A program made the translations under genes and the position numbers. From Clostridia bacterium (lineage in GTDB: Bacteria; Bacillota; Clostridia; UMGS1883), in assembly GCA_017505525.1 (NCBI GenBank), contig JAFVPB010000005.1:1-64000 (forward strand): a DNA stretch of 64,000 nucleotides. The letters are read 5' to 3'. Shown here piece by piece: positions 1 through 64,000 of this stretch. The notes under the pieces are model-generated. The model ran no database searches. It saw only the letters and a list, made by a program, of their open reading frames with translations, and was not told the DNA's origin. The first letter of the stretch is position 1, and every line of letters starts with the position of its first letter.

Positions 1-35
1 GCAAAACATTCGCACTATGCTTTATTTTTCCTTCT

Positions 36-139
36 CCCCAAAAAGCATAGTCTGCTTTTCGGGGACCCCGAAAGTCGCAAGACTTTAAGGGGAAAAGGAG
101 CAAACGAGCGGCAAGTTTAAGTTTTATTAAAACTTAAAC
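36..139. repeat. cluster of three adjacent hairpins
   Basis: Three stem-loops follow each other. At 36-64 a CCCC...GGGG stem contains AAAAGCA/TGCTTTT. At 66-92 a CCCC...GGGG stem contains AAAGTC-gcaa-GACTTT. At 115-139 GTTTAAGTTTT pairs with AAAACTTAAAC around ATT. CTATGCTTT (15-23) can also pair with AAAGCATAG (42-50). No gene is visible in 1-330. This resembles an interspersed palindromic repeat or a structured RNA. No function can be assigned from one copy. Confidence 0.6.
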
Positions 140-182
140 CTTAGCGAGCCTTGCGACGCGCGAGAGGCGAAGTTTGTTCGTA

Positions 183-294
183 GCAAAAAGGCACCTAATA
201 AAGAAAAATTTAATGAAATAAAATTTTTCAGCCTTAAAATAAAATTTTATTTTTTCCACATTATTTATTCTTAATATAATTTCTGCCTTTTTGC
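183..294 (-). other. inverted repeat downstream of pnp
   Basis: GCAAAAAGGCA at 183-193 is the exact reverse complement of TGCCTTTTTGC at 284-294. The interval between holds further AT-rich palindromes, for example GAAAAATTT/AAATTTTTC near 202-230. It lies 37 nt past the pnp stop on the minus strand, so it may form the 3' end structure of the pnp mRNA. It is not a classic terminator because the loop is about 90 nt. Confidence 0.45.
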
Positions 295-330
295 GGTCTG
301 GGCGTTTTAAACATTCCCATTTTTTAAATT

Positions 331-2415
331 TTACGCTTCAGGAAGAGTATCCTTTCTTGAGAAGTTGTATCTTCCCATACGGTCAATCTCAACAAGCATA
401 ACGTTAATCTGGTCGCCAACGTTTACAACATCAGTTACCTTTTCAACGCGGTTTCTGTCGAGCTTGCTTATATGAACAAGGCCTTCTTTTCCGGGAAGGT
501 ATTCTACAAATGCGCCAAAGTCCATAATCTTTGTAACTGTAGCCGAGAATACATCGCCGATTTCGATATCGCCTGCTATACCGCGAACAATCTTAAGTGC
601 ACGCTGTGCAGCATCGGAATCTGTTGTAGAGAAGAATACTGTACCGTCTTCCTCAATATCAATCTTAACGCCTGTATCAGCAACAATCTTCTGAATAACC
701 TTACCGCCACTGCCGATAACATCGCGGATTTTTTCAGGATCGATAGTTGTTGAAATAATCTTCGGAGCGTATTTTGAAAGCTCTTCTCTTGGCTCTGCAA
801 TGCACTTAAGCATACATTCATCAAGAATCATAAGACGAGCCTTTCTTGTTTTTTCAAGAGCTTCACGAATAATTTCTGGCTCTAAACCATCAATCTTAAT
901 ATCAACCTGAATAGCTGTGATACCATCTTTTGTACCTGCTACCTTAAAGTCCATATCGCCGAAGAAATCTTCAAGTCCCTGAATATCAACCATTGTGATA
1001 TATCTGTCGCCCTCTGTTACAAGACCGCAAGAGATACCTGCAACGGGTGCCTTAATCGGAACGCCTGCATCCATAAGAGCAAGTGTGCTTCCGCAGATAC
1101 TTCCCTGTGATGTTGAGCCGTTAGAGCTGAGCACCTCAGAAACAAGGCGGAGCGTATAGGGGAATTCTTCTTTTGAGGGAATTACAGGAACAAGCGCCTT
1201 TTCTGCAAGTGCACCGTGGCCGATTTCACGGCGTCCGGGGCCGCGGCTTGCTCTTGTTTCACCAACTGAATATGATGGGAAATTGTAGTGATGCATATAT
1301 CTCTTTGTTTCCTCATCATCGATTCCGTCAAGAAGCTGTTCTTCCGAAATCATACCAAGAGTACAGGTTGTAAGAACCTGAGTCTGTCCTCTTGTAAACA
1401 TACCGCTTCCGTGAGTTCTTGGAAGAAGACCAACCTCTGAAGCAAGGGGACGAACATCGTCAAGACCTCTGCCGTCAACACGCTTTCCTTCATCAAGAAT
1501 CCAACGTCTTACAACGTATTTCTGGAGCTTGTATATAGCCTCGTCAATCATAGCTTCCATTTCGGGATACTTTTCTGCGAGAGCTTCATAAACAAAGCTG
1601 TAAACTTCTTTAAGATTTTCTTCACGAACATTCTTATCGTCTGTGTCGAGTGCAATTCTTACCTTATCGATAGCGATTGCCTTAACATCCTCGTAAAGTT
1701 CTTCAGGAACTTCCATATGCTCGTATTCAAACTTGGGCTTTCCGATTTCAGCCTGAATGCCCTCGATAAATTCGCAGATTTTTGCGATTTCCTTGTGAGC
1801 TGCCATAATTCCTTCGAAAACAAGATCGTCAGGAACCTGGTTTGCACCGGCTTCAATCATATTAACCTTGTTCTTTGTTCCTGCGATTGTAAGGAACATT
1901 TCGCTCTTATCACGCTCTGCTTTTGTGGGGTTAACCACAACCTTACCATCTACAAGACCAACTGTTGCACCTGCAATCGGACCTGCAAAAGGAACAGAAG
2001 AGATGCTTATAGCAATTGAAGCACCTATCATAGCTGTAACCACAGGATCGTTATCGGGTTCAACACTCATAACTGTTGTAACAACTGCCACATCGTTTCT
2101 TAAATCCTTGGGGAAAAGAGGACGAATAGGGCGGTCGATACAACGGGAAGCAAGAATAGCCTTTTCTGTTGGGCGGCCTTCTCTCTTTAAAAAGCTTCCG
2201 GGGATTTTACCAACTGCATAGAGTTTTTCTTCGTAGTCAACTGCAAGAGGGAAAAAGTCTACTCCCTCACGTGGCTTAGCTGAAGCTGTTGCAGTTGCAT
2301 GAACAACTGTTTCGCCATAGCGAACAAGGCAGCTTCCGCCTGCAAGCTGAGCCATTTTACCTGTTTCAACAACAAGGGGACGTCCGCAAAATTCGGTTTC
2401 AAATGTTTTAAACAT
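331..2415 (-). CDS. pnp: polyribonucleotide nucleotidyltransferase (PNPase)
   Basis: A 3'-to-5' phosphorolytic exoribonuclease that degrades RNA to nucleoside diphosphates as a trimer, often within a degradosome. The 694-residue length is normal for the family. Two RNase PH-like domains (about 10-220 and 310-545) flank a helical linker. They are followed by a KH domain with the GSGG loop (about 555-615) and a C-terminal S1 domain (about 620-690, DFGAFVEYLPGKEGLVHIS). The ATG is preceded by TGGAGGT with good spacing. It lies downstream of rpsO on the same strand, the widely conserved order, separated by a processing-type hairpin. Identification is secure. Confidence 0.98.
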   Translation of the reverse strand: MFKTFETEFCGRPLVVETGKMAQLAGGSCLVRYGETVVHATATASAKPREGVDFFPLAVDYEEKLYAVGKIPGSFLKREGRPTEKAILASRCIDRPIRPLFPKDLRNDVAVVTTVMSVEPDNDPVVTAMIGASIAISISSVPFAGPIAGATVGLVDGKVVVNPTKAERDKSEMFLTIAGTKNKVNMIEAGANQVPDDLVFEGIMAAHKEIAKICEFIEGIQAEIGKPKFEYEHMEVPEELYEDVKAIAIDKVRIALDTDDKNVREENLKEVYSFVYEALAEKYPEMEAMIDEAIYKLQKYVVRRWILDEGKRVDGRGLDDVRPLASEVGLLPRTHGSGMFTRGQTQVLTTCTLGMISEEQLLDGIDDEETKRYMHHYNFPSYSVGETRASRGPGRREIGHGALAEKALVPVIPSKEEFPYTLRLVSEVLSSNGSTSQGSICGSTLALMDAGVPIKAPVAGISCGLVTEGDRYITMVDIQGLEDFFGDMDFKVAGTKDGITAIQVDIKIDGLEPEIIREALEKTRKARLMILDECMLKCIAEPREELSKYAPKIISTTIDPEKIRDVIGSGGKVIQKIVADTGVKIDIEEDGTVFFSTTDSDAAQRALKIVRGIAGDIEIGDVFSATVTKIMDFGAFVEYLPGKEGLVHISKLDRNRVEKVTDVVNVGDQINVMLVEIDRMGRYNFSRKDTLPEA

Positions 2416-2447
2416 ACTTTACCTCCAAAATATAATATTGTTTTTTT

Positions 2448-2528
2448 GGAAAGGGGAGTTGTTTATCACTTAAGAAAACTTCCTAATTATTTAAAAGGCT
2501 TTCTTAAGTGCTAAAGCCTTCCCTTTCC
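2448..2528 (-). promoter_or_regulatory. large rpsO-pnp intercistronic hairpin
   Basis: An outer stem GGAAAGGGGAG (2448-2458) pairs with CTTCCCTTTCC (2518-2528). An inner stem CACTTAAGAAA (2467-2477) pairs with TTTCTTAAGTG (2500-2510). In the minus-strand mRNA it lies in the pnp leader and no U-tract follows, so it is not a terminator. In E. coli an RNase III-cleaved hairpin at the same place controls pnp autoregulation. A similar role here is inference from position and shape. Confidence 0.6.
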
Positions 2529-2545
2529 GCGTGAAAATAACGAAA

Positions 2546-2576
2546 GTACAGTGTAGGGAAAATCCCCACACTGTAC
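2546..2576 (-). terminator. rpsO terminator or attenuator
   Basis: GTACAGTGT (2546-2554) pairs with ACACTGTAC (2568-2576), with a GGG/CCC extension round an AAAAT loop. It lies just past the rpsO stop in the minus-strand transcript and is followed by a short U-rich run. It probably terminates only part of the transcripts, since pnp follows. Confidence 0.65.
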
Positions 2577-2582
2577 AACCGA

Positions 2583-2846
2583 TTACTTTCTGAGTCCGAG
2601 CTTTTCTACAATTGCACGGTAACGATTAATATCGTTCTTCATAAGGTAGTTAAGAAGACCGCGGCGCTGACCAACCATTTTAAGAAGACCGCGTCTTGAG
2701 TGATGGTCCTTCTTGAAAACCTTAAGATGCTCGTTAAGGTGATTGATTCTTTCTGTAAGAATAGCAATCTGAACCTCAGGTGAGCCTGTGTCAGTATCGT
2801 GAAGCTTGTATGCTTCGATGATTGACTGCTTTGTTTCCTTTAACAT
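2583..2846 (-). CDS. rpsO: 30S ribosomal protein S15
   Basis: An 87-residue primary 16S rRNA-binding protein of the small subunit platform. The S15 signature is plain: [24 protein letters not shown], then [24 protein letters not shown]. The start was set at the ATG at 2846 because AGGAGG lies directly upstream and the protein then has the normal family length. The reading frame is open further upstream, but that extension shows no S15 homology. It is the first gene of the rpsO-pnp unit, behind a strong promoter about 130 nt upstream. Confidence 0.98.
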
Positions 2847-2948
2847 AGAATTTTCCTCCTGATTACATATTGGCAAAAACTCCGCAACACCAAGAAAAGG
2901 GTTGGAGAAACCGCTTTCCATAGCTATGGGATAATATGCCTAGATAGC

Positions 2949-2977
2949 ATATTACCACAACTATCATGTATTGTCAA
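2949..2977 (-). promoter_or_regulatory. promoter of rpsO-pnp
   Basis: On the minus strand TTGACA (2977-2972), a 17-nt spacer and TAATAT (2954-2949). It is a near-consensus housekeeping promoter, arranged divergently from the kinase promoter at 3008-3036. Confidence 0.8.
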
Positions 2978-3007
2978 CAACTTTTTGGTAATTATAAGTT
3001 TAATTTG

Positions 3008-3036
3008 TTGACATAAAAAAATAAATATATTATTAT
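3008..3036 (+). promoter_or_regulatory. promoter of the ROK kinase operon
   Basis: TTGACA (3008-3013), a 17-nt spacer and TATTAT (3031-3036). GGAGG at 3049-3053 and the ATG at 3061 follow, so the leader is very short. Confidence 0.85.
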
Positions 3037-3060
3037 ATAATTATCTGTGGAGGTATAAAT

Positions 3061-3981
3061 ATGAATATAGGAATAGATGTAGGCGGAATGAGCATAAAGG
3101 CTGGCATCGTGGATAACAGCGGGAATATTCTTGCAAAATACAGTGTGCCTACCCCACGCGATGGAAACGAAAGCTTTTCTGCCGCAGTAAAAAAAGCAAT
3201 TGATGAAGTGCTTAAAATTCATCCTGTTGAAAAAATTTCTTCAATAGGTATAGGCGCTCCCGGTATTGTCGACAGAGAAAACGGAGTGCTTGTCTATAGC
3301 ACCAACATTGGCTACAAAAACGTGCCCATCCGCGAATTTCTTGGAAAAGAATACGGTTGCGAGGTATACGTTGAAAACGATGCAAACAGTGCCGCACTCG
3401 GCGAATTCTACGCTTCGGGCGATAAAAAGAACTTTGCATTTATCACGCTTGGCACAGGTGTTGGCGGCGGAGTGATATTAAATGGCAAGCTCTACACAGG
3501 CTCTAATGGAGTTGGGTGCGAGCTTGGGCATATCGTTACCCACGCACGCGGAACAAAATGCGGTTGCGGAAGAAGCGGTTGCTGGGAAGCTTATGCAAGC
3601 GTAACAGCGCTTATGCGATTTACCGAGGAAGCTCGCGAAAGCCTTAATATAGGTGATGAAAAAATCAGCGGAAAAACAGTTTTCGACGAAGCAAGAAAAG
3701 GAAATGCCGCAGCGATTGAGGTGCGCGACAGGTGGATTGAAGAAGTTGCCATCGGGATTACAAACATAGTAAATATTTTTCAGCCTGAAGAAATCGTTAT
3801 AGGCGGTGCAATCTCGAAAGAGGGCGACACACTTCTTCTTCCCATACGCGAATATGTGGATGCAAACGAATACTGTGCAAAGCACAACGATATTAAAATA
3901 ACAAAAATCAATCTTCCCAGAGCAGGCGACAGTGCGGGAATTCTCGGCGCGGCTTACATTGGAAGAAATATAAAGGAATAG
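3061..3981 (+). CDS. ROK family sugar kinase, probably glucokinase
   Basis: Cytoplasmic ATP-dependent hexose kinase of the ROK family, 306 residues. It has the N-terminal phosphate-binding motif IGIDVGGMSIKAG, the catalytic aspartate in ENDAN (about D107), and the ROK zinc site made of GHIV (His157) and CGCGRSGC (167-174). Glucose is the likely substrate. N-acetylmannosamine or fructose cannot be excluded from sequence. It is followed after 10 nt by a phosphofructokinase, which supports a glycolytic entry role. It starts the operon and has its own promoter. Confidence 0.92.
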   Translation: MNIGIDVGGMSIKAGIVDNSGNILAKYSVPTPRDGNESFSAAVKKAIDEVLKIHPVEKISSIGIGAPGIVDRENGVLVYSTNIGYKNVPIREFLGKEYGCEVYVENDANSAALGEFYASGDKKNFAFITLGTGVGGGVILNGKLYTGSNGVGCELGHIVTHARGTKCGCGRSGCWEAYASVTALMRFTEEARESLNIGDEKISGKTVFDEARKGNAAAIEVRDRWIEEVAIGITNIVNIFQPEEIVIGGAISKEGDTLLLPIREYVDANEYCAKHNDIKITKINLPRAGDSAGILGAAYIGRNIKE

Positions 3982-3991
3982 GTGATAAAAA

Positions 3992-5224
3992 ATGAATTCA
4001 TTGGGAAACATTATTGTAGGACAGTCGGGCGGCCCCACAGCCGTTATCAATTCTTCGCTTGCAGGCGTTCTTTCAGCAGGTCTTAAGCTTGGCTACGATA
4101 AGATTTACGCTATGCAAAACGGAATCGAGGGCCTTTTAAAAGGGAACTATTTCGAGCTTACCGATTATATAAAATCCGATTCAGATATCGAACTTTTGCA
4201 GCGCACACCCTCTTCTTATTTAGGCTCTTGCCGTTTTAAACTTCCCGAGCCTGTTTTAGGAAACGAAATCTACACTGCTCTTTTCGATTTCTTCAAAAAG
4301 GAAAACATTACCGCAATGTTTTATATCGGCGGCAACGATTCTATGGATACTGTTAACAAGCTCACCACTTATGCTGAAATGATTGATTCAACTGTTAAGT
4401 TCATAGGCGTTCCCAAAACAATAGATAACGACCTTGTAGTTACCGACCACACTCCAGGCTTTGGCAGTGCCGCAAAGTTTGTGGCAACAGTTACAAAGGA
4501 GCTTGTGCGCGATTCACTTGTTTACGACCTTCCATGCGTAACCATTATCGAAATTATGGGCCGTGATGCAGGTTGGCTCACAGGCGCAAGTGCACTCAGC
4601 AAGGGCGACGATTGTGAAGGCCCCGATATGGTATTTCTTCCCGAAGTGCCTTTCGATTATGAATATGTAAAGAACAAGGTAGCAGAGCTTCAGAAAACAA
4701 AGAAAGCGCTTGTTATTGCCCTTTCAGAAGGTATTCGCCTTGCCGATGGCAGATATGTGTGCGAGCTTGGCGGAGCAGGTGCAAAAGATGCATTCGGCCA
4801 CGTTATGCTCAGTGCAGCAGGTCAGGTTGTTGCAAATATGCTTAAAAAAGACCTTGGAATTAAAACACGTGCAGTTGAGCTCAACACTCTTCAGCGTTGT
4901 GCATCACACTGTGCTTCTCTTACAGATATGCGCGAAGCATTTAACGTTGGTGAAGCCGCAGTTAAAGCAGCTTATGATGGCTTAACCGGTAAGATGGTAC
5001 TTCTCAAGAGAGTATCAGATATTCCTTACAACTGCGTAACAGATACTGCAGATGTTAAGAACATTGCAAATCTTGCAAAAGAAGTAAAGCGCAGTATGAT
5101 AAACGAAAATAACGACCATGTAACACAGGAATTTATCGACTACATACAGCCACTTATTATGGGAGAAGTTTCACAGTTTACTGTAAACGGACTTCCTAAG
5201 CACATTAAAAGAGGGAATAATTAA
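3992..5224 (+). CDS. pfp: 6-phosphofructokinase, PPi-dependent type
   Basis: Phosphorylates fructose 6-phosphate in glycolysis, 410 residues. The donor site reads GGNDS (113-117) and PKTIDND (141-147). Asp at the second donor position and Lys142 are the residues that distinguish pyrophosphate-using enzymes from ATP-using ones, which have Gly at both positions. PPi is therefore the predicted donor and the reaction would be reversible. MGR (189-191) contributes to fructose 6-phosphate binding. The gene follows the ROK kinase and its stop overlaps the mutS2 start (TAATG). A second PFK with a different donor site lies at 24524-25642. Confidence 0.93.
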   Translation: MNSLGNIIVGQSGGPTAVINSSLAGVLSAGLKLGYDKIYAMQNGIEGLLKGNYFELTDYIKSDSDIELLQRTPSSYLGSCRFKLPEPVLGNEIYTALFDFFKKENITAMFYIGGNDSMDTVNKLTTYAEMIDSTVKFIGVPKTIDNDLVVTDHTPGFGSAAKFVATVTKELVRDSLVYDLPCVTIIEIMGRDAGWLTGASALSKGDDCEGPDMVFLPEVPFDYEYVKNKVAELQKTKKALVIALSEGIRLADGRYVCELGGAGAKDAFGHVMLSAAGQVVANMLKKDLGIKTRAVELNTLQRCASHCASLTDMREAFNVGEAAVKAAYDGLTGKMVLLKRVSDIPYNCVTDTADVKNIANLAKEVKRSMINENNDHVTQEFIDYIQPLIMGEVSQFTVNGLPKHIKRGNN

Positions 5225-7599
5225 TGGACAAACGAACTTTAAAAGTTCTTGAATTTAATACAATACTCGGCCGCCTCAGTGAAGAGGCGGTTTGCGCTGA
5301 AACGGCAGAAAAATGCCGCGCCCTTGTACCAAGCACCGATATATACGAGGCTACAAGGCTTTTAAATCAAACAACAGAGGCGGAATCTCTTATTATTAAA
5401 AAGGGGGCTCCGCCCCTCTCTGCTATCAGAAATGTTCTGGGCGGAGTTAAACGAAGCAGTATGGGCGGCGTGCTTACTGCAGGTGAGCTTCTGTGCGTTT
5501 CGCATATTCTAAGAATTGCGCGTATGCTCACAAGCTACTCCTCGGAGGATGATTTTCTAACATCCTACAGCCATCTTGCACCGTTTTTTGGCGCGCTCTG
5601 TGAAAACAGAAGCCTTGAGAGGGCAATATCATCAGCTATTATAAGCGAGGAAGAAATTGCCGACGATGCTTCCCCCGCTCTTTTATCAATCCGCCGCAAA
5701 AAAAGTGCGCTTCACACAAAGGTGCGCGATGTGTTAAACGATATGATTCATTCTGCTCGCTATGCACCGCTTCTGCAGGAGCCTATTGTTACCATGCGTG
5801 GCGACAGATACGTTATCCCCGTTAAAAGCGAGCATAAAGGCGAAATTTCGGGCGTTGTGCACGATAGTTCGTCAAGCGGAGCCACTCTTTTCATCGAGCC
5901 TATGGCGGCAGTTGAAATAAACAACAAGCTTCGTGCTTTGATAAACGAAGAAAAAGAGGAAATCGACAGAATCCTCTCTGAGCTTTCCTCTCGTGTGGGA
6001 GAAGACGCAGATAATATCGGCCGCAACTACACAAACATTCTTGAGATCGACTTTATTTTTGCACGCGGAAAGCTCTCGCGCAAGATGAATGCATCTATGC
6101 CACTTCTTAATTCCAATGGAATTATAAACATAAAAAAGGGGCGCCACCCTCTTATCGACGAGAAAAAGGTTGTGCCAACAGATATATATTTAGGAAAAGA
6201 TTTCGACACATTGGTTATCACAGGTCCCAACACGGGCGGTAAAACGGTATCTCTTAAAACGCTTGGTCTTTTCACTCTTATGGCTCAGTCGGGATTGTGT
6301 ATTCCCGCATCTGGCGGCAGTGAAATGAGCATTTTTGAAAATATTTTTGCCGATATTGGCGACGAGCAGTCTATCGAGCAATCGCTGAGTACATTTTCTG
6401 CTCATATGACAAACATTATAAAAATTCTTGAAAAGGCAGACTATAAGTCGCTTGTTCTTTTCGACGAGCTCGGTGCAGGAACCGACCCTGTCGAGGGTGC
6501 GGCACTTGCCGTTTCAATTCTCGAACGAGTGAAAATGCTTGGCGCTAAAACTGCCGCAACCACTCACTACAGCGAAATAAAGCTCTATGCCTTAAGCACC
6601 GACAGAGTTGAAAACGCGGCGTGCGAATTCGATGTTAAAAGCCTGCGCCCTACCTACCGGCTTCTTATCGGCGTACCCGGAAAAAGTAACGCTTTCGCAA
6701 TTTCCAAAAGGCTTGGACTTGAAGACGATATAATCGAAAGAGCAAAAGCCCTTATCGACGGGGAAAACACACGTTTTGAGGATGTTATTGCAACGCTTGA
6801 AAAAAGGCGCATAAAAGCCGAGGAAGAGCTTTCCAAAGCAAGAAAAGCACGTGAAAAAACAGTAGAAGAGCAAAAACAAGCCGAAAAACAGAGCCAGCAA
6901 ACGGAAAAGCAAAAAGAAAAAATCCTTGCCGATGCCCGCCGTGATGCCAAGAAAATATATGAACAGGCAAAAGCGGAGGCAGACCGTATTGTGCGCGAAA
7001 TGCAATCTCTTTTAAAAGAATCGGCATCACAAAACAGCAATAAAATTGCCGAGGGCCGTCGCCTTCTTAAAAAAGGCCTTGACGATGCTACAAACGAACT
7101 TGCAGAAGACGTATTCACATCTAAAAAAGCAGAAAAGCTTGATCCTGCCAAAATTAAGCTTGGTCAGGTGGTAGAAGTTACTACAATGAATCAAACGGGA
7201 AATGTTCTCACTCTTCCCGACAAACGCGGAGATTTAACAGTTCAGGTAGGAATACTTAAAATCAAAACAAATATTTCCTCCATCGCTCCGCATAAGGAAG
7301 AAAAGAAAAAACAGAAAGTGCAAACATATTTTTCTTCTGAAAGGGCAACCGCAACAGTAAAAAGCGAAATCGACCTTCGCGGCGAAACTGCCGACGATGC
7401 AATACTCCTCACTGATAAATACCTTGATGACGCTGTTCTTGCCCACCTTGAAACAGTAAGTATAATTCATGGTAAGGGAACAGGCGTTTTAAGGCAGGTA
7501 ATTTCCGATATGCTTCGCCATCATCCGCACGTTAAGAGCTACAGAAGCGGAAGATATGGTGAGGGAGAAAGCGGAGTAACGATTGTCGAGCTGAAATAA
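5224..7599 (+). CDS. mutS2: endonuclease MutS2 / RqcU
   Basis: ABC-type ATPase related to MutS, 791 residues. In Firmicutes the family acts on collided ribosomes and influences recombination. It has a MutS core with Walker A GPNTGGKT (about 334-341), Walker B in LVLFDELGAGTDP, a charged coiled coil (about 515-640, rich in Lys/Glu/Gln), a KOW-like segment, and a C-terminal Smr nuclease domain starting with DLRG and carrying HGKGTGVLR. The N-terminal mismatch-recognition domain of MutS is absent, as expected. The start overlaps the stop of the upstream PFK by one base, so translation is probably coupled. Confidence 0.97.
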   Translation: MDKRTLKVLEFNTILGRLSEEAVCAETAEKCRALVPSTDIYEATRLLNQTTEAESLIIKKGAPPLSAIRNVLGGVKRSSMGGVLTAGELLCVSHILRIARMLTSYSSEDDFLTSYSHLAPFFGALCENRSLERAISSAIISEEEIADDASPALLSIRRKKSALHTKVRDVLNDMIHSARYAPLLQEPIVTMRGDRYVIPVKSEHKGEISGVVHDSSSSGATLFIEPMAAVEINNKLRALINEEKEEIDRILSELSSRVGEDADNIGRNYTNILEIDFIFARGKLSRKMNASMPLLNSNGIINIKKGRHPLIDEKKVVPTDIYLGKDFDTLVITGPNTGGKTVSLKTLGLFTLMAQSGLCIPASGGSEMSIFENIFADIGDEQSIEQSLSTFSAHMTNIIKILEKADYKSLVLFDELGAGTDPVEGAALAVSILERVKMLGAKTAATTHYSEIKLYALSTDRVENAACEFDVKSLRPTYRLLIGVPGKSNAFAISKRLGLEDDIIERAKALIDGENTRFEDVIATLEKRRIKAEEELSKARKAREKTVEEQKQAEKQSQQTEKQKEKILADARRDAKKIYEQAKAEADRIVREMQSLLKESASQNSNKIAEGRRLLKKGLDDATNELAEDVFTSKKAEKLDPAKIKLGQVVEVTTMNQTGNVLTLPDKRGDLTVQVGILKIKTNISSIAPHKEEKKKQKVQTYFSSERATATVKSEIDLRGETADDAILLTDKYLDDAVLAHLETVSIIHGKGTGVLRQVISDMLRHHPHVKSYRSGRYGEGESGVTIVELK

Positions 7600-7622
7600 G
7601 TTGTTAATTTTTGTGAAAAACA

Positions 7623-7651
7623 TTGACTTTTTTCCACTTTCATTGTACAAT
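7623..7651 (+). promoter_or_regulatory. promoter of the small membrane protein gene
   Basis: TTGACT (7623-7628), a 17-nt spacer and TACAAT (7646-7651). GGAGG follows shortly before the ATG at 7688. Confidence 0.8.
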
Positions 7652-7687
7652 GATTAGAGACATAAATATTCTTGGCGGAGGGATAAA

Positions 7688-8170
7688 ATGAAAAATAATA
7701 CTCGCAAGCAGGAAATGGAAAACCTCGACAACAAAATAGTTTTTCTTTCTTCAGTTATAATCATATATGCAATCTTGCTTCTTTTCATACAGAAAATGGC
7801 TGAAACAGGTGCAACCGCCGCAGGTGCTCTTGCATTCATTCAGATTTTAAGATGGACAGCCCTCGGAGGAGCAATGGCCTGCGCTGCATGGAGTGCTTAT
7901 AAAGAAAAGTTCGGTTTCTTTATGTATTGCGGAGTTTGCCTGTATATTTTCTTAAGCACAACAATCCTTCTCTACTGCGGAAACCATGGTAAAGCTTATC
8001 TTATAAACTATATCTCGCTCGTATTAGCCTTCGTTTTCAATCAGGTTTATTCAATTCTCAAGAAAAAAAATCTTTTTGAAAAGAAATTTGTAAAGATAGG
8101 TTTTCTTGCAGCTTGCGGTCTTGCAGTTCTTGCAGTTGCAGCAGTAAGTATTGCACAAGTTCTTTATTAA
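7688..8170 (+). CDS. small polytopic membrane protein of unknown function
   Basis: A 160-residue protein I do not recognise. The N-terminus is short, polar and basic. Five hydrophobic segments follow at about 18-36, 44-66, 74-93, 97-115 and 131-156, suggesting an integral membrane protein with few loop residues. No catalytic motif is visible. It has its own promoter, a GGAGG ribosome binding site and a strong terminator, so it is a single-gene unit between mutS2 and tRNA-Pro. The expression signals make it a real gene. Function is unknown. Confidence 0.85.
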   Translation: MKNNTRKQEMENLDNKIVFLSSVIIIYAILLLFIQKMAETGATAAGALAFIQILRWTALGGAMACAAWSAYKEKFGFFMYCGVCLYIFLSTTILLYCGNHGKAYLINYISLVLAFVFNQVYSILKKKNLFEKKFVKIGFLAACGLAVLAVAAVSIAQVLY

Positions 8171-8175
8171 AAAAC

Positions 8176-8213
8176 AATCTCTGCAGAAAATTTTCTGCAG
8201 AGATTATTTTTTA
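8176..8213 (+). terminator. rho-independent terminator
   Basis: A perfect inverted repeat at 8176-8205 (AATCTCTGCAGAAAA and its complement), followed by ATTTTTT. Confidence 0.9.
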
Positions 8214-8237
8214 ATTTTAAAATATTTATTTTTTCTC

Positions 8238-8266
8238 TTGACATTTCCTCTCTCATTGATTATAAT
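8238..8266 (+). promoter_or_regulatory. promoter of tRNA-Pro
   Basis: Consensus TTGACA (8238-8243), a 17-nt spacer and TATAAT (8261-8266), 14 nt before the tRNA 5' end. Confidence 0.88.
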
Positions 8267-8279
8267 ATCATAGTAACAT

Positions 8280-8356
8280 CTGGGTGTAGCGCAGTTTGGT
8301 AGCGTGCTTGAATGGGGTTCAAGAGGCCGGGAGTTCAAGTCTCCCCACTCAGACCA
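8280..8356 (+). tRNA. tRNA-Pro (anticodon GGG)
   Basis: A 77-nt cloverleaf with encoded CCA. The acceptor stem CTGGGTG pairs with CACTCAG with one G-U pair. The anticodon stem CTTGA/TCAAG encloses the loop ATGGGGT, giving GGG for CCC and CCU. The T-arm GGGAG-TTCAAGT-CTCCC is standard. It has its own consensus promoter and terminator. Confidence 0.95.
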
Positions 8357-8364
8357 ATAAAAAA

Positions 8365-8396
8365 ACATCGTATCCTTTTGGATGCGGTGTTTTTTT
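8365..8396 (+). terminator. terminator after tRNA-Pro
   Basis: ACATCGTATCC and GGATGCGGTGT form a stem with one G-U or mismatch round TTTT, followed by TTTTTT. A-runs on the other side let it also end the converging sdpI-like transcript. Confidence 0.88.
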
Positions 8397-8400
8397 CTCT

Positions 8401-9012
8401 CTACTTTTCTGCATTCATCATACAATATACAAAACTTACCATTGCCAGAACAATTAAAATAATCAGCCATAAAATTGTGGAAACGGGCGGCAAAAAGATT
8501 GTTATAAAGCCTAAAATTCCCATGATAACTAATGAAAACCCCATAATTCTGTTTGTTTTTCTCGCTTTGTCGGTATCAAGCTTGTAATTTTTCACATAGT
8601 CAAGCTTAGGCATATAATTTCCTAACACTATGAAAACTATACCAAGAATAATCATAGCACATTTTCTTATATCAATGCTGAATCCAAGGGCATATCCGAG
8701 AGTTACAGCATAGAGAACAACTGACATAACAGGGATAATCCATTTTGCCACTCTTTCAATTTTTTTACTTTCGCCGTGTTTTTTAGCATTTAAATCTGTT
8801 ACAACAGAAGAGAACACCTGAATAAACATCATTAAAAACGGCAGACCAAATACGGCAACTTCTTTCGAAACAAAGGTATCAGGCTCGTTATAAAAATTAA
8901 AGTGAATTGCTATTGTTTCGGGCAATTCATTCCATAGATAAATTCCCAAAAGAATGGGGAGCAAGCATACAAGGCTTGTTGCAATAAGTATTTTCCATTT
9001 TATAAATTTCAT
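8401..9012 (-). CDS. SdpI/DUF1648 family membrane protein
   Basis: A 203-residue integral membrane protein of the SdpI (DUF1648) type. The motif LPETIAIHFNFYNEPDTFVSK after the first membrane segment is the DUF1648 hallmark. Further segments lie at about 52-70, 91-110, 115-135, 152-172 and 177-197. In Bacillus SdpI gives immunity to the SdpC toxin and signals to its ArsR-type repressor. Here the gene follows an ArsR regulator with a one-base TAATG overlap, the same sdpR-sdpI layout. No toxin gene is nearby, so a general stress or immunity role is only inferred. Confidence 0.85.
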   Translation of the reverse strand: MKFIKWKILIATSLVCLLPILLGIYLWNELPETIAIHFNFYNEPDTFVSKEVAVFGLPFLMMFIQVFSSVVTDLNAKKHGESKKIERVAKWIIPVMSVVLYAVTLGYALGFSIDIRKCAMIILGIVFIVLGNYMPKLDYVKNYKLDTDKARKTNRIMGFSLVIMGILGFITIFLPPVSTILWLIILIVLAMVSFVYCMMNAEK

Positions 9013-9278
9013 TATTTATTACCTCCCAAAGAATAAATCCAGGTTAATACCTCTTCAAAAACAGATGTGTTTAATTCATAATAAATATAGTTTTTATACT
9101 TTTGTTCTGTAATAAGATCAGCACTTTTAAGCTTTGATAAATGGTATGAAACGGTTGCGCCCGTTAAATTAAACTTTTCTGCAATTTCCCCTGCCGATTT
9201 CTTTCCGCCCCGAAGCATAAAGAGTATATCACGCCTCACTGAATCAGAAATTGCTTTTAACGTTTCGTTCATTCCCAT
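9012..9278 (-). CDS. ArsR family repressor, SdpR-like
   Basis: An 88-residue winged-helix regulator. The recognition helix region reads GEIAEKFNLTGATVSYHLSKLKSADLI, typical of ArsR/SmtB proteins. No CxC metal site is visible, which fits the SdpR branch rather than the metal sensors. It overlaps the downstream SdpI-like gene by one base. A 26-bp perfect palindrome just upstream, abutting its own -10, is the probable autoregulatory operator. Confidence 0.9.
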   Translation of the reverse strand: MGMNETLKAISDSVRRDILFMLRGGKKSAGEIAEKFNLTGATVSYHLSKLKSADLITEQKYKNYIYYELNTSVFEEVLTWIYSLGGNK

Positions 9279-9297
9279 TTATATCACCTCTTTACGC

Positions 9298-9351
9298 TCT
9301 ATTTAGAAATATTTCTAAATAGATGATAACATTTAAAATAAAGGATGTCAA
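9298..9351 (-). promoter_or_regulatory. promoter and palindromic operator of the sdpR-sdpI-like pair
   Basis: On the minus strand TTGACA (9351-9346), a 17-nt spacer and TATCAT (9328-9323). A perfect 26-bp palindrome at 9298-9323, whose right half starts ATTTCTAAATAGA, touches the -10 and covers the expected transcription start. That is ideal placement for repression by the ArsR protein. Confidence 0.85.
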
Positions 9352-9386
9352 CAGGGATCCAGAGGAAATTCCGGACAAAAGATGAA

Positions 9387-9415
9387 AAAAACAGACTTCA
9401 AATGAAGTCTGTTTT
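9387..9415 (-). terminator. terminator after tRNA-Gly
   Basis: ACAGACTTCA and TGAAGTCTGT form a stem. On the minus strand it follows the tRNA and is succeeded by a T-run. Confidence 0.88.
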
Positions 9416-9417
9416 TC

Positions 9418-9492
9418 TGGAGCGGAAGACGAGATTCGAACTCGCGACGTTCACCTTGGCAAGGTGACGCTCTACCACTGAGCCACTCCCGC
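9418..9492 (-). tRNA. tRNA-Gly (anticodon GCC)
   Basis: A 75-nt cloverleaf on the minus strand with encoded CCA end. The acceptor stem GCGGGAG pairs with CTTCCGC. The anticodon stem TCACC/GGTGA encloses the loop TTGCCAA, giving GCC. The T-arm GCGAG-TTCGAAT-CTCGT is standard. Confidence 0.95.
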
Positions 9493-9508
9493 AAATTTCA
9501 GCATAGTT

Positions 9509-9537
9509 ATTATAGCAGATAATTTTCTCTTTGTAAA
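9509..9537 (-). promoter_or_regulatory. promoter of tRNA-Gly
   Basis: On the minus strand TTTACA (9537-9532), a 17-nt spacer and TATAAT (9514-9509). Confidence 0.8.
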
Positions 9538-9696
9538 GTCTTTTTTTATAAAAATTCAAAAAAACTTTTTAATTCTGCATATATAGGAAATCTTTGGGAA
9601 ATATAATTTTAACAAAAAAAGAGGATTTTTACTGCGGGTGTCGAAAAAGATTATATATAGCCAAATTATATTTGGAAAAAGAGGAAGGAACTTGTG

Positions 9697-11457
9697 ATGG
9701 CTGGCTTTTTTTCAGAGGAGCTGTTAAACGAAATTATATCGGCAACAGATATAGTTGACATAGTTTCCTCATACGTTCATTTAAAAAGATCGGGCAGCAG
9801 TTTTATGGGTTGTTGTCCGTTTCATAAAGAGAAAACGCCTTCGTTTCACGTAAGTGCCGACAAGCAGCTTTATCACTGTTTTGGTTGCGGGGCCGGAGGA
9901 AGTGCTGTGCAGTTTATAATGAATGCCGAGGGGCTTGATTTTCCCGATGCTGTTAAGTTTCTTGCAGATAAAGTGGGAATAAGAATTCCTGAGGAGGGCA
10001 CGCATCAAAACGAAGAGCGTTATCATAAGAAACAACAGATTTACGAAATGAACCGCGATGCGGCACGATTTTTCCGTGAATCGCTTTTATCGGATGCGGG
10101 GAAAGAGGCAAGAGATTATCTTTCAAAGCGCGGCTTAGAGGGACAAACTATTGCAAAGTTTGGCATTGGATATTCGCTTTCAAGCTGGGATTCACTTTTA
10201 AAGCATCTTGAAAGTAAAGGTTATAAACGAACCCTTATGGTTGAGGCCGGTCTTTGCATTATGAATGAAAAAGGCCATGTTTACGATAGATTCCGCGGCA
10301 GAGTGATGTTTCCGATAATTAATCCAAGCGGTAATATAATCGGCTTTGGAGGAAGAATCCTTTCGGGCGACGGTGCAAAGTATATGAATTCACCTGAAAG
10401 CATTGTATATGATAAAGGAAAGAACTTATTTGCACTTAACCTTGCCAAAAAGAGCGAGAGAGGCTACTTTATCCTTGTTGAGGGATATATGGATGTAATT
10501 TCGCTCCACCAGGCGGGGATAACGGCTGCAGTGGCAGGTTGCGGAACTGCGCTTACCCGAGAGCAGGCGCGGCTTATTTCCAAAAGCCCTGTTTATCTGT
10601 GTTACGACAGCGACGAGGCAGGAATAAAAGCGTGTGAACGGGCGGCTGAAATATTTAAGGACTTTGGCACAAAATTAAAGGTTATATCAATTCCTTCGAG
10701 TAAGGATGCCGACGAATTTATTAAAAATTTCGGCAAAAATGCGTTTGAGGAATTAATAGATAAGGCAAAAACGGTAACGGAGCACAGAATTGATTTGCTT
10801 TTAAAAGGAGCAAACCTTGATGATGTGGCGCAGAAGATAGAAATTATGGAAAAGGCGGCACAGATTTTTGCAGGCATTTCAAATGCCGTTGAGCGCGAGG
10901 TTTACGTTAATCAGCTTTCAATTAAAAGCGGTATAAGCGTTGAAGCCATAAACAGCGAGATAAGAAAAGTAAATTCTAAAAATCTTCGCCGTGAGGTACG
11001 CTCGGAAATTCAGAAAACCGTTTCAATCCAGAACACACAAGCTCCCGAAAAGAAAAACATAACGAAAAGGCGGGCAAAAAGTGAAGCGGGGCTTCTTTCT
11101 ATGATGGCTGAAAGCCAAAAGGTTTTCCAAAGCTTTAAAGAGCACTACAAAGAGGAAAGCTTCAGCTATGATATACATAAAAAAATATATTCCCTCATAT
11201 GCGAATTTTATGAAAATAATGCAGGCGGAAAATGCAGCGATTATCTTTCGGGCAATATGCAGGGAGAAGAAAAAGAACTGTCGGCAGTTCTGATGTCGGT
11301 ACAAAATGTGGACAATCCTGTTTTGGCGGCAAAGGATTTTATGAATGTGCTCGACGATGAAATTTTTAACGAAAAGCTTACAAAAGCACAAAACGAAGGA
11401 AACATAGAAGCTATTTCAGCGCTTCTGAAAGAGAAAAAACAAAAAGGTGGTAAATAA
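9697..11457 (+). CDS. dnaG: DNA primase
   Basis: Synthesises RNA primers at the replication fork, about 586 residues. It has an N-terminal CHC2 zinc finger ([12 protein letters not shown]...CFGCG, about 38-65), a catalytic core with a Toprim segment ([14 protein letters not shown], about 258-340, then CYDSDEAG), and a C-terminal DnaB-interacting region. GAGGAAGG precedes the ATG at 9697. An in-frame GTG at 9694 is a possible alternative start. CCAAAT/ATTTGG at 9661-9675 is a small palindrome in the leader. The rpoD start follows one base after the dnaG stop, the classic macromolecular synthesis operon order. Confidence 0.97.
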
Positions 11458-11458
11458 A

Positions 11459-12541
11459 ATGAGTGAATCAGCAAACAAAAAGGCAGCCATTAAGGATTTA
11501 ATTGATAAGGGTAAGCAAAAGGGTATGCTTACTGAAGCAGAAATTGAAGAAGCTCTTTCAGAGCTTGAGCTCGATGTTGAGCAAATAGAAAAAATTCACG
11601 ACAATTTAGAAGCTCTTGGAATCGATGTTGTGGGCGAAGATATCGAGCACGAAATTAAAAAGATTGATATAAGCGAAGAAGAGCTTGAAGATTTATCGGT
11701 GCCCGAGGGAATAAATGTTGACGACCATGTTCGTATGTATCTTAAGGAAATCGGTAAGGTTCCTCTTCTTACTCCCAACGAGGAAATTGAATATGCACAG
11801 AGAATGTCTGAAGGCGACGAGGAAGCAAAAAAGAAGCTTACAGAGGCAAATCTTCGCCTTGTTGTTAGTATTGCAAAAAGATATGTCGGACGCGGAATGC
11901 TTTTCCTTGACCTTATTCAGGAGGGTAATCTTGGCCTTATAAAGGCAGTTGAAAAATTCGACTACACTAAAGGCTACAAATTCAGCACTTATGCAACATG
12001 GTGGATTCGTCAGGCGATTACACGTGCTATTGCCGATCAGGCAAGAACAATAAGAATTCCCGTGCACATGGTTGAAACTATAAATAAGCTTATCAGGGTT
12101 TCCCGTCAGCTTCTTCAGGAGCTTGGTCGCGAGCCTTCTCCCGAGGAAATTGCAAAGGAAATGGGTATGTCGCTTGAAAAAGTGCGCGAAATAATGAAGA
12201 TTGCCCAGGAGCCTGTTTCACTTGAAACACCTATTGGCGAAGAGGAAGACAGCCACCTTGGAGATTTCATTCCCGACGATGATGCTCCCGCGCCAAGCGA
12301 AGCAGCCTCTTTCCTTCTTTTAAAGGAGCAGTTGATGGATGTACTTAACACACTTACACCAAGGGAAGAAAAGGTTCTTCGTTTGCGTTTCGGACTTGAA
12401 GACGGCAGAGCAAGAACTCTTGAAGAGGTTGGCGGTGTGTTCGACGTTACGCGTGAAAGAATCCGTCAGATAGAAGCTAAGGCGCTTCGCAAGCTTCGTC
12501 ATCCAAGCAGAAGTAAGAAACTTAAGGACTTCCTTGAATAG
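11459..12541 (+). CDS. rpoD: RNA polymerase primary sigma factor
   Basis: The housekeeping sigma-70/SigA, 360 residues, which directs RNA polymerase to the TTGACA/TATAAT promoters seen across this window. A short region 1.1 is followed by region 1.2 ([17 protein letters not shown]), region 2.3-2.4 ([20 protein letters not shown]), region 3 and region 4.2 ([20 protein letters not shown]). The ATG at 11459 was chosen because AAGGTGG lies 8 nt upstream. A GTG at 11447 in the same frame would overlap dnaG. A strong terminator ends the dnaG-rpoD operon. Confidence 0.97.
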
Positions 12542-12549
12542 AATGCAAC

Positions 12550-12585
12550 AAAACCCCCGATGTGATATATCACATCGGGGGTTTT
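12550..12585 (+). terminator. terminator of the dnaG-rpoD operon
   Basis: A perfect GC-rich stem (AAAACCCCCGATGTGAT and its complement) ending in TTTT. Confidence 0.92.
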
Positions 12586-12600
12586 AAGATTTCTCTTTTT

Positions 12601-12662
12601 GTAGGGGACGGTATTCAGGACGTTCCGTTTGACGGACTGTCGAGGACGCCAGTCCCTACAAT
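12601..12662. repeat. short intergenic repeat with GTAGGG...CCCTACA ends
   Basis: The ends GTAGGGGACG and CCAGTCCCTACA are imperfect complements, with an inner GACG-rich palindrome (ACGTTCCGTTTGACGGACTGT). It lies between converging genes. Elements with the same CCCTAC-type ends sit at 17187-17213 and 24433-24510, suggesting a dispersed small palindromic family. Confidence 0.5.
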
Positions 12663-12677
12663 TATTTATATAAAAAC

Positions 12678-13424
12678 CTACAATACCTTATTTAAAAAGT
12701 CTATTGTTCGTGGATTTTTGGGGCTAGCAAAGATTTCTTCGGGGGTGCCTTCCTCCAAAATTACACCTTCGTCCATAAACATAACCCTGTCGGCAACTTC
12801 ACGGGCAAAGCCCATCTCGTGTGTTACAACAACCATTGTCATTCCGTCGTTTGCAAGTTTTTTCATAACTGCAAGAACTTCTCCGACCATTTCAGGGTCG
12901 AGAGCACTTGTAGGTTCGTCGAAAAGCATAATATCGGGATTCATGGCAAGCGAACGCGCAATTGCAACACGCTGCTTCTGTCCGCCTGAAAGTTGAGAAG
13001 GAAAGCTTTCGGCCTTATCTGTAAGTCCAACTGTTTCTAAAAGCTTAAACGCAGTTTTCTCGGCGTCTTCTTTAGAAGCCTTTTTTAAATCAACTGGAGC
13101 AAGCATAAGGTTTCTTAAAACATTCATATTTGCAAACAGATTGAAGTGCTGAAAAACCATACCTATATTTTCACGGACTTTGTTGATGTTGAGCTTTTTA
13201 TCTGTGAGGCGGTATCCGTCGACTATTATTTCGCCCGAGGTTATGTTTTCAAGACGGTTCATACATCTTAAAAAGGTTGATTTACCGCTTCCCGAAGGCC
13301 CGATAACACAAACAACCTCGCCCTCGTAAATATCTGTTGAAATGCCTTTTAAAACTTCGTTATGACTAAAGCTTTTTTTAAGATTTTCTATGTGGATTTT
13401 CACATTATCATAATTTACGGCCAC
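12678..13424 (-). CDS. polar amino acid ABC transporter ATPase
   Basis: The 248-residue ATP-binding subunit of a PAAT-type importer (GlnQ/HisP group). Walker A is GPSGSGKST, the signature LSGGQKQR, and Walker [12 protein letters not shown], all in normal order. The GTG start follows GAAAGGAG and overlaps the end of the permease gene by 17 nt. With the permease and lipoprotein upstream it completes a one-permease, one-ATPase, one-binding-protein system for an amino acid such as glutamine, cystine or arginine. The exact substrate cannot be read from the sequence. Confidence 0.93.
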
Positions 13425-14082
13425 GGTTCAGTCTCCTTTCTAAAGCATTTGCAATCTGCTGCAGCGAAAGAATAACAACAAGATACATTACAGCTACAAT
13501 TGCCCATGTCTGGAAAGATTTGAATGTTATAGCGATTACGTTCTGCGCTTTGTTTACAAGCTCGGGGAATCCTATAACAGATAAGATTGATGTATCTTTA
13601 AGCGTTATTATAAACTGATTCACAATGCTGGGAATCATATTTTTTATTGCCTGTGGGAGAACAACGCGGAACATTGAACGCCAATATGATAATCCAAGGC
13701 TTCTTGCCGCCTCCATCTGCCCGGGGTCGATAGACTGAATCCCTGCGCGGATTATTTCCGACATATATGCGCCGCAGTTTAAAGCAAGGCAGATTGTTCC
13801 CGCCTGAAGCGAGGTAAGTACAAACGAACTTCCTGCCAATGTTTTTAAGCCATACGGAACACCGTAAAACACAAAAAACGCTAAAACAATCATTGGAACA
13901 CCGCGGATAAGATTTACGTATATAGCAGCAATCGCTTTGGAAACTTTGTTGTCTACAACGCTTGATAATCCAAAAATTATTCCTAATATACAGCCAAACA
14001 AAAGCCCAAATAAAGCAAGCAGTAGGGTTTGCCCCATTGCACTGAGCAACAGAGCCCCATATTCACTTATAATCTGAATCAT
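13408..14082 (-). CDS. polar amino acid ABC transporter permease
   Basis: A 224-residue HisM/GlnP-type permease with about five membrane segments. The EAA-loop that docks the ATPase is seen in [30 protein letters not shown] (two shorter cores: EAARSLG and PQAIKN). It probably acts as a homodimer because only one permease gene is present. AAGGAGG precedes the ATG. It lies between the binding lipoprotein and the ATPase on the same strand. Confidence 0.93.
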
Positions 14083-14109
14083 CAGACTTCCTCCTTAAAG
14101 AAATCGAAA

Positions 14110-14138
14110 AAAGGGTACCAGACAATCTGATACCCTTT
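14110..14138 (-). terminator. attenuating hairpin between binding protein and permease
   Basis: AAAGGGTA (14110-14117) pairs with TACCCTTT (14131-14138), with an inner CAGA/TCTG. On the minus strand a T-run follows. It sits between the binding-protein gene and its permease, where partial termination or mRNA stabilisation would give excess binding protein. Confidence 0.75.
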
Positions 14139-14150
14139 CAGTTAAAGCTA

Positions 14151-14921
14151 TTAACCGAGATATTTTGCGATTATCTCATCATATTTTCCGTTTTCGCGAA
14201 TGTTCTTAAGTCCTGCGTTGAATAAATCAACAAGTTCCTGCTTTGTTTCATCAAAGATTGCAAAACCATACTGTGCAGGCTCGTTCTCTGTGCCATCAAC
14301 ATATTTCATATCGAGCTCGCCTGTTTTGATGTTATACTTAAGAATAGGAGTGTCGTCAAGACAAGCATCAACCTGACCGCCCATAACTGCCTGATACATA
14401 TCAGGTGATGTTGGGAAAGTTACTACGGTGAAACCGTATTCATCCTTGATGCTTTCAGCATACTGATTGCTCATTGTACCATTCTTAACAGCAACCTTTT
14501 TGCCCTTTAAGTCTTCAAAGCCTTTAATGTCGGAATTCTTTGCTACCGCCATACCCTGAGTTGCATCGTAGTAGCCATCAGAGAATGTCCAACCGTTATT
14601 TTTTCTTTCTTCTGTGATTGAAGCGCCTGCAATCATACCATCAGCCTGACCTGCCTGGCAAGCTGCGATAGCGGCATCCCAACCGATATACTGAAGGTCG
14701 TATGTAAAGCCCTGATCTTCAGCGATTGCTGCAAGAATATCCATATCTATACCTACGATATTGCCTTCAGCATCCTGGAATTCAAAGGGGCTGAAGCCTT
14801 TGTCGGTTGCTATAACAAATTTCTTTCCGTTTTCTGCGTTCTGAGTGTCGTCTGTTTTTGTGCAAGCGCAAAGAGTGAGCGCAAGTGTAAGTGCACAAAT
14901 AAGTGCTAAAAACTTTTTCAT
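14151..14921 (-). CDS. amino acid ABC transporter substrate-binding lipoprotein
   Basis: A 256-residue extracellular solute-binding protein of family 3. The signal peptide ends in LTLCAC with Cys20 as the lipidated residue, so it should be tethered to the outer face of the membrane. The mature part starts with a family-3 pattern (FVIATDKGFSPFEFQDAEG) and carries GIDMDILAAIAE and GWDAAIAACQAGQADGM. It is the first gene of the importer operon, behind a near-consensus promoter. The ligand is probably a polar amino acid. Confidence 0.93.
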   Translation of the reverse strand: MKKFLALICALTLALTLCACTKTDDTQNAENGKKFVIATDKGFSPFEFQDAEGNIVGIDMDILAAIAEDQGFTYDLQYIGWDAAIAACQAGQADGMIAGASITEERKNNGWTFSDGYYDATQGMAVAKNSDIKGFEDLKGKKVAVKNGTMSNQYAESIKDEYGFTVVTFPTSPDMYQAVMGGQVDACLDDTPILKYNIKTGELDMKYVDGTENEPAQYGFAIFDETKQELVDLFNAGLKNIRENGKYDEIIAKYLG

Positions 14922-14968
14922 AATTTACCATTTCCTTTCTAATTAGCCCATAATAGGGAATATATCAC

Positions 14969-14997
14969 ATTATACCATAAAAAAGCAAATCAGTCAA
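14969..14997 (-). promoter_or_regulatory. promoter of the amino acid importer operon
   Basis: On the minus strand TTGACT (14997-14992), a 17-nt spacer and TATAAT (14974-14969). Confidence 0.85.
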
Positions 14998-15018
14998 TAT
15001 TAATATGAAAAGCGTGTT

Positions 15019-17160
15019 TTACAGCTTCATCGTAAGCGAAATTCTCTTTTTCTCTTTATCGATATCAAGAATTTTTACTTTTACGATGTCTCCAACGCTT
15101 AAAACATCGGTGGGATGCTTTATAAATTTATCTGATATCTGCGAAATGTGAACAAGTCCGTCCTGATGCACACCGATATCTACAAAAGCACCAAAATCAA
15201 TAACGTTTCTTACTGTTCCTTCCACAATCATACCGCTTTGAAGTTCTTCAAGCGACATACAACCGCTTTTTAATAGTGGCTTTTGAAGTTCATCACGCAA
15301 GTCGCGTCCGGGCTTTGCGAGGGCATCACAAATATCACGGAGAGTGTACATACCTATAGAGAATTTTTCGCAGATTTTTTCTGCATTTTCTTTAGTGATA
15401 CGTGATTTTATATCGGAAAAATCGCCTTTCTTTATTTCTTCGGCTGAATAAGAACAAAGAGAGATTAGCTCGCGCGCGGCATCGTAGCTTTCGGGATGCA
15501 CAGAGGTGTTATCTAAAAATTCGTCGCCTCCGGGAATTCGCATAAAGCCTGCACACTGAACAAACGCCTTGTTTCCAAGCTTATTAACCTTTAAAAGCTC
15601 GCTCCTTTTGTGAAAAGCACCAACTTCTTCGCGGTAATCAACAATGTTTTTTGCAACTGCAGAAGATATGCCCGAAATATATGAAAGAAGAGAAGATGAA
15701 GCTGTATTAAGGTCGACGCCAACACTGTTTACGCAGCTTTCTACAACTCCGCCAAGAGCTGTAGAGAGTTGCTTTTGATTGCAGTCGTGCTGATACTGCC
15801 CAACTCCGATCGACTTGGGATCGATTTTAACAAGCTCTGCCATAGGGTCCTGAAGTCTTCGTGCAATAGAAACTGCGCTTCGGAGTGATACATCGTAATC
15901 GGGGAATTCTTCTGCCCCGAGCTTGCTTGCACTGTATACCGATGCACCCGCTTCAGAAACAACCATATACTTAACCTCGCGCCCGAGTGTGGGGATAAGC
16001 TCGGAAATAAACTGTTCGCTTTCGCCCGTTGCAGTACCGTTACCGATAGAAATAAGAGTAACGCCGTTGCGCTCTATCATTTGCGAGATTTGTTTTTTTG
16101 CCTTTTCACGGTCGTGATGTTCAAGAGTGAAATAGCCAACTCCTGTTTCGAGCACCTTGCCCGTTTCATCTACAACCGCAAGCTTACAACCCGTTCTGTA
16201 GCCGGGGTCAACACCCAATACTGTATGACCTTTTACAGGCGGAACAAGAATAAGATTTTTAAGGTTTACGCTGAAAAGCTTAATTGCTGAATTCTGTGCG
16301 CGCTCGGTTAAAACATTGCGTATTTCGTTTTCAATTGAGGGCGCAATAAGTCTTTTATAAGAATCCTCGCACGTTTCTTTTACCATTTCGGAAAGCTTGC
16401 CGTTTCCCTTAATTGTGTTCTTTTCAAGATAGGAAAGGATAATTTCGCTTTCAACTTCGATTTTAACATTGAGAACACTTTCTTTTTCGCCGCGGTCCAT
16501 AGCCAGTATTCGGTGGTCGGCAACAGATTTAACAGGCTCGGAAAATTCGTAATACATCTGATAGACGCTGTTTTCATTCTTTGTTACGCGGCTTGTGATA
16601 AAGCCGTTCTGATAAGTAAGGCGGCGGATTTCCTTGCGGTAATCGGCATTGTCGCTTATGTTTTCTGCAATTATGTCCTGCGCGCCCGCCAATGCATCTT
16701 CAACTGAAGAAACGCCCTTTTCTTCATCGATATATTTAGAAGCTTCCTCAAAAATATCGCCTGTGAATTCCTGAAGAAAGATAAGCTCTGATAGTGGTTC
16801 AAGCCCTTTTTCACGTGCAACGCTTGCACGTGTTTTTCTTTTCGGGCGGTATGGGCGGTATATATCTTCAAGCTCGGTAAGAGTTTTTGCGTTCGAAATT
16901 TTTTCTGTAAGCTCGTCTGTAAGCTTGCCCTGTTCATCAATAAGGCGCTTGATTTCTTCCTTTTTTTCTTCTATTGCGCGGAGCATATCAAGACGAACAC
17001 TGATGCTGCGTATAAGCTGGTCGTCCATATTTCCCGTAAGTTCTTTACGGTAGCGCGCAATAAAGGGAATGGTGTTTCCCTCGTCAAGAAGATTTATTAC
17101 ATTCTGTGTGTTTTTTTCGCTTGTGCCGAATTCGGCACACAGCTCCTTTAAAATGTCCAT
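15019..17160 (-). CDS. tex: Tex family transcription accessory / RNA-binding protein
   Basis: A 713-residue cytoplasmic nucleic-acid-binding protein of the Tex/Spt6-like family, implicated in transcription and RNA quality control. The N-terminal helical domain includes NTIPFIARYRKELTGNMDD. A YqgF-like RNase H fold follows (GHTVLGVDPGYRTGCKLAV), then helix-hairpin-helix segments (YISGISSAVAKNIVDYRE) and a C-terminal S1 domain (NVIDFGAFVDIGVHQDGLVHIS). AAGGAGT precedes the ATG. It is a monocistronic gene by spacing. Confidence 0.96.
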   Translation of the reverse strand: MDILKELCAEFGTSEKNTQNVINLLDEGNTIPFIARYRKELTGNMDDQLIRSISVRLDMLRAIEEKKEEIKRLIDEQGKLTDELTEKISNAKTLTELEDIYRPYRPKRKTRASVAREKGLEPLSELIFLQEFTGDIFEEASKYIDEEKGVSSVEDALAGAQDIIAENISDNADYRKEIRRLTYQNGFITSRVTKNENSVYQMYYEFSEPVKSVADHRILAMDRGEKESVLNVKIEVESEIILSYLEKNTIKGNGKLSEMVKETCEDSYKRLIAPSIENEIRNVLTERAQNSAIKLFSVNLKNLILVPPVKGHTVLGVDPGYRTGCKLAVVDETGKVLETGVGYFTLEHHDREKAKKQISQMIERNGVTLISIGNGTATGESEQFISELIPTLGREVKYMVVSEAGASVYSASKLGAEEFPDYDVSLRSAVSIARRLQDPMAELVKIDPKSIGVGQYQHDCNQKQLSTALGGVVESCVNSVGVDLNTASSSLLSYISGISSAVAKNIVDYREEVGAFHKRSELLKVNKLGNKAFVQCAGFMRIPGGDEFLDNTSVHPESYDAARELISLCSYSAEEIKKGDFSDIKSRITKENAEKICEKFSIGMYTLRDICDALAKPGRDLRDELQKPLLKSGCMSLEELQSGMIVEGTVRNVIDFGAFVDIGVHQDGLVHISQISDKFIKHPTDVLSVGDIVKVKILDIDKEKKRISLTMKL

Positions 17161-17186
17161 TATTATTACTCCTTAAATAATTTTGC

Positions 17187-17208
17187 GGGAGGGCACAGAG
17201 GCCCTCCC
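17187..17208. repeat. small hairpin repeat with CCCTACA end
   Basis: GGGAGGGC (17187-17194) pairs with GCCCTCCC (17201-17208), followed by CTACA. It lies between tex and the chromate transporter operon and could end the latter's minus-strand transcript, although no clear U-run follows. Confidence 0.5.
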
Positions 17209-17229
17209 CTACAGTATAATCCACATTTC

Positions 17230-17793
17230 TTATAAAGAAAATATTGCTCCGATTATTCCCGAAGCTACAATATAGATTATCGGATGAAGCTTAATCTTGT
17301 TGGTTAATACCAAAAGTACAATAAATAGAATTAAAGCTTTAATATTAAGGGAAGAAAGAGTTAAAGCGGGGCAAAGTGCATTTCTTATCATTGATAGCCC
17401 TGCGGCGCATATCATTGCCGTAACGGCAGGCCGTATTCCATAGAAAGATGCATCCACATATTTATTGGAGCGAAATGCAGTAAGAACCTTTGAAACAAGA
17501 ATTATTATTATTACCGATGGAATAACAAGCCCCATTGTAGCAATTACAGCTCCCAGAAGAGCACCCCACAAGCCGTGCTGACTGCCCACAGTGTAGCCCA
17601 CATAGGTTGCCATATTTACGCCGATTGGTCCGGGGGTTGATTCGCCAAGGGCAACCATCGTTGATAAAACATTTTCGTCGAACCAACCGTAAGATTCGCC
17701 CATTGTGCGAAGAAACGGGATTGTTGCAAGTCCTCCGCCCACAGCGAAAAGGCCCGTTTTAAAGAATTCAAGAAAGAGAAGAACAAAAATCAT
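17230..17793 (-). CDS. chromate transporter half, second subunit
   Basis: A 187-residue ChrA-type half transporter. The family signature is seen as FKTGLFAVGGGLATIPFLRTM near the N-terminus and ESTPGPIGVNMATYVGY. About five membrane segments are predicted. The start at 17793 was chosen because AAAGGAG lies upstream and the ATG overlaps the previous stop as ATGA. The frame is open upstream but that stretch overlaps the neighbour. Paired short-chain ChrA subunits of opposite topology usually form one transporter. In anaerobes the true substrate may not be chromate. Confidence 0.9.
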   Translation of the reverse strand: MIFVLLFLEFFKTGLFAVGGGLATIPFLRTMGESYGWFDENVLSTMVALGESTPGPIGVNMATYVGYTVGSQHGLWGALLGAVIATMGLVIPSVIIIILVSKVLTAFRSNKYVDASFYGIRPAVTAMICAAGLSMIRNALCPALTLSSLNIKALILFIVLLVLTNKIKLHPIIYIVASGIIGAIFSL

Positions 17794-18335
17794 TTTTCTA
17801 TCTCCTTTCTGCCACGGGCAAAAATGCCGAGCACTGCCGCGCCAAGAACTATGAATATTGGCGAAACAGAGGGGAATACCACGGAAATAACAAGCGATAC
17901 AATCATTATGGCAATACAAAGCTTATCTATAAGAGCTTTTTTGCCCATAGTGATAACGGCATTTATTATTAAAACGGCAACGCATGCGCGAATTCCACCG
18001 AAAATATGGGCAACAATTTCGTACTCCATAAAGGCGGTAAGAACAGATGCTATTAATATAATTATCACAAGGCTTGGAAGAATAACGCCGAGCGTTGCAG
18101 CTATCGCGCCTAAAATGCCACCCATTTTTCTGCCTATAAAAGTGGCGGTATTTACAGCAATAACGCCCGGGGTACACTGCGCTACGGCATAATAATCAAG
18201 AACTTCTTCCTCACTTGCCCATTTTTTATTATCAACTACCTCTTTTTGTATAAGAGAGAGCATCGCATATCCTCCGCCAAAGGTGAACGCACCTATGCGC
18301 ATAAAGGTTAAAAACAAATCAAGAAATATATTCAT
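17790..18335 (-). CDS. chromate transporter half, first subunit
   Basis: A 181-residue ChrA-type membrane protein. It has FMRIGAFTFGGGYAMLSLIQKE near the N-terminus and AQCTPGVIAVNTATFIG, which are the family motifs. It is the partner of the following gene, overlapping by four bases (ATGA). AAGGAG lies before the ATG. It lies downstream of an S4 RNA-binding gene and an M18 peptidase in a five-gene minus-strand run. Confidence 0.9.
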   Translation of the reverse strand: MNIFLDLFLTFMRIGAFTFGGGYAMLSLIQKEVVDNKKWASEEEVLDYYAVAQCTPGVIAVNTATFIGRKMGGILGAIAATLGVILPSLVIIILIASVLTAFMEYEIVAHIFGGIRACVAVLIINAVITMGKKALIDKLCIAIMIVSLVISVVFPSVSPIFIVLGAAVLGIFARGRKEIEK

Positions 18336-18344
18336 AGCGTCTCC

Positions 18345-18593
18345 TTAGTTGTTGTCGATTACGGTGTAGAGCGAAGAAGCATCGTTTTTTAAGGTGTGTT
18401 CCTTAACGTCTTCAATTCTCACACTTATGTGGCGCTCGCCAAAGCGGATTTCCACAATGTCGCCCGGCTTAACCTCGCAAGAGGCTTTAGCCACTTTTCC
18501 GTTTACGCTTACTCTTCCTGCGTCGCACGCTTCGTTTGCAACGGTGCGGCGCTTGATAATACGCGATACCTTTAAAAATTTATCAATTCTCAT
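18345..18593 (-). CDS. S4 domain RNA-binding protein, RqcP/Hsp15-like
   Basis: An 82-residue protein made almost wholly of an S4 domain (MRIDKFLKVSRIIKRRTVANEAC through VSVNGKVAKASCEVKPGDIVEI). In Firmicutes this small family (RqcP/YabO) binds the 50S-tRNA complex during ribosome-associated quality control. The length and the KxRTxANEAC pattern match. It is placed 4 nt after the M18 peptidase stop and 9 nt before the chromate transporter pair. Confidence 0.9.
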   Translation of the reverse strand: MRIDKFLKVSRIIKRRTVANEACDAGRVSVNGKVAKASCEVKPGDIVEIRFGERHISVRIEDVKEHTLKNDASSLYTVIDNN

Positions 18594-18597
18594 ATTA

Positions 18598-19968
18598 TTA
18601 CCTCATTTTGAAAAATGCACCGAATGCCTTATATGTCATATAAACATCAAGCTTTGAAGCAACCTCGTAAGGTGCGTGCATACTGAGAAGACTAACCCCG
18701 CAATCCACAGTTTCCACACCCAGGTTTGCGATATACTGAGCAATTGTACCGCCGCCGCCTGCATCAACCTTTCCAAGCTCGCCCGCGTGCCATAAAACAT
18801 CGTTTTCGTTAAAAAGATTTCTGATTTTTGCCATAAACTCGGCAGAAGCATCGTTTGAGCCGCCTTTTCCGCCCGAGCCGGTGTATTTAGTAAGTGTTAT
18901 ACCATAGTTTACTCTGCCGCAGTTTCTCTTTTCGTAGGGAGATGGGAAATTGGGGTCGAATGCTGCAGAAACATCACCCGATAAGCAGTAGCTGTTGTTG
19001 AGGGTGCGGTATAATTTAACGGTTGAAGATACATCGCCCGTTTTTTCAAGAAGCTGTGAAAGGAAATAATTCAAAAAGTTTGATTTCGCGCCTGAGTTAC
19101 CCATGCTTCCGATTTCCTCTTTATCAGTAAGAAGGCAGATTGCTGTTCTTTCGCATTCCTCTGTTTCAAGAATTGCAGTAAGGTTGGGGAAAGAACAAAC
19201 CTTATCGTCGTGAGCATATGCACCGATAAGTGCTCTGTCGAACCCGATATCCTTTGCATCCATAGCGGGAACGGCTTCAAGCTCGGCACTTATAAAATCT
19301 TCTTCGCAGATGCCGTATTTTTCGTTTAAAATTGAAAGGATATTTGCTTTTACGCCATCTTTTTCCTCATCTTCAAGAGGCATAGAGCCAATAAGAATAT
19401 TAAGGGTTTCGCCATCCACGATTTCGGTTGCTTTTTTCTGCATCTGTTCACGTGCAAGGTGCGGAAGCAAATCTGTGATAACAAAGGTTAAATCGTCTTT
19501 TTCGTCGCCTATTCTCACGTTTATCTTTTCACCGTTTGCTTTAACCACAACGCCGTGAAGAGAAAGGGGAACTGCAGTCCACTGATATTTTTTAATTCCT
19601 CCATAATAGTGAGTTTTAAAATATGCCATTTCGCCATCTTCATAAAGGGGATTTGGCTTTAAATCAAGGCGTGGCGCATCAATGTGAGAACCAACAATAT
19701 TTACGCCGCATTCAACTTTTTCTTTGCCAATAACGGCAAGGATAAGGCTTTTTCCGCGGTTTACACTGTAAACCTTGTCGCCACTTGTTAAGGTTTCAAC
19801 GTCTTCAATGTTTTTAAAACCGTTTTCTTTAGCAAGGCGCACGCACTCGCAAACTGCCTCGCGCTCTGTTTTAGCTTCGTTCAAAAAGCTTTTATATTTT
19901 TCTGCATAGCTGAAAACTGCATCTTTATCGATGCTTTTTTTCCATCCGTTCTGGAGTTCGTATTTCAT
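18598..19968 (-). CDS. M18 family aminopeptidase
   Basis: A cytosolic zinc aminopeptidase of family M18, 456 residues, normal for the family. Metal-site motifs visible are GSHIDAPRLDLKPNPLYE (first His/Asp), DKEEIGSMGNSGAKS (Glu-Glu), and late LLSMHAPYEVASKLD (His). It is expected to remove N-terminal acidic or hydrophobic residues during peptide turnover. It follows holA after 18 nt in a minus-strand operon. Confidence 0.93.
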   Translation of the reverse strand: MKYELQNGWKKSIDKDAVFSYAEKYKSFLNEAKTEREAVCECVRLAKENGFKNIEDVETLTSGDKVYSVNRGKSLILAVIGKEKVECGVNIVGSHIDAPRLDLKPNPLYEDGEMAYFKTHYYGGIKKYQWTAVPLSLHGVVVKANGEKINVRIGDEKDDLTFVITDLLPHLAREQMQKKATEIVDGETLNILIGSMPLEDEEKDGVKANILSILNEKYGICEEDFISAELEAVPAMDAKDIGFDRALIGAYAHDDKVCSFPNLTAILETEECERTAICLLTDKEEIGSMGNSGAKSNFLNYFLSQLLEKTGDVSSTVKLYRTLNNSYCLSGDVSAAFDPNFPSPYEKRNCGRVNYGITLTKYTGSGGKGGSNDASAEFMAKIRNLFNENDVLWHAGELGKVDAGGGGTIAQYIANLGVETVDCGVSLLSMHAPYEVASKLDVYMTYKAFGAFFKMR

Positions 19969-19986
19969 AATATCAACTTCCTTTTT

Positions 19987-20991
19987 TTAATAATAGTTAT
20001 ATTCTGCAATTATCATTTCAAGGGCGGTCCATGCCTCCATTCGCCCCTGTTTTATGTTTTTATCACTCTCGAAGCAAAGAGAAATTAATCCTCTTATATT
20101 TTCAAGTTTTATCTTTTCCGCTTTTTGTGCGCATTTTTCAGCGCCATAGCCTCCGCCAAGCTTTGAGGCGGCAGCGGAGCGCGAAAGCCCCTCTAAAAGA
20201 TAGAGCTTAGCCTTATATATAGTTATAAGCTGACCTGATAAAAGGGAAATCAACTCAACAGGCTCGGCTTTCTGGTGGCGAAGCTTGTATATAAGTGAAT
20301 AACTCAGCTCGCGCTTTCCATCGAAAATGGCATCGATTAAATTAAACACATTTTCAAACGCAGGCTTTACAATTACGGCATCGATATCCTCGCGCGTAAT
20401 TTGCGTGCCCTTTGAATATGCAATAATTTTTTCAAATTCAATTTTCATAGGCTGCATTTTTCTGCCCAAAGATGCAATTAAGTATTGTGCAGCTTTTGAA
20501 TCAATTGTTTTATCGCTTTTTTTGGCAATGTTTGAAAGCCACTGGCGAAGCGAAGCTTCTGCCTGAAGAGGAAAGGTTACAACCGTACCTTTTTCTTCTG
20601 CCGCTTTTCTTACGGTGTTTTGTTTTTTTCCTTTTTCGGGCATATCCTCCCAGATTATCACGCAGTTAAAGGGGGCAACTTCGCTTAAAATCTTTTCCCA
20701 TTGTGCTTTGTTTTTTATGTTGCCCGTGAAAAGGCCGCATTTTCTGAAAACAAGAAGCTTGCGCTCGCTCATAACAGGCAAGGTCTCGATAAAATCACCT
20801 GCTTCACTAACGTTTGGAAGCTCGTTATAGCTTTGGTAATTCATCATTTCTGCCCACGGCTCGATAAGTTTTTTCTTTATTTCGCCGATCGAGTATTCTA
20901 TAAGATAATCTTCCTGCCCTTCAAAAATATAAAGGGGGGCAATATTTCCATCTTTAATTGATTGTTTTAGTTGTTCATAATACATTGGCAT
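19987..20991 (-). CDS. holA: DNA polymerase III delta subunit
   Basis: The clamp-loader delta subunit that opens the beta clamp, 334 residues, a normal length. The N-terminal domain includes PLYIFEGQEDYLIEY and ERKLLVFRKCGLF. The central IIWEDMPEKGKK and the C-terminal collar region (LIYKLRHQKAEPVELISLLSGQL) match the family. Two start codons are possible: 20991, 4 nt from AAGGA, and the ATG two codons later with better spacing. It heads the operon with the M18 peptidase, S4 protein and ChrA pair. Confidence 0.92.
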   Translation of the reverse strand: MPMYYEQLKQSIKDGNIAPLYIFEGQEDYLIEYSIGEIKKKLIEPWAEMMNYQSYNELPNVSEAGDFIETLPVMSERKLLVFRKCGLFTGNIKNKAQWEKILSEVAPFNCVIIWEDMPEKGKKQNTVRKAAEEKGTVVTFPLQAEASLRQWLSNIAKKSDKTIDSKAAQYLIASLGRKMQPMKIEFEKIIAYSKGTQITREDIDAVIVKPAFENVFNLIDAIFDGKRELSYSLIYKLRHQKAEPVELISLLSGQLITIYKAKLYLLEGLSRSAAASKLGGGYGAEKCAQKAEKIKLENIRGLISLCFESDKNIKQGRMEAWTALEMIIAEYNYY

Positions 20992-21004
20992 ATTTCCTTA
21001 ATCA

Positions 21005-21044
21005 TTGAAAGGAGATGTAAAAATACTTTTACAGCTCCTTTCAA
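21005..21044. other. long perfect hairpin between holA and the symporter gene
   Basis: TTGAAAGGAG (21005-21014) pairs with CTCCTTTCAA (21035-21044). An inner TGTAAAA pairs with TTTTACA. It follows the Na/phosphate symporter gene on the minus strand and precedes holA. It is probably a terminator, though the tail is only weakly U-rich. It might instead protect mRNA ends. Confidence 0.6.
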
Positions 21045-21055
21045 GGCAAAATATT

Positions 21056-22819
21056 TTAAATAATGTAATACTTTTCTTTATAAGCATCGTACTGGCTGGT
21101 AAAGTTGTTTTCGCCGTCGTGCTTAACGTGGTCTAAGTATTCGTGAGGCTCGAACTTACCCTTGTCGCGCTGAAGTATTGAAACACCGATGTTTGAACAG
21201 TGGTCAGCAATTCTTTCAAAGTTTGTTATAATATCGGAATATACAAAGCCAAGCTCAATTGTGCATTCCTGATTCTGAAGACGTTCGATATGTTTATCTT
21301 TCATACGATATTTAAGCATATCAATAACCTGCTCAAGAGGCTCGATTTTAATAGCAAATTCGCGGTTTCCGCTTTCAATAGATTTGCCTGCGATATCCAG
21401 AATTTCTTTGATAGCATCAGATACAATGCCTATTTCTTTTACAGCCGCATCTGAAAAAGTGATTTTCTTTGTGTAAATTTCTTTTGAAGCATCCAGAAGG
21501 TTACATGCGTGGTCTGAAATTCTTTCCACGTCGCCTATGATGTGAAGAAGCGATGTAACATCATTAGCCTGTCCCTCTGCGAGCTTGTGTCCTGCAAGCT
21601 TTACAAGATATGCACCAAGCTTATCTTCGTAGTTATCAACAAGCTTTTCCTGTGCCATAACTTCTTTTTCTGTTGCTTCATCGTAGTTGAAAAGCTTATC
21701 AAGAGATGTGTTTACCGATTTAATTGCAATCTTTATCATTTCAACAAGCATTTCCTGGGCTTTTTCAAGAGCGAAATCAGGAATAGCAAGAAAGCGTTCG
21801 TCGAGGACACGAAGTGTATCTTCCTCTGCGTTTTCAACCTCGCCTTTTGATTTAATTGTAGCTAGTGCAAGCCTTTCTATAAGAGTGCAGAAAGGAATAA
21901 GAATAACAGTTGAAAGTATGTTGAATAAGGTGTGGACAAGTGCTATTGAAAATACGCTTGCCTGCCCTTCCATAAAGGAAAATCCGATAAAGTGATTAAG
22001 AATGTAGAATGGAACCGAAATAAGCACAACACCTATAATCTTGATATATACACACGATACAGCAACGCGCTTTGAATCGCGGTTTCCGCTTATAGCAGAA
22101 AGCACAGGTGTGATTGTGGTGCCTATGTTCTGACCAAGTATAACAGGAAGTGCTGTGGACATTGGAATTGCGCCTGTAAGCGAAAGTGCCTGAAGTATAC
22201 CTACAGAAGCAGAAGAACTCTGAATTATAGCGGTAAGAAGTGTTCCGCACAAAATTCCCAGGATGGGATTTTTGAATGCAACAAGAATCTGTGAAAATGC
22301 TTCGTTATCTTTAAGCCCCGACATAGCGCCCGACATAGTTTCCATACCAAACATAAGCACTGCAAAGCCGATAAGAATAGCACCGATATCCTTTTTCTTT
22401 TCTTTTTTGCTGACCATCGTCATCAAAATACCGATTACTGCAAGGATTGGAGTAAATGAATCGGGCTTTAAAAGCTTAAGCCACACAAGGTCGCCTGAAA
22501 TACCTGTTGTACTTAAAAGCCACGCAGTAACAGTTGTACCTACGTTTGCACCCATAATTATGGCAATTGACTGTGAAAGTGCCATAATGCCCGAGTTTAC
22601 AAAACCAACAAGCATAACCGTTGTGGCAGATGAACTCTGAATTACGGCAGTTACCAAAAGACCGAGTAAAAATCCTTTTAAACGATTTGATGTAAGCTTT
22701 TGGAGAATACTTTCAAGCTGACCGCCCGAGAGCTTTTTCAAATTGTCGCCCATATATTCCATACCGAAAAGGAAAAGGGCAAGTCCGCCAACTAAAGTTA
22801 AAATTGAAAAAATGTCCAT
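21056..22819 (-). CDS. Na+/phosphate cotransporter family protein with PhoU domain
   Basis: A 587-residue NptA/YjbB-type protein. The membrane part (about 1-310) contains two inverted Na/Pi_cotrans repeats, each with the QSSSAT/QSSSAS motif (VIQSSSATTVMLVGF and IIQSSSASVGILQAL). The C-terminal cytosolic part (about 340-550) is PhoU-like (VERISDHACNLLD and FERIADHCSNIGV). The start at 22819 is set by GGAGG and gives a typical N-terminus (MDIFSILTLVGGLALFLFGMEYM). The probable role is Na-coupled phosphate movement. Confidence 0.94.
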   Translation of the reverse strand: MDIFSILTLVGGLALFLFGMEYMGDNLKKLSGGQLESILQKLTSNRLKGFLLGLLVTAVIQSSSATTVMLVGFVNSGIMALSQSIAIIMGANVGTTVTAWLLSTTGISGDLVWLKLLKPDSFTPILAVIGILMTMVSKKEKKKDIGAILIGFAVLMFGMETMSGAMSGLKDNEAFSQILVAFKNPILGILCGTLLTAIIQSSSASVGILQALSLTGAIPMSTALPVILGQNIGTTITPVLSAISGNRDSKRVAVSCVYIKIIGVVLISVPFYILNHFIGFSFMEGQASVFSIALVHTLFNILSTVILIPFCTLIERLALATIKSKGEVENAEEDTLRVLDERFLAIPDFALEKAQEMLVEMIKIAIKSVNTSLDKLFNYDEATEKEVMAQEKLVDNYEDKLGAYLVKLAGHKLAEGQANDVTSLLHIIGDVERISDHACNLLDASKEIYTKKITFSDAAVKEIGIVSDAIKEILDIAGKSIESGNREFAIKIEPLEQVIDMLKYRMKDKHIERLQNQECTIELGFVYSDIITNFERIADHCSNIGVSILQRDKGKFEPHEYLDHVKHDGENNFTSQYDAYKEKYYII

Positions 22820-22859
22820 AAATTTCCTCCATGTGTAATATTTGAAATCATACACAATT

Positions 22860-22888
22860 ATTATATAATAAAAATTAATTCATTTCAA
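22860..22888 (-). promoter_or_regulatory. promoter of the Na/phosphate symporter gene
   Basis: On the minus strand TTGAAA (22888-22883), a 17-nt spacer and TATAAT (22865-22860). Confidence 0.8.
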
Positions 22889-22913
22889 TAGGGGACGCAA
22901 AAAAATGTGGGCA

Positions 22914-22938
22914 AAAAAAGGGGGATATCCCCCTTTTT
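22914..22938 (-). terminator. terminator of the ferritin-like gene
   Basis: AAAAAAGGGGGAT and ATCCCCCTTTTTT form a symmetric stem touching the stop codon of the upstream gene. T-runs lie on both strands. Confidence 0.85.
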
Positions 22939-23366
22939 TATAGATACTTTGCCATATCTTTTCTCAGTTTTTCTTCAAGGTCGATAAGCTCCTGAGCAAG
23001 CTCTTTCGATTGGGTATCAGCTGCTTTATATTTGTTTTTATAACGGATAAGAGATTTCACTCCCATATTGCATCCGTCGGTGATAAGGTCAGCAACTGTG
23101 TTATCCGATTCTTTAGCCGCAAGCATAACGTTCGTTTTAAGCCAGCTCATACCTTTAGCCATTGGATTAGGCTCTTTTTCGCTTTCGCCGTATTCGTTTA
23201 AAAGCATATGCACCTCCGAGCCGATTTTTGAGTGCTCCTCGGATGACTTTTTGAGTATGCTTTCAAGCCTTGAATCTTCAACGTGATCTATAACCTCGTC
23301 GATAGCGCTTACTCCCATTTTTACTCCCGAATTACATTCTTTTAAAAGTTCAATAGTATCCTGCAT
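22938..23366 (-). CDS. four-helix-bundle, ferritin-like protein (DUF2383-type)
   Basis: A 142-residue, wholly helical acidic protein. The Glu/His positions in VIDHVEDSRLESILKKSSEEHSKIG and the helix spacing look like the PA2169/DUF2383 family of ferritin-like four-helix bundles, whose role is not established. GAAAGGAG precedes the ATG. It is a single-gene unit with its own terminator. Assignment to DUF2383 is by overall pattern, so it is less sure than the fold. Confidence 0.7.
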   Translation of the reverse strand: MQDTIELLKECNSGVKMGVSAIDEVIDHVEDSRLESILKKSSEEHSKIGSEVHMLLNEYGESEKEPNPMAKGMSWLKTNVMLAAKESDNTVADLITDGCNMGVKSLIRYKNKYKAADTQSKELAQELIDLEEKLRKDMAKYL

Positions 23367-23416
23367 AAAAAAACTCCTTTCGAAAATAGTTTTTTCAAAA
23401 GAAGTTTTTTAATTCG

Positions 23417-24409
23417 TTATATTTTATTCCAAGAACGGGGAACATATAAGTTGTTAAATGTGTATACTGCAAAACGGTCGCTCATACCTGCAATATAATC
23501 GCAAACGCCGCGCTGAATGCCCTCTGTCCATGCTGTTTCAAGATTTGATGTGGGAAGTTCGTCGGGTTTTTCACAATAATAGTTAAAAATTCCCTCTATA
23601 ATACTTAAAACCTTTTTCTCTTCAATTTTAGCACTCGAGCCGATGTACACATTGTTGAACATAAATGCGCGAAGCTTTTTCATAGCATCATATATGTCGT
23701 CAGACATAAGTATATCGTTTTTTCCCTGTGATGAATATATAATATCCGAAACCACTGTGTTTATACGCTTGGAATGGCTGTTACCCAGAATCTTTTGCAC
23801 ATCTTCGGGAATATCATTTCCGGAAAGAAGACCGCCGCGTATAGCATCGTCAATATCGTGGTTGATATAGGCAATCCTATCGGCAAGCTTTAAGATTTTT
23901 CCTTCAAGCGTTTGTGCAGGCGTGCCGCCTGTGTGGCACAAAATTCCATCAAGCACCTCGTAAGTTAGATTCAGGTTTTCGAGCTTTTCTGCCACTCTTA
24001 TGCTTTGCTCGTTGTGGCGGAAGCCATTGTCGCAAAGGTCGTTAAGCGCTCTTTCTCCCGCGTGCCCGAAAGGAGTGTGCCCTAAATCGTGGCCGAGTGC
24101 CATTGCCTCTGTCAAATCTTCGTTAAGGCGAAGCGCTCTTGCAATTGTTCGGGCAATTTGTGAAACCTCAAGCGTGTGTGTAAGGCGCGTCCTGTAGTGG
24201 TCGCCTTCAGGAGTGATAAATACCTGAGTTTTATGTTTTAACCGTCTGAACGCTTTTGAATGCAGAATTTTATCGCGGTCGCGCTGATATTCCGTTCTTA
24301 AATCACAAAGAGGGCGAGGCTCTTTTCTTCCTTTTGTGTTTTCTGAAAGAGAAGCAAATGGAGAAAGCGTTTCACGTTCAATTTTTTCTGTTTGTTCGCG
24401 TATGGTCAT
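23417..24409 (-). CDS. HD-domain deoxyguanosinetriphosphate triphosphohydrolase-like protein
   Basis: A 330-residue dNTP triphosphohydrolase of the dGTPase-like group, which cleaves dNTPs to nucleoside and tripolyphosphate. Motifs are RDKILHSKAFRRLKHKTQVF, TRLTHTLEVSQIARTIAR, the HD pair in ALGHDLGHTPFGHAGE, and the later Asp in YINHDIDDAIRGG. The start at 24409 is supported by GAGGTG upstream. A longer reading with start at 24457 lacks that signal. Family members of this length in Clostridia are common and often next to dnaG-rpoD. Here it stands apart. Confidence 0.92.
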   Translation of the reverse strand: MTIREQTEKIERETLSPFASLSENTKGRKEPRPLCDLRTEYQRDRDKILHSKAFRRLKHKTQVFITPEGDHYRTRLTHTLEVSQIARTIARALRLNEDLTEAMALGHDLGHTPFGHAGERALNDLCDNGFRHNEQSIRVAEKLENLNLTYEVLDGILCHTGGTPAQTLEGKILKLADRIAYINHDIDDAIRGGLLSGNDIPEDVQKILGNSHSKRINTVVSDIIYSSQGKNDILMSDDIYDAMKKLRAFMFNNVYIGSSAKIEEKKVLSIIEGIFNYYCEKPDELPTSNLETAWTEGIQRGVCDYIAGMSDRFAVYTFNNLYVPRSWNKI

Positions 24410-24432
24410 ATTTTCACCTCGTATTAAAAAGT

Positions 24433-24510
24433 CGAAAACGGCGTGCCGAGTCGTCACGCCCTACGGGTAAATGAAAAATGCAGGGGTTGATGCTATCATC
24501 AGCCCCTACA
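24433..24510. repeat. tandem small palindromes with CCCTAC ends
   Basis: Two short inverted repeats follow each other. GGCGTG...CACGCCCTAC lies at 24435-24465 and GGGGTTGATG...CATCAGCCCC then TACA at 24484-24510. They share the CCCTAC end with 12601-12662 and 17187-17213. The second may act as the dgt-upstream / pfkA-downstream boundary structure. Confidence 0.45.
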
Positions 24511-24523
24511 TTAATAGTTTTAT

Positions 24524-25642
24524 TTAGTCGCCGAAGCAGATACCAAGTCCTCTTGCCATCTGTACAGTTTCGCATTCGGGATCAACAAGCTTGTTGCCGC
24601 TTCCAATAACATCTTCAAGAGATGCACATTCGATTGTGTCTCCCTTTAACACAACCATATTGCCGAACTTACCCTGCATTGCAAATTCAACTGCAGCGTA
24701 GCCGTAACGTGAAGAAAGCACTCTGTCGTGGCCGCTTGTTGTGCCGCCACGCTGAATATGACCAAGGATTGTAGCGCGAGCTTCGTTGTTGCAAAGTTCT
24801 TCAAGCTGGTCAGCAACAACGTTTGCAATACCACCAAGACGAATTGGGTCGGGGCTGTCTTCTCTTACCTTGAGTATTACAGCTTCGCCGTCCTTAGGCT
24901 TAGCACCCTCTGCAACTGCAACGATTGCGAAATCCTTGCCCTTTGCAAAGTCTGCCTTAATCTTATCTGCAACTTTGTTGATATCGTAGGGGATTTCGGG
25001 GATAAGGATAGCATCAGCCGCACCTGCGATACCACCGTGAAGTGTAAGCCAGCCTGCACCTCTGCCCATAATTTCTGCAACCATAATTCTGCCATGGCTC
25101 TTAGCTGTTGTTCTGAGTCTGTCAAGGCAATCGGAAGCAACACCTACTGCTGTATCAAAACCATATGTGTAGTCTGTGCAGCTAAGGTCGTTATCAATAG
25201 TCTTGGGAATACCGATAACATTAACACCCTTGCGCGCAAAATCTCTGCCGCTTGTAAGTGTGCCGTCGCCACCTAAGATAAATAAAGCATCGATGCCCTC
25301 TTCCTTAAGGTTTGCAACTGCAACATCAGAAACATCTTCATAAACGATATTTCCGTCTTTTTTTACAATTTCGCCGTTTTCATCACGAACGGGGTATTTA
25401 AAAAGGTTGTCCTTGTTGCTGCTCTTGAGGATAGAACCGCCTTCGCCAAGAATTTCCTGAACGCTTTCGAGTGTGAGCGGAATGAAATCCTTGTGATAAA
25501 GACCGTGGTAACCTTTCTTGATACCAACAACTTCAAGACCGTATTTTGTAATAGCTGTTTTAACAACTGCACGCATTACCGCGTTAAGACCGGGGCAGTC
25601 GCCGCCGCCTGTTAAAATTGCAATCTTTTTTATTTTGTTCAT
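24524..25642 (-). CDS. pfkA: 6-phosphofructokinase, ATP-dependent type predicted
   Basis: A 372-residue cytosolic glycolytic kinase. The donor site is GGDGT (124-128), with Gly at the position that is Asp in PPi enzymes, together with PKTIDND (146-152) carrying Lys. The Gly/Lys combination is known from actinobacterial-type ATP-dependent enzymes, so ATP is the likely donor, unlike the PFK at 3992. The N-terminal nucleotide loop is LTGGGDCPGLNAV and the fructose 6-phosphate motif MGRGAGWL. The start at 25642 follows GGAGG. A promoter is readable upstream. Confidence 0.94.
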   Translation of the reverse strand: MNKIKKIAILTGGGDCPGLNAVMRAVVKTAITKYGLEVVGIKKGYHGLYHKDFIPLTLESVQEILGEGGSILKSSNKDNLFKYPVRDENGEIVKKDGNIVYEDVSDVAVANLKEEGIDALFILGGDGTLTSGRDFARKGVNVIGIPKTIDNDLSCTDYTYGFDTAVGVASDCLDRLRTTAKSHGRIMVAEIMGRGAGWLTLHGGIAGAADAILIPEIPYDINKVADKIKADFAKGKDFAIVAVAEGAKPKDGEAVILKVREDSPDPIRLGGIANVVADQLEELCNNEARATILGHIQRGGTTSGHDRVLSSRYGYAAVEFAMQGKFGNMVVLKGDTIECASLEDVIGSGNKLVDPECETVQMARGLGICFGD

Positions 25643-25681
25643 AAATATGTCCTCCATAGGAAAAATTTAGTTATCTTTCAT

Positions 25682-25710
25682 ATTTTACTACATTTTTTTC
25701 TGTAATGCAA
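25682..25710 (-). promoter_or_regulatory. promoter of the second PFK gene
   Basis: On the minus strand TTGCAT (25710-25705), a 17-nt spacer and TAAAAT (25687-25682). Both boxes deviate from consensus by one or two bases. Confidence 0.6.
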
Positions 25711-25790
25711 GAAAAGTTTACATTTTTTTGAATAAAACTTTACATTGTATAAATATGCTCTTTTTTTTAATTATGTTTTCGTATGGGTAA

Positions 25791-25821
25791 AAAAATATTC
25801 CCTGCCACAGGGAATATTTTT
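25791..25821 (-). terminator. terminator of the luxS-mtnN-transferase operon
   Basis: AAAAATATTCCCTG pairs with CAGGGAATATTTTT round CCA. It lies directly past the nucleotidyltransferase stop. Confidence 0.88.
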
Positions 25822-25828
25822 AAAACTT

Positions 25829-26566
25829 TTATTTTTCTTTAAATATTTTTTTAACGTGCTCGTAGCTTTCAAGTGTGCCGATATCGTAGCGCATACCTTC
25901 TGAACGGAGTGCATACACATCTGTTTGTGTGCAGAGCCAGCAAACAAAGCTTCCGGGAGCATCTGTGCCGCAACCCTCTTCGATGCCTTTTTTGATGAGG
26001 TTTAGCTCGTTTTTCTTGTAGATATAGAAAGGAGCAACGCACCAGTTGGATTTGGGATCCTGGGGCTTTTCTTCCATTGAGATAACCTTGAAATCCTTGT
26101 CGGGAACCATAACGCCGCTGCGACGAAGAGTTTCAACATCTTCTTCGTAGTTGCACATAATAACGGCGCTGTCTTTTTCCTTAAATAAATCAACAAGTGT
26201 GCTGAATGAGAAATCAATAACGTTGTCGCCCGCAATAACTAAAATATCATCATCTATATTGCAGCTTTCTATAGCAAACTGAATATCGCGCACTGCACCA
26301 AGGCGTGTTTCGTTTGATTCCGAACCATCGTTTATAATTGTGATGGGGTTTTTAAGAGTTGATTTTTCTTTCCATTCCACAAAGTGGTCGTAGTAACGTG
26401 CATTTGAAATAATAATGTGCTCGTTAATTTCGGGAATTAAATCAATGTCTTCAAGCAATCTGTCGAGAATGCTTTTTCCCGCAATCTCAAGAAGCGGTTT
26501 CGGGAAATTTTTGGTGAGGGGGTAGAGCCTTGTGGCATAGCCTGCTGCCAATACAATGTTTTTCAT
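25829..26566 (-). CDS. sugar-phosphate nucleotidyltransferase family protein
   Basis: A 245-residue NTP transferase with the nucleotide-binding start LAAGYATRLYPLT and the following KPLLEIAGKSILDRLL. The metal-binding Asp is in VIAGDNVID. Such enzymes activate sugar-1-phosphates, phosphocholine or similar groups for surface polymers. The exact substrate is not readable. GGAGG lies before the ATG. It is the last gene after luxS and mtnN, an unusual partner for those genes. Confidence 0.85.
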   Translation of the reverse strand: MKNIVLAAGYATRLYPLTKNFPKPLLEIAGKSILDRLLEDIDLIPEINEHIIISNARYYDHFVEWKEKSTLKNPITIINDGSESNETRLGAVRDIQFAIESCNIDDDILVIAGDNVIDFSFSTLVDLFKEKDSAVIMCNYEEDVETLRRSGVMVPDKDFKVISMEEKPQDPKSNWCVAPFYIYKKNELNLIKKGIEEGCGTDAPGSFVCWLCTQTDVYALRSEGMRYDIGTLESYEHVKKIFKEK

Positions 26567-26588
26567 TTTTGTTTCCTCCGTTTTATTT

Positions 26589-27269
26589 TTATAATGCTTC
26601 TACAACGCTTATCAAAGCTTCTGTAGATTTTTTAGCCGTTTCATCTTTGTTTGTTTCGTATTCATCGTTACCCTCTGCCCCATCGGAAACTGTGCGCATA
26701 ACAACGCATTTCACATTTCCCATATACGAAACAAGTGCGATAGATGCACCCTCCATATCACAGGCAATTGCGTTAAACGTTTTTGCAATATCATTTTTTG
26801 TTGCCTCGTCTGCAATAAAGGCATCGCCCGTTGCAATAACTCCGCGAACACAATGAACGCCCTTATTTTCCATAACACTGCAGATTTTAATTCCCAATTC
26901 TTCGTTGCAGGGAATATTAACAATGCCAAGATGCTGAACAAAACCCTTGGGGTCGCCAAAATACGTTGTGTCCATATCGTGCTGCACAAGGCTTTCTGCT
27001 ACAACCGTATCACAAACCCGCAAATCGGCAGAGAGGCTACCTGCGATGCCTGTGTTAATAATAATATCGGGGTTGTAGCGAAGAATCATTGTCTGCGTGC
27101 AGATTGCGGCAAAAACTTTTCCTATTCCGCACACGGCACAAACAACATCTTTTCCTTTAAGCTTACCGCTTGTGTAGGTAACGGAGCTTATTTCCTCACT
27201 TTTTGTATCAGTCATATTTTTTATAATGTTTTCTATTTCAACGTCCATCGCGCCGATAATACCTATCAT
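26589..27269 (-). CDS. mtnN: 5'-methylthioadenosine/S-adenosylhomocysteine nucleosidase
   Basis: A 226-residue cytosolic enzyme that removes adenine from SAH and MTA, giving S-ribosylhomocysteine for LuxS. It starts with the typical IGIIGAMDVEIENI. The purine site includes ATGDAFIAD and CDMEGASIALVSY (the Glu and Asp used in catalysis and ribose binding are visible in MEGAS and VSDGAEG). It lies one base after the luxS stop, so the two steps of the activated methyl cycle are co-expressed. Confidence 0.95.
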   Translation of the reverse strand: MIGIIGAMDVEIENIIKNMTDTKSEEISSVTYTSGKLKGKDVVCAVCGIGKVFAAICTQTMILRYNPDIIINTGIAGSLSADLRVCDTVVAESLVQHDMDTTYFGDPKGFVQHLGIVNIPCNEELGIKICSVMENKGVHCVRGVIATGDAFIADEATKNDIAKTFNAIACDMEGASIALVSYMGNVKCVVMRTVSDGAEGNDEYETNKDETAKKSTEALISVVEAL

Positions 27270-27270
27270 T

Positions 27271-27738
27271 TTAATTCTCCTTATAGATAAAGTCGTTTTC
27301 TTTGTTTTCGAGTATATTTAAATAGCGCCCGCACTCAAGCTGTGCTTTTTCAAGGTCCAATTCTTTATAGTTGCCGCATTCAATTCTTGTTGCGCCGAAA
27401 ACTTCGCCCGTGTGGTTTATAACAAGCTTTAATGCTTCCTTTAAAACCTCAAGCACTTTCCCGGGCGAAACAGCCTCGCGCACTAACAGATAAAATCCCG
27501 TTCTGCACCCCATAGGCCCAAAGTATATAACGCTTTCTCCTATCTCGCTGCTGCGGATATAGGTTGCAATCATATGCTCGGTGGTGTGCATGGTAACGTT
27601 GTCCATATAGTCGCCCATATTGGGGCGGCGCGTGCGAAGGTCGTAGGTTACAACATCGCCGTCTTTCCTGGAGATGTATATACCCTCGGTAAGTGTGTCG
27701 TGATTTATTTTAAAGCTTTCGATTTTATTGGGTTTCAA
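27271..27738 (-). CDS. luxS: S-ribosylhomocysteine lyase
   Basis: Cleaves S-ribosylhomocysteine to homocysteine and DPD, the precursor of autoinducer AI-2; 155 residues. The metal site HTTEH (51-55) and Cys121 in ECGNYKE are present, as are FGPMGCRTGFYLL and FGATRIE. It starts with TTG at 27738, supported by AAAGGTG 7 nt upstream. It is followed by mtnN and a nucleotidyltransferase in one operon. AI-2 output is likely, but its use as a signal is not shown by the sequence. Confidence 0.96.
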   Translation of the reverse strand: MKPNKIESFKINHDTLTEGIYISRKDGDVVTYDLRTRRPNMGDYMDNVTMHTTEHMIATYIRSSEIGESVIYFGPMGCRTGFYLLVREAVSPGKVLEVLKEALKLVINHTGEVFGATRIECGNYKELDLEKAQLECGRYLNILENKENDFIYKEN

Positions 27739-27756
27739 TATGATTCACCTTTCCTA

Positions 27757-27785
27757 TTGAAAAATTTGGCGCATTATGTTATGAT
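27757..27785 (+). promoter_or_regulatory. promoter of the 72-aa Cys-rich gene
   Basis: TTGAAA (27757-27762), a 17-nt spacer and TATGAT (27780-27785). It is divergent from luxS. Confidence 0.75.
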
Positions 27786-27807
27786 ATTTGCGAAAGGTAT
27801 GATTTTT

Positions 27808-28026
27808 ATGTTTAAACTCTTTAAAAAACGTGGCGAGAACGATGCTTGCCGATATTGTAAGAAAGCTGCTCTTGTTGATGGGGAATATATATGCAAACGC
27901 AAAGGAAAGGTTGAATCAAGCGGATTTTGCCGCCTTTACGAATTCAATCCCTTTGCCAAAAGAGTTCCCAGAGTGCGCTCAATCGACACAACAATGTTTG
28001 ACCCGCTCGATTTTAAAATTGATTAA
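27808..28026 (+). CDS. small four-cysteine protein, probable zinc-binding
   Basis: A 72-residue basic protein I cannot name. Four cysteines (CRYC, then single Cys in YICKRK and GFCRLYEF) suggest a small zinc ribbon or knuckle. The C-terminus ends in FDPLDFKID. The start at 27808 was chosen from GAAAGG about 10 nt upstream and a promoter at 27757-27785. The same frame is open further upstream, antisense to luxS, but that part is not coding. The 3' end overlaps the converging HPr-kinase-like gene by four bases. Confidence 0.75.
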   Translation: MFKLFKKRGENDACRYCKKAALVDGEYICKRKGKVESSGFCRLYEFNPFAKRVPRVRSIDTTMFDPLDFKID

Positions 28027-28715
28027 TTCATTCCGTTGTAGCTCACGTCTGCCGCATCGTCGTTCATATTGCATTTAAGGCGGTAGAAAGGAACTTTTTC
28101 AAGCAGCTTATCTGTAAGAGAAAGCATCTTATCCATTTCATCCATATCGTTAGTGCGGAGCGTTTGTGTGATAACAGTTGAAATTGCATCGTAAGGTGCA
28201 ATTTTTTTTATGGAATTTTTCTCTCCGCGTTCAAGAATGCAAATCGCTTTTATAGGCACCATAATGTTTTCGCCGTAATTTTCTTTTCCGCGCCACGGAG
28301 TGCCGCAGGCATAGAATATTCCGTCAATCAGCCTTAAAATAGGCTTATCTCCGTTTACAACGATGCACTTTTCTTTAAATTTTTTCTTCCACAGTGAAAT
28401 GTGGGTTGTTTTTCCCGTTCCGCTTACTGCAGTGAAAAGATAAGCCTCATTATCAACGCTTATTGCGGCGCAGTGCATAAGCATAGCATCGTACTTAAGC
28501 ATTTTCTTGCAGATTATTCTGTAGATTTCGAGTGCTTCTATGTAGTCATCGGAATACTCAGGATTTTGGCTGATTGCTTTTTTCAGCACATCTTCGGGCA
28601 CCTCAACCGTGAAATCGGGCGTTTTTCCGTTTGTTGTAAATCCGCGCGATATCATCTCGAAATATTTATATTTATTTTTTACGTCAATAACAAGACCTGC
28701 AATTTCAAGAAGCAT
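28023..28715 (-). CDS. HPr kinase-like P-loop protein
   Basis: A 230-residue protein resembling the C-terminal kinase half of HPr kinase/phosphorylase. The P-loop SGTGKTTH (98-105) is followed by VVNGDKPILRL and GTPWRGKENYG, features of HprK-related proteins found near lasso-peptide and PqqD-type cassettes. The N-terminal part (1-70) is unlike HprK. No peptide maturation genes are seen, so its substrate is unknown. A small serine or phospho-sugar acceptor is possible. AAGGAG lies before the ATG. It lies 23 nt downstream of lysA. Confidence 0.75.
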   Translation of the reverse strand: MLLEIAGLVIDVKNKYKYFEMISRGFTTNGKTPDFTVEVPEDVLKKAISQNPEYSDDYIEALEIYRIICKKMLKYDAMLMHCAAISVDNEAYLFTAVSGTGKTTHISLWKKKFKEKCIVVNGDKPILRLIDGIFYACGTPWRGKENYGENIMVPIKAICILERGEKNSIKKIAPYDAISTVITQTLRTNDMDEMDKMLSLTDKLLEKVPFYRLKCNMNDDAADVSYNGMN

Positions 28716-28738
28716 TATAATCTCTCCTTAATTTTGGC

Positions 28739-30034
28739 TTATACATCGTTGCGGGCGATGTCTTCATATGTTTCGCGTTTAACTGCGATGCGGCTCTTTC
28801 CGTCTTTTAAAACAACAACGGGAGGGCGTGGGATTCTGTTGTAATTTGAAGACATCGAGTAGTTGTAAGCACCCGTTACAAGTACCGCAAGAATATCGCC
28901 TCGCTCGGGTTTCTGAAGCATTATATCCTCGGCTATAAGGTCGCCACTTTCACAGCATTTTCCCGCAATTGTGCAAAGAAAATCAGCCTTTTCGCTTGCC
29001 TTGTTTGCAACAAGTGCACTGTGCTGCGACCCATAAAGAGCATAGCGGGGATTATCTCCCATTCCGCCATCGATTGAAACATAGCTTTTGTATCCCGTTA
29101 TGGTTTTAACGCTTCCCACTGTGTAGAGCGTAAGACCGGCATCGGCAACAATGCTTCTTCCGGGTTCCATAAGAATGCGTGGCATATCCATATTAAGCAA
29201 AGCACATTTTTCTTTAATATGTGAGGCAACCTCCGAGATTGTTTTTTCTATATTCAGGTGTTCGTCGCTATCTATATATCTTACGCCATAGCCACCGCCA
29301 AGGTTTAAGATGGAAGCGCAAAAGCCTGATTCATTTTCAATTTCTTTTATAAAATTCAGCATAATATCCGAACTGTCGCAAAATGTCTGCCCGTCGAAAA
29401 CCTGCGAACCTACGTGGCAGTGAAAACCCTTGAGCGAAACATTTTTAAGCGTGAGTGCATATAAGCAAAGCTCACGTGCCTGACCTGTTTCAATTGCAGT
29501 GCCGAATTTTGAATCTACCTGACCTGTGCGCACCGCCTCGTATGTGTGGGTATCGATTCCGGGCGTAAGGCGCATAAGAATATTCTGAACAATGCCTTTT
29601 TCACGTGCTATTTCATCGATTCTGTCAAGCTCCTCACGGCAATCTGCAATAAAAAATCCAATTTTTGAATCTATTGCATATTCTATTTCATCATCTGTTT
29701 TATTGTTTCCGTGAAAATATATTTTTTCAGCACTTACACCTGCGCTGAGGGCGGTATAAAGTTCACCACCCGAAACAACATCAATGCTCAAGCCCTCACT
29801 CTTCACTATTTTATACACGTCTTTAAAACTCAAAGCCTTGCTTGCATAAAGAGTTTCGCTGTTTTCGCCGAAATACTTGCGCATAGCAGAAGTATAAGCC
29901 TTGCATTTACTTCTGATTCTTTCCTCATCGATAACGTACAGAGGCGTTTTATATTCTTTTGCAAGCAGAGTGCAATCTACATTTGCAAATTCAAGATTTC
30001 CTTTTTCATTTACGTTTAAATTTGAGTGTAACAT
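28739..30034 (-). CDS. lysA: diaminopimelate decarboxylase
   Basis: PLP enzyme that converts meso-diaminopimelate to lysine, 431 residues with the start used here. It has the fold-III PLP lysine in LYASKALSFKDVY, HVGSQ, GGGYGVRY, EPGRSIVADAGLTLY, and the CESGDLI motif near the C-terminus. The start at 30034 was preferred because GGAG lies 7-10 nt upstream. The ATG at 30046 overlaps that signal. A promoter TTGATA-17-TACAAT is upstream. The HPr-kinase-like gene follows in the same transcript. Confidence 0.95.
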   Translation of the reverse strand: MLHSNLNVNEKGNLEFANVDCTLLAKEYKTPLYVIDEERIRSKCKAYTSAMRKYFGENSETLYASKALSFKDVYKIVKSEGLSIDVVSGGELYTALSAGVSAEKIYFHGNNKTDDEIEYAIDSKIGFFIADCREELDRIDEIAREKGIVQNILMRLTPGIDTHTYEAVRTGQVDSKFGTAIETGQARELCLYALTLKNVSLKGFHCHVGSQVFDGQTFCDSSDIMLNFIKEIENESGFCASILNLGGGYGVRYIDSDEHLNIEKTISEVASHIKEKCALLNMDMPRILMEPGRSIVADAGLTLYTVGSVKTITGYKSYVSIDGGMGDNPRYALYGSQHSALVANKASEKADFLCTIAGKCCESGDLIAEDIMLQKPERGDILAVLVTGAYNYSMSSNYNRIPRPPVVVLKDGKSRIAVKRETYEDIARNDV

Positions 30035-30063
30035 ATTCTTCTCCATTCTACTTAATCTATTTT

Positions 30064-30092
30064 ATTGTATAATAAATTTCTGCGATTATCAA
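30064..30092 (-). promoter_or_regulatory. promoter of lysA
   Basis: On the minus strand TTGATA (30092-30087), a 17-nt spacer and TACAAT (30069-30064). Confidence 0.75.
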
Positions 30093-30130
30093 TAGTGAAT
30101 TGCGAATATTAAAGAAAAAAATCTCTTTTC

Positions 30131-30159
30131 TTGACTTAAAGGCGTATAAGTGATAAAAT
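30131..30159 (+). promoter_or_regulatory. promoter of thyA-folA
   Basis: TTGACT (30131-30136), a 17-nt spacer and TAAAAT (30154-30159). It is divergent from lysA. Confidence 0.78.
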
Positions 30160-30184
30160 TAGAGGATGAAAGCGAGTGATTTTA

Positions 30185-31015
30185 ATGAGTTACGCAGATA
30201 TACTTTTCAAACAAAATTGTGAAGATATTTTAAACAACGGCTTTTCCGATGAAAAGCTCGATGTCCGCCCCGTGTGGGAAGACGGCAAAAAGGCACATAC
30301 AGTTAAAAAGTTTTGTATTGTAAACCGTTACGACCTTTCAAAGGAGTTTCCCGTTATAACGCTCAGAAAAACAAACCTTACTGCAGCGGTTGACGAGCTT
30401 TTATGGATATGGCAGAAAAAGAGCAACAATGTTAAGGATCTTTCAAGCCACATCTGGGATGCCTGGGCAGATGAAACAGGCTCAATCGGCAAAGCCTATG
30501 GATACCAGCTTGGAATTAAGCACACATATAAAGAAGGGGAGTTTGATCAGGTTGATAAGGTGCTCTACGATTTAAAGCACAATCCCCAGAGCAGACGTAT
30601 TATGACAAACATTTATAATCATCACGACCTTAGCGAGATGGCGCTTTACCCCTGTGCATATTCTATGACGTTTAACGTAACGGGCGACAAATTAAACGCA
30701 ATTTTAAATCAACGCTCGCAGGATATGCTTACGGCAAATAACTGGAATGTATGCCAATATGCGGTACTTATGCATATGCTTGCACAGGTTAACAACCTTA
30801 AAGTGGGTGAGCTTGTTCATATTATTGCAGATGCCCATATTTACGACCGTCATATTCCGCTTGTGGAAGAAATTCTTAAAAAAGAGCCATACGATGCTCC
30901 CGAATTTTTAATTGATACAAGCATCGACGATTTCTATAAGTTCACAAAGGAAAGCGTAGCATTTAAAGACTATAAGTATCACACACTGGGAATTAAAATT
31001 CCGGTTGCTATTTAA
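30185..31015 (+). CDS. thyA: thymidylate synthase
   Basis: Folate-dependent dUMP to dTMP methylation, 276 residues, normal for ThyA. Catalytic Cys is in ALYPCAYSMTF, the Arg pair in NPQSRRIMTNIYNHHD, and folate/dUMP contacts in LNQRSQDMLTANNWNVCQY and ADAHIYDRH. The ATG at 30185 fits the usual start (MSYADILF). An in-frame GTG at 30176 is an alternative. It is followed after 12 nt by folA, which regenerates the tetrahydrofolate that ThyA oxidises. Confidence 0.96.
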   Translation: MSYADILFKQNCEDILNNGFSDEKLDVRPVWEDGKKAHTVKKFCIVNRYDLSKEFPVITLRKTNLTAAVDELLWIWQKKSNNVKDLSSHIWDAWADETGSIGKAYGYQLGIKHTYKEGEFDQVDKVLYDLKHNPQSRRIMTNIYNHHDLSEMALYPCAYSMTFNVTGDKLNAILNQRSQDMLTANNWNVCQYAVLMHMLAQVNNLKVGELVHIIADAHIYDRHIPLVEEILKKEPYDAPEFLIDTSIDDFYKFTKESVAFKDYKYHTLGIKIPVAI

Positions 31016-31027
31016 GAGGAAATTGCT

Positions 31028-31516
31028 ATGAAAATGATAGTTTGCGTTTCAGAAAATTACGCCATTGGAAAAGGAAACGGCCTTTTGTTTTCTCTTCCTC
31101 CTGATATGAAGCTTTTTCGTGAAACAACAATGGGAAAAGTTATTATTATGGGGCGTGCCACACTTGATTCGTTTCCAAACGGAGCAGCACTTAAAAACAG
31201 AGTGAACATTGTGCTTACACGTGATAAATCTTTTTCACGCGAGAATGTTTTGGCATTCAATACCGTTGAAGATATTTTAGAGCATATTAAAAAATATCCC
31301 TCCGACGATTGTTATGTTGTTGGCGGAGCAGAAATTTACAAGCTTTTCGAGCCATACTGCGATGAAGCAGTAGTAACAAAAGTGAAAAAAACGGTGGATG
31401 CCGACAAGTTTTTCTTCAATATCGACGAGAACGATGATTGGGAGAAATATTATGAAAGCGAAAATATGAATCACGAAGGAATCGATTTTGTATTTTGCAG
31501 ATATAGAAAGATTTAA
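31028..31516 (+). CDS. folA: dihydrofolate reductase
   Basis: NADPH-dependent reduction of dihydrofolate, 162 residues. It has NYAIGKGNGLLFSLPPDMKLF (the substrate loop; Asp in PPDM is the proton-relay residue), GKVIIMGRATLDSFP, and CYVVGGAEIYKLFEPYCDEAVVTKV. It sits in the thyA-folA operon with a GAGGAAA ribosome binding site. Confidence 0.95.
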   Translation: MKMIVCVSENYAIGKGNGLLFSLPPDMKLFRETTMGKVIIMGRATLDSFPNGAALKNRVNIVLTRDKSFSRENVLAFNTVEDILEHIKKYPSDDCYVVGGAEIYKLFEPYCDEAVVTKVKKTVDADKFFFNIDENDDWEKYYESENMNHEGIDFVFCRYRKI

Positions 31517-31529
31517 AGGAGGAGTTAGA

Positions 31530-31769
31530 ATGTTTTGTCCCAAATGTGGAAAAATCAACCCCGACGACGGAAAAATCTGTACTGGCTGCGGTGCAGCGCT
31601 TGAGGAAAATAACACCGTAGAGAAAAAGCCCAAGAAAGGACTTGGAAAAATTATCGGCATTTTAGTTGCGGCAGTATTAATTGTCGCAGTGTGCTTTTTA
31701 ACAATTAACCTCACTGGGTGTGCTCCCCAGGAATACGATGGAGAGGATATTGAGATAGTTAATTTCTAA
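31530..31769 (+). CDS. zinc-ribbon, single-pass membrane protein
   Basis: A 79-residue protein. An N-terminal zinc ribbon (CPKCGKINPDDGKICTGCG) is followed by a basic linker and one membrane segment (about 36-58, GIVAAVL-type), then a short acidic tail. No function is known. The start at 31530 has AAAGGAGG 8 nt upstream. The same frame is open before it, within folA, but without signals. It lies between folA and the LTA-synthase-like gene, with 13-nt spacings, so it is part of that transcript. Confidence 0.85.
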   Translation: MFCPKCGKINPDDGKICTGCGAALEENNTVEKKPKKGLGKIIGILVAAVLIVAVCFLTINLTGCAPQEYDGEDIEIVNF

Positions 31770-31782
31770 GAAGGTGTAGCTT

Positions 31783-33843
31783 TTGAATAAAATAAAAAAA
31801 ATCTTTTCTTTTCTTGGTCGGGCTCTTAACCACCACCCTTTAATTTTCTGTGCGGTATGCAGCTTGCTTGAAAACTTTCTGATAGAAAGTATGAGCCGCC
31901 ACAGTGTGATAAAAGGAATAGAACATATAATAGAAAGCCCCGCCGTATTTTTCTACAACTCGCTTATTATTATGTTCACCCTTACCCTTTGCTTACTTTT
32001 CAAAAGAAGGGTTTTCGGCTTAGTGCTTCTTTCTGCACCATGGCTTGTATGTGGTCTTATAAACAGCGTGGTACTAAGCTACAGAGTAACGCCTCTGGGC
32101 GCAATCGACTTTCAGATTGTTAAAATGAGTCTTATTCTTGTTTATCTCACTAAATGGCAGAGAGTTCTTGTCTACTGCTGTGTAGCACTTCTTCTCATAT
32201 CAATAGTTGCTTTGTGGATAGTTGGCCCAAAGATAAGCGGTAAAATAAACTATGGAAAAACGGCAGCATCTATCCTTGGAATGCTTGCAGTGGTGGTTGT
32301 AGCTACAAACCTTGCCTATAACATTAAGGCTATAAGCACCGATTTTGGAAATATTGCAGGTGCATATCAGGATTATGGCTTTGTTTACTGTTTTTCAAGC
32401 AGTATGATAGATACCGGCATAGATAAGCCTGCCGATTACAGCGAGGAAACAACAAAGGAAAAGCTGAATGTACTTCCTGTTCAAAACGATGAATCGCAGC
32501 TTTTAAAGCCCGATGTTATATTAATTCAGCTTGAATCATTTATAGACCCTAAAACAATAAAGGGCATCACCTATTCAGATGACCCCGCCCCCAACCACAC
32601 ATATCTTAAAGAAAACTTCACAACGGGAAAGCTTAACGTTCCCTCTTTTGGCGGAGGTACGGCAAACACTGAATTTGAAGTTCTTACAGGAATTAATCTT
32701 GATTATTTCGGACCTGGCGAATATCCGTATAAAACAATTATGCTTGAAGAAACCACGGAATCTCTTCCCTATAATTTAGGAAAACTTGGCTATAGCAGCC
32801 ATGCTATTCATAACCACACAGGTAACTTCTACGACAGAGACAAAGTATACCCCCATATGGGATTTAACAGTTTCCAGTCGAAAGAATATATGCACAACTT
32901 TGAAACCACAGCTTATGGTTGGTGTAAGGATAAGGCTCTTACTGCAGAAATTATGACGGCTCTTAACTACACCGACGAGGAAAACGGAATTACAGCCGAT
33001 ACTCCCAGGTTTGTGTGGACCGTAAGTGTGCAGGGACATGGCACCTATCCAACAGAGCCGCTTAATGGAAGCGAAAATGTAATTAAGCTCACAAGCGACG
33101 AGTTTGACGAGCCTACGCTTTGTGCACTTTCATACTATATAAATCAGCTCTGGGAAATGGATATGTTTTTGGGAAGTCTGATTTCAGCAGTTGAAAACAG
33201 AGGAAAGCCTACCCTTATAATCGCTTATGGCGACCATCTTCCAAACATAGGTCTCGACAGTGAAAACCTCACTTCAAACGATGCTTATTCCACCGAGTAT
33301 GTTACATGGAACAATTTTGGTCTTGAAAAGCTTCCCAACGAGGAACTTAAAACGTATCAGTTCTCAAGCAAGATTATGGAAATGCTTGGCTTTAATGATG
33401 GTAATCTCACAAAGCTTCATCAGCTTAAGCGCTCGGGCAATACCGAAATGACAGAAGAAGAATATCAGGATAACATTCTCTATTTTGCCTACGATATGCT
33501 TTATGGCGAGAATTATATGTTTGGCGGAGAAAAGCCATTTATTAAAACAGATATGCGAATGGGAACAATCCCGATTGAAATAAGCACAATCAAGTATATG
33601 GGAGATTCTCTTTACGTTCACGGCACAGGCTTCACTGAAAAGAGTAAGATTTTCGTTAACGGAGAAAAATGCTCTTCTGTAATGCTTAGCCAATACAGTC
33701 TGATGGCAACGGGAGTAACCATAGAAGAAGGCGACGAAATCACCGTGGGACAGTCTTCAAGCAAGCGAGAAGTCCTCGGCTATTCTGACCCGATTGTGTA
33801 TAATGAAAACGAACATTATATGGAGCTTTTGGAAGCAGAATAA
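31783..33843 (+). CDS. LTA synthase family sulfatase-fold protein
   Basis: A 686-residue membrane enzyme. Five membrane segments lie in about 15-180, then an extracellular alkaline-phosphatase/sulfatase domain. Motifs are VILIQLESFID (metal), GGGTANTEFEVLTG (nucleophile Thr), SHAIHNHTGNFYDRDKVYPHMGF, and IAYGDHLPNIG (Asp-His). It is related to lipoteichoic acid synthases that transfer glycerol-phosphate from phosphatidylglycerol. Other phosphoglycerol transferases remain possible. It starts with TTG at 31783 behind AAGGTG. A C-terminal beta domain (about 590-680, FVNGEKCSSVMLS) is an addition. A strong terminator follows. Confidence 0.9.
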   Translation: MNKIKKIFSFLGRALNHHPLIFCAVCSLLENFLIESMSRHSVIKGIEHIIESPAVFFYNSLIIMFTLTLCLLFKRRVFGLVLLSAPWLVCGLINSVVLSYRVTPLGAIDFQIVKMSLILVYLTKWQRVLVYCCVALLLISIVALWIVGPKISGKINYGKTAASILGMLAVVVVATNLAYNIKAISTDFGNIAGAYQDYGFVYCFSSSMIDTGIDKPADYSEETTKEKLNVLPVQNDESQLLKPDVILIQLESFIDPKTIKGITYSDDPAPNHTYLKENFTTGKLNVPSFGGGTANTEFEVLTGINLDYFGPGEYPYKTIMLEETTESLPYNLGKLGYSSHAIHNHTGNFYDRDKVYPHMGFNSFQSKEYMHNFETTAYGWCKDKALTAEIMTALNYTDEENGITADTPRFVWTVSVQGHGTYPTEPLNGSENVIKLTSDEFDEPTLCALSYYINQLWEMDMFLGSLISAVENRGKPTLIIAYGDHLPNIGLDSENLTSNDAYSTEYVTWNNFGLEKLPNEELKTYQFSSKIMEMLGFNDGNLTKLHQLKRSGNTEMTEEEYQDNILYFAYDMLYGENYMFGGEKPFIKTDMRMGTIPIEISTIKYMGDSLYVHGTGFTEKSKIFVNGEKCSSVMLSQYSLMATGVTIEEGDEITVGQSSSKREVLGYSDPIVYNENEHYMELLEAE

Positions 33844-33848
33844 AAAGA

Positions 33849-33889
33849 AAAAGAGGATGTGAAAAACTAAGTTTTTCACATCCTCTTTT
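33849..33889 (+). terminator. terminator of the thyA-LTA operon
   Basis: AGAGGATGTGAAAAAC pairs with GTTTTTCACATCCTCT round TAA, followed by TTT. Confidence 0.92.
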
Positions 33890-33927
33890 ACAATGATAAT
33901 ATCCATGAAAATCACATCGTAAAAAAC

Positions 33928-33960
33928 AAAAAAGCAATTGCAAAACGCAATCGCTTTTTT
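33928..33960. terminator. second hairpin with A/T flanks
   Basis: GCAATTGC (33934-33941) pairs with GCAATCGC (33947-33954) with one mismatch, flanked by an A-run on the left and a T-run on the right. It is probably bidirectional. The stretch 33890-34074 contains no gene, only this hairpin and the 20-bp repeats at 34001-34056. Confidence 0.65.
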
Positions 33961-34000
33961 TGTTGGATAATAACGTTTATTTTGATAGAAATTTTCTTAG

Positions 34001-34056
34001 GGGGTTCATCAACCTCCAAGGGGTGTCATTTTTAGGTTAGGGGGTGCATTTTGAAG
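34001..34056. repeat. three 20-bp periodic direct repeats, IS21-end-like
   Basis: GGGGTTCATC, GGGTGTCATT and GGGGTGCATT start at 34001, 34021 and 34041, exactly 20 bp apart, each preceded by AG. IS21-family elements carry such multiple internal end repeats. No istA/istB gene is seen near, so this would be a solo relic or an unrelated repeat. It marks the change from core genes to accessory DNA. Confidence 0.4.
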
Positions 34057-34074
34057 TACGGTGAAAACATGTAA

Positions 34075-34791
34075 TTATTCTAACATAATATTTGCCATGC
34101 CTACTTTACCAATATTATATCCTTTTTTCGAAGATACCATTTCGATTTTTAATTGAAGAGCATAATTCAAAGAAACAGAATATTCTTTAGGATAAATGTC
34201 GCTACTAATGTCAATGGTTTTAACTAATTTTCCATCGGTGTAAATGCGAATTTCTGCATCATCTGTTAATTTATTATCAATCGCACCCGCAACAAATGAC
34301 ATTTTATTATATTTTGCATTCAAATTATAATATGCAACATTAGAATTGTTATTAAAATCTGTCGACGCAGAACCATAAAATCCGTTTGTATACTTTTTTC
34401 CACCCATCAAAAATGATTCCCCATTTGAGGTTGTACATTCTTTATAGTTATATTTGTCGTATTCATACGCAGGACATGCGTTTGTAAGATAGCTTGTTTG
34501 TTTTGGTTCTCCACCTATATAAACAGTCGCAGTTGAGCCATCCCAACTAACTTCTTTTCCAAGTGCCTGACCTATTGCTCGAACTGGTAAATAAGTTGTA
34601 CCGTTGTATATAAAGGGTTCAACAATTGTCCCGTTTGCATCCTTAGGTGTTATTTTTATTCCATCTACATAAATTTTAATATTCTTGTATAATGCTTGAA
34701 TTGTTGTCGAGCCTGTTTTTGCAAGCACTACTCCGGTTAACAAAAAGCAAACCAAACAACCAATAATAAATCCTTGAAATCTTTTTAACAT
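34075..34791 (-). CDS. secreted stalk-domain / NPCBM-like protein
   Basis: A 238-residue exported protein. An N-terminal signal segment (FIIGCLVCFLLTGVVLA) is followed by a copper-amine-oxidase-N-like 'stalk' domain (about 30-95: IYVDGIKITPKDANG, PFIYNGTTYLPVRAIGQAL). A C-terminal beta-sandwich (about 115-238: GGKKYTNGFYG, YYNLNAKYNKMSFVAGA, IRIYTDGKLV) resembles the NPCBM carbohydrate-binding fold. It likely binds cell-surface or host glycans. GGAGGAA precedes the ATG. Its mRNA would begin about 300 nt upstream with an unusual structured leader and terminator. Confidence 0.82.
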   Translation of the reverse strand: MLKRFQGFIIGCLVCFLLTGVVLAKTGSTTIQALYKNIKIYVDGIKITPKDANGTIVEPFIYNGTTYLPVRAIGQALGKEVSWDGSTATVYIGGEPKQTSYLTNACPAYEYDKYNYKECTTSNGESFLMGGKKYTNGFYGSASTDFNNNSNVAYYNLNAKYNKMSFVAGAIDNKLTDDAEIRIYTDGKLVKTIDISSDIYPKEYSVSLNYALQLKIEMVSSKKGYNIGKVGMANIMLE

Positions 34792-34874
34792 TTAAATTCC
34801 TCCATTCAAATTAAAATTACGCATTTCAAATCAAAATGAATGAAAGAGCACCCCAATCTCACAATCATAAATAC

Positions 34875-34902
34875 AAAAAATGCGCCTACCGAAGCAGACG
34901 CA
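34875..34902 (-). terminator. UUCG-capped terminator in the leader of the stalk-domain gene
   Basis: In the minus-strand RNA, TGCGTCTGC-TTCG-GTAGGCGCA forms a 9-bp stem with a UUCG tetraloop, followed by TTTTTT. It lies about 84 nt before the start codon of the stalk-domain gene, so it either ends a small RNA or works as an attenuator. Confidence 0.75.
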
Positions 34903-35087
34903 CAAAAAACGCAAACTCCGATAGTCGCCAAACTAAATTTATACAGCATGAGATATATCTACATACAATCATAAATGGAATTTGCATTTTTATCAAATTC
35001 AAAAACGATTGTATGCAGGAATAAGCATATTTATCCCAAAAGAAAAATATACCTCAAAACTGTATAACATATTAAATTTAGTTTGGC
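34903..35087 (-). ncRNA. candidate structured leader / small RNA
   Basis: Arms GCCAAACTAAATTTA (34927-34941) and TAAATTTAGTTTGGC (35073-35087) are exact complements, extended by TATACAG/CTGTATA after a short insertion. Nested inside are CATACAATC (34962-34970) with GATTGTATG (35007-35015), and GAATTTG (34978-34984) with CAAATTC (34994-35000). A minus-strand promoter at 35094-35122 would start transcription at about 35087, exactly the first base of the outer stem. The terminator at 34875-34902 follows. This is either a riboswitch-like leader, an sRNA, or a MITE that happens to abut a promoter. Confidence 0.5.
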
Positions 35088-35093
35088 ACAATT

Positions 35094-35122
35094 ATAATAC
35101 CACATTTTTCATAATTTATCAA
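35094..35122 (-). promoter_or_regulatory. promoter of the structured leader
   Basis: On the minus strand TTGATA (35122-35117), a 17-nt spacer and TATTAT (35099-35094). Confidence 0.7.
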
Positions 35123-35129
35123 GATACTT

Positions 35130-35546
35130 TCAAAAAAATAGCAAAACACAAAAAAAGAAAACCGCCACTTTTGTGACGGTAAATGTTAATTGTTTGATTT
35201 TTCGGCATTTTGTTTTTGCTGTGTTTATGGATGAGATGAGGATTTTACGAATTGTTCCGCATTCGCTGTATATTTCTTTTGCCGTATCTCTGTCTAACAG
35301 TTCAGATTTGACGAAAAGTTCTAACCAATACTCTGTTTCGTAGCACTCTTTCAAAGCAATCTGTAATTTTGAAATAAAATCATTTTTACTATGAGCATAA
35401 TTAGCTTCATGAATGTTTGCACCTATTGACGTTCCACTACGTTCAAGCTGATTGGTAAGGGAATAATGTCCTTTAATGTTATCACATAATTTTATTATTT
35501 TTACAGAAAACTCAACTGATAAATTTCGCAATTTTGATTCAGCCAT
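35130..35546 (-). CDS. S23/bIVP-type four-helix-bundle protein
   Basis: A 138-residue protein of the S23 family ('23S rRNA intervening sequence protein', same fold as Avd of diversity-generating retroelements). Motifs are YSLTNQLERSGTSIGANIHEANYAHS and FISKLQIALKECYETEYWLEL. The family usually ends soon after INTAKTK, near residue 112. Here the frame runs about 25 residues further into a hydrophobic tail encoded by a terminator hairpin. AGGAG lies 11 nt before the ATG. A TAGACA-17-TATAAT promoter lies between the gene and a hairpin ladder. It is not inside an rRNA gene, so it probably acts with that element. Confidence 0.85.
   Translation of the reverse strand: MAESKLRNLSVEFSVKIIKLCDNIKGHYSLTNQLERSGTSIGANIHEANYAHSKNDFISKLQIALKECYETEYWLELFVKSELLDRDTAKEIYSECGTIRKILISSINTAKTKCRKIKQLTFTVTKVAVFFFCVLLFF
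35150..35180 (-). terminator. terminator embedded in the S23 3' end
   Basis: ACCGTCAC-aaaa-GTGGCGGT in the minus-strand RNA (stem 35161-35180), followed by TTTTCTTTTTTT. It lies before the annotated stop codon, so the last 10 codons are downstream of the stem. Confidence 0.75.
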
Positions 35547-35568
35547 ATCACATCAACTCCTCGAAATA

Positions 35569-35597
35569 TTATAGCACTAAAATTACAATTTGTCTAT
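35569..35597 (-). promoter_or_regulatory. promoter of the S23 gene
   Basis: On the minus strand TAGACA (35597-35592), a 17-nt spacer and TATAAT (35574-35569). The -35 box abuts the hairpin ladder. Confidence 0.72.
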
Positions 35598-35600
35598 ACG

Positions 35601-35771
35601 TGAAATATCAACTTCGTTGATGTGAAATAATTTCCTGCGGAAATTGTGAAATAGAAAACGAAGGTTTTCTGTGAAATGAAATACGCCTTTAACATTTGTG
35701 AAGCAAATATTTCACAGCGAAGCTATTTCACATTGCAAAGCAATATTTCACACGCCAAAAGGCGTATTTCG
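35601..35771. repeat. hairpin ladder with GTGAAAT / ATTTCAC rungs
   Basis: Four GTGAAAT copies (35601, 35623, 35647, 35672) are separated by three hairpins: ATCAACTTCGTTGAT, AATTTCCTGCGGAAATT and AGAAAACGAAGGTTTTCT. A capping hairpin (35695-35709) follows. Then come three ATTTCAC copies (35710, 35726, 35746) and a partial ATTTC (35767), separated by AGCGAAGCT, ATTGCAAAGCAAT and ACGCCAAAAGGCGT. The heptamers pair in nested order, so the whole folds as stacked four-way junctions with opposing side hairpins. GAAATACGCCTTT (35679) can alternatively pair with 35759-35771. The fold is nearly strand-symmetric. Confidence 0.85.
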
Positions 35772-35775
35772 TTGA

Positions 35776-35814
35776 AAAAACCGCCAATCTTGTATCAAGA
35801 TTGACGGTTTTTTC
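35776..35814 (+). terminator. bidirectional terminator after the ladder
   Basis: ACCGCCAATCTTG pairs with CAAGATTGACGGT round TAT (35781-35809), with A and T runs on both sides. Its ends ACCGCCA/TGACGGT match those of the hairpin at 35161-35180, so the two frame the S23-ladder element. A third related hairpin (TGAC/GTCA within AGCG...CGCT) is at 35822-35847. Confidence 0.8.
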
Positions 35815-35929
35815 TGTACGAGCGTGACGGTTTTACTGTCACCGCTATTTTTGCCAGTATTTATGCGGTTTTGAAAGGTTTTACCCTTATCAGTACCAAA
35901 GCATAATTTATGTCTTTTTGTTTGTTTTA

Positions 35930-35958
35930 TTGTATCATATTTTTAATTTTTTTACAAG
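35930..35958 (-). promoter_or_regulatory. possible minus-strand promoter toward the ladder
   Basis: TTGTAA (35958-35953), a 17-nt spacer and TACAAT (35935-35930) on the minus strand. It would transcribe the 35822-35847 hairpin and possibly the ladder. Weak, since this region is AT-rich. Apart from these signals 35848-35982 shows nothing. Confidence 0.4.
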
Positions 35959-35982
35959 TATTTTTATAAAATTTCTTCTGTT

Positions 35983-37587
35983 TTACATGTTGACGGTGTA
36001 GGCATAATCTCCCGAGCAGATTCGCATTTCTTTTTTGGATACGATTTCAATTCTGTCGAACAGCATTCTGATATTGTCGTTTGCGAGTCTGTCAATTTCT
36101 TCAGGCATCTCATCGATGGTCTTGAAGATGGTTTTCAGTTTTTCGTGGTCGGCAGATTCTATTTGTCTCCGTTTTTCGTATGCATCATTTTCGTGGCGAA
36201 GCCTTAACTGCTCATCTCGGATTTCCGAGAAGATTTTGTCCATTTCCTCAATGCTGATTTCGCCGTCTAAGTTTTTGGTGAGAGTTTGACTCAATCTTTC
36301 GTTAAGCTCATTCATCCTTGCAGTATTTTCATTCATCTTATTTTGCATATTGTCACCCATGACCTCTGCGATAGCCCCTTTTAATATTTCCTTTGCATAT
36401 ACCATATCCGTTATCATAGAGTTTGCAGCTTCGGTTACTGCGGAGATTAGGAATTCTTCCTTTATGCTCGGCGAGTGTTTACATTTTTTAGTGCCGTGCT
36501 CGAGCCTGCTCATACATCTCCAGACATATTCCTTTTGCTTATCTCTTGTTACCCACATTGTTCGGCGGTATTTGGTTCCGCATTCTCCGCATACGATTAT
36601 GTTGTTGAAGGGGTACTTGCCGCTGTATTTGCCATAGTCGTTTTTATTCTCGTTCTTTTTAATACAGCTTCTTCGTCTGAGTTCAATCTGTACGGCATCG
36701 AACACCTCTCGGTCTATGATGGCAATATGATGATCTTTTATATAGAATTTTGGTAGTTCGCCTGTATTTTTCCTTGTCTTTTTGCTGATGGGATCGACTA
36801 CATATGTTTTTTGTGTCAGTACATCTCCTGCATATTTTTCGTTTACAAGAATTCTTTTCACGGCTTCAGTTTTCCATACAGTTTTTCCTGATGGAGATGG
36901 TATTTTTTCTTCTATAAGGGAGTCGGCAATTTCTCTCATACTGAGTCCTCTCTGGAATCTTGCAAATATGACTTTTACCGCAGCTGCCTGTTCGGGGACT
37001 ATGTATATGTTTTTTTCACCGTCCTGTCCGTATCCATATACTCGGTTGAAGTTAAAGCAAGCTTGTCCCTGACTGTATCTGGCGCGTTTTCCCATTTTTA
37101 CATTCAGGCTTTGGCTTTCGCTTTCCTGCTGTGCAAAGGTACTGTACATTGACAACAGAAATTCGCTTGACACTTCAAGGGTGTTGAGGTTTTCTTTTTC
37201 AAATATTATGCCAATGCCCATGAGTTTTAGCTTTCTTGCATATTCCAAGGTTACCGCTGTATTTCTTGAGAATCGGGATATTGATTTTGTGATTATTAAA
37301 TCAATTTTGCCTTGTTCGCACATTTTCATCATCCTGCGGAACGCCGGTCTTTTTTCAGCAGAGGTTCCTGTAATACCATCGTCACCGAATATCTCTACTA
37401 AATCCCATTCATCCTTAGCTTCAATCATTGATGTGTAATGCTCAACCTGATTTTCGAAGCTATCATGCTGTTCTTCTTCAGCAGTACTAACTCGGCAATA
37501 TGCTCCAACACTCAATTTCTTTCTTCCCATTTTTGGTTCATACATTTTTTTAGTTGCCGGAATTAATGTAACATTAGGTGCTGACAT
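35983..37587 (-). CDS. large serine recombinase
   Basis: A site-specific recombinase of about 534 residues. The N-terminal resolvase domain has the catalytic serine in YCRVS (about residue 34) and FGDDGITGTSAEKRPAFRRMM. A recombinase domain and a zinc ribbon follow (CGECGTKYRRTMW...WRCMSRLEHGTKKCKH), then a coiled coil (about 395-470). The start at 37587 was chosen over 37593 because GAGAGGG gives better spacing. It is the last of three recombinase-type genes. Such sets excise and integrate clostridial mobile elements. Confidence 0.94.
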   Translation of the reverse strand: MSAPNVTLIPATKKMYEPKMGRKKLSVGAYCRVSTAEEEQHDSFENQVEHYTSMIEAKDEWDLVEIFGDDGITGTSAEKRPAFRRMMKMCEQGKIDLIITKSISRFSRNTAVTLEYARKLKLMGIGIIFEKENLNTLEVSSEFLLSMYSTFAQQESESQSLNVKMGKRARYSQGQACFNFNRVYGYGQDGEKNIYIVPEQAAAVKVIFARFQRGLSMREIADSLIEEKIPSPSGKTVWKTEAVKRILVNEKYAGDVLTQKTYVVDPISKKTRKNTGELPKFYIKDHHIAIIDREVFDAVQIELRRRSCIKKNENKNDYGKYSGKYPFNNIIVCGECGTKYRRTMWVTRDKQKEYVWRCMSRLEHGTKKCKHSPSIKEEFLISAVTEAANSMITDMVYAKEILKGAIAEVMGDNMQNKMNENTARMNELNERLSQTLTKNLDGEISIEEMDKIFSEIRDEQLRLRHENDAYEKRRQIESADHEKLKTIFKTIDEMPEEIDRLANDNIRMLFDRIEIVSKKEMRICSGDYAYTVNM

Positions 37588-37589
37588 TT

Positions 37590-38453
37590 TCATCCCTCTC
37601 TTTCTAAAATTTTATCGTTTATCAGTTTTATCTTTAAGCCCTTTTCTCCGCCTATATAGAATTTTGATATTATTTTCTCCATCAGCGGAAGAGGGGCTTT
37701 TTCACTTATTCCGTACTTGCAAAGCTCCTGCTTAATTTTTTCGGTGACCTTGCTCATATCGGTTTTGGTATAGCTTTTGAATTTTAGTTTTGCAAGTCTG
37801 TATATATCCTTTAGGATTTCATCCTTTTCGGTGTTGTCATTTATGGTCTTGATATATATTTCATTGGTAAGCTCATCAATGTTTTCATCATTTCGGCTTT
37901 GATTTTTAACCTCTGCATCTGCAAGTTCGATATTATCTATAAGGCGGTTTACAATTCCGTTTATATATTCATACAAGATATCTTCGTGAATTGATTTCGT
38001 CGGGCATATCGGATTAGAGCATTTGTAAGCCGTATATGTACCCTTGTCGTGACCTTGCCTTTGTCTTTTGATAGAAAATCCGCATTTAGGGCATTGGGCG
38101 TGAGTTCGTATAAATTTGTCATAATCCATTTTGTCGCTGTCTGCCTTTATATTCTTGGAGAGCCTTACACGGTTTGCCTTGTGATACTGCTTTTCGTCTA
38201 TGATAGGCGGATATTCATCTGTGCCTGTATATTTTTCATTTTCTATCATCCGCTTAACCATATTTTTATTCCATTTTGCAGAATCCTTGTTGTAGTAAAT
38301 CCCTGACATTTCAAATCTGTCGGCTATCGTCTTATAGGATTTGCCTGCTATGTATAATTCAAAGGCAGATTTCACAAGTAACGCTTCCTGATTTACAATA
38401 ACGATTTCGGCATTTTGTATTTCGTAGCCGAAGGGTATGTATCTGTTAGCCAT
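37590..38453 (-). CDS. recombinase-like protein lacking the catalytic domain
   Basis: A 287-residue protein that begins directly with the 'recombinase' DNA-binding domain (YIPFGYEIQNAEIVI, SYKTIADRFEMSG, WNKNMVKRMIENEKYTGTDEY). It continues with a zinc ribbon (CPKCGFSIKRQ...YKCSNPICPTKS) and a helical tail. The resolvase domain with its catalytic Ser is absent, so it cannot cut DNA itself. It probably serves as an accessory or directionality partner to the flanking recombinases. AGGAGGT precedes the ATG. The gene starts 2 nt after the upstream recombinase stop. Confidence 0.88.
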   Translation of the reverse strand: MANRYIPFGYEIQNAEIVIVNQEALLVKSAFELYIAGKSYKTIADRFEMSGIYYNKDSAKWNKNMVKRMIENEKYTGTDEYPPIIDEKQYHKANRVRLSKNIKADSDKMDYDKFIRTHAQCPKCGFSIKRQRQGHDKGTYTAYKCSNPICPTKSIHEDILYEYINGIVNRLIDNIELADAEVKNQSRNDENIDELTNEIYIKTINDNTEKDEILKDIYRLAKLKFKSYTKTDMSKVTEKIKQELCKYGISEKAPLPLMEKIISKFYIGGEKGLKIKLINDKILEREG

Positions 38454-38455
38454 TT

Positions 38456-39994
38456 TTAAAGCACCTCCTGTTTTTCAATCTCAAGCTCAATTTCGTTCTT
38501 CAGCACAAAGGTGATTTCATTGTCTGTTATGTATACTTTCTGTATGTGCCTTTTGAAGCCTTCGGTATCGAAGGTGCAGATGGAATCACTTTTTTCAAGC
38601 TCCTTTACAAGTCCTTTTGTGTCAGTAACTATTTTGCTGTACCGATTCTCATGTAGGATTTTATTTTTCCTTGCCTTTAGTTCCATCATTCTGCGGTCGC
38701 ATTCATTTAATTCCTGCATATAAAATGACGGATCGGCAAGGTTGTTATCCTTGAGCCTGTTTATCATCATAACCCTTTCGGACACCTGTGCTATCTGTAT
38801 GTTAAGTTCGGTGATGGCATCCTTTTCAGACTGATTGTTTTTCATTGCCTCAATCTGATTGATAAAGGGGATGAGGATGTGCTTGTAGTTTGCTTTCAGT
38901 CTGTTGTACATAAGGATGTATGCCTTTTTGATAAGCTCTTCGGTTACGGGCTGGGCATTACATTTTTCTATACTTACATCGTGAGTTCTGCAGGTCCAGA
39001 CTCCGTCACCCTTATGCTTGTATGGTGTACCGCAGTTTTTGCAGTATATCATTTTAGTAAATATTCCGGCATCTCCATAAGTTTTGTGAGTAAATTTTTT
39101 CTGCCTTTTTTCAAGGAGAGCTTTTGCCATATCGAAAATCTCGGCGGATACTATCGGCTCATTTACATTATGCAGATAATACATATCAAGCTCGCCTGTA
39201 TTTTTGATTTTCTTAAACGGGAAACCGTCTGTGTATGATTTCTGCAAAAGAGCATCACCCTTGTATCGTACATTGCTTATGATGTAGCTGATAGCAGAGG
39301 GAGACCATTTTTCTTTTCCGTTTTTATTGGGTATTTTTAATTCCGTAAGCATTTTTGCAATTTCAGTAGTGCCTTTTCCTGCAATATACTCTGTGAATAT
39401 TTTTCTAACTACTTCGGCCTGTTCTTCGTTGATTATAAGTTGTTTATCTTTGTAACTGTAGCCATAAGGAGCATTTACCTGAATGTAGGTTCCGTTTCGC
39501 ATTTTGTTTCTTGTGCCGATTCTTACATTCAGTGCAATGGACTGTGATTCTTCCTGTGCAAGTGCCGAACTAACCTTTATTGCGGCTGCATCTGTCGGGG
39601 TAGAGGTGTTGAGACCGCCATCTTCAAATTTCACTGCCACTCCAAGCTTGTTAAGCTTTTCTACGGCTCTTATACAGTCAACGGTATTTCTTGCAAATCT
39701 TGATATGGATTTTACAACGATAAGATCGAGCTTGCCGTCCTCTGCATCCTGAATCATTCGGTTGAAGTCATCACGCTTGTCCTGTCTGGTGCCGGTGATG
39801 CCTTCGTCTGCATATATATCTACGAATTCCCATTCGTGATTGGATGTGATATATTTTGTGTAGTACCGAACCTGGTTGTGGAAGGAGTCTTCCTGCTCAA
39901 GAGAGTTGGAACTCACTCTGGCATAGGCACCGACACGAAGTCTTTGTTTTTCAGTTTTTCTTAAATCGCTTTGTATTACAATAACTTCTGACAT
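38456..39994 (-). CDS. large serine recombinase
   Basis: A 512-residue serine integrase-type protein. Catalytic Ser28 is in YARVS, followed by DSFHNQVRYYTKYI, YADEGITGTRQDKRDDFNRMI and VVKSISRFARNTVDCI. A recombinase domain (YGYSYKDKQLIINEEQAEVVRKIF), zinc ribbon (CKNCGTPYKHKGDGVWTCRTHDV) and coiled coil follow. It is the first catalytic gene of the three-gene set. GAAAGGAG precedes the ATG. The order catalytic, non-catalytic, catalytic is typical of clostridial elements. Confidence 0.94.
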   Translation of the reverse strand: MSEVIVIQSDLRKTEKQRLRVGAYARVSSNSLEQEDSFHNQVRYYTKYITSNHEWEFVDIYADEGITGTRQDKRDDFNRMIQDAEDGKLDLIVVKSISRFARNTVDCIRAVEKLNKLGVAVKFEDGGLNTSTPTDAAAIKVSSALAQEESQSIALNVRIGTRNKMRNGTYIQVNAPYGYSYKDKQLIINEEQAEVVRKIFTEYIAGKGTTEIAKMLTELKIPNKNGKEKWSPSAISYIISNVRYKGDALLQKSYTDGFPFKKIKNTGELDMYYLHNVNEPIVSAEIFDMAKALLEKRQKKFTHKTYGDAGIFTKMIYCKNCGTPYKHKGDGVWTCRTHDVSIEKCNAQPVTEELIKKAYILMYNRLKANYKHILIPFINQIEAMKNNQSEKDAITELNIQIAQVSERVMMINRLKDNNLADPSFYMQELNECDRRMMELKARKNKILHENRYSKIVTDTKGLVKELEKSDSICTFDTEGFKRHIQKVYITDNEITFVLKNEIELEIEKQEVL

Positions 39995-40085
39995 AACCTT
40001 GACTCCTTTCTGAGATTTTTCAACACAAACAATACCATAGAAGGTTTAATATATCCAGACAAATATTACACAAAAGCACCGGGCA

Positions 40086-40241
40086 TTACGCTGAATTTTC
40101 ATATACAGTCTTGTTGATTCCGCCGCAAGCTTTTTCAAGCAGGATTTCATGCTCACCTTTGGTGATAAGCTTTAGATTTACAAGATGCAGAAGCATCCTT
40201 TCGGTCATTACTCTTTCAATTCTTTCGTTTGTCTTTTTCAT
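40086..40241 (-). CDS. 51-aa SHOCT-like protein of the recombinase operon
   Basis: A short gene read by eye. The ATG is at 40241 with GAGGA upstream and the TAA is at 40086. The product begins MKKTNERIERVMTERML and continues with LVNLKLITKGEHEILLEK, a helix-turn-helix pair like the SHOCT domain (a leucine-rich helix, then 'IT..E'). It ends in VYENSA. It lies 91 nt before the first recombinase on the same strand. Similar tiny genes often lead clostridial recombinase operons. A role in recombinase assembly or regulation is inference. Confidence 0.7.
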   Translation of the reverse strand: MKKTNERIERVMTERMLLHLVNLKLITKGEHEILLEKACGGINKTVYENSA

Positions 40242-40281
40242 AATCAATTCCTCGCTTTTTCTAAATTTTAAAATGTATCTT

Positions 40282-40305
40282 CATCTAATCGTCTTTTTTT
40301 AGATG
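40282..40305 (-). promoter_or_regulatory. palindrome upstream of the recombinase operon
   Basis: CATCTAA (40282-40288) and TTAGATG (40299-40305) are exact complements, 41 nt before the 51-aa gene start. It could be a repressor operator or a leader hairpin. Confidence 0.5.
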
Positions 40306-40337
40306 TTTCTACCACCCATTTTTGAAAAAATATTTTG

Positions 40338-40950
40338 CCCCTCACTAATATATAAGGCTGACTTTTTTGGGATTTCACCAAAAAAATTTTTATGTTTTTA
40401 AAAAGTCCCCTCATAAGTCAGGACAAAAAGCAGCGATTTCTGAACCCCCTGAGTAAAATTTTTACGAAATTGTAATATTTGTCCCTTCACCCATTGCGAA
40501 AATTTTGGCCGATTAGGGGGTAGCTTTCTGAAAATTTTACGAAGTTTTAATAAAACCCCTTCACTAATTATCCGTAAAAAGCACTTTCTACAAGTCATTT
40601 TTGAAAAAAACTTCTCACTATACGGAAAAAAACATACATTTCCACAAATACTTTTCAAAAAATTTTCTCCCTCACTCTTATATACAGCTGAATTTTTATG
40701 CGATTTTTAAACCGGAGTTTCAAAAAAAATTCCTTTCACTCTTATATTAAGGAGCAATTTTTTTGATTTTTACAACCATAAATTTTTAGTCCCTTCATAA
40801 GTTAGGACAAAAATCGGCAAAAACTTAACCCCCTGAGTGAAAAAAATTTTGCCCTTAATGAAAACTCCCTTCACCCAATACGAAAAATCAGCCCTTTTTT
40901 AACCCCCATTAGAGTAACTTTTTATACCCCTTCACTTAATCGTAAGAAAA
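40338..40950. repeat. degenerate repeat array with internal duplication of about 384 bp
   Basis: Units with CCCTTCAC/CCCCTCA-type cores recur at about 40338, 40407, 40445, 40483, 40556, 40611, 40667, 40731, 40791, 40829, 40866, 40903 and 40926. Distinct pairs are about 384 bp apart: TCATAAGTCAGGACAAAAA (40411) with TCATAAGTTAGGACAAAAA (40795), AACCCCCTGAGTAAAA with AACCCCCTGAGTGAAA, and CCCTTCACCCATTGCGAAAA with CCCTTCACCCAATACGAAAA. So an older block was duplicated. No gene is visible in 40306-41139. Lies between the recombinase operon and a divergent gene; a recombinase binding or attachment region is possible. Confidence 0.7.
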
Positions 40951-41039
40951 TGCTGATTTCTACAGGCTTTTTTATAAAATGAATTTGGAGTTATCATTAT
41001 CAAAAAATATCTATTTTCTAAAATCATTATATTTAGGAA

Positions 41040-41068
41040 TTGACAGTTTGACAATAGTTTTATATAAT
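41040..41068 (+). promoter_or_regulatory. promoter of the DUF6076-like gene
   Basis: TTGACA (41040-41045), a 17-nt spacer and TATAAT (41063-41068), full consensus. A second TTGACA at 41048-41053 overlaps the spacer. Confidence 0.85.
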
Positions 41069-41139
41069 AATTATTGGAGTTATGTTAATTGTCTAAAAAT
41101 CAAGGAGATTTAGATTTTCCAAAATTGGGAGGATAAATC

Positions 41140-42654
41140 GTGAAGAAAATTTTTGATTATTCGGAATATGATGCTTCGGGAAATGAACTGGTACGTATAA
41201 AAAGACGCGGAAACAAATTTATTAAATACGACTATTTTGATAACACTGTCCGTGTTTCTAACGAGAAAAAGGCGATGGCTATATATGTGGACAGCACCAA
41301 GGAAGATTACTTTATGGAGTATTTTATAGAGCAAAGCAACAAGCAGCATGGAATAGAACCTTTTGTACTTAGCGAAGCCGGGAAAAAAGAAGAGGAAGAA
41401 TACATAAACGAGAGCAAAGCAGAAAATGAAAAGTATCTTGAATTGTATAAGGAAAAGTTCTACATAGATTTTAATTCCAGAAGATATCATTTGAATCCGT
41501 ATACAAAAAATGGTGAACAACCCAATATATTAAATAATTTTCTCTGTGGCTGTACTGTTCACTTGCGCTGCGGAGAAGGTATTCTTGATTTTATTTATGC
41601 CGATTTCGAAAAATCCTATGAAGAAGTTTCCGGAAAAGCATATGTAGTTGAATTGCTGAAAGAAGCCGGTAGAATAAATCGTGGAGAAAGTTCTGATGAT
41701 GCAGAACCCGAACCACGCAAGCAAAAGGTTTTGAATAAGGTTGATGAAATTGTTGAAATTTATCATAGATATGTTGGTACAATTATAAGTGCAAAAGATT
41801 TATGCAACACTTCGTTATATTCGGCAATATGTCCGCCAGTTTTTTTGCAGGAGCAAGAGGAATATACTGCGGTCAAGGAATATTATCATTACCTTACAGG
41901 ACTTCAAAAAGAATATCTGGAAATGATAGAGTTTTGCTATGACGAGGACTTCTATCCGGAGGCACTGGGAGAAATGTATCCTCACGAACGATTCCATTTA
42001 TATTTGTATCTTCATGACAAGGCACCGACCTTTGAGAGAAAAGAAAGATTTTCTCCCGATTCAGACCTTATTGTCGGTGATAAAATGCCATATGGTTCAT
42101 CAGAAGACGAGATTGACAAAAGAATACAAAAATTCAAGAAGAAAAAAGAGGCATTTTATAAGCTTGCAGAGGATTATAATATGACTCCCGAAAAGGTGCA
42201 TAATATAGCTGTACTTCCTGATTTTATTACAACACAGTATTGTGCAAAATCCATTGAGGATTTACTTGAGCTTGAATTCACAAAAATGCTTGAAATGGAT
42301 ATTCGATTCCGTAAATGTAAGCGATGCGGTAAGTATTTCCTTATGAAAGGCAATTATGATACAGTATATTGCGATAGAGTGGAAGAGGGTAAAACACAGT
42401 CCTGCCAGAAGCTCGCAGCATTGGAAAATTATAAATTAAAGAATGCCAATAATGAGGCGAAAAAAGTGTATGACAAATACTATAAGCGCTATCATGCAAG
42501 GGTGAATGTACGGCAAATAAAGGAACAGGAATTCAACCAATGGAGATATAAAGCCATTACTATGCGTGATGATTGCAATGACGGCAAAATCTCCCTTCAG
42601 GAATACATTGACTGGAACGAGGCATACTTCCCGAACAGAGCAAAGAAAAAATAA
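41140..42654 (+). CDS. DUF6076-like protein with C-terminal zinc-binding region
   Basis: A 504-residue protein of unknown function. The C-terminal third resembles DUF6076: a four-cysteine zinc site (CKRCGKYF, VYCDR, SCQK, from about residue 393) and a conserved helical end (YYKRYHARVNVRQI, FNQWRYKAITMRDDC). The N-terminal two thirds are acidic and helical. A GTG start at 41140 has GGGAGG 7 nt upstream and a consensus promoter. This type of gene is often found beside clostridial recombinase sets, so I treat it as cargo of that element. Terminator follows. Confidence 0.8.
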   Translation: MKKIFDYSEYDASGNELVRIKRRGNKFIKYDYFDNTVRVSNEKKAMAIYVDSTKEDYFMEYFIEQSNKQHGIEPFVLSEAGKKEEEEYINESKAENEKYLELYKEKFYIDFNSRRYHLNPYTKNGEQPNILNNFLCGCTVHLRCGEGILDFIYADFEKSYEEVSGKAYVVELLKEAGRINRGESSDDAEPEPRKQKVLNKVDEIVEIYHRYVGTIISAKDLCNTSLYSAICPPVFLQEQEEYTAVKEYYHYLTGLQKEYLEMIEFCYDEDFYPEALGEMYPHERFHLYLYLHDKAPTFERKERFSPDSDLIVGDKMPYGSSEDEIDKRIQKFKKKKEAFYKLAEDYNMTPEKVHNIAVLPDFITTQYCAKSIEDLLELEFTKMLEMDIRFRKCKRCGKYFLMKGNYDTVYCDRVEEGKTQSCQKLAALENYKLKNANNEAKKVYDKYYKRYHARVNVRQIKEQEFNQWRYKAITMRDDCNDGKISLQEYIDWNEAYFPNRAKKK

Positions 42655-42658
42655 ATAC

Positions 42659-42706
42659 AAAGGGCATTGTTTTTGCAAAATGCATTGACAATGCCTTTTA
42701 TTTTGC
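42659..42706 (+). terminator. terminator of the DUF6076-like gene
   Basis: AAAGGGCATTGT pairs with ACAATGCCTTT with one bulge (42659-42698), followed by TATTTT. Confidence 0.8.
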
Positions 42707-42708
42707 AT

Positions 42709-42744
42709 AAAAAAGCAGATAGGGTGTATAGTTACCCTACCTGC
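42709..42744 (-). terminator. terminator of the long minus-strand gene train
   Basis: GCAG-TAGGGT pairs with ACCCTA-CTGC (42715-42744) with one mismatch. The minus-strand tail is TTTTTTATG. It ends the transcript containing the InlB-repeat gene. Confidence 0.8.
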
Positions 42745-42802
42745 ATGAGTTTTGTGCCACACAGGGTTTTTTAAGCCCTTATATTGTGGTGATGTTTTTG
42801 AT

Positions 42803-43351
42803 TTATTCCATTGTGCCGACCATTTTATTTATATCGCCATCTGAGTCTACAATGATGGTTTGTGTTTTGCTCGGAGACACATATCCGAAGCCTTCGATGT
42901 AGGCTTTATTTTTTTCTTCTATAATTTCATTCCGTATTTTTGTTTCTTCATCGGTGAGGTAGCAGGTGTCCTTGTTCATGATTTCGTCATTTGGATTTAT
43001 AGGTTCTTCCGGATTCTTTTCCCATTTCGCATAAAGTACATCAGGCTTTGTGAATTTGAATGTTGTTACCTGATTCTGCTTTGTTCTAGGATCGGTGAAC
43101 CATCCTGCGAATGTGTAACCGTATTTTGTTGGTACATAACTCTTTAGGCTGATGCTCTCGCCATATTTTTTTGTTATTGGTCTGATAAAGCTTCCACAGT
43201 CCGATGCGAATTGCAAGGTTACATTTCCCAAGAATTCAATTTCGCTATCGTATATGAGTTGATTTCGTCTCATCTGCCAGGGTGCCGCCGATGCCGTTTG
43301 TGTCAGCAGTATGGTTACTGCCATTGCCGTACATAATACTTTTTTCTTCAT
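42803..43351 (-). CDS. secreted protein with one InlB B-repeat
   Basis: A 182-residue exported protein. The signal peptide MKKKVLCTAMAVTILLTQTASA is followed by a Listeria-Bacteroides (InlB B) repeat at about 60-110, recognised by KYGYTFAGWFTDPRTKQ and the closing VLYAKWEKN. The rest is low complexity and acidic. Such single repeats occur in surface proteins. No sortase motif is visible. It is 144 nt downstream of the SEDS-like gene. A small palindrome (GTATCA/TGATAC, about 43465-43482) lies between, so it may have its own promoter. Confidence 0.85.
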   Translation of the reverse strand: MKKKVLCTAMAVTILLTQTASAAPWQMRRNQLIYDSEIEFLGNVTLQFASDCGSFIRPITKKYGESISLKSYVPTKYGYTFAGWFTDPRTKQNQVTTFKFTKPDVLYAKWEKNPEEPINPNDEIMNKDTCYLTDEETKIRNEIIEEKNKAYIEGFGYVSPSKTQTIIVDSDGDINKMVGTME

Positions 43352-43495
43352 AAAATTCTTCCTCTCTGATATTTGTATTTACCTTTCGGCAACACAAACA
43401 TACCACACAAGAGATGGAAAGTCTACGAAGTTTTTTTCAAAGTCCTTTTCTTTGGTTAAGGTGTATCATATTTTGATACTTTCTTTGGTGTTATT

Positions 43496-44551
43496 TTAAC
43501 TGTATAACAAAATTATAGTCAAAGGTATAATGTCATATGTATTTCTGATAAATGGTACACCAATTGAGGTTGAAAACACCAAGAATAAATTTGCTAATAC
43601 CCCAACAACAAATTTAAGAATAAAGCTGATTGTTACCATACTTATCAGCATACTATCATTCTTTTTCATATAAACAACCATAAAACAAACCATAACTGCA
43701 TTTAAGACTAAAATTAAAGCAGGGATATACCAACCGCAGACACTTGAAAGCCACGCAAGCGAGCAACCTTTCATCATTGGTTGAATGCGATGTATATTAA
43801 CACCTGAAAAATCGCCGTTAACAGATGCTTGTAGCATGGATATTCTATGAGAAATCCAGTTCAAAAAATCTCCGTCTGCATCAACACCTGTTTTGCTATA
43901 ACTCATACTTTCAATAATTGTTGTAATTCGTTCCTGATTACATACCCAAAAAGATATTACTATACCGACTATTGCTACAAGGCAAATAATATCCCATTTG
44001 TCCGGCTTGATTTTCTTAACTTTTATGTTGTATAACAAAAAAGCCACAACCGATATGACATACATATGCGATTCCGCTATTACATCCGCAGAAATATAGT
44101 TGTATTTAAAAACTATTTCTTCCAGAAGCCATATAAGTCCCACTACGGCTATGTTATAACTCACACAATCAAGCATAAAAGGCTTTAACCTAATTTTTTC
44201 TCCGAGTTTGATATGTTTAGCAATAGCATAACACAGTAGCGGCCACAAGCTGATTACAAGCATCTCTGTATTGTATTTAATACTCTTGTCTACAATTTCA
44301 GGTATGATAAATACTCCCAATATTGATATAATTCCAATCATCGAAAGCGACACCCATTTCTTACGTGAGAGCAGAAGTTTTGAAATCAAAGTAACAGGAA
44401 TTGAAAAAAGGGCAATGATTCCTGCTTGAGTAATATATTCTATACCACTTAAATATTCACCGCCATATATAAACAAACAATATGTATAAAACGCAATAAG
44501 CAAAATGGCTGCTGTGCCAATAACAATTTTAAGTTTATTTTGTATGTTCAT
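43496..44551 (-). CDS. divergent SEDS (FtsW/RodA/SpoVE)-like membrane protein
   Basis: A 351-residue polytopic protein with about nine to ten membrane segments. The C-terminal half has the layout of SEDS polymerases: an amphipathic loop with GDFSGVNIHRIQP, then CGWYIPALILVLNAVMV and, near the end, VLANLFLVFSTSIGVPFIRNT. The usual catalytic and EELG motifs are poorly conserved, so polymerase activity is doubtful. The start at 44551 has AAGAAGG upstream and overlaps the preceding gene by 17 nt. A related SEDS-like half lies in the protein at 45642-47111. Confidence 0.65.
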   Translation of the reverse strand: MNIQNKLKIVIGTAAILLIAFYTYCLFIYGGEYLSGIEYITQAGIIALFSIPVTLISKLLLSRKKWVSLSMIGIISILGVFIIPEIVDKSIKYNTEMLVISLWPLLCYAIAKHIKLGEKIRLKPFMLDCVSYNIAVVGLIWLLEEIVFKYNYISADVIAESHMYVISVVAFLLYNIKVKKIKPDKWDIICLVAIVGIVISFWVCNQERITTIIESMSYSKTGVDADGDFLNWISHRISMLQASVNGDFSGVNIHRIQPMMKGCSLAWLSSVCGWYIPALILVLNAVMVCFMVVYMKKNDSMLISMVTISFILKFVVGVLANLFLVFSTSIGVPFIRNTYDIIPLTIILLYS

Positions 44552-45128
44552 CGTAACAACCTTCTTCATTAACAGTTTCGCTGATATATCTTCTGTAATG
44601 AGTTGCAATACGACCAATTTGTCTATAAAAATCATACGATGAATATGTACCCATAAGAATATTACTCACACTTTTTTTGTTTATTTCCTTTTGACAAAAA
44701 GAAAGAGAGAAAATAATTTGTGAATATGTCATAAACGCAATAATCGGCAAAGCATAGGTGACATCGGTTTCAGGATATTCACGCCTGGATACAATATATC
44801 TTTTGAAAAAATTATGTTCCTTTATGTATTCCTTTGCAACTTCCTCAATGAAGAAAATAAGCTCTCCGGCAAGTATTCGTATTTCTACTTGACGCATATT
44901 AATTCCAAGCATTGCATTAGCTTCTTTAAGTATTATTTCCGTATTCGCTTTAGCTCTCATAAATGCAGAATCTCCATCAAGCCACATTTCGCCGGGTTGG
45001 TATTCATCGGCAGCTTTTGAAGCATATTCTATAACTACATTATACAATTTTTCTATTGTTATATCAGATGCCATCAATCCTGCTAATGGCTTGATGTTAT
45101 CTTTTAATTTACTATATGGAACAAGCAT
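44535..45128 (-). CDS. hypothetical helical protein
   Basis: A 197-residue protein I do not recognise. It is predicted largely helical. It has an acidic, Ala-rich N-terminal half and one hydrophobic stretch at about 124-142 (YALPIIAFMTYSQIIFSLSF). A basic Tyr/Arg-rich C-terminus follows (DFYRQIGRIATHYRRYI). GAGGCGGTG lies before the ATG. It lies 4 nt after the phosphatase-like gene and overlaps the SEDS-like gene by 17 nt, so it is likely co-translated with them. Confidence 0.75.
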   Translation of the reverse strand: MLVPYSKLKDNIKPLAGLMASDITIEKLYNVVIEYASKAADEYQPGEMWLDGDSAFMRAKANTEIILKEANAMLGINMRQVEIRILAGELIFFIEEVAKEYIKEHNFFKRYIVSRREYPETDVTYALPIIAFMTYSQIIFSLSFCQKEINKKSVSNILMGTYSSYDFYRQIGRIATHYRRYISETVNEEGCYDEHTK

Positions 45129-45132
45129 AAAT

Positions 45133-45645
45133 TCACCGCCTCTTTTTTCTGTTTATTGCTTTTTTCAAAGCTCTGTTGTTGATATATTTCAAATATCTCA
45201 ACCGAAGCTTGCCTACCTTTATTCCAAAAGCATAAAGTTGCTCCTTATATACTAATAAATTGGGATGATAATGGGGATTGGTCCATATTTCCTTGTCAGA
45301 TTTGCCGTAATATCTCATTATAGCTGCAGCCATAGCTGTACTTCTTGATTCACCACTATCGCAGCATACATAAATCCGCCCGAAATCATTTTGTTTTTCT
45401 AAAAACTCTTTCACATCCATACCTTCACGGTAATCAAAGGAAAAGGCTTTGTATTTCATCTCTGTATCAAAAACTCCGATCTTATGAAAAGCATCAAGCA
45501 ATTTCAGATTAGGATGGCAAACATCGTCCATGGAAAGCAGAATGGCTATTGTTTTTCTGTCAGGCAAGTTTTCATCAAGTTCAAGATAAAGTCTTTTTAT
45601 CGAGCATATATGTATTTCCTTTGTTTGAGATAATTTCATTTTCAT
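45133..45645 (-). CDS. tyrosine/dual-specificity phosphatase-like protein
   Basis: A 170-residue cytoplasmic protein with a CX5R loop, CDSGESR (Cys95 to Arg101), after IYVC and before STAMAAAIMRYYG. This is the P-loop of Cys-based phosphatases. A possible general acid lies in FDYREGMD (Asp71 or Asp77). The basic C-terminus (KAINRKKRR) could bind nucleic acid or membrane. It overlaps the upstream SEDS-NADAR gene by four bases. An ATG two codons later has better RBS spacing. Substrate unknown. Phosphoprotein or RNA 5'/cyclic phosphate are both conceivable. Confidence 0.75.
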   Translation of the reverse strand: MKMKLSQTKEIHICSIKRLYLELDENLPDRKTIAILLSMDDVCHPNLKLLDAFHKIGVFDTEMKYKAFSFDYREGMDVKEFLEKQNDFGRIYVCCDSGESRSTAMAAAIMRYYGKSDKEIWTNPHYHPNLLVYKEQLYAFGIKVGKLRLRYLKYINNRALKKAINRKKRR

Positions 45646-47111
45646 GCTCTCCCTTGAAGCATTGTAAGATTAGAAATAAACTCTTCCTTTGTAAGCACGG
45701 TTTCTGCTTTATCTTCAACACCGATACTATGATCTAATATATATTCTTTTGAATCCTCAATATCCTTCTTAAAGGATGAATCGCATGCATAAACAGATTG
45801 GTATAATCTTTTTAAAAGTTCTTCGTACTCAACACTTTCTCTTGGATATTCAGCGCCATTCCAATGTAGTACCTGCTCTGTTTTCCAATCAAAATCAGCA
45901 CCTGCATTTTTTGCATCTATACCCGAGAGCATACAAATACGCTTTTGCTCCGTTGTATCTTTGCATTTGAAGCTTTGCAGAACCCCTTCAATTGACCGAC
46001 ACTCCACACCGTCAAAAACAAATTCCCGCTCTGTAAAATTAGACAACCTACCTGCAAATCCAAATCTCTTGCTATGGATATCCACTTTCTCCTTACCAAT
46101 TATCAATCCCAACAATACAAAAATCGCTATATATCCGCAGGTTGCATCTGAAAGAATAGGAATAGGTGCGAATAACCCATCAAGCACAATTCCGAAATTA
46201 GTCAGCATAGAAACAATAAATCTTACAAGCAGGATTGACGCAGTTGCATAAGCAATCGGTGTTGCGTCTGTCAAAACATTTTTAAAGCATTTCCTGCACA
46301 CAAAGAATATAAAGGCAGCCAATGCAACAAAAGCAACTACTCCTGCGACAACGCCAAATAATCCGAATATCCAAAGAAGTTTATAGTATGCAACATCTCC
46401 ACCAATTAAAAATGGCTCTACAGCTGCTCCAAACCATTTGGTTCCCGTATATGTAAATCTTGCGACAAATGCCATATAACTGCTGTCATAGAACAAATTG
46501 GTAAGTTCTGTAATACCCATTAATGTAATGTTTATTGTGCGAAGAATCAGAACTACATATAATACAATATTAAATATCTGAACAGATTTTTTGCTGATAA
46601 GTTTATTTTTTCTTGCTGAAATGAGCATTAATCCGACCATTACAAATAGTATCAAAGTCAGATAATTTTGCTCAAGAGCAATCAAAAATATAAAACCTGA
46701 TATCCAAAATATGAGTGTATGTATGATTGACTTGGTACAATACTTGTAAAAATATGTTGCAAATCCTACAAATGCAAGCGTATTGGTTAATGAAGCAAGT
46801 TCTATACTGTAATTAAAAACATTTATATATCCACCGCCTTCATAAAGGGCGGAAATTAAAATTCCAACAGGTATAAAAACCCAACCGTATTTCAGCACAA
46901 AACCTCTGCCGTATTTGTACGCAAGAGCAAATGCACCTGTGCTTATCGCAAGACGAAGAATCCCCCTGATAAAGGATGCAACTAATTCACTTATGTTACC
47001 ACTATAAAAGAATTTGAAGTTAATTGCAGCAGTAAAGCTGATGGAAAGCAAAACCAGGATAATAGCACTTATCACAATCCCTTTGTTTTTCTTGATTAAT
47101 TCACACCTCAT
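45642..47111 (-). CDS. SEDS-like membrane protein fused to a NADAR domain
   Basis: A 489-residue fusion. Residues 1 to about 335 are membrane-spanning with about ten segments and a SEDS-like C-half (VCRKCFKNVLTDATPIAYA, then SMLTNFGIVLDGLFAPIPI). Residues about 348-489 form a NADAR domain: RLSNFTEREFVFDGVECRSIE, then VLHWNGAEYPRESVEYEELL, and DHSIGVEDKAETVLT. NADAR proteins are N-glycosidases acting on riboflavin intermediates or removing ADP-ribose from guanine. The conserved Glu after SI (in RSIEG) is kept. This fusion would place such an enzyme at the membrane. It overlaps both neighbours by four bases. Confidence 0.75.
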   Translation of the reverse strand: MRCELIKKNKGIVISAIILVLLSISFTAAINFKFFYSGNISELVASFIRGILRLAISTGAFALAYKYGRGFVLKYGWVFIPVGILISALYEGGGYINVFNYSIELASLTNTLAFVGFATYFYKYCTKSIIHTLIFWISGFIFLIALEQNYLTLILFVMVGLMLISARKNKLISKKSVQIFNIVLYVVLILRTINITLMGITELTNLFYDSSYMAFVARFTYTGTKWFGAAVEPFLIGGDVAYYKLLWIFGLFGVVAGVVAFVALAAFIFFVCRKCFKNVLTDATPIAYATASILLVRFIVSMLTNFGIVLDGLFAPIPILSDATCGYIAIFVLLGLIIGKEKVDIHSKRFGFAGRLSNFTEREFVFDGVECRSIEGVLQSFKCKDTTEQKRICMLSGIDAKNAGADFDWKTEQVLHWNGAEYPRESVEYEELLKRLYQSVYACDSSFKKDIEDSKEYILDHSIGVEDKAETVLTKEEFISNLTMLQGRA

Positions 47112-49543
47112 AGTTTGTTGTTCCTTTCTTTAGGTTGTAATTTCTTATTTTCAATGGCCCTCTTTGCATTTTCGTACTGTTCTTCAAATGTTTCTGTGCA
47201 AGCATATTGTCTATCGTGGAATGAATATGAATGAATCATTTTAACGCCGGGAAGCTCATTAAAAAGTTCATCTAAAAACCACCAGTCATATTCTTCAGAC
47301 ATACCATATCCATCTTCATCAGGATCTTCGGTATTGCACCACGAACAAAACTGCACAAGATTGGGTTCAAAAAAATGATACATTTCATAAGTCCTTTTTT
47401 CACTGAAAAAACCAAAGCCTAAAGCCTTTAGCATAGCTCCACGGTAGCAATGTTCATTATCATGAACCATTTTTTTATAAGTCTTGTATAATTTACTTGG
47501 AAGAATGGGCATAGGAAGCTTTTTATTCGGATGTTCCAAAAACCACTTATCCACCCAAAGCCCTGCATCTTCATTGCCATATAAATAAGCAGTATAATAC
47601 CAATAATTTGAAGCAAACTGACAGAATTCACAGTTGTCCCAACTTTCATAGTAGCGTCCAAGCTCCATCATTGCATCAGTATCACCGGTAGCACAGCTTT
47701 TTGTTAATTGTACAAATTTTTCGTCTGTCCAAAAATCTATGTTCGGTAAAGCGACTTCCTTGCGAATATCTATAACGCCCTTTCCAAAAGGTATTAAATT
47801 TTCATCGAATTGAATTTCCAGGCTCGGCGTAAAGGAATTCTCCGTCCCCAAATTGGTAATTTTGTCTTTAAAAGCAAATATGTCCATCAGATTATTGATG
47901 TTTATCAGATATAAGCGATTGTTAATATCCTCTTTCGGGTAAAACTTTTGCAGTTCCGCTGCCTTTTGCTCTATAAGTCCTATGTTTTGTACAAAATAGT
48001 CGTTACTTGCGTAAATAACAAAAATAGCCTTTTTTACTAAATCTTTATGTTTCCAAAACATATTCATAAATTTGCCTGATAATGGTGAACTGTCGTATGC
48101 GAAAACAAGCAAATCTGTCTCTAATGATGCTAAGAATTGATTATCCCAGGGTGGCAAAAATTTATGAGTCATCATAATTTGATTGAATTTTGAGTTCGAA
48201 ACTTCCTCTACATCAAAAGAACCATTTAACATTTTTTTGAATTCGCTACTTCTCTCAGGATCGCAAATCGCATTTATTAATTTTAAACGCATATTTTTTC
48301 TGCAATGATTCGCACAATTTATACTTTTGCTTGCATTTTCCTGTTGCTCACATTCTTCCGATACGCCATTCGTTTCTTTGTTGATTGTATCAGCATCATA
48401 CTTATCTATAGTCAGGCTGATCAGTTCCGGTTCAAAGGAGGAATGAATCTCATCCGGACCGTCTATAGTATAGCGGTAGAGCACGTGTACCTTACCATTT
48501 TCGATAACGGCAAATTCCACACTGTACTCTTTTTCTCCGTTCTCTACAATAAATGCTGCATTTTCCTCTGCATATTCCTTTGGAAGTAATCCAAATTCCT
48601 CTGCGATTTCTTGTATTTGTTGCGAAACACATGTCCTGTCAACCTTTAGTACAAGTGATTTCTTTTCCTCTCCCAACCAGCCAAACGCCGGGGATCTGTA
48701 TACTGCACTGCCGACAGGCGTCAGACGACTGCTTTCAACAAAACTATTTGAAATATCCGTGGCAAATGCTATGTATATATCATCAGACCGAAAGGCATTG
48801 AGATCCACTCGTACAAAACTCTTCCACGCACCGCGTCTGGCACAACAAGGGAGCAGGGGTATCCCCTCAGGTGAAAAGAGATACTTAAAGCTTTGGTATT
48901 TTGGATCTTCAAGATTCCTTCGGGTTATAAGCGTATAACCAAGTCTTGTCTGTTGACTCTCTGTACCGCCTTTAAGTCTTGAGTACAATTCAAACTGCTC
49001 TAAGGTACATGAGTCCACTGCTTGCACAAACCTTTCCAACAGTTTTTCATATTCATCGTCAGAAAGGTATAGCGACTCTGTCGGATCATATATACAAATC
49101 ACCTGGCGTGCAGATGGCATTCCTTTCTCATCTGCCTTTTTCAGATACATAAGTCCTCTTTCAACGTCGCTTTCACAACCTTTACCTTCGCAAAGCATAG
49201 CCCCCGCAGCAAAACATCCGTCGGGATGGTCTTGTTCTGCCGCTTTTATGTACCATTCAAGTGCTGTTTTTAGATCCGGTTCCTGTTTTTTTGTTAAGTT
49301 ATATGGCATTAAAGGGCTTCCTTTTAACACATGCTCTAAAAAATCATAGGTTTCTTTCATCCTGAAATTCTTAACGGCATATAGATTGCCGATTGCAACC
49401 ATAGCATCACCGTTACCCAAGGCAGCCGCATGCTGATATAGTTCAAAAGCAGCCTCAAGGTTGTTATTTTCTTCTTCTGTCTTTGCCTGATTCAAAAGCC
49501 TTTGTTGTTGACCCCGTTTTTTTATCGCTTCATGCCAGTCCAT
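47108..49543 (-). CDS. large Sel1-repeat protein
   Basis: An 811-residue protein. The N-terminus carries Sel1/TPR-like repeats (AAFELYQHAAALGNGDAMVAIG; ALEWYIKAAEQDHPDGCFAAG; GLMYLKKADEKGMPSARQV; about 30-160). A middle region of unknown fold follows (about 200-600). The C-terminal part has another Sel1-like unit (CATGDTDAMMELGRYYES) and an acidic aromatic end (DEDGYGMSEEYDWWFLDELF). A linker ECEQQENA and a following ANHxR are shared with the next gene, which ends alike. Probably a scaffold. It is in the overlapping minus-strand train. Confidence 0.75.
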   Translation of the reverse strand: MDWHEAIKKRGQQQRLLNQAKTEEENNNLEAAFELYQHAAALGNGDAMVAIGNLYAVKNFRMKETYDFLEHVLKGSPLMPYNLTKKQEPDLKTALEWYIKAAEQDHPDGCFAAGAMLCEGKGCESDVERGLMYLKKADEKGMPSARQVICIYDPTESLYLSDDEYEKLLERFVQAVDSCTLEQFELYSRLKGGTESQQTRLGYTLITRRNLEDPKYQSFKYLFSPEGIPLLPCCARRGAWKSFVRVDLNAFRSDDIYIAFATDISNSFVESSRLTPVGSAVYRSPAFGWLGEEKKSLVLKVDRTCVSQQIQEIAEEFGLLPKEYAEENAAFIVENGEKEYSVEFAVIENGKVHVLYRYTIDGPDEIHSSFEPELISLTIDKYDADTINKETNGVSEECEQQENASKSINCANHCRKNMRLKLINAICDPERSSEFKKMLNGSFDVEEVSNSKFNQIMMTHKFLPPWDNQFLASLETDLLVFAYDSSPLSGKFMNMFWKHKDLVKKAIFVIYASNDYFVQNIGLIEQKAAELQKFYPKEDINNRLYLININNLMDIFAFKDKITNLGTENSFTPSLEIQFDENLIPFGKGVIDIRKEVALPNIDFWTDEKFVQLTKSCATGDTDAMMELGRYYESWDNCEFCQFASNYWYYTAYLYGNEDAGLWVDKWFLEHPNKKLPMPILPSKLYKTYKKMVHDNEHCYRGAMLKALGFGFFSEKRTYEMYHFFEPNLVQFCSWCNTEDPDEDGYGMSEEYDWWFLDELFNELPGVKMIHSYSFHDRQYACTETFEEQYENAKRAIENKKLQPKERNNKL

Positions 49544-49561
49544 GTTATCTCCCTTTCTTTT

Positions 49562-50617
49562 TTATCTGCATTTTAGTCGGATTTTATATTTTCTCACATC
49601 TCTGTCTATCTGCTTTTCCCAATATTCCTCTCGAATTCTTTCGTTTTCTTTTGGATTTCCATTCTGTTTCTTCATGAAAAATTCATCATACCATATACTG
49701 CTATATTCTGATTCAGCACCATAGCCATCCGAGTCAGCTGAATCATAATAACTGAGATATGAAAACTGATATTCGTTTCCATAACGTTCGAGATAACAAT
49801 CGTTCTCTCCTGGCGGAATATCACTAAATCCACCATCACATAAAAAATTACTTCCACGAAAGTTCACAGTAGAACATACTCCTAAATAAAAATCATATGG
49901 AATCGATGCTTTTCTCTTATAACAGCCACAATTTTCTATATGTTTGATTGCTTTTTCGTTACCGTACATCGCCGCTCTTACAAGCCACATCATATAGTAA
50001 CCAATCCTATTGTTTTCAGGCTCAAATTTTTCCCATTTTTCATAATTCATAGCTTCTCTTAACTTGTTTTCTGTTGTGTCACAAGGATTCATCTCATAGT
50101 TTTTTATAAGCTGTTGTTCTTCTTCATTGCACAGATTATAAAAAAACTGCGCCATATCATACATTGCAACAATGTCACCTAATTTGCATAACTCGGCTAA
50201 GTTTTTATAGTCATTTCTTTCTCTGTAATGATTCGCCCAAATTACACCTATGTTTGCATTTTCTTGTTGCTCACATTCTTCCAATTCATTATGACCGCTT
50301 TCACATTCAACTTTTATCTCTTCTAATTTGGAAATTGATATTTTTTCTGTATTTAAATTTACTTTTTTGTCATTCCGCGAATTGATTCGTTTAATTAATT
50401 TTTCCAAAGCTATTGCAATCATAAAACCTATAAATATACAAACAGCTGCTATAATTACACCGGTTATTCCACCTAGAATCCATCCGAATTCAGAAATAGC
50501 TGCAATGGCAATTCCAAAACCCAAAACCCAAAATATAGAAAAAAGCATCCAACGTATTACTCTCAGGAAAAGGATTAGCAAAGATTTTATATGATTTTTT
50601 ATTTTATCTCGATTCAT
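49562..50617 (-). CDS. membrane-anchored Sel1-like paralog
   Basis: A 351-residue protein. Two membrane segments lie near the N-terminus (about 10-30 and 34-60), followed by a basic linker and ECEQQENANIGVIWANHYR, matching the linker of the 811-residue neighbour. A Sel1-like unit (LCKLGDIVAMYDMAQFFY, then WLVRAAMYGNEKAIKHI) follows. The C-terminus has DSADSDGYGAESEYSSIWYDEFF, again parallel to the neighbour. The start at 50617 is set by GGAGGT. The two genes are paralogs, one soluble and one anchored. Confidence 0.75.
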   Translation of the reverse strand: MNRDKIKNHIKSLLILFLRVIRWMLFSIFWVLGFGIAIAAISEFGWILGGITGVIIAAVCIFIGFMIAIALEKLIKRINSRNDKKVNLNTEKISISKLEEIKVECESGHNELEECEQQENANIGVIWANHYRERNDYKNLAELCKLGDIVAMYDMAQFFYNLCNEEEQQLIKNYEMNPCDTTENKLREAMNYEKWEKFEPENNRIGYYMMWLVRAAMYGNEKAIKHIENCGCYKRKASIPYDFYLGVCSTVNFRGSNFLCDGGFSDIPPGENDCYLERYGNEYQFSYLSYYDSADSDGYGAESEYSSIWYDEFFMKKQNGNPKENERIREEYWEKQIDRDVRKYKIRLKCR

Positions 50618-50648
50618 ACGTACCTCCGTCTGCATTTTTAACAATTTT

Positions 50649-51866
50649 TCAGTAATTATAAATCACAAAATCATCATCGTCCCGGTTCAGCCAGATACGT
50701 TCTGCTTCGCTGAGCCATTTGCTGTCCGGAAACAGCTTTGCATAATTTCGCAGATGATTTATTATATTCATATCATGTGTACCCTTAACTTTTGCCTTTT
50801 CTTGTTCAATAAGGGTACGAATCTGGTCTGGCGGAATCATTGTACCATCGCTTAGCAATCCGCATTTTGGATAATTTTTATATTTGGGCGTATAAAGCTC
50901 ATCGGGAGTTTTGCCCCAATCCACTTCCACAAGCTTTTTCTCGACAACCGGTATTTTTTTCATTCTTTGAAGATATGATACATTTCCAAGTGATTCTCCT
51001 TGTCCATTCTTTATAGCCAGAGATTTCTCTGCTGACACACCTTTTATTTGCTTTGTATGGTGAAAATACAATCGGTTTCCGTTCTGAACTGCCGTTTTAA
51101 GTCTTTTTACATCATCCATCGGAAATATAACCAAGGTTTTTACCGGAACACCCTCTGCTGCGAAAGCCGCTGCTTTATGATGTCCATCTATCAACAAAGC
51201 AACACCGCCATTGAGATAAAGTGCAACAGCACGTGGAAACTTTTCATCTTCTTTTATACGCTCTCGATAATAATTTACCCTTTAAATATCCAACAGGGAG
51301 GCACGCTGCGAAGGAGCTAAAAACATTGGCGCATCAAACTGCTCATCCCAACCGCCAACAAACATATGACGGAAATGCAACTCACTTCTGTAACAATTAT
51401 ATTTAGGAATATCCCCAAAATAGTCAGGAGCACAATTGCCGGACTCGTGACGAACGGGAAATAAATCAAAATCTGCCACCATATATTCGCCCGATTTCAA
51501 AAGACCTATGATTGGTGCAATGTTTTGTGCTGCACTCTTCATTCCGCCATATTCTGCATTTATTTTATCCCTGACAGCAAGACAATTCTTCTGATTAATC
51601 AATCCATCGCCGTATCCGGCACTAAGGAGAGTTGCACAACTGCCACAATCGGGAATGTGAGTCTTTACAAGCGGTACGCCATCCAAATACAAGTCATAGT
51701 GTTCACGGCGAAGCCTACCTCCGTAATCCCTGCACACCAACTTATCCATTCCATTTTTCAGGCGTACAAGTGCCGCTTCACGGCAAAAATATACTCTTGA
51801 ATGTATATCAGCAAGATAATCTATATGAGGTTTTATTGTATCTTTTCTTGTAATATTACAACTCAT
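50649..51866 (-). pseudogene. gene split by an in-frame TAA, ParB-like C-terminal part
   Basis: Two open segments (51866-51285 and 51281-50649) lie in the same frame, separated only by TAA at 51284-51282. After it the frame reads RVNYYRERIKEDEKFPRAVA then LLIDGHHKAAAFAAEGV, a ParB/sulfiredoxin-type motif (D-G-H-H). The continuation has no proper start codon before TTG at 51197, which would cut through that domain. The first half holds a CGSC pair and AGYGDGLINQKN. It looks like one gene of about 405 residues with a recent nonsense mutation, or a sequencing error. The stop TAA excludes Sec or Pyl recoding. Confidence 0.8.
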
Positions 51867-51871
51867 ATCAC

Positions 51872-53059
51872 TTAATCCTCTCCGTCCATTACCTCTTCAT
51901 CGACAACAGGCTTGCTCGCCTTGAAATTATATACCGGTGTTAAAACATCCAAAACGTCTGCAGTCGGCTCTATGGCACTCAAAATTTCTTCAATGCGGCG
52001 ATATGCCATAGGGGATTCGTCCAAGGTCGATTCTCCTACCGAGGTAGTAAAAATACCCTCCATTTCTTTGCGGTACTCCTCCATAGTAAACTGTTCTCTC
52101 ACGTCAGAGCGTTTCATAATTCTTCCTGAACCGTGAGGTGCAGTATAATTCCATTCTTCATTTCCCTTGCCAACGCAAAGTAAACTGCCATCCTTCATAT
52201 TGATAGGAACTAAGAGTCTTTCATCCTTTTGTGCAGAAACAGCACCTTTGCGCAGGACACCTGCTGCTACATCAATGTAATTATGAATTGTTGTAAAACT
52301 ATCATCTACCGTAAGATCAAGAGTATCAACAATAACTTCTCCCATGTTTATACGGCTCTTTGACGCATACTCCACAGCAATATTCATATCATGTAAATAT
52401 CTTTTTAGGTTTTCACCCGACAAAAAGCAATCAGCAGGATGTATATTAGACTTAATATCCGATACTTTGATTTTCTTTTTATGAGCTTGTTCGCTATCAA
52501 TTCCGTGTTGCTCAAAAAATGCTTGCACCTGATGATACTGTGCAACATCACGTCCCAATCTTCTGCTACCCGAATGTATAATCAAATAAAGCGAGTCGTC
52601 AATACCGCGCCCAATCTCTATAAAATGGTTGCCTCCGCCCAAAGTACCAAATGATTTTAAAACTATTTCATGCCTTAAAAAATCACAGCAATGCAAATCG
52701 TCAAGCGGAACTGATTTTACTCCCGGCACACTGCGGTCATAAATTTTTGCACCTGAAGGGATTTTTTCACGAAAACATTCATCAAGCTTCCAAAAATCAA
52801 TAGATTTATCTGCAAGCTTAAAAACTTGCATTCCACAGCCGATGTCACCACCTACAAAAGCAGGATTTATATATTCACCTATTGTCATGGAAGTTCCGAC
52901 GGTACAACCTTCCGCTGCATGCATATCAGGCATCATAGCAATTTTGCTACTTGCTAATTCCTCCATATTGCACATCCTGAGAACCTGTGCGTAAGATGCA
53001 CTGTCTGCTGAAGTTGCATATATTTTCGCTTTATTATATTTTCCTATAATTTCAAACAT
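51872..53059 (-). CDS. rtcB: RtcB-type RNA ligase
   Basis: A 395-residue GTP-dependent, Mn-requiring ligase that joins 2',3'-cyclic phosphate (or 3'-phosphate) and 5'-OH RNA ends. Metal-site motifs are MPDMHAAEGCTVG, GGDIGCGM, LGGGNHFIEI and IHSGSRRLG. The guanylylated His is in APHGSGRIMKR. The start at 53059 has AGGAGGT upstream; the frame upstream shows no homology. It is slightly shorter than the usual housekeeping form. It lies between an ADP-ribosylglycohydrolase and the split gene. RNA repair after nuclease damage is the likely role. Confidence 0.93.
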   Translation of the reverse strand: MFEIIGKYNKAKIYATSADSASYAQVLRMCNMEELASSKIAMMPDMHAAEGCTVGTSMTIGEYINPAFVGGDIGCGMQVFKLADKSIDFWKLDECFREKIPSGAKIYDRSVPGVKSVPLDDLHCCDFLRHEIVLKSFGTLGGGNHFIEIGRGIDDSLYLIIHSGSRRLGRDVAQYHQVQAFFEQHGIDSEQAHKKKIKVSDIKSNIHPADCFLSGENLKRYLHDMNIAVEYASKSRINMGEVIVDTLDLTVDDSFTTIHNYIDVAAGVLRKGAVSAQKDERLLVPINMKDGSLLCVGKGNEEWNYTAPHGSGRIMKRSDVREQFTMEEYRKEMEGIFTTSVGESTLDESPMAYRRIEEILSAIEPTADVLDVLTPVYNFKASKPVVDEEVMDGED

Positions 53060-53081
53060 AGTGCACCTCCTCATATTGTTA

Positions 53082-53972
53082 TTACTGTAAAATTGCTTTT
53101 TCAAGCATTTCCTCAATCCAATCCTTTTTAGCAAGGGAATCTATCCATTCTTCTGGAATTCCTTTTTCACCGCCGATGCCGTAATAAATACCTGCAAGAC
53201 CACCTGCAACAGCAGCTACCGTATCAGTGTCATTACCAAGTTCAATTGCAGCTACTATGCAATCCTTATATGATTCTGTATTCATAAGACACCATACAGC
53301 CGCTTCAAATGTATCTACAACATATCCGCTGCTACTAATTCTTTTTCTTTCAAATTCCTTGATAACAGGAATATTTTCACACTCATCTACACAACAAGTC
53401 AATTTTTTCACAGCATCTTCCTTAGACATACCATTCATCAGATTTTCTGCAAGCTGAACATACAGTCTGCAACTCATCAACGAAATTTCGTGGGAGTGTG
53501 TAAGTGAGGAAAGATTCAGTATATCATCAATTTTATGCTCGACAAAAGCAATAGGCAGTATTCTCATAAGAGAGCCATTGCCGTTATCTTTGAAACCTTT
53601 TCCACCACAAGAAATAGGCTTACGACCTTCGTCAAATCTTACAATTGCATTCAATGTAGTATGACCTATATCAAAACACTTGCCATAAGGTGAATAGTCA
53701 CCATTATGCATCCAACCGCTAAATCTGGTCATTAAATCATCATAATCAAAAATTTCTGTATTCAAAAAACTATCTATTGTTGCAAGTGCCATAGATGAGT
53801 CATCTGACCACGTTCCCGGCGGTTGGTTATGTGTACCAAAACCTGCCATGCTTTCCATTTTAAAACTATCTCGTTCTTTAAATTCATAAGGTACTCCCAA
53901 AGCATCACCAACAATAAGTCCGTACATGGCAGCCTTAAAAAACTCTTTATTTATAAATTTCAATTTTATCAC
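53082..53972 (-). CDS. ADP-ribosylglycohydrolase (DraG family)
   Basis: A 296-residue enzyme expected to remove ADP-ribose from a modified target. It has the family metal ligands: GLIVGDALGVPYEFKER near the N-terminus, TWSDDSSMALATID (paired Asp), FKDNGNGSLMRILPIA, and GNDTDTVAAVAGGLAGIYYG. It starts with GTG at 53972 behind a weak GAAAGAA site. Followed by rtcB after 22 nt. No ADP-ribosyltransferase is recognisable in the window, so the target is unknown. Confidence 0.93.
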   Translation of the reverse strand: MIKLKFINKEFFKAAMYGLIVGDALGVPYEFKERDSFKMESMAGFGTHNQPPGTWSDDSSMALATIDSFLNTEIFDYDDLMTRFSGWMHNGDYSPYGKCFDIGHTTLNAIVRFDEGRKPISCGGKGFKDNGNGSLMRILPIAFVEHKIDDILNLSSLTHSHEISLMSCRLYVQLAENLMNGMSKEDAVKKLTCCVDECENIPVIKEFERKRISSSGYVVDTFEAAVWCLMNTESYKDCIVAAIELGNDTDTVAAVAGGLAGIYYGIGGEKGIPEEWIDSLAKKDWIEEMLEKAILQ

Positions 53973-54005
53973 TTCTTTCTTTTGCAGAAAAACATCATCA
54001 TAAAA

Positions 54006-54650
54006 TTATTTTCTACTCTTATAGTCCTTATCTATATCGTCTTTCCAATTATCAGTTATACCACTGCCTTTTCTTACGGCAGTGAACATTTTGCCGACTG
54101 CCATAAAGTTAGTTGCAGTACCAACTTTGTCAGCGTGATAATTCGCTGCACGACTTGCGTCTATGCCCATTGTGCTTGCAACGGAAATAGCATCAATATT
54201 AGCACCCATAAACACAAACTCCCAACCAAACTCATTTTCCTGTTTTTCTACCATTGACTTGATTGTGGAGAGGTTGTATTCCTTGCTTGCGTTTTCCATT
54301 CCATCGGTAATGATAACTACAACGGTTTTCGCCGGAACTGCACTGTCAACCATAGTTTTGTGTCTTGCTGAAACCTGATTGATTGTTTTACCGATTGCAT
54401 CAAGAAGTGCTGTCATACCTCTTGCAAAATATTCCTTATTTGTAAGTTCAGGAACCTTCTTTATATCAGTATTCTCAAAGAGAATGTCATACTCATCATC
54501 AAACAATACTGTTGTAACGGCAGCTTCACCTTCTTCGCCTCGCTGCTTATCAATCATACTGTTATAGCCACCGATTGTATCAGATACCAAGTTCTGCATT
54601 GAACCGCTTCTGTCCATTATAAAAATCATTTCAGTTAAATTCTTATTCAT
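54006..54650 (-). CDS. vWA domain protein, TerY-like
   Basis: A 214-residue protein that is nearly all a von Willebrand A domain. The MIDAS motif DRSGSM is at 13-18, the Thr ligand in ARGMTALLDAIG, and the Asp in VVVIITDGMENAS. TerY-type proteins of this size bind metal and act in stress or phage-response gene sets. The start at 54650 has AAAGGCG upstream and overlaps the BtpA-like gene by 8 nt. No signal peptide is seen, so it is cytosolic. Confidence 0.88.
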   Translation of the reverse strand: MNKNLTEMIFIMDRSGSMQNLVSDTIGGYNSMIDKQRGEEGEAAVTTVLFDDEYDILFENTDIKKVPELTNKEYFARGMTALLDAIGKTINQVSARHKTMVDSAVPAKTVVVIITDGMENASKEYNLSTIKSMVEKQENEFGWEFVFMGANIDAISVASTMGIDASRAANYHADKVGTATNFMAVGKMFTAVRKGSGITDNWKDDIDKDYKSRK

Positions 54651-55374
54651 CTTTATTCGCCTTTCTGTATTCAAAAACTTTTTCCATAAATACTTTTACA
54701 TATTCCTCGCACACATCACCGTAATCGTGATGCTCATCCTTCAGCCAGCTCCCGATAATAACACCATCGGCAAACTGCAACTTTTCACAAACATTATCCG
54801 CTGTAACACCTGCACCGACAATGAGAGGGAAGTCCTCTAATACTGTTCTGAATTCCGAAAGCTTTTCCGTAGGGCAGTCTTTACCGGTCCCTTCACCTGT
54901 TGTTACAACTGCATCACAACGCATCTTCGCAAATTCTGCATCCTCTTCAAGTGTTCTGCCGCTTCTGATAGGCTGATACTTAAAGCGTAGTCCGCCGAGA
55001 ACCTGAAAGCTTCTATCCTTCATAAGTCCAATCAGTTCATTGGCATAAACAGAATCCTTTTCGGATTCCAGATGTCCGCAAACCGAATCAATTTGTATAA
55101 AATCGGCATTGTATTTTGCCGCAAGCTCAAATGCTTTTCTATAATCACCGAGGATATTAACACCGTAATACTTATCCGGCATATTTTTATGTAAATAACT
55201 AAGTGCCTGTATGCAGTTTTCAACATCGCCAAAATAGTTTTCTACCAAAACAGCATCTACACCGTTTTTATAATAAATCTCTGTTTCTTTAATCATTCTT
55301 TCCATTATTTCTTCATCAGAATTGCCTTTCAGATGAAGCATTGCAATAATGGGTTTTGTTTTAAAATCTAACAT
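54643..55374 (-). CDS. BtpA/SgcQ family TIM-barrel protein
   Basis: A 243-residue protein of the BtpA family (PII-like TIM barrel). Motifs are KPIIAMLHLKG at the start, GVDAVLVENYFGD, YGVNILGDYR and VVTTGEGTGKDCPTEKLSEFR, ending in GADG-like FADGVIIGSWLK. BtpA stabilises photosystem I in cyanobacteria. In other bacteria its role is unknown, and the fold suggests a phosphosugar or nucleoside-related enzyme. It overlaps the vWA gene by 8 nt, so it belongs with the DraG/RtcB group. Confidence 0.85.
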   Translation of the reverse strand: MLDFKTKPIIAMLHLKGNSDEEIMERMIKETEIYYKNGVDAVLVENYFGDVENCIQALSYLHKNMPDKYYGVNILGDYRKAFELAAKYNADFIQIDSVCGHLESEKDSVYANELIGLMKDRSFQVLGGLRFKYQPIRSGRTLEEDAEFAKMRCDAVVTTGEGTGKDCPTEKLSEFRTVLEDFPLIVGAGVTADNVCEKLQFADGVIIGSWLKDEHHDYGDVCEEYVKVFMEKVFEYRKANKDE

Positions 55375-55422
55375 TTTATCATCTCCAAATATATTTCTAT
55401 TACACGATCAATCCAAACAAAC

Positions 55423-56616
55423 TTAAAATCCTTCAGATACTAATGACATAACTTCATCAATATTATTTTTATCATTCAAATACTTTACAATTTCATCTAC
55501 ACCACCTGTGCAAAGTGGTTGTTTTGACCGGATATTTCCATCCTCATCGCATCCGTATATTGAGTATATTCCATAGTTGGCTATGTCAGCAACAAATTTT
55601 ATATTATAATCGCCACAACTATATACCATTTCAAAAATGTCAGGTTCATCAGAAAATCCCTTTGCAGCTCTCAACATAAATTCATAAATCTGCTTTCTTT
55701 TCTGATTCGTTATATTTTCTGTAACATCAACCGATGTTTGCGAAACAATTATATCCCTCAGATTTTCGCAACCAAAGAAAGCAAACTTTTCTATTCGTTC
55801 TAATTTGTCGGAAAATATAACATTTTCCAATGCTCTGCAATTTACAAATACGTCTGATTCTATACTTCTGACACATCCTTTATCTCCCGAACCAATTATT
55901 ACATTTTTCAAATTGATACAATTTTCAAACATTCCTTTGCTGACTGCAGATATGTTACACGATAAAACAATGTTCTCTAATCCGATACAATCCTTAAAAG
56001 CTCCCTCGCCAAATTCTGAAATATTTTTTGAACAGACAACATTCTGCAGTTCTCTGCAACAGGAAAAAGCTTCTTTACCGATAGTCTCAACTCTTTGGGG
56101 AATAACAAGAGTTGCTAAAGAACTGCATCCCCAAAAGGCTCTTTCTCCAATTTCCGTTACCGTTTTAGGTATGTCAATTTCCTGCAATGATTTACAATTT
56201 TCAAAAACACGATTATGTATCTTTTCTATTTTACTTTCAAACACAAAGGCATGATCAATCACATGCTTCTTAAATACAATTCTTTTTAGGTTTTCACAAC
56301 CAGAAAAAGCACCTTCGTCTATTTCTGTAACCGAACACGGTATTTCTATGTATTGTAGTCCTTTGCAGTCTGCGAAGGCTTCTTTGCTGATTCTTTTGAC
56401 ATTATTCGGTATATCTATCTCTTTTACCCAAGAGTGTATAAAAGCTCTGTCACCAATTTCTTCGAGAGAGGAGGGAAGAATAACCTCGGTTACATTTTTA
56501 CATTCAGAAAATGCATATTCTCCGATTTTTGTAATAGTATTATCAACAATTACTGTACCGGGAGATTTTAGTTTCATATTGAATTTTTTTAATACGCCGT
56601 TTTCTATATTGCGCAT
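55423..56616 (-). CDS. BspA-type leucine-rich repeat protein
   Basis: A 397-residue protein with about ten LRR_5 (BspA/TpLRR) repeats at about 20-300, seen as ITKIGEYAFSECKNVTEVILP, VKRISKEAFADCKGLQYIEIP and similar. A C-terminal domain of about 100 residues (DEPDIFEMVYSCGDYNIKF to VMSLVSEGF) is not a repeat. There is no signal peptide, so unlike most BspA proteins it is probably intracellular. A second, short LRR_5 protein is at 59350-59724. AAGGTGA lies before the ATG. Confidence 0.9.
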   Translation of the reverse strand: MRNIENGVLKKFNMKLKSPGTVIVDNTITKIGEYAFSECKNVTEVILPSSLEEIGDRAFIHSWVKEIDIPNNVKRISKEAFADCKGLQYIEIPCSVTEIDEGAFSGCENLKRIVFKKHVIDHAFVFESKIEKIHNRVFENCKSLQEIDIPKTVTEIGERAFWGCSSLATLVIPQRVETIGKEAFSCCRELQNVVCSKNISEFGEGAFKDCIGLENIVLSCNISAVSKGMFENCINLKNVIIGSGDKGCVRSIESDVFVNCRALENVIFSDKLERIEKFAFFGCENLRDIIVSQTSVDVTENITNQKRKQIYEFMLRAAKGFSDEPDIFEMVYSCGDYNIKFVADIANYGIYSIYGCDEDGNIRSKQPLCTGGVDEIVKYLNDKNNIDEVMSLVSEGF

Positions 56617-56656
56617 TTTCTTTCATCACCTTTTATTAATCATATGAAATTTGCTA

Positions 56657-57592
56657 TTATGCTAATTCGACTAAAAATCCAATAAATTTTTGCATGTCCA
56701 ATGTTTTCGCCTTTCTAAAAGCCTCTAAGGCTTCTTCCACGGAGTCGTGTTGCTCCCATTTTAAATATTCTCTATTGATTATATAATGACCTATCGAAAT
56801 ATACATTGCACCTAATAATAACTTTACTTTGAATGCATCTGCCGGCGCTGCTGCTCTATATATTTCTTTTGCCTTGTTTCCAACCCACTTTAATGCAGCT
56901 TGGGTTCCTTTTTTTACGGTATTGTTCAAGGTCACATCGCTACTTTTATCTCCAAACACAATACTGTATTCGATTGAAAGTTCAATTAATTTTTCAAGAA
57001 AATCCGCAACATCATCTTTAGGTATTTGCTGCAAATATTTATAGTTATGGTTCTCGGCAACAAATGTATTATCATAAAAATTATTTTTTGGCATTGCCTT
57101 GCCAAGAGCATCTTCGCCCATCATTATTTTTTTAATTAAATCAATTCTTTTACTTCTCGGCAACATAGGGGTAAGGTAAATTGGAATTATTTTTACCCCA
57201 AGGGCAGAAGCAACAGTGTCATCTTCTAAGGAATCATTAACGACAATATTTTTCAAAGTATTCAATGTAATAAAGTTTTTCATTCTTAATTCCAATTCAG
57301 CAATCTGACCTTCTATTTCTTCAATGCTAACGTCCTTCATTGTAGTTGAAAAACTCGTTTTAAACATAGACCCAGCAAGTAATCCAGCCCCTGCAACAAC
57401 ACTTCCGATAATTCCACCCTTAACTCCGCCTATTTTTTTCCATAATGCTGTTGCTATAACTCCTCCTGCCAAACTTATAGGCGCGGAAAAAGCATTCAAA
57501 TATTCCTTAGGTGGATTATGTAATTCTTTGATGTAATATTTTCTAAAATCCAGTTCATCTGAATTAATCTCACTTAAAATATTAGTACTCAT
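56657..57592 (-). CDS. hypothetical protein with glycine-rich membrane region
   Basis: A 311-residue protein I do not recognise. After a polar N-terminus there is a Gly/Ala-rich hydrophobic stretch (about 40-80, with IGGVKGGIIGSVVAGAG) able to form a helical hairpin in the membrane. A coiled coil follows (about 90-110). The rest is helical, with a TPR-like end (DSVEEALEAFRKAKTLD). The start at 57592 has GGGAG upstream. It lies 18 nt after the zinc-ribbon gene. Confidence 0.75.
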   Translation of the reverse strand: MSTNILSEINSDELDFRKYYIKELHNPPKEYLNAFSAPISLAGGVIATALWKKIGGVKGGIIGSVVAGAGLLAGSMFKTSFSTTMKDVSIEEIEGQIAELELRMKNFITLNTLKNIVVNDSLEDDTVASALGVKIIPIYLTPMLPRSKRIDLIKKIMMGEDALGKAMPKNNFYDNTFVAENHNYKYLQQIPKDDVADFLEKLIELSIEYSIVFGDKSSDVTLNNTVKKGTQAALKWVGNKAKEIYRAAAPADAFKVKLLLGAMYISIGHYIINREYLKWEQHDSVEEALEAFRKAKTLDMQKFIGFLVELA

Positions 57593-57610
57593 AATATATG
57601 CTCCCAACTA

Positions 57611-58153
57611 TTATAGTTTTGGACTATTGTATTTTTCGCTTCCTGATTGTGTTCTTGATATAACATCAAAACCCGTAATCTCTACATCTGGTTTACTGGT
57701 GTTAAAGCTTTGAAATACTGTTATACTTTTTGGCTCGGTTTCATTAGGTTTTAGCGTAATATACAAGTTTATCACCCTATTGAATAAATACAACATTGCA
57801 ATTCTTATTTTTATTTCAGATGAAGCTTTTTTTGCAGCAAGATTGTAATTAATGAAATCACCGCTTCTTAATGTGCCGAGAAATTCATCATCAATATAAA
57901 TATCTGCAGGTTGACTACCCATCATTTGTTTTTTTAGTTTTATGATAACAGGAATGTCATTAGTATTTTCTGCTGATGATATAATCTCATCGGTGGTTAC
58001 GCTCTCCCCGCAGTTATTACAGAACTTAGCATCGCCGGGCAAAACTTGTCCGCATTTTTTACAAGTAAATTCTTCTTGTAATATTTCCTTACCACATTCC
58101 AAACAAAATTTTGAGTTTTCGGGGATTTCCTTTCCGCAATTAAAACACTTCAT
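57611..58153 (-). CDS. double zinc-ribbon protein
   Basis: A 180-residue protein. Two zinc ribbons form the N-terminus: CFNCGKEIPENSKFCLECGK (3-22) and CKKCGQVLPGDAKFCNNCGE (about 31-50). After a linker comes a beta domain (about 70-150) with VIIKLKKQMMGSQPADIYID and ETEPKSITVFQSF, like other PEGA-type or carboxypeptidase-type sandwiches. Start at 58153 with AAAGGAACG upstream; the frame before it overlaps the neighbour without homology. It probably recruits partners in the complex coded by this train. Confidence 0.82.
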   Translation of the reverse strand: MKCFNCGKEIPENSKFCLECGKEILQEEFTCKKCGQVLPGDAKFCNNCGESVTTDEIISSAENTNDIPVIIKLKKQMMGSQPADIYIDDEFLGTLRSGDFINYNLAAKKASSEIKIRIAMLYLFNRVINLYITLKPNETEPKSITVFQSFNTSKPDVEITGFDVISRTQSGSEKYNSPKL

Positions 58154-58172
58154 AATTATCGTTCCTTTCTGT

Positions 58173-59048
58173 TTATCCATTCCATTTATCTTTAAGCCAC
58201 TTTCCAAGGCGTTTAGCTCCCTCTGTAATTGCATCGCCTGCATCACTTGCAATATCAACAATAGTAACTTTTGCATCATCTGCAAATTCAGAAACCTTTC
58301 TTTCCATATTTTTAAATTCCGGAGATGATATTACTTTTGTAGACAAATCTACCACTTTACGTCCAATCTCATCCGCCTTTTCCGAAACTTCCATTTTCGC
58401 AATTTGATATTTGGTATATATCGTTCCTGTTATATCAAGAGCCTTTTCTCCGACAAATTTAGCTCCGTCAACAGCTGCGTCCTTTATATCAGTAGCGCAT
58501 TCTCTAATTTGAACATTATATTTAGGATTGACCATCATTTTAACTATTTCAGCAGTATCATTTATAGGTATAGCTGCATGATGTAGATCATTTCCGCTAA
58601 AAGCGGAACTGATTACCGTTCCAAGTTTTTTCCATTCTCCTTTCTTAAATTCATCCATTTCCAACACTTGTGAAACCGCAAGCGCAAAACGATATGTAAA
58701 CACTATATTTTCAAAAGAACTTATTCCCATTGCAGCTAAAGTGCCTGCACCGGGGATTAAATGAAAAAATTTAACGGCTGCTTTGCAACCTATGTAGTAT
58801 GCTGCTGAACCAAGTAAAATAGTTTCACAAATTTTTATTGCTTGATTTTTGTCAATAGGTAATCCGCGATTTGATGCTAATGTATAAAATAATCCGCCCC
58901 AAACGCTTCCTAATGCCGTAACATCTGCAATTGTGCTAAATGCTCCAATTGGTCCCGCAAAGCCAGCTTCGCACAACCAAAATACCACATCTTCTTTATC
59001 GGATTCTCTAAGTTCTTTTTTTGGCGGAAGTTCACAAACTAAACTCAT
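58173..59048 (-). CDS. DUF697/EcsC-like helical membrane protein
   Basis: A 291-residue protein. A hydrophobic, Gly-rich middle (about 25-135) has KFFHLIPGAGTLAAMGISSF, the pattern of DUF697 proteins that insert helical hairpins near GTPases. The C-terminal third is a long amphipathic helix (about 185-285, DIKDAAVDGAKFVGEKALDI), like apolipoprotein or YtxH-type membrane-binding segments. It lies next to another DUF697-like protein (59721-60287). The RBS is weak. Confidence 0.7.
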   Translation of the reverse strand: MSLVCELPPKKELRESDKEDVVFWLCEAGFAGPIGAFSTIADVTALGSVWGGLFYTLASNRGLPIDKNQAIKICETILLGSAAYYIGCKAAVKFFHLIPGAGTLAAMGISSFENIVFTYRFALAVSQVLEMDEFKKGEWKKLGTVISSAFSGNDLHHAAIPINDTAEIVKMMVNPKYNVQIRECATDIKDAAVDGAKFVGEKALDITGTIYTKYQIAKMEVSEKADEIGRKVVDLSTKVISSPEFKNMERKVSEFADDAKVTIVDIASDAGDAITEGAKRLGKWLKDKWNG

Positions 59049-59054
59049 AATATA

Positions 59055-59366
59055 TCACACACTCTCTTTTGTAATCTCAATATCGTCTATTTCAATTATA
59101 AATCCTTTTTCTTTCAAGCTATTCTGTCCCCACTCAACTATCTTTTCTTTATAGTGGTTGACCAAATAGACTACGATTTCGTCCTTCCTTTCCTGTGAAA
59201 GACCAGACAACATTTTAATTGGTAAATCCCCGGGTAGTTTTAAAATGTTTGCAATAAATTTCAATCCATTACTATCGCTTGATTCTGCACTTTCTTTCAG
59301 AATAGGTATTGCCGCCCTGATTAAGCTGTCATAATTCAAGTCCTTGACTTTAATCTTCAGTTCCAT
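59055..59366 (-). CDS. small hypothetical protein
   Basis: A 103-residue protein with no match I know. It is helical from 10 to 85 with alternating charges (KDLNYDSLIRAAIPILKES; RKDEIVVYLVNHYKEKIVEWG) and ends in a short beta stretch (FIIEIDDIEITKESV). GGAGGG lies before the ATG, and it overlaps the LRR_5 gene by 17 nt. It probably forms part of the same assembly as its neighbours. Confidence 0.72.
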   Translation of the reverse strand: MELKIKVKDLNYDSLIRAAIPILKESAESSDSNGLKFIANILKLPGDLPIKMLSGLSQERKDEIVVYLVNHYKEKIVEWGQNSLKEKGFIIEIDDIEITKESV

Positions 59367-59724
59367 GTTTACCCTCCGTATTTAAACTGTTGACTACAAT
59401 GTAGCCTGTTTTCTTTGCCTTGAACCATATGTCTGCATACGAATTTTCTTTGCAGAAAATCATTATTGTCCTGTTTGAAATATAACCATTTTTGCTTTTA
59501 TTTGGTATCTTTAGCAATACACCGCTTCCGCTAAAGGCAGATGTTTCTATATGTTTTATGCTATCAGGAATAAAAATCCTTTTCAGATTTTCACATCCGG
59601 CAAAAGCTTCATTCCCTATATAAATAACACCATCGTTTATAATTACTTCGGATATTTGATTATTATTTTTGAATAATCCGTCTTTAACTGCATAACAATC
59701 CTTTACAATGATTTTATTATTCAT
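59350..59724 (-). CDS. short BspA-type LRR protein
   Basis: A 124-residue protein with two to three LRR_5 units (QISEVIINDGVIYIGNEAFAG; CENLKRIFIPDSIKHIETSAF) and a non-repeat C-terminus (FCKENSYADIWFKAKKTGYI). No signal peptide is seen. It overlaps the gene before it by four bases (ATGA) and the one after by 17 nt. It resembles a reduced version of the LRR protein at 55423-56616. Confidence 0.8.
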   Translation of the reverse strand: MNNKIIVKDCYAVKDGLFKNNNQISEVIINDGVIYIGNEAFAGCENLKRIFIPDSIKHIETSAFSGSGVLLKIPNKSKNGYISNRTIMIFCKENSYADIWFKAKKTGYIVVNSLNTEGKHGTED

Positions 59725-60287
59725 ACTTCAAACGCCTTCAATGCTTCGTTTATTTTATCTGTAAAAGCTTCTTCCGTGTTATTGGCAACAGAGAACATAA
59801 TTTTTTTATATGCATTATAATCAGGCTTGGTAAATTTAAAAATATCCTTCTGCGGAAATACGTTTCTGATAAGAGCTATTGTCTTACTCAAAGTTTCTGT
59901 ATTTGTAATGTCATTTTCCAAGCTTGAACAGATGGAAAACAAAATTCCAAGCCTCCATGTTAATGCCTTTGCACAAATAGCATTAAAATAAATTCCCGCA
60001 ATTGGAATTTGTCCCGCTGCTTTGTCAAATACAAGGTCAAAAATTAGTTCACTTGTTATCTTTTTCAGCATTGGAACCAAAACCTCTTTTGACAAAGGTT
60101 CTCTGTCATACAGGAGCCTGATTTTATCAAGCATCGGCGCATAATGTGTAAATATGGTTGCACCATCAACGATAATTGTCACCGGAAAACCAAAACATCC
60201 GCTTAAACCCTGCAAAACAATATTGCTGTTCGCAGTACTGTTAATGATATTATACGATTGTAATGTTAAATCTTTAGTGTTTGTCAT
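59721..60287 (-). CDS. DUF697-like protein
   Basis: A 188-residue protein. The N-terminal half has GLSGCFGFPVTIIVDGATIFTHY, then hydrophobic helices with PIAGIYFNAICAKALTWRLG, the pattern of DUF697-type membrane-hairpin proteins. The start at 60287 lies in MTNTKDLTLQSYNIIN. Its AAGGTGG ribosome binding site is in the 3' arm of a hairpin (60295-60322), which may block translation. It overlaps the LRR_5 gene by four bases. Confidence 0.72.
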   Translation of the reverse strand: MTNTKDLTLQSYNIINSTANSNIVLQGLSGCFGFPVTIIVDGATIFTHYAPMLDKIRLLYDREPLSKEVLVPMLKKITSELIFDLVFDKAAGQIPIAGIYFNAICAKALTWRLGILFSICSSLENDITNTETLSKTIALIRNVFPQKDIFKFTKPDYNAYKKIMFSVANNTEEAFTDKINEALKAFEV

Positions 60288-60294
60288 TGTAAAT

Positions 60295-60322
60295 AAAACC
60301 ACCTTTTTGTTAAGATGGTTTT
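60295..60322 (-). promoter_or_regulatory. hairpin covering the ribosome binding site
   Basis: In the minus-strand RNA AAAACCATCTT pairs with AAGGTGGTTTT with one mismatch, followed by TATTT. The 3' arm contains the AAGGTGG site of the gene starting at 60287. It can be a weak terminator for the upstream genes or a translation switch. Confidence 0.5.
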
Positions 60323-60410
60323 ATTTTAACATAGTTCAATTTTGAAAACAGCACTTTTGAAAAGACAAATCATCAGAAATGCTATCTGTTTGCCATTTTT
60401 TGTCTGTCCC

Positions 60411-60878
60411 TTATAATATGTTTGGCTCTAAGCCAAGAAAGTTTGCAAATTGATCTGCCTCTTCTATGTTATTGAATAAATACGAAAAACCTCCACCGTT
60501 TTTTAAATCATAACAGAATAAACCTTGATAATATGGGGGTTGAACTATATATTCAATTTTCTTTATTTCGTTTTTTAATTCCTCCAAAGTAAATTCGAAG
60601 CAGCATAAATAATCATCTTTGCCAGCGCGATATGCATCGATAGAATTCTCATCCATAATCGCTTTGGCTATTTTTCCTATTTTGCTGAACAATCCAAACC
60701 CCACATTTATATTGTCTGCAAAAAACAGGCGAAAAGTCGTTCCGTTTTCAAATCTGTCTTGAAGAACTAATGTTCCGACAAACTCTCTTCCGATACCTTT
60801 GCTTAAAAATTCACCGTCTTGGATTATAAAATCAATTTTTCTGCCTTTACAATTCTGACTTGTTATCTTGTACGACAT
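60411..60878 (-). CDS. hypothetical protein
   Basis: A 155-residue protein I cannot assign. It begins with beta strands (YKITSQNCKGRKIDFIIQDGEF), has a central Gly-rich turn (VGFGLFSKIGKIAKAIMDE) and an acidic end (LFNNIEEADQFANFLGLEPN). No membrane segment or metal site is visible. GAGGTGATAG precedes the ATG. It lies 27 nt after the M48 peptidase and 123 nt before the next gene, so it may close a first sub-operon. Confidence 0.7.
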   Translation of the reverse strand: MSYKITSQNCKGRKIDFIIQDGEFLSKGIGREFVGTLVLQDRFENGTTFRLFFADNINVGFGLFSKIGKIAKAIMDENSIDAYRAGKDDYLCCFEFTLEELKNEIKKIEYIVQPPYYQGLFCYDLKNGGGFSYLFNNIEEADQFANFLGLEPNIL

Positions 60879-60905
60879 TCTATCACCTCAAATTTCTTTT
60901 ATAGT

Positions 60906-61736
60906 TTAATCTTGTTTGTACATTCTAACAACCTTCTCGTATTCACCTGAATTATACCAGTCATTTATCTGCTTTAATCTCAAAATAGACCAGGGGTGAG
61001 AAGCATACGCCGTATAGTTGATATATAAAAGCTTACCGATGATACCCGATGCATCCGTTTCAAAATCCTCGGCTTGTTTCATAACCTTGTCAACAGAAAA
61101 ATCAATATCAGGAATATTATCGGAATGCCCTAACATCTTCATTGTTTCAGTATTTGCCACATTTATGTCGGCAGCGGCAATAAGCCCCGCTCTGTCTGCC
61201 GTATATTCCGAATTCCTGTGCCATTCCATAAGGGCATACTGAAGTGCGACAGATGCCGCCTGTGCAACTCCGCCAAGACTTCCAAGAATCGAATTCAAAG
61301 ACCTCGCCATATTATGATAAAGAAGGTGACCACTTTTGATATGGCCTATTTCATGTCCGATTACATTCAGCAATTCCCCATCTGAATAATTTGCTATAAC
61401 CGAAGAGCGTAGAACTATAAACGGTTTATCTACACCTGTTGCATAAGCATTATAGTCATAGCCCATTTCACTGAACAATGGATATTCTTCCTTAATACCT
61501 AATCTTGCCAAGGCTAATTTATACAGACCATATACTCTCGGATTTGTTTTTTCGGTAATCCTATAACAGCTTCCAACAACTTCTGCATATGTATCCACCT
61601 GAATTTTTGCATCGAGAACTTTAGCCATTACAATATCCAAAAGCGGTAGTTTCTTTAATGCCATCATTGCAATTTTTTCTCCGGGATGTTGATAATCTTC
61701 CGGCTTTATACCATATAAAGAATCGTATGTCATCAT
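60906..61736 (-). CDS. M48 family metallopeptidase
   Basis: A 276-residue zinc peptidase. The zinc site HEIGH (128-132) is followed by the third ligand in NSEYTADRAGLIAA, as in HtpX/Ste24-type M48 enzymes. Unlike HtpX there is no clear pair of N-terminal membrane helices, so it may be peripheral. It begins with a domain shared by the next two genes upstream (DYQHPGEKIAMMALKKLP) and ends with NDWYNSGEYEKVV. It overlaps the upstream paralog by one base (TAATG). Confidence 0.88.
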   Translation of the reverse strand: MMTYDSLYGIKPEDYQHPGEKIAMMALKKLPLLDIVMAKVLDAKIQVDTYAEVVGSCYRITEKTNPRVYGLYKLALARLGIKEEYPLFSEMGYDYNAYATGVDKPFIVLRSSVIANYSDGELLNVIGHEIGHIKSGHLLYHNMARSLNSILGSLGGVAQAASVALQYALMEWHRNSEYTADRAGLIAAADINVANTETMKMLGHSDNIPDIDFSVDKVMKQAEDFETDASGIIGKLLYINYTAYASHPWSILRLKQINDWYNSGEYEKVVRMYKQD

Positions 61737-62554
61737 TATCTTACACTCCCTTCCAAAACATCATGATATTCACCACTGTTATACCAGTTGTAAAGCTCCA
61801 TATATCTTGAAGCCAGCCATTGATTGCGTGAAAATACAGTATTAAATTTCTGATACAACCCTTCTGCACCAGTTCGTCCAAAAAACTCCCTCGATTGCTC
61901 TAAATATGTATTATCCGGCTTATCCAGTTGTAAGGTTTCCAACACGTCCTTTGAAACCTCACCAAAAAGAATATGCTTTGCAGCCATCTCAAAGCTTTCT
62001 GATGAAAGAAGAATTGCACGGTCATATGTATAGGCTCTGTTTCTGTACCAATCGTTTATTGCCACATCAAGTGCTACATCAACTCCAAATGGAATTGCAC
62101 CTTTAACAAATTTTAAAACCTCATCCAAGAATTTTATAGTACCGTGCTTTGCCTCTATTCCGGAATATTCTGAAACAATAACATTCCATAACATTTCATC
62201 ACTTATCTGTTCCAAAAATGAAGATGAAAAAATAATATGCGGCTTTTTTATTCCATTCAATGTTACCTTCATATTATAATCCCTCTCAATAAAAACCTCG
62301 GGAATATAATTCACGTCAAACATTTCTGCTGCTTCCGACATCATTTCAAAAATTTTAGAAGACATTTCTTTTGTAACCTTCATTTTTGAGGAATCATTTA
62401 TTAAGCTATAGGCTTTTTCAATTGAATTGGACGAAATAAATTCAATCAATTTTTCAAATCCAGGAACTTTTGTTACAGCATCTACGGCTCTTTTGTCAAA
62501 AGGATGCTGAAAATCATTGATATTTAACTTTTTATTTTTGGTATTATATTTCAT
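61736..62554 (-). CDS. M48 paralog without the zinc site
   Basis: A 272-residue paralog of the gene at 60906-61736. It shares the start (NDFQHPFDKRAVDAVTKVPG), the central region (KPHIIFSSSFLEQISDEMLWNVI) and the end (YNWYNSGEYHDVL). HEIGH is replaced by SEYSG and the third-ligand segment reads AYTYDRAILL without Glu. It cannot bind catalytic zinc, so it is probably a scaffold or substrate-binding pseudoenzyme. AAAGGAGG lies before the ATG. Confidence 0.85.
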   Translation of the reverse strand: MKYNTKNKKLNINDFQHPFDKRAVDAVTKVPGFEKLIEFISSNSIEKAYSLINDSSKMKVTKEMSSKIFEMMSEAAEMFDVNYIPEVFIERDYNMKVTLNGIKKPHIIFSSSFLEQISDEMLWNVIVSEYSGIEAKHGTIKFLDEVLKFVKGAIPFGVDVALDVAINDWYRNRAYTYDRAILLSSESFEMAAKHILFGEVSKDVLETLQLDKPDNTYLEQSREFFGRTGAEGLYQKFNTVFSRNQWLASRYMELYNWYNSGEYHDVLEGSVR

Positions 62555-62569
62555 TATTATCAGCCTCCT

Positions 62570-63361
62570 TTAATCTAAGTATTTATCAAGAATATCCCCA
62601 TAGTTTCCTTGTGCATTCCACAAGAATAATTCGGATATTCTGTCATTTGCCCAGCCGGTAGAGTTGCTTAGTGTTTGAACAGTTTTTCCAACTTTAGCAA
62701 GACTACCGTCAAATTTGCAATCTTCAATATAATCATGAACCTTAACTGTCTTTGTTTCTTTTAAGGGCATTCCAGCTTTACACATCAAAAATCTTACCGC
62801 AGTTTGAAAATTCTGGCATGCAAGCATACCACCTCTGTCAGCTGTAAGTTCTGATTTTCTCAGCCAATTTGAAAGTGCAAGCTTCATAGCATCAGATACA
62901 AACGGAATTGAATCTGTTGCCAACAGCATAATTTTAGCCGCAATAAAGAATTTTAAATAACCTGATTTCAGTCTTGTGACAGCTCTGCCTATTGCAAAGT
63001 AAAGCATATTATCATCAAAATTATTTACAACAAAATCAGGTATTATAAGAACAGGCTTGTCCACACCACTTGGTTCAACATCTATTCCAAAACTTCTGTA
63101 TGTATAAATCTCCGGCGTATGTTCATAATCCAATATCTCACATACTTTTTTTACTATTCGAAATAATTTAGGATCATTTTGTTCAGTAATTCTTACGCAA
63201 TTTCCCAATGTAATCATACGAATGTAAATCTCATTGCTTTTTTCTTCTATACTTGACATAAGCTTGTCTATTGCCTGAATTTTCATCAGGCTGTTCACAG
63301 CTGCCAAATCTTCAGGATGGGCAAAATCATTTACAGATAAGCCTCGTAATTCGTTTGGCAT
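62570..63361 (-). CDS. second M48 paralog without HExxH
   Basis: A 263-residue paralog. Start NDFAHPEDLAAVNSLMKIQA, middle VLIIPDFVVNNFDDNMLYFAI, end ELFLWNAQGNYGDIL. HEIGH is replaced by GRAVT. The segment SELTADRGGMLA still keeps the Glu-type third-ligand pattern, so it lost the site only in part. With the other two it makes a tandem triplet of one peptidase and two pseudo-peptidases. AAGGAGG lies before the ATG. Confidence 0.85.
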   Translation of the reverse strand: MPNELRGLSVNDFAHPEDLAAVNSLMKIQAIDKLMSSIEEKSNEIYIRMITLGNCVRITEQNDPKLFRIVKKVCEILDYEHTPEIYTYRSFGIDVEPSGVDKPVLIIPDFVVNNFDDNMLYFAIGRAVTRLKSGYLKFFIAAKIMLLATDSIPFVSDAMKLALSNWLRKSELTADRGGMLACQNFQTAVRFLMCKAGMPLKETKTVKVHDYIEDCKFDGSLAKVGKTVQTLSNSTGWANDRISELFLWNAQGNYGDILDKYLD

Positions 63362-63379
63362 ATTACATGTCCTCCTTCG

Positions 63380-64000
63380 TTAGAATATCCATTTTAATAT
63401 ATGTATAACCAGAACGGCTAAAACCGTTCCGATTACACCTTTTAAAATACCTTTTATGGTAAGTGTTTTTTGTTCGTCTTTCAGAGCAGTATTCTCTTTT
63501 ACTAAACTGGAAATTCTTTTCTTTAATTTATTTATCTCTGTTTCCAAACAATTTCGTTCTGCACAGATATTATTTATGTCCTGTTTTAATTTTTTGATTT
63601 CCTTGTCTTTTTCATCTGAAAGCTTGCTCTCATCTGCTTTGGCTTTTATTTTTTCTTCGTTAGCAGGTATGTTTTCATGAACCACAACCTTATCTTTCTT
63701 TTCAACAGGCGGAGCAGGAGGGGGAGTTATCGAATCATCCTTCTTGCTTGCTTCATCGCTAAATTCAACCGTACTGCCGTCTGTAAGAATTTCTGCGTCC
63801 TGTAAAGACAATTTATACAAAACAGATTCATTAAAATCATATCCGGCTTGTTTTACAAAATAAGACCAGGTTGATTCTGTAATTACAAAGCTTAACTCCT
63901 TGCTATTGCAACTCATTATATCATCATAAAACTTAACTGCTTTGTGGCTACTTGATTTAATGCTTATATTTGTCTTGTTAAGCTTATCTACAAATAAATT
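63380..64000 (-). CDS. coiled-coil, C-terminally membrane-anchored protein (5' end outside window)
   Basis: The frame is open to the window edge, with at least 206 residues. The ATG at 63916 has no ribosome binding site and the coding pattern continues upstream (VDKLNKTNISIKSS, then KAVKFYDD), so the true start lies beyond 64000. A Pro-rich linker (TPPPAPPVEKK) is followed by a coiled coil (about 90-150 counted from 63916; ETEINKLKKRISSLVKEN) and a single C-terminal membrane helix (GVIGTVLAVLVIHILKWIF). A tail-anchored scaffold is likely. Confidence 0.8.
   Translation of the reverse strand, partial: NLFVDKLNKTNISIKSSSHKAVKFYDDIMSCNSKELSFVITESTWSYFVKQAGYDFNESVLYKLSLQDAEILTDGSTVEFSDEASKKDDSITPPPAPPVEKKDKVVVHENIPANEEKIKAKADESKLSDEKDKEIKKLKQDINNICAERNCLETEINKLKKRISSLVKENTALKDEQKTLTIKGILKGVIGTVLAVLVIHILKWIF

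Follow-up and report, generated by a model that had tools for sequence, protein, structure and literature searches.

The locus described here raises the question of why a short gene of the S23 family lies directly beside an array of identical heptamers separated by hairpins, and whether gene and array belong together. It lies in a stretch of 64,000 nucleotides (the window) from a Clostridia bacterium, and probably represents, in complete form, a widespread class of mobile element that combines an S23 gene with inverted heptamer arrays of lineage-specific sequence.

The S23 gene and ladder array of the window

The S23 (23S rRNA-intervening-sequence protein) gene occupies positions 35130 to 35546 of the minus strand and encodes 138 amino acids, with a C-terminus ~20 residues longer than in its relatives. 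In a profile search the protein matched PF05635 at 5e-26 (91.4 bits; cut-off 33.8). The AlphaFold model (pLDDT 90) predicts a four-helix bundle of the S23/Avd fold, and ranks the S23 structures 2RLD (TM 0.74/0.90) and XCC0516 (2GSC) first, followed by Avd 4DWL (TM 0.68/0.86) and the diversity-generating retroelement (DGR) complex 8UB7; the match to Avd upholds the fold named in the first-pass annotation of this DNA. The entries 2RLD and 2GSC each contain five chains, and the Xanthomonas relative is reported to be a homopentamer (PMC4990558).

Positions 35598 to 35774 hold seven exact heptamers plus one partial copy, as had been noted earlier. GTGAAAT is found on the plus strand at 35600, 35622, 35646 and 35671, and ATTTCAC at 35709, 35725 and 35745; the partial copy reads ATTTCG and lies at 35766. 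Each gap between heptamers is a hairpin, and the hairpin sequences all differ. Seven of the 18 copies of the heptamer in the window are packed into 152 nt, while the total for the whole window is ordinary (14.7 expected).

Read in the sense of the S23 gene (minus strand), the outer end of the array is marked by a terminator-like hairpin with A and T tracts (AAAACCGCCAATCTTG...CAAGATTGACGGTTTT, 35777 to 35811, strand unassigned), the equivalent of which stands before the array in all five copies in the source genome. The left half (35704 to 35774) follows, with CAACGAAAT, a hairpin, and three GTGAAAT words with hairpins between them. The center contains the capping hairpin ATTTGCTTCACAAAT (35694 to 35708), identified from the sequence and the DNA fold, and the strand x'' (GGCGTATTTC, 35678 to 35687), which is complementary to the first strand of the array, x. 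The right half (35600 to 35677) is composed of four ATTTCAC words and three hairpins (35607-35621, 35629-35645 and 35653-35670). Directly after it comes a promoter-like sequence, TAGACA-17-TATAAT (35568 to 35596, minus strand; 11 of 12 matches, with a TG extension), and then the S23 gene. When the S23-sense strand was folded as single-stranded DNA, the stacked four-way-junction ladder that had been proposed from heptamer pairing was recovered (−35.2 kcal/mol, z −6.8, 0/200 shuffles as good); folded as RNA, the array adopts a structure other than the ladder (z −5.8).

Hairpins with ACCGCCA/TGACGGT ends had also been proposed to frame gene and ladder. Both are terminator-like, and the one on the S23 side, within the end of the extended reading frame (35161 to 35180, minus strand), is kept in a 92%-identical relative (L320), but the paired frame is absent as a shared feature elsewhere. 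Beside the element, at 35983 to 39994, serine recombinases of 536, 287 and 512 aa are encoded by three genes in a row, and the second of them showed no match to the resolvase N-domain; the trio resembles a site-specific excision or integration cassette.

S23 genes are paired with heptamer arrays across genomes

Only one of the four S23 genes in the source genome lies near a GTGAAAT array, and S23 was suspected at one point of being a coincidental neighbor. That reading was dropped because the other three genes have arrays of other words: all four carry an array directly upstream, built on GTGAAAT (window), AGCTAAAT (two genes) or ATGAAGC. Related genomes of the order add the words ATGAATT, ATGATAT, TCGATAT, GTGAAGTT, GTGGTAT and GTGAAATC/ATGAAATC, and nearly all S23 genes of the order adjoin a mirror-image array of their own word, as was to be looked for if the heptamer-hairpin arrays belong with S23. 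Two human-gut phage scaffolds share the arrangement.

The pairing was quantified over a set of 55 S23 genes, drawn from the order and from 249 phylum genomes; because the repeat thresholds were fixed after a first inspection, effect sizes outweigh exact probabilities. A 7-mer present at least five times, counting both strands, in the 350 nt upstream was found at 19/55 genes, compared with 0/51 and 2/56 control windows of the same loci and 21/1100 dinucleotide shuffles. Beyond the order, most arrays consist of plain tandem heptamers. With tandem repeats scored as at least 18/21 matches at a given lag, lag 7 was observed at 10/55 upstream and 12/57 downstream flanks, and every other lag from 4 to 12 at none, except lag 11 (two upstream, one downstream). 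The background for lag 7 was 32 of 2965 windows, in a set itself picked for heptamer matches. Inverted 8-mers common to both flanks were present at 37/55 loci, against 6/55 for a displaced control. With the threshold set to 17/21, plasmid loci from cyanobacteria, Treponema, Bernardetia and Chlorohelix, taken together with the two phage scaffolds, showed lag 7 in 8/16 flanks upstream and 9/16 downstream, compared with 2/64 controls. Inverted tandem heptamers often flank S23 in Bacillota beyond the order, in cyanobacteria, in one spirochaete, in one member of the Bacteroidota and on a Chloroflexota plasmid, and some of the genes so flanked sit inside 23S rRNA or RNase P RNA.

Two loci (L115 with ATTTCAC, L068 with GTGAAAT-like words) have plain tandem heptamers beside S23, with hairpins absent, and link the tandem and ladder forms. 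A GTGAAAT scan also returned inverted AATTCGTGAAAT-like arrays that lack hairpins (L158, 58-274; L168, 148-513). They may constitute another class of array, and neither stretch yielded an S23 gene.

Heptamer words follow the S23 protein tree

Ten word classes were mapped onto an IQ-TREE tree of 27 S23 proteins. They require 10 changes (minimum 9), compared with a shuffled mean of 17.1, and 0/200 shuffles were as low. Sister lineages have similar words (ATGATAT/ATGAATT, GTGGTAT/GTGATAT and GTGAAAT/GTGAAATC), and the GTGAAAT and AGCTAAAT genes of the source genome cluster by word with S23 genes of other genomes and apart from each other. Because the word follows the tree, and gene and array are neighbors, the two behave as a single inherited unit. 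That S23 protein and array form one small element had been the central proposal of the first-pass annotation, and it is borne out by the order-wide pairing, this agreement and the stem covariation given below; gene and arrays almost certainly constitute one genetic unit. The joint change of all word copies in an array suggests recognition by the protein. Linkage by itself would also yield agreement between word and tree, which counts against the recognition reading.

The same data bear on whether S23 is a passenger, with slippage growing the heptamers, template switching the hairpins, and an unrelated reverse transcriptase or site-specific recombinase mobilizing the whole. Heptamer repeats are common in bacteria, slippage has been proposed for them (PMC4692102), and recombinase genes do adjoin the window copy. 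However, period 7 is nearly exclusive at S23 flanks, the words stay constant while the hairpins diverge, and they change along S23 lineages. No RVT_1 reverse transcriptase was found in the source genome (95% complete); a reverse transcriptase in cis was rejected on this ground, and a DGR-like mechanism would have to rely on some other polymerase or nuclease. We therefore consider a passenger role very improbable. Elsewhere, weak PF05635 matches adjoin reverse transcriptase genes at three loci (L297, L298 and L319; G003:C51, G001:C99 and G011:C9); such low-scoring matches are probably true DGR Avds, distinct from the array-linked S23. A single close S23 relative was found on viral contigs.

The Gut-1 match, and the DNA or RNA form of the array

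The left half of the window array (35704 to 35774, minus strand) corresponds to the Rfam family RF01706, Gut-1 (70.5 bits; cut-off 50). Its counterpart on the S23 side gives a weak match to an inverted Gut-1 (38.6 bits, 35575 to 35657, plus strand). Gut-1 was reported as a candidate noncoding RNA from human gut metagenomes, with no function assigned (Weinberg 2010, PMC2864571). The array is thus in part an already described repeat, but the Gut-1 entry carries neither a function nor a link to S23. A search of the 249 phylum genomes for Gut-1 found 2, so the GTGAAAT form has a narrow distribution and the pairing of S23 with heptamers a broad one. Gut-1 arrays also occur in several genomes of the genus that have no S23 gene, and the GCGATAT arrays of the source genome have no cognate S23, which indicates that arrays persist without the gene.

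Covarying stems, which the first-pass annotation had put forward as a check, are evident in 29 aligned arrays. Over three helices, 94.7% of cells are paired and 18 of 23 pairs show double changes, giving a covariation score of 0.66 compared with 0.18 for shuffled alignments and at most 0.17 for slid partners. Helix 1, formed by x with the central x'', is paired in 99.7% of cells, with double changes at 6/11 pairs. The strand x pairs with its own hairpin arm in 28/29 arrays and with the center in 27/29, two pairings that are mutually exclusive. The stems could owe part of their perfection to palindrome-correcting DNA synthesis, which is likewise a DNA-level process.

Strong covariation and the Rfam match would be expected if the array were a structured noncoding RNA (Gut-1) and S23 its binding partner, in a ribonucleoprotein that regulates or protects the RNA. 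The related Avd belongs to an RNA-containing complex (8UB7), S23 elements are found in RNA genes, and RNase III cleaves the terminal stems of these elements (PMC4990558). Selection on RNA should, however, clearly favor G-U pairs, and ~1225 stem pairs include 6 G-U and 8 A-C; by this indirect test, the G-U tolerance expected of Gut-1 functioning as RNA is absent. The loops point the same way. GNA or GNNA accounts for 81/134 second-half loops and TNC or TNNC for 62/94 first-half loops, and tandem G-A mismatches number 19 versus 0, so the favored loops always lie on the strand bearing ATTTCAC; GNRA accounts for a minority of the tetraloops. In DNA, C(GNA)G and C(GNNA)G are known as stable loops. 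UNCG tetraloops of RNA were considered and rejected, since the closing pair identifies them as C(TNC)G triloops, which read as GNA on the opposite strand. Finally, the S23 promoter follows the array, both in the window and at other loci. Some arrays are probably transcribed, yet an RNA–protein role for the array is unlikely. Covariation, the near absence of G-U and DNA-type loops on one defined strand favor a DNA structure over a noncoding RNA, as does the ladder obtained on folding the array as DNA, and DNA is likely to be the acting form.

Dispersed array copies, and S23 insertions in structured-RNA genes

The source genome contains five two-armed GTGAAAT arrays, together with arrays of the same plan based on AGCTAAAT, GCGATAT or TCGATAT. 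Two AGCTAAAT copies are 89% identical, and three GCGATAT copies are 95-99% identical over ~180 bp with 200-bp flanks at or slightly above the random level. Near-identical copies in near-random flanks indicate that array-only copies disperse. Several stand directly behind the terminator of a tRNA gene. A search of 21 family genomes for the empty orthologous site of one ladder copy of the source genome, using its joined flanks, gave no contiguous match because the genomes are too diverged. The sequence GCATCTAAAC, often extended as CTTATGTGTCGCAAT, occurs 12 times in the source genome (L355-L366; reversed-pattern control, 1). It was dropped as a universal element end, being present at most array copies of this genome but also alone; it may mark the end of an element or be a hairpin repeat in its own right.

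S23 is surrounded by 23S rRNA at four loci (L334, L339, L343 and L347), and the L343 insertion has TTCGANN heptamers at its edges. RNase P RNA surrounds S23 at L341 and L344, where, in two related species, an S23 gene with heptamer arms lies in a hairpin loop (1229-2003, minus strand). One RNase P hairpin of L341, taken to be P12 (model positions 136/141), has the insertion in place of its loop, and the remaining RNase P RNA is intact. One further locus lies behind tmRNA (L299) and three behind tRNA genes (L304-L306). Plasmid neighborhoods (L368, L373, L376 and L377) place S23 between helicase-related and DNA methylase genes in two phyla (with one extra gene between at L368), between DUF1156 and a HEPN gene, and between cas2 and cas1; these contexts would fit a preference in insertion or, alternatively, a function of S23 in defense loci.

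Position relative to the S23 gene could instead suggest that S23 is an autoregulator and the array its operator, with array-only copies serving as decoys or as tuners of neighboring terminators and promoters. Both arms lie upstream of S23 in 14 of the 18 inspected ladder loci, the array directly precedes the S23 promoter or start codon in as many, and many copies stand behind tRNA terminators. However, the arms are split around the gene at L303, L307 and L309, intermediate forms with one arm upstream and one downstream, and they flank S23 in most loci elsewhere in the phylum. Autoregulation also fails to explain why copies are dispersed and why some insertions lie within the genes for 23S and RNase P RNA, and we regard it as improbable. 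Two points tell against the mobile-element reading: S23 has no known catalytic site, and no mobilizing enzyme was identified for the array elements. Of the first-pass reading of a mobile or regulatory element acting as RNA or DNA, the mobility is well supported and the RNA option is the less likely one. The element is very likely mobile; whether S23 is needed for movement is evenly balanced.

A model for S23 elements

In its simple form the proposed element is an S23 gene between tandem heptamers arranged as inverted repeats. In the form typical of this order, a DNA hairpin is set between successive heptamers, and the arms usually stand together upstream of the gene, an arrangement in which the array can also spread without S23. 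The data above show the association, the joint inheritance of word and protein, the covariation, the dispersal and the insertion sites; from these we infer binding, the DNA form in the cell and a role in movement as follows. An S23 ring, pentameric as in the solved relatives, would bind heptamers at about one per subunit with the hairpins looped out, and we lean toward such binding being specific. The hairpins would form in DNA, as a cruciform or in single strands, and their conserved GNA/GNNA loops would be read on the strand bearing the ATTTCAC-type word. The complex may then pair both arms and help to insert copies of the element, with enzymes supplied by the cell, at preferred targets predicted to be hairpins of structured-RNA genes (rRNA, an RNase P loop) or sites beside tRNA and tmRNA terminators. 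More tentatively, and with somewhat less than even confidence, S23 proteins might be sequence-specific readers of heptamer arrays that organize a bacteria-wide class of hairpin-seeking mobile DNA. Such a class would take in rRNA intervening sequences (IVSs), the insertions in RNase P, Gut-1, and heptanucleotide repeats that so far have no owner, in cyanobacteria and elsewhere.

The function of S23 and the spread of IVSs have been open questions since IVSs were discovered in about 1990, and a 2016 Coxiella paper still called the function of the protein unknown (PMC4990558). With a cognate word available for every S23 lineage, direct tests of binding, specificity and mobility become possible. 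If the model is correct, several unexplained families of heptanucleotide repeats would gain an owner, and an Rfam RNA would be reclassified as part of a probable DNA element.

Relationship to known systems

The S23 family, IVSs, Gut-1 and heptanucleotide repeats are each already known singly; S23 linked to heptamer arrays as a general rule was not found in the open-access literature, a body that excludes most subscription journals and preprints. The rRNA IVSs of Leptospira and Coxiella share with the present elements an S23 gene, terminal inverted repeats and selfish behavior. Heptamers are shared as well, in one rRNA insertion of this analysis and in Coxiella, where tandem GACAGAT heptamers before the S23 reading frame were noted without interpretation (PMC4990558). 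In contrast to an IVS, the window copy is intergenic, its heptamers are separated by hairpins and array-only copies are dispersed; no rRNA was found in the window, so this is an S23-bearing element and not an IVS. Gut-1 resembles the array in that one half matches RF01706, but it covers that single half and is catalogued as RNA, with no link to S23 or to an inverted second half in the portions of the original report considered (PMC2864571). The heptanucleotide repeats of cyanobacteria, Xanthomonas and Beggiatoa are tandem 7-nt units, often inverted and intergenic, described without an associated S23 (PMC4692102, PMC4679880). We infer their link to S23 from the plasmid loci.

REP/BIME sequences with their RAYT are word-plus-hairpin units that occur in inverted pairs, are dispersed between genes and relate to a single gene, features that the S23 arrays share. 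In contrast to RAYT, S23 is a four-helix bundle and not a Y1 HUH nuclease, and its units hold many words and hairpins; no Y1 HUH transposase was recognized on reading the ORFs beside the inspected copies. Integron attC arrays resemble S23 arrays in word lengths only.

DGRs with Avd have the homologous fold, but the S23 array loci lack a reverse transcriptase, template or variable repeat, and S23 would be a simple relative of the Avd system that works without reverse transcriptase. The BPP-1 DGR target requires a DNA hairpin or cruciform in which the stem sequence is free and the loop is 5'-GRNA (PMC3240598), and this grammar, a free stem with a conserved G..A loop, is the same as that of the S23 array hairpins.
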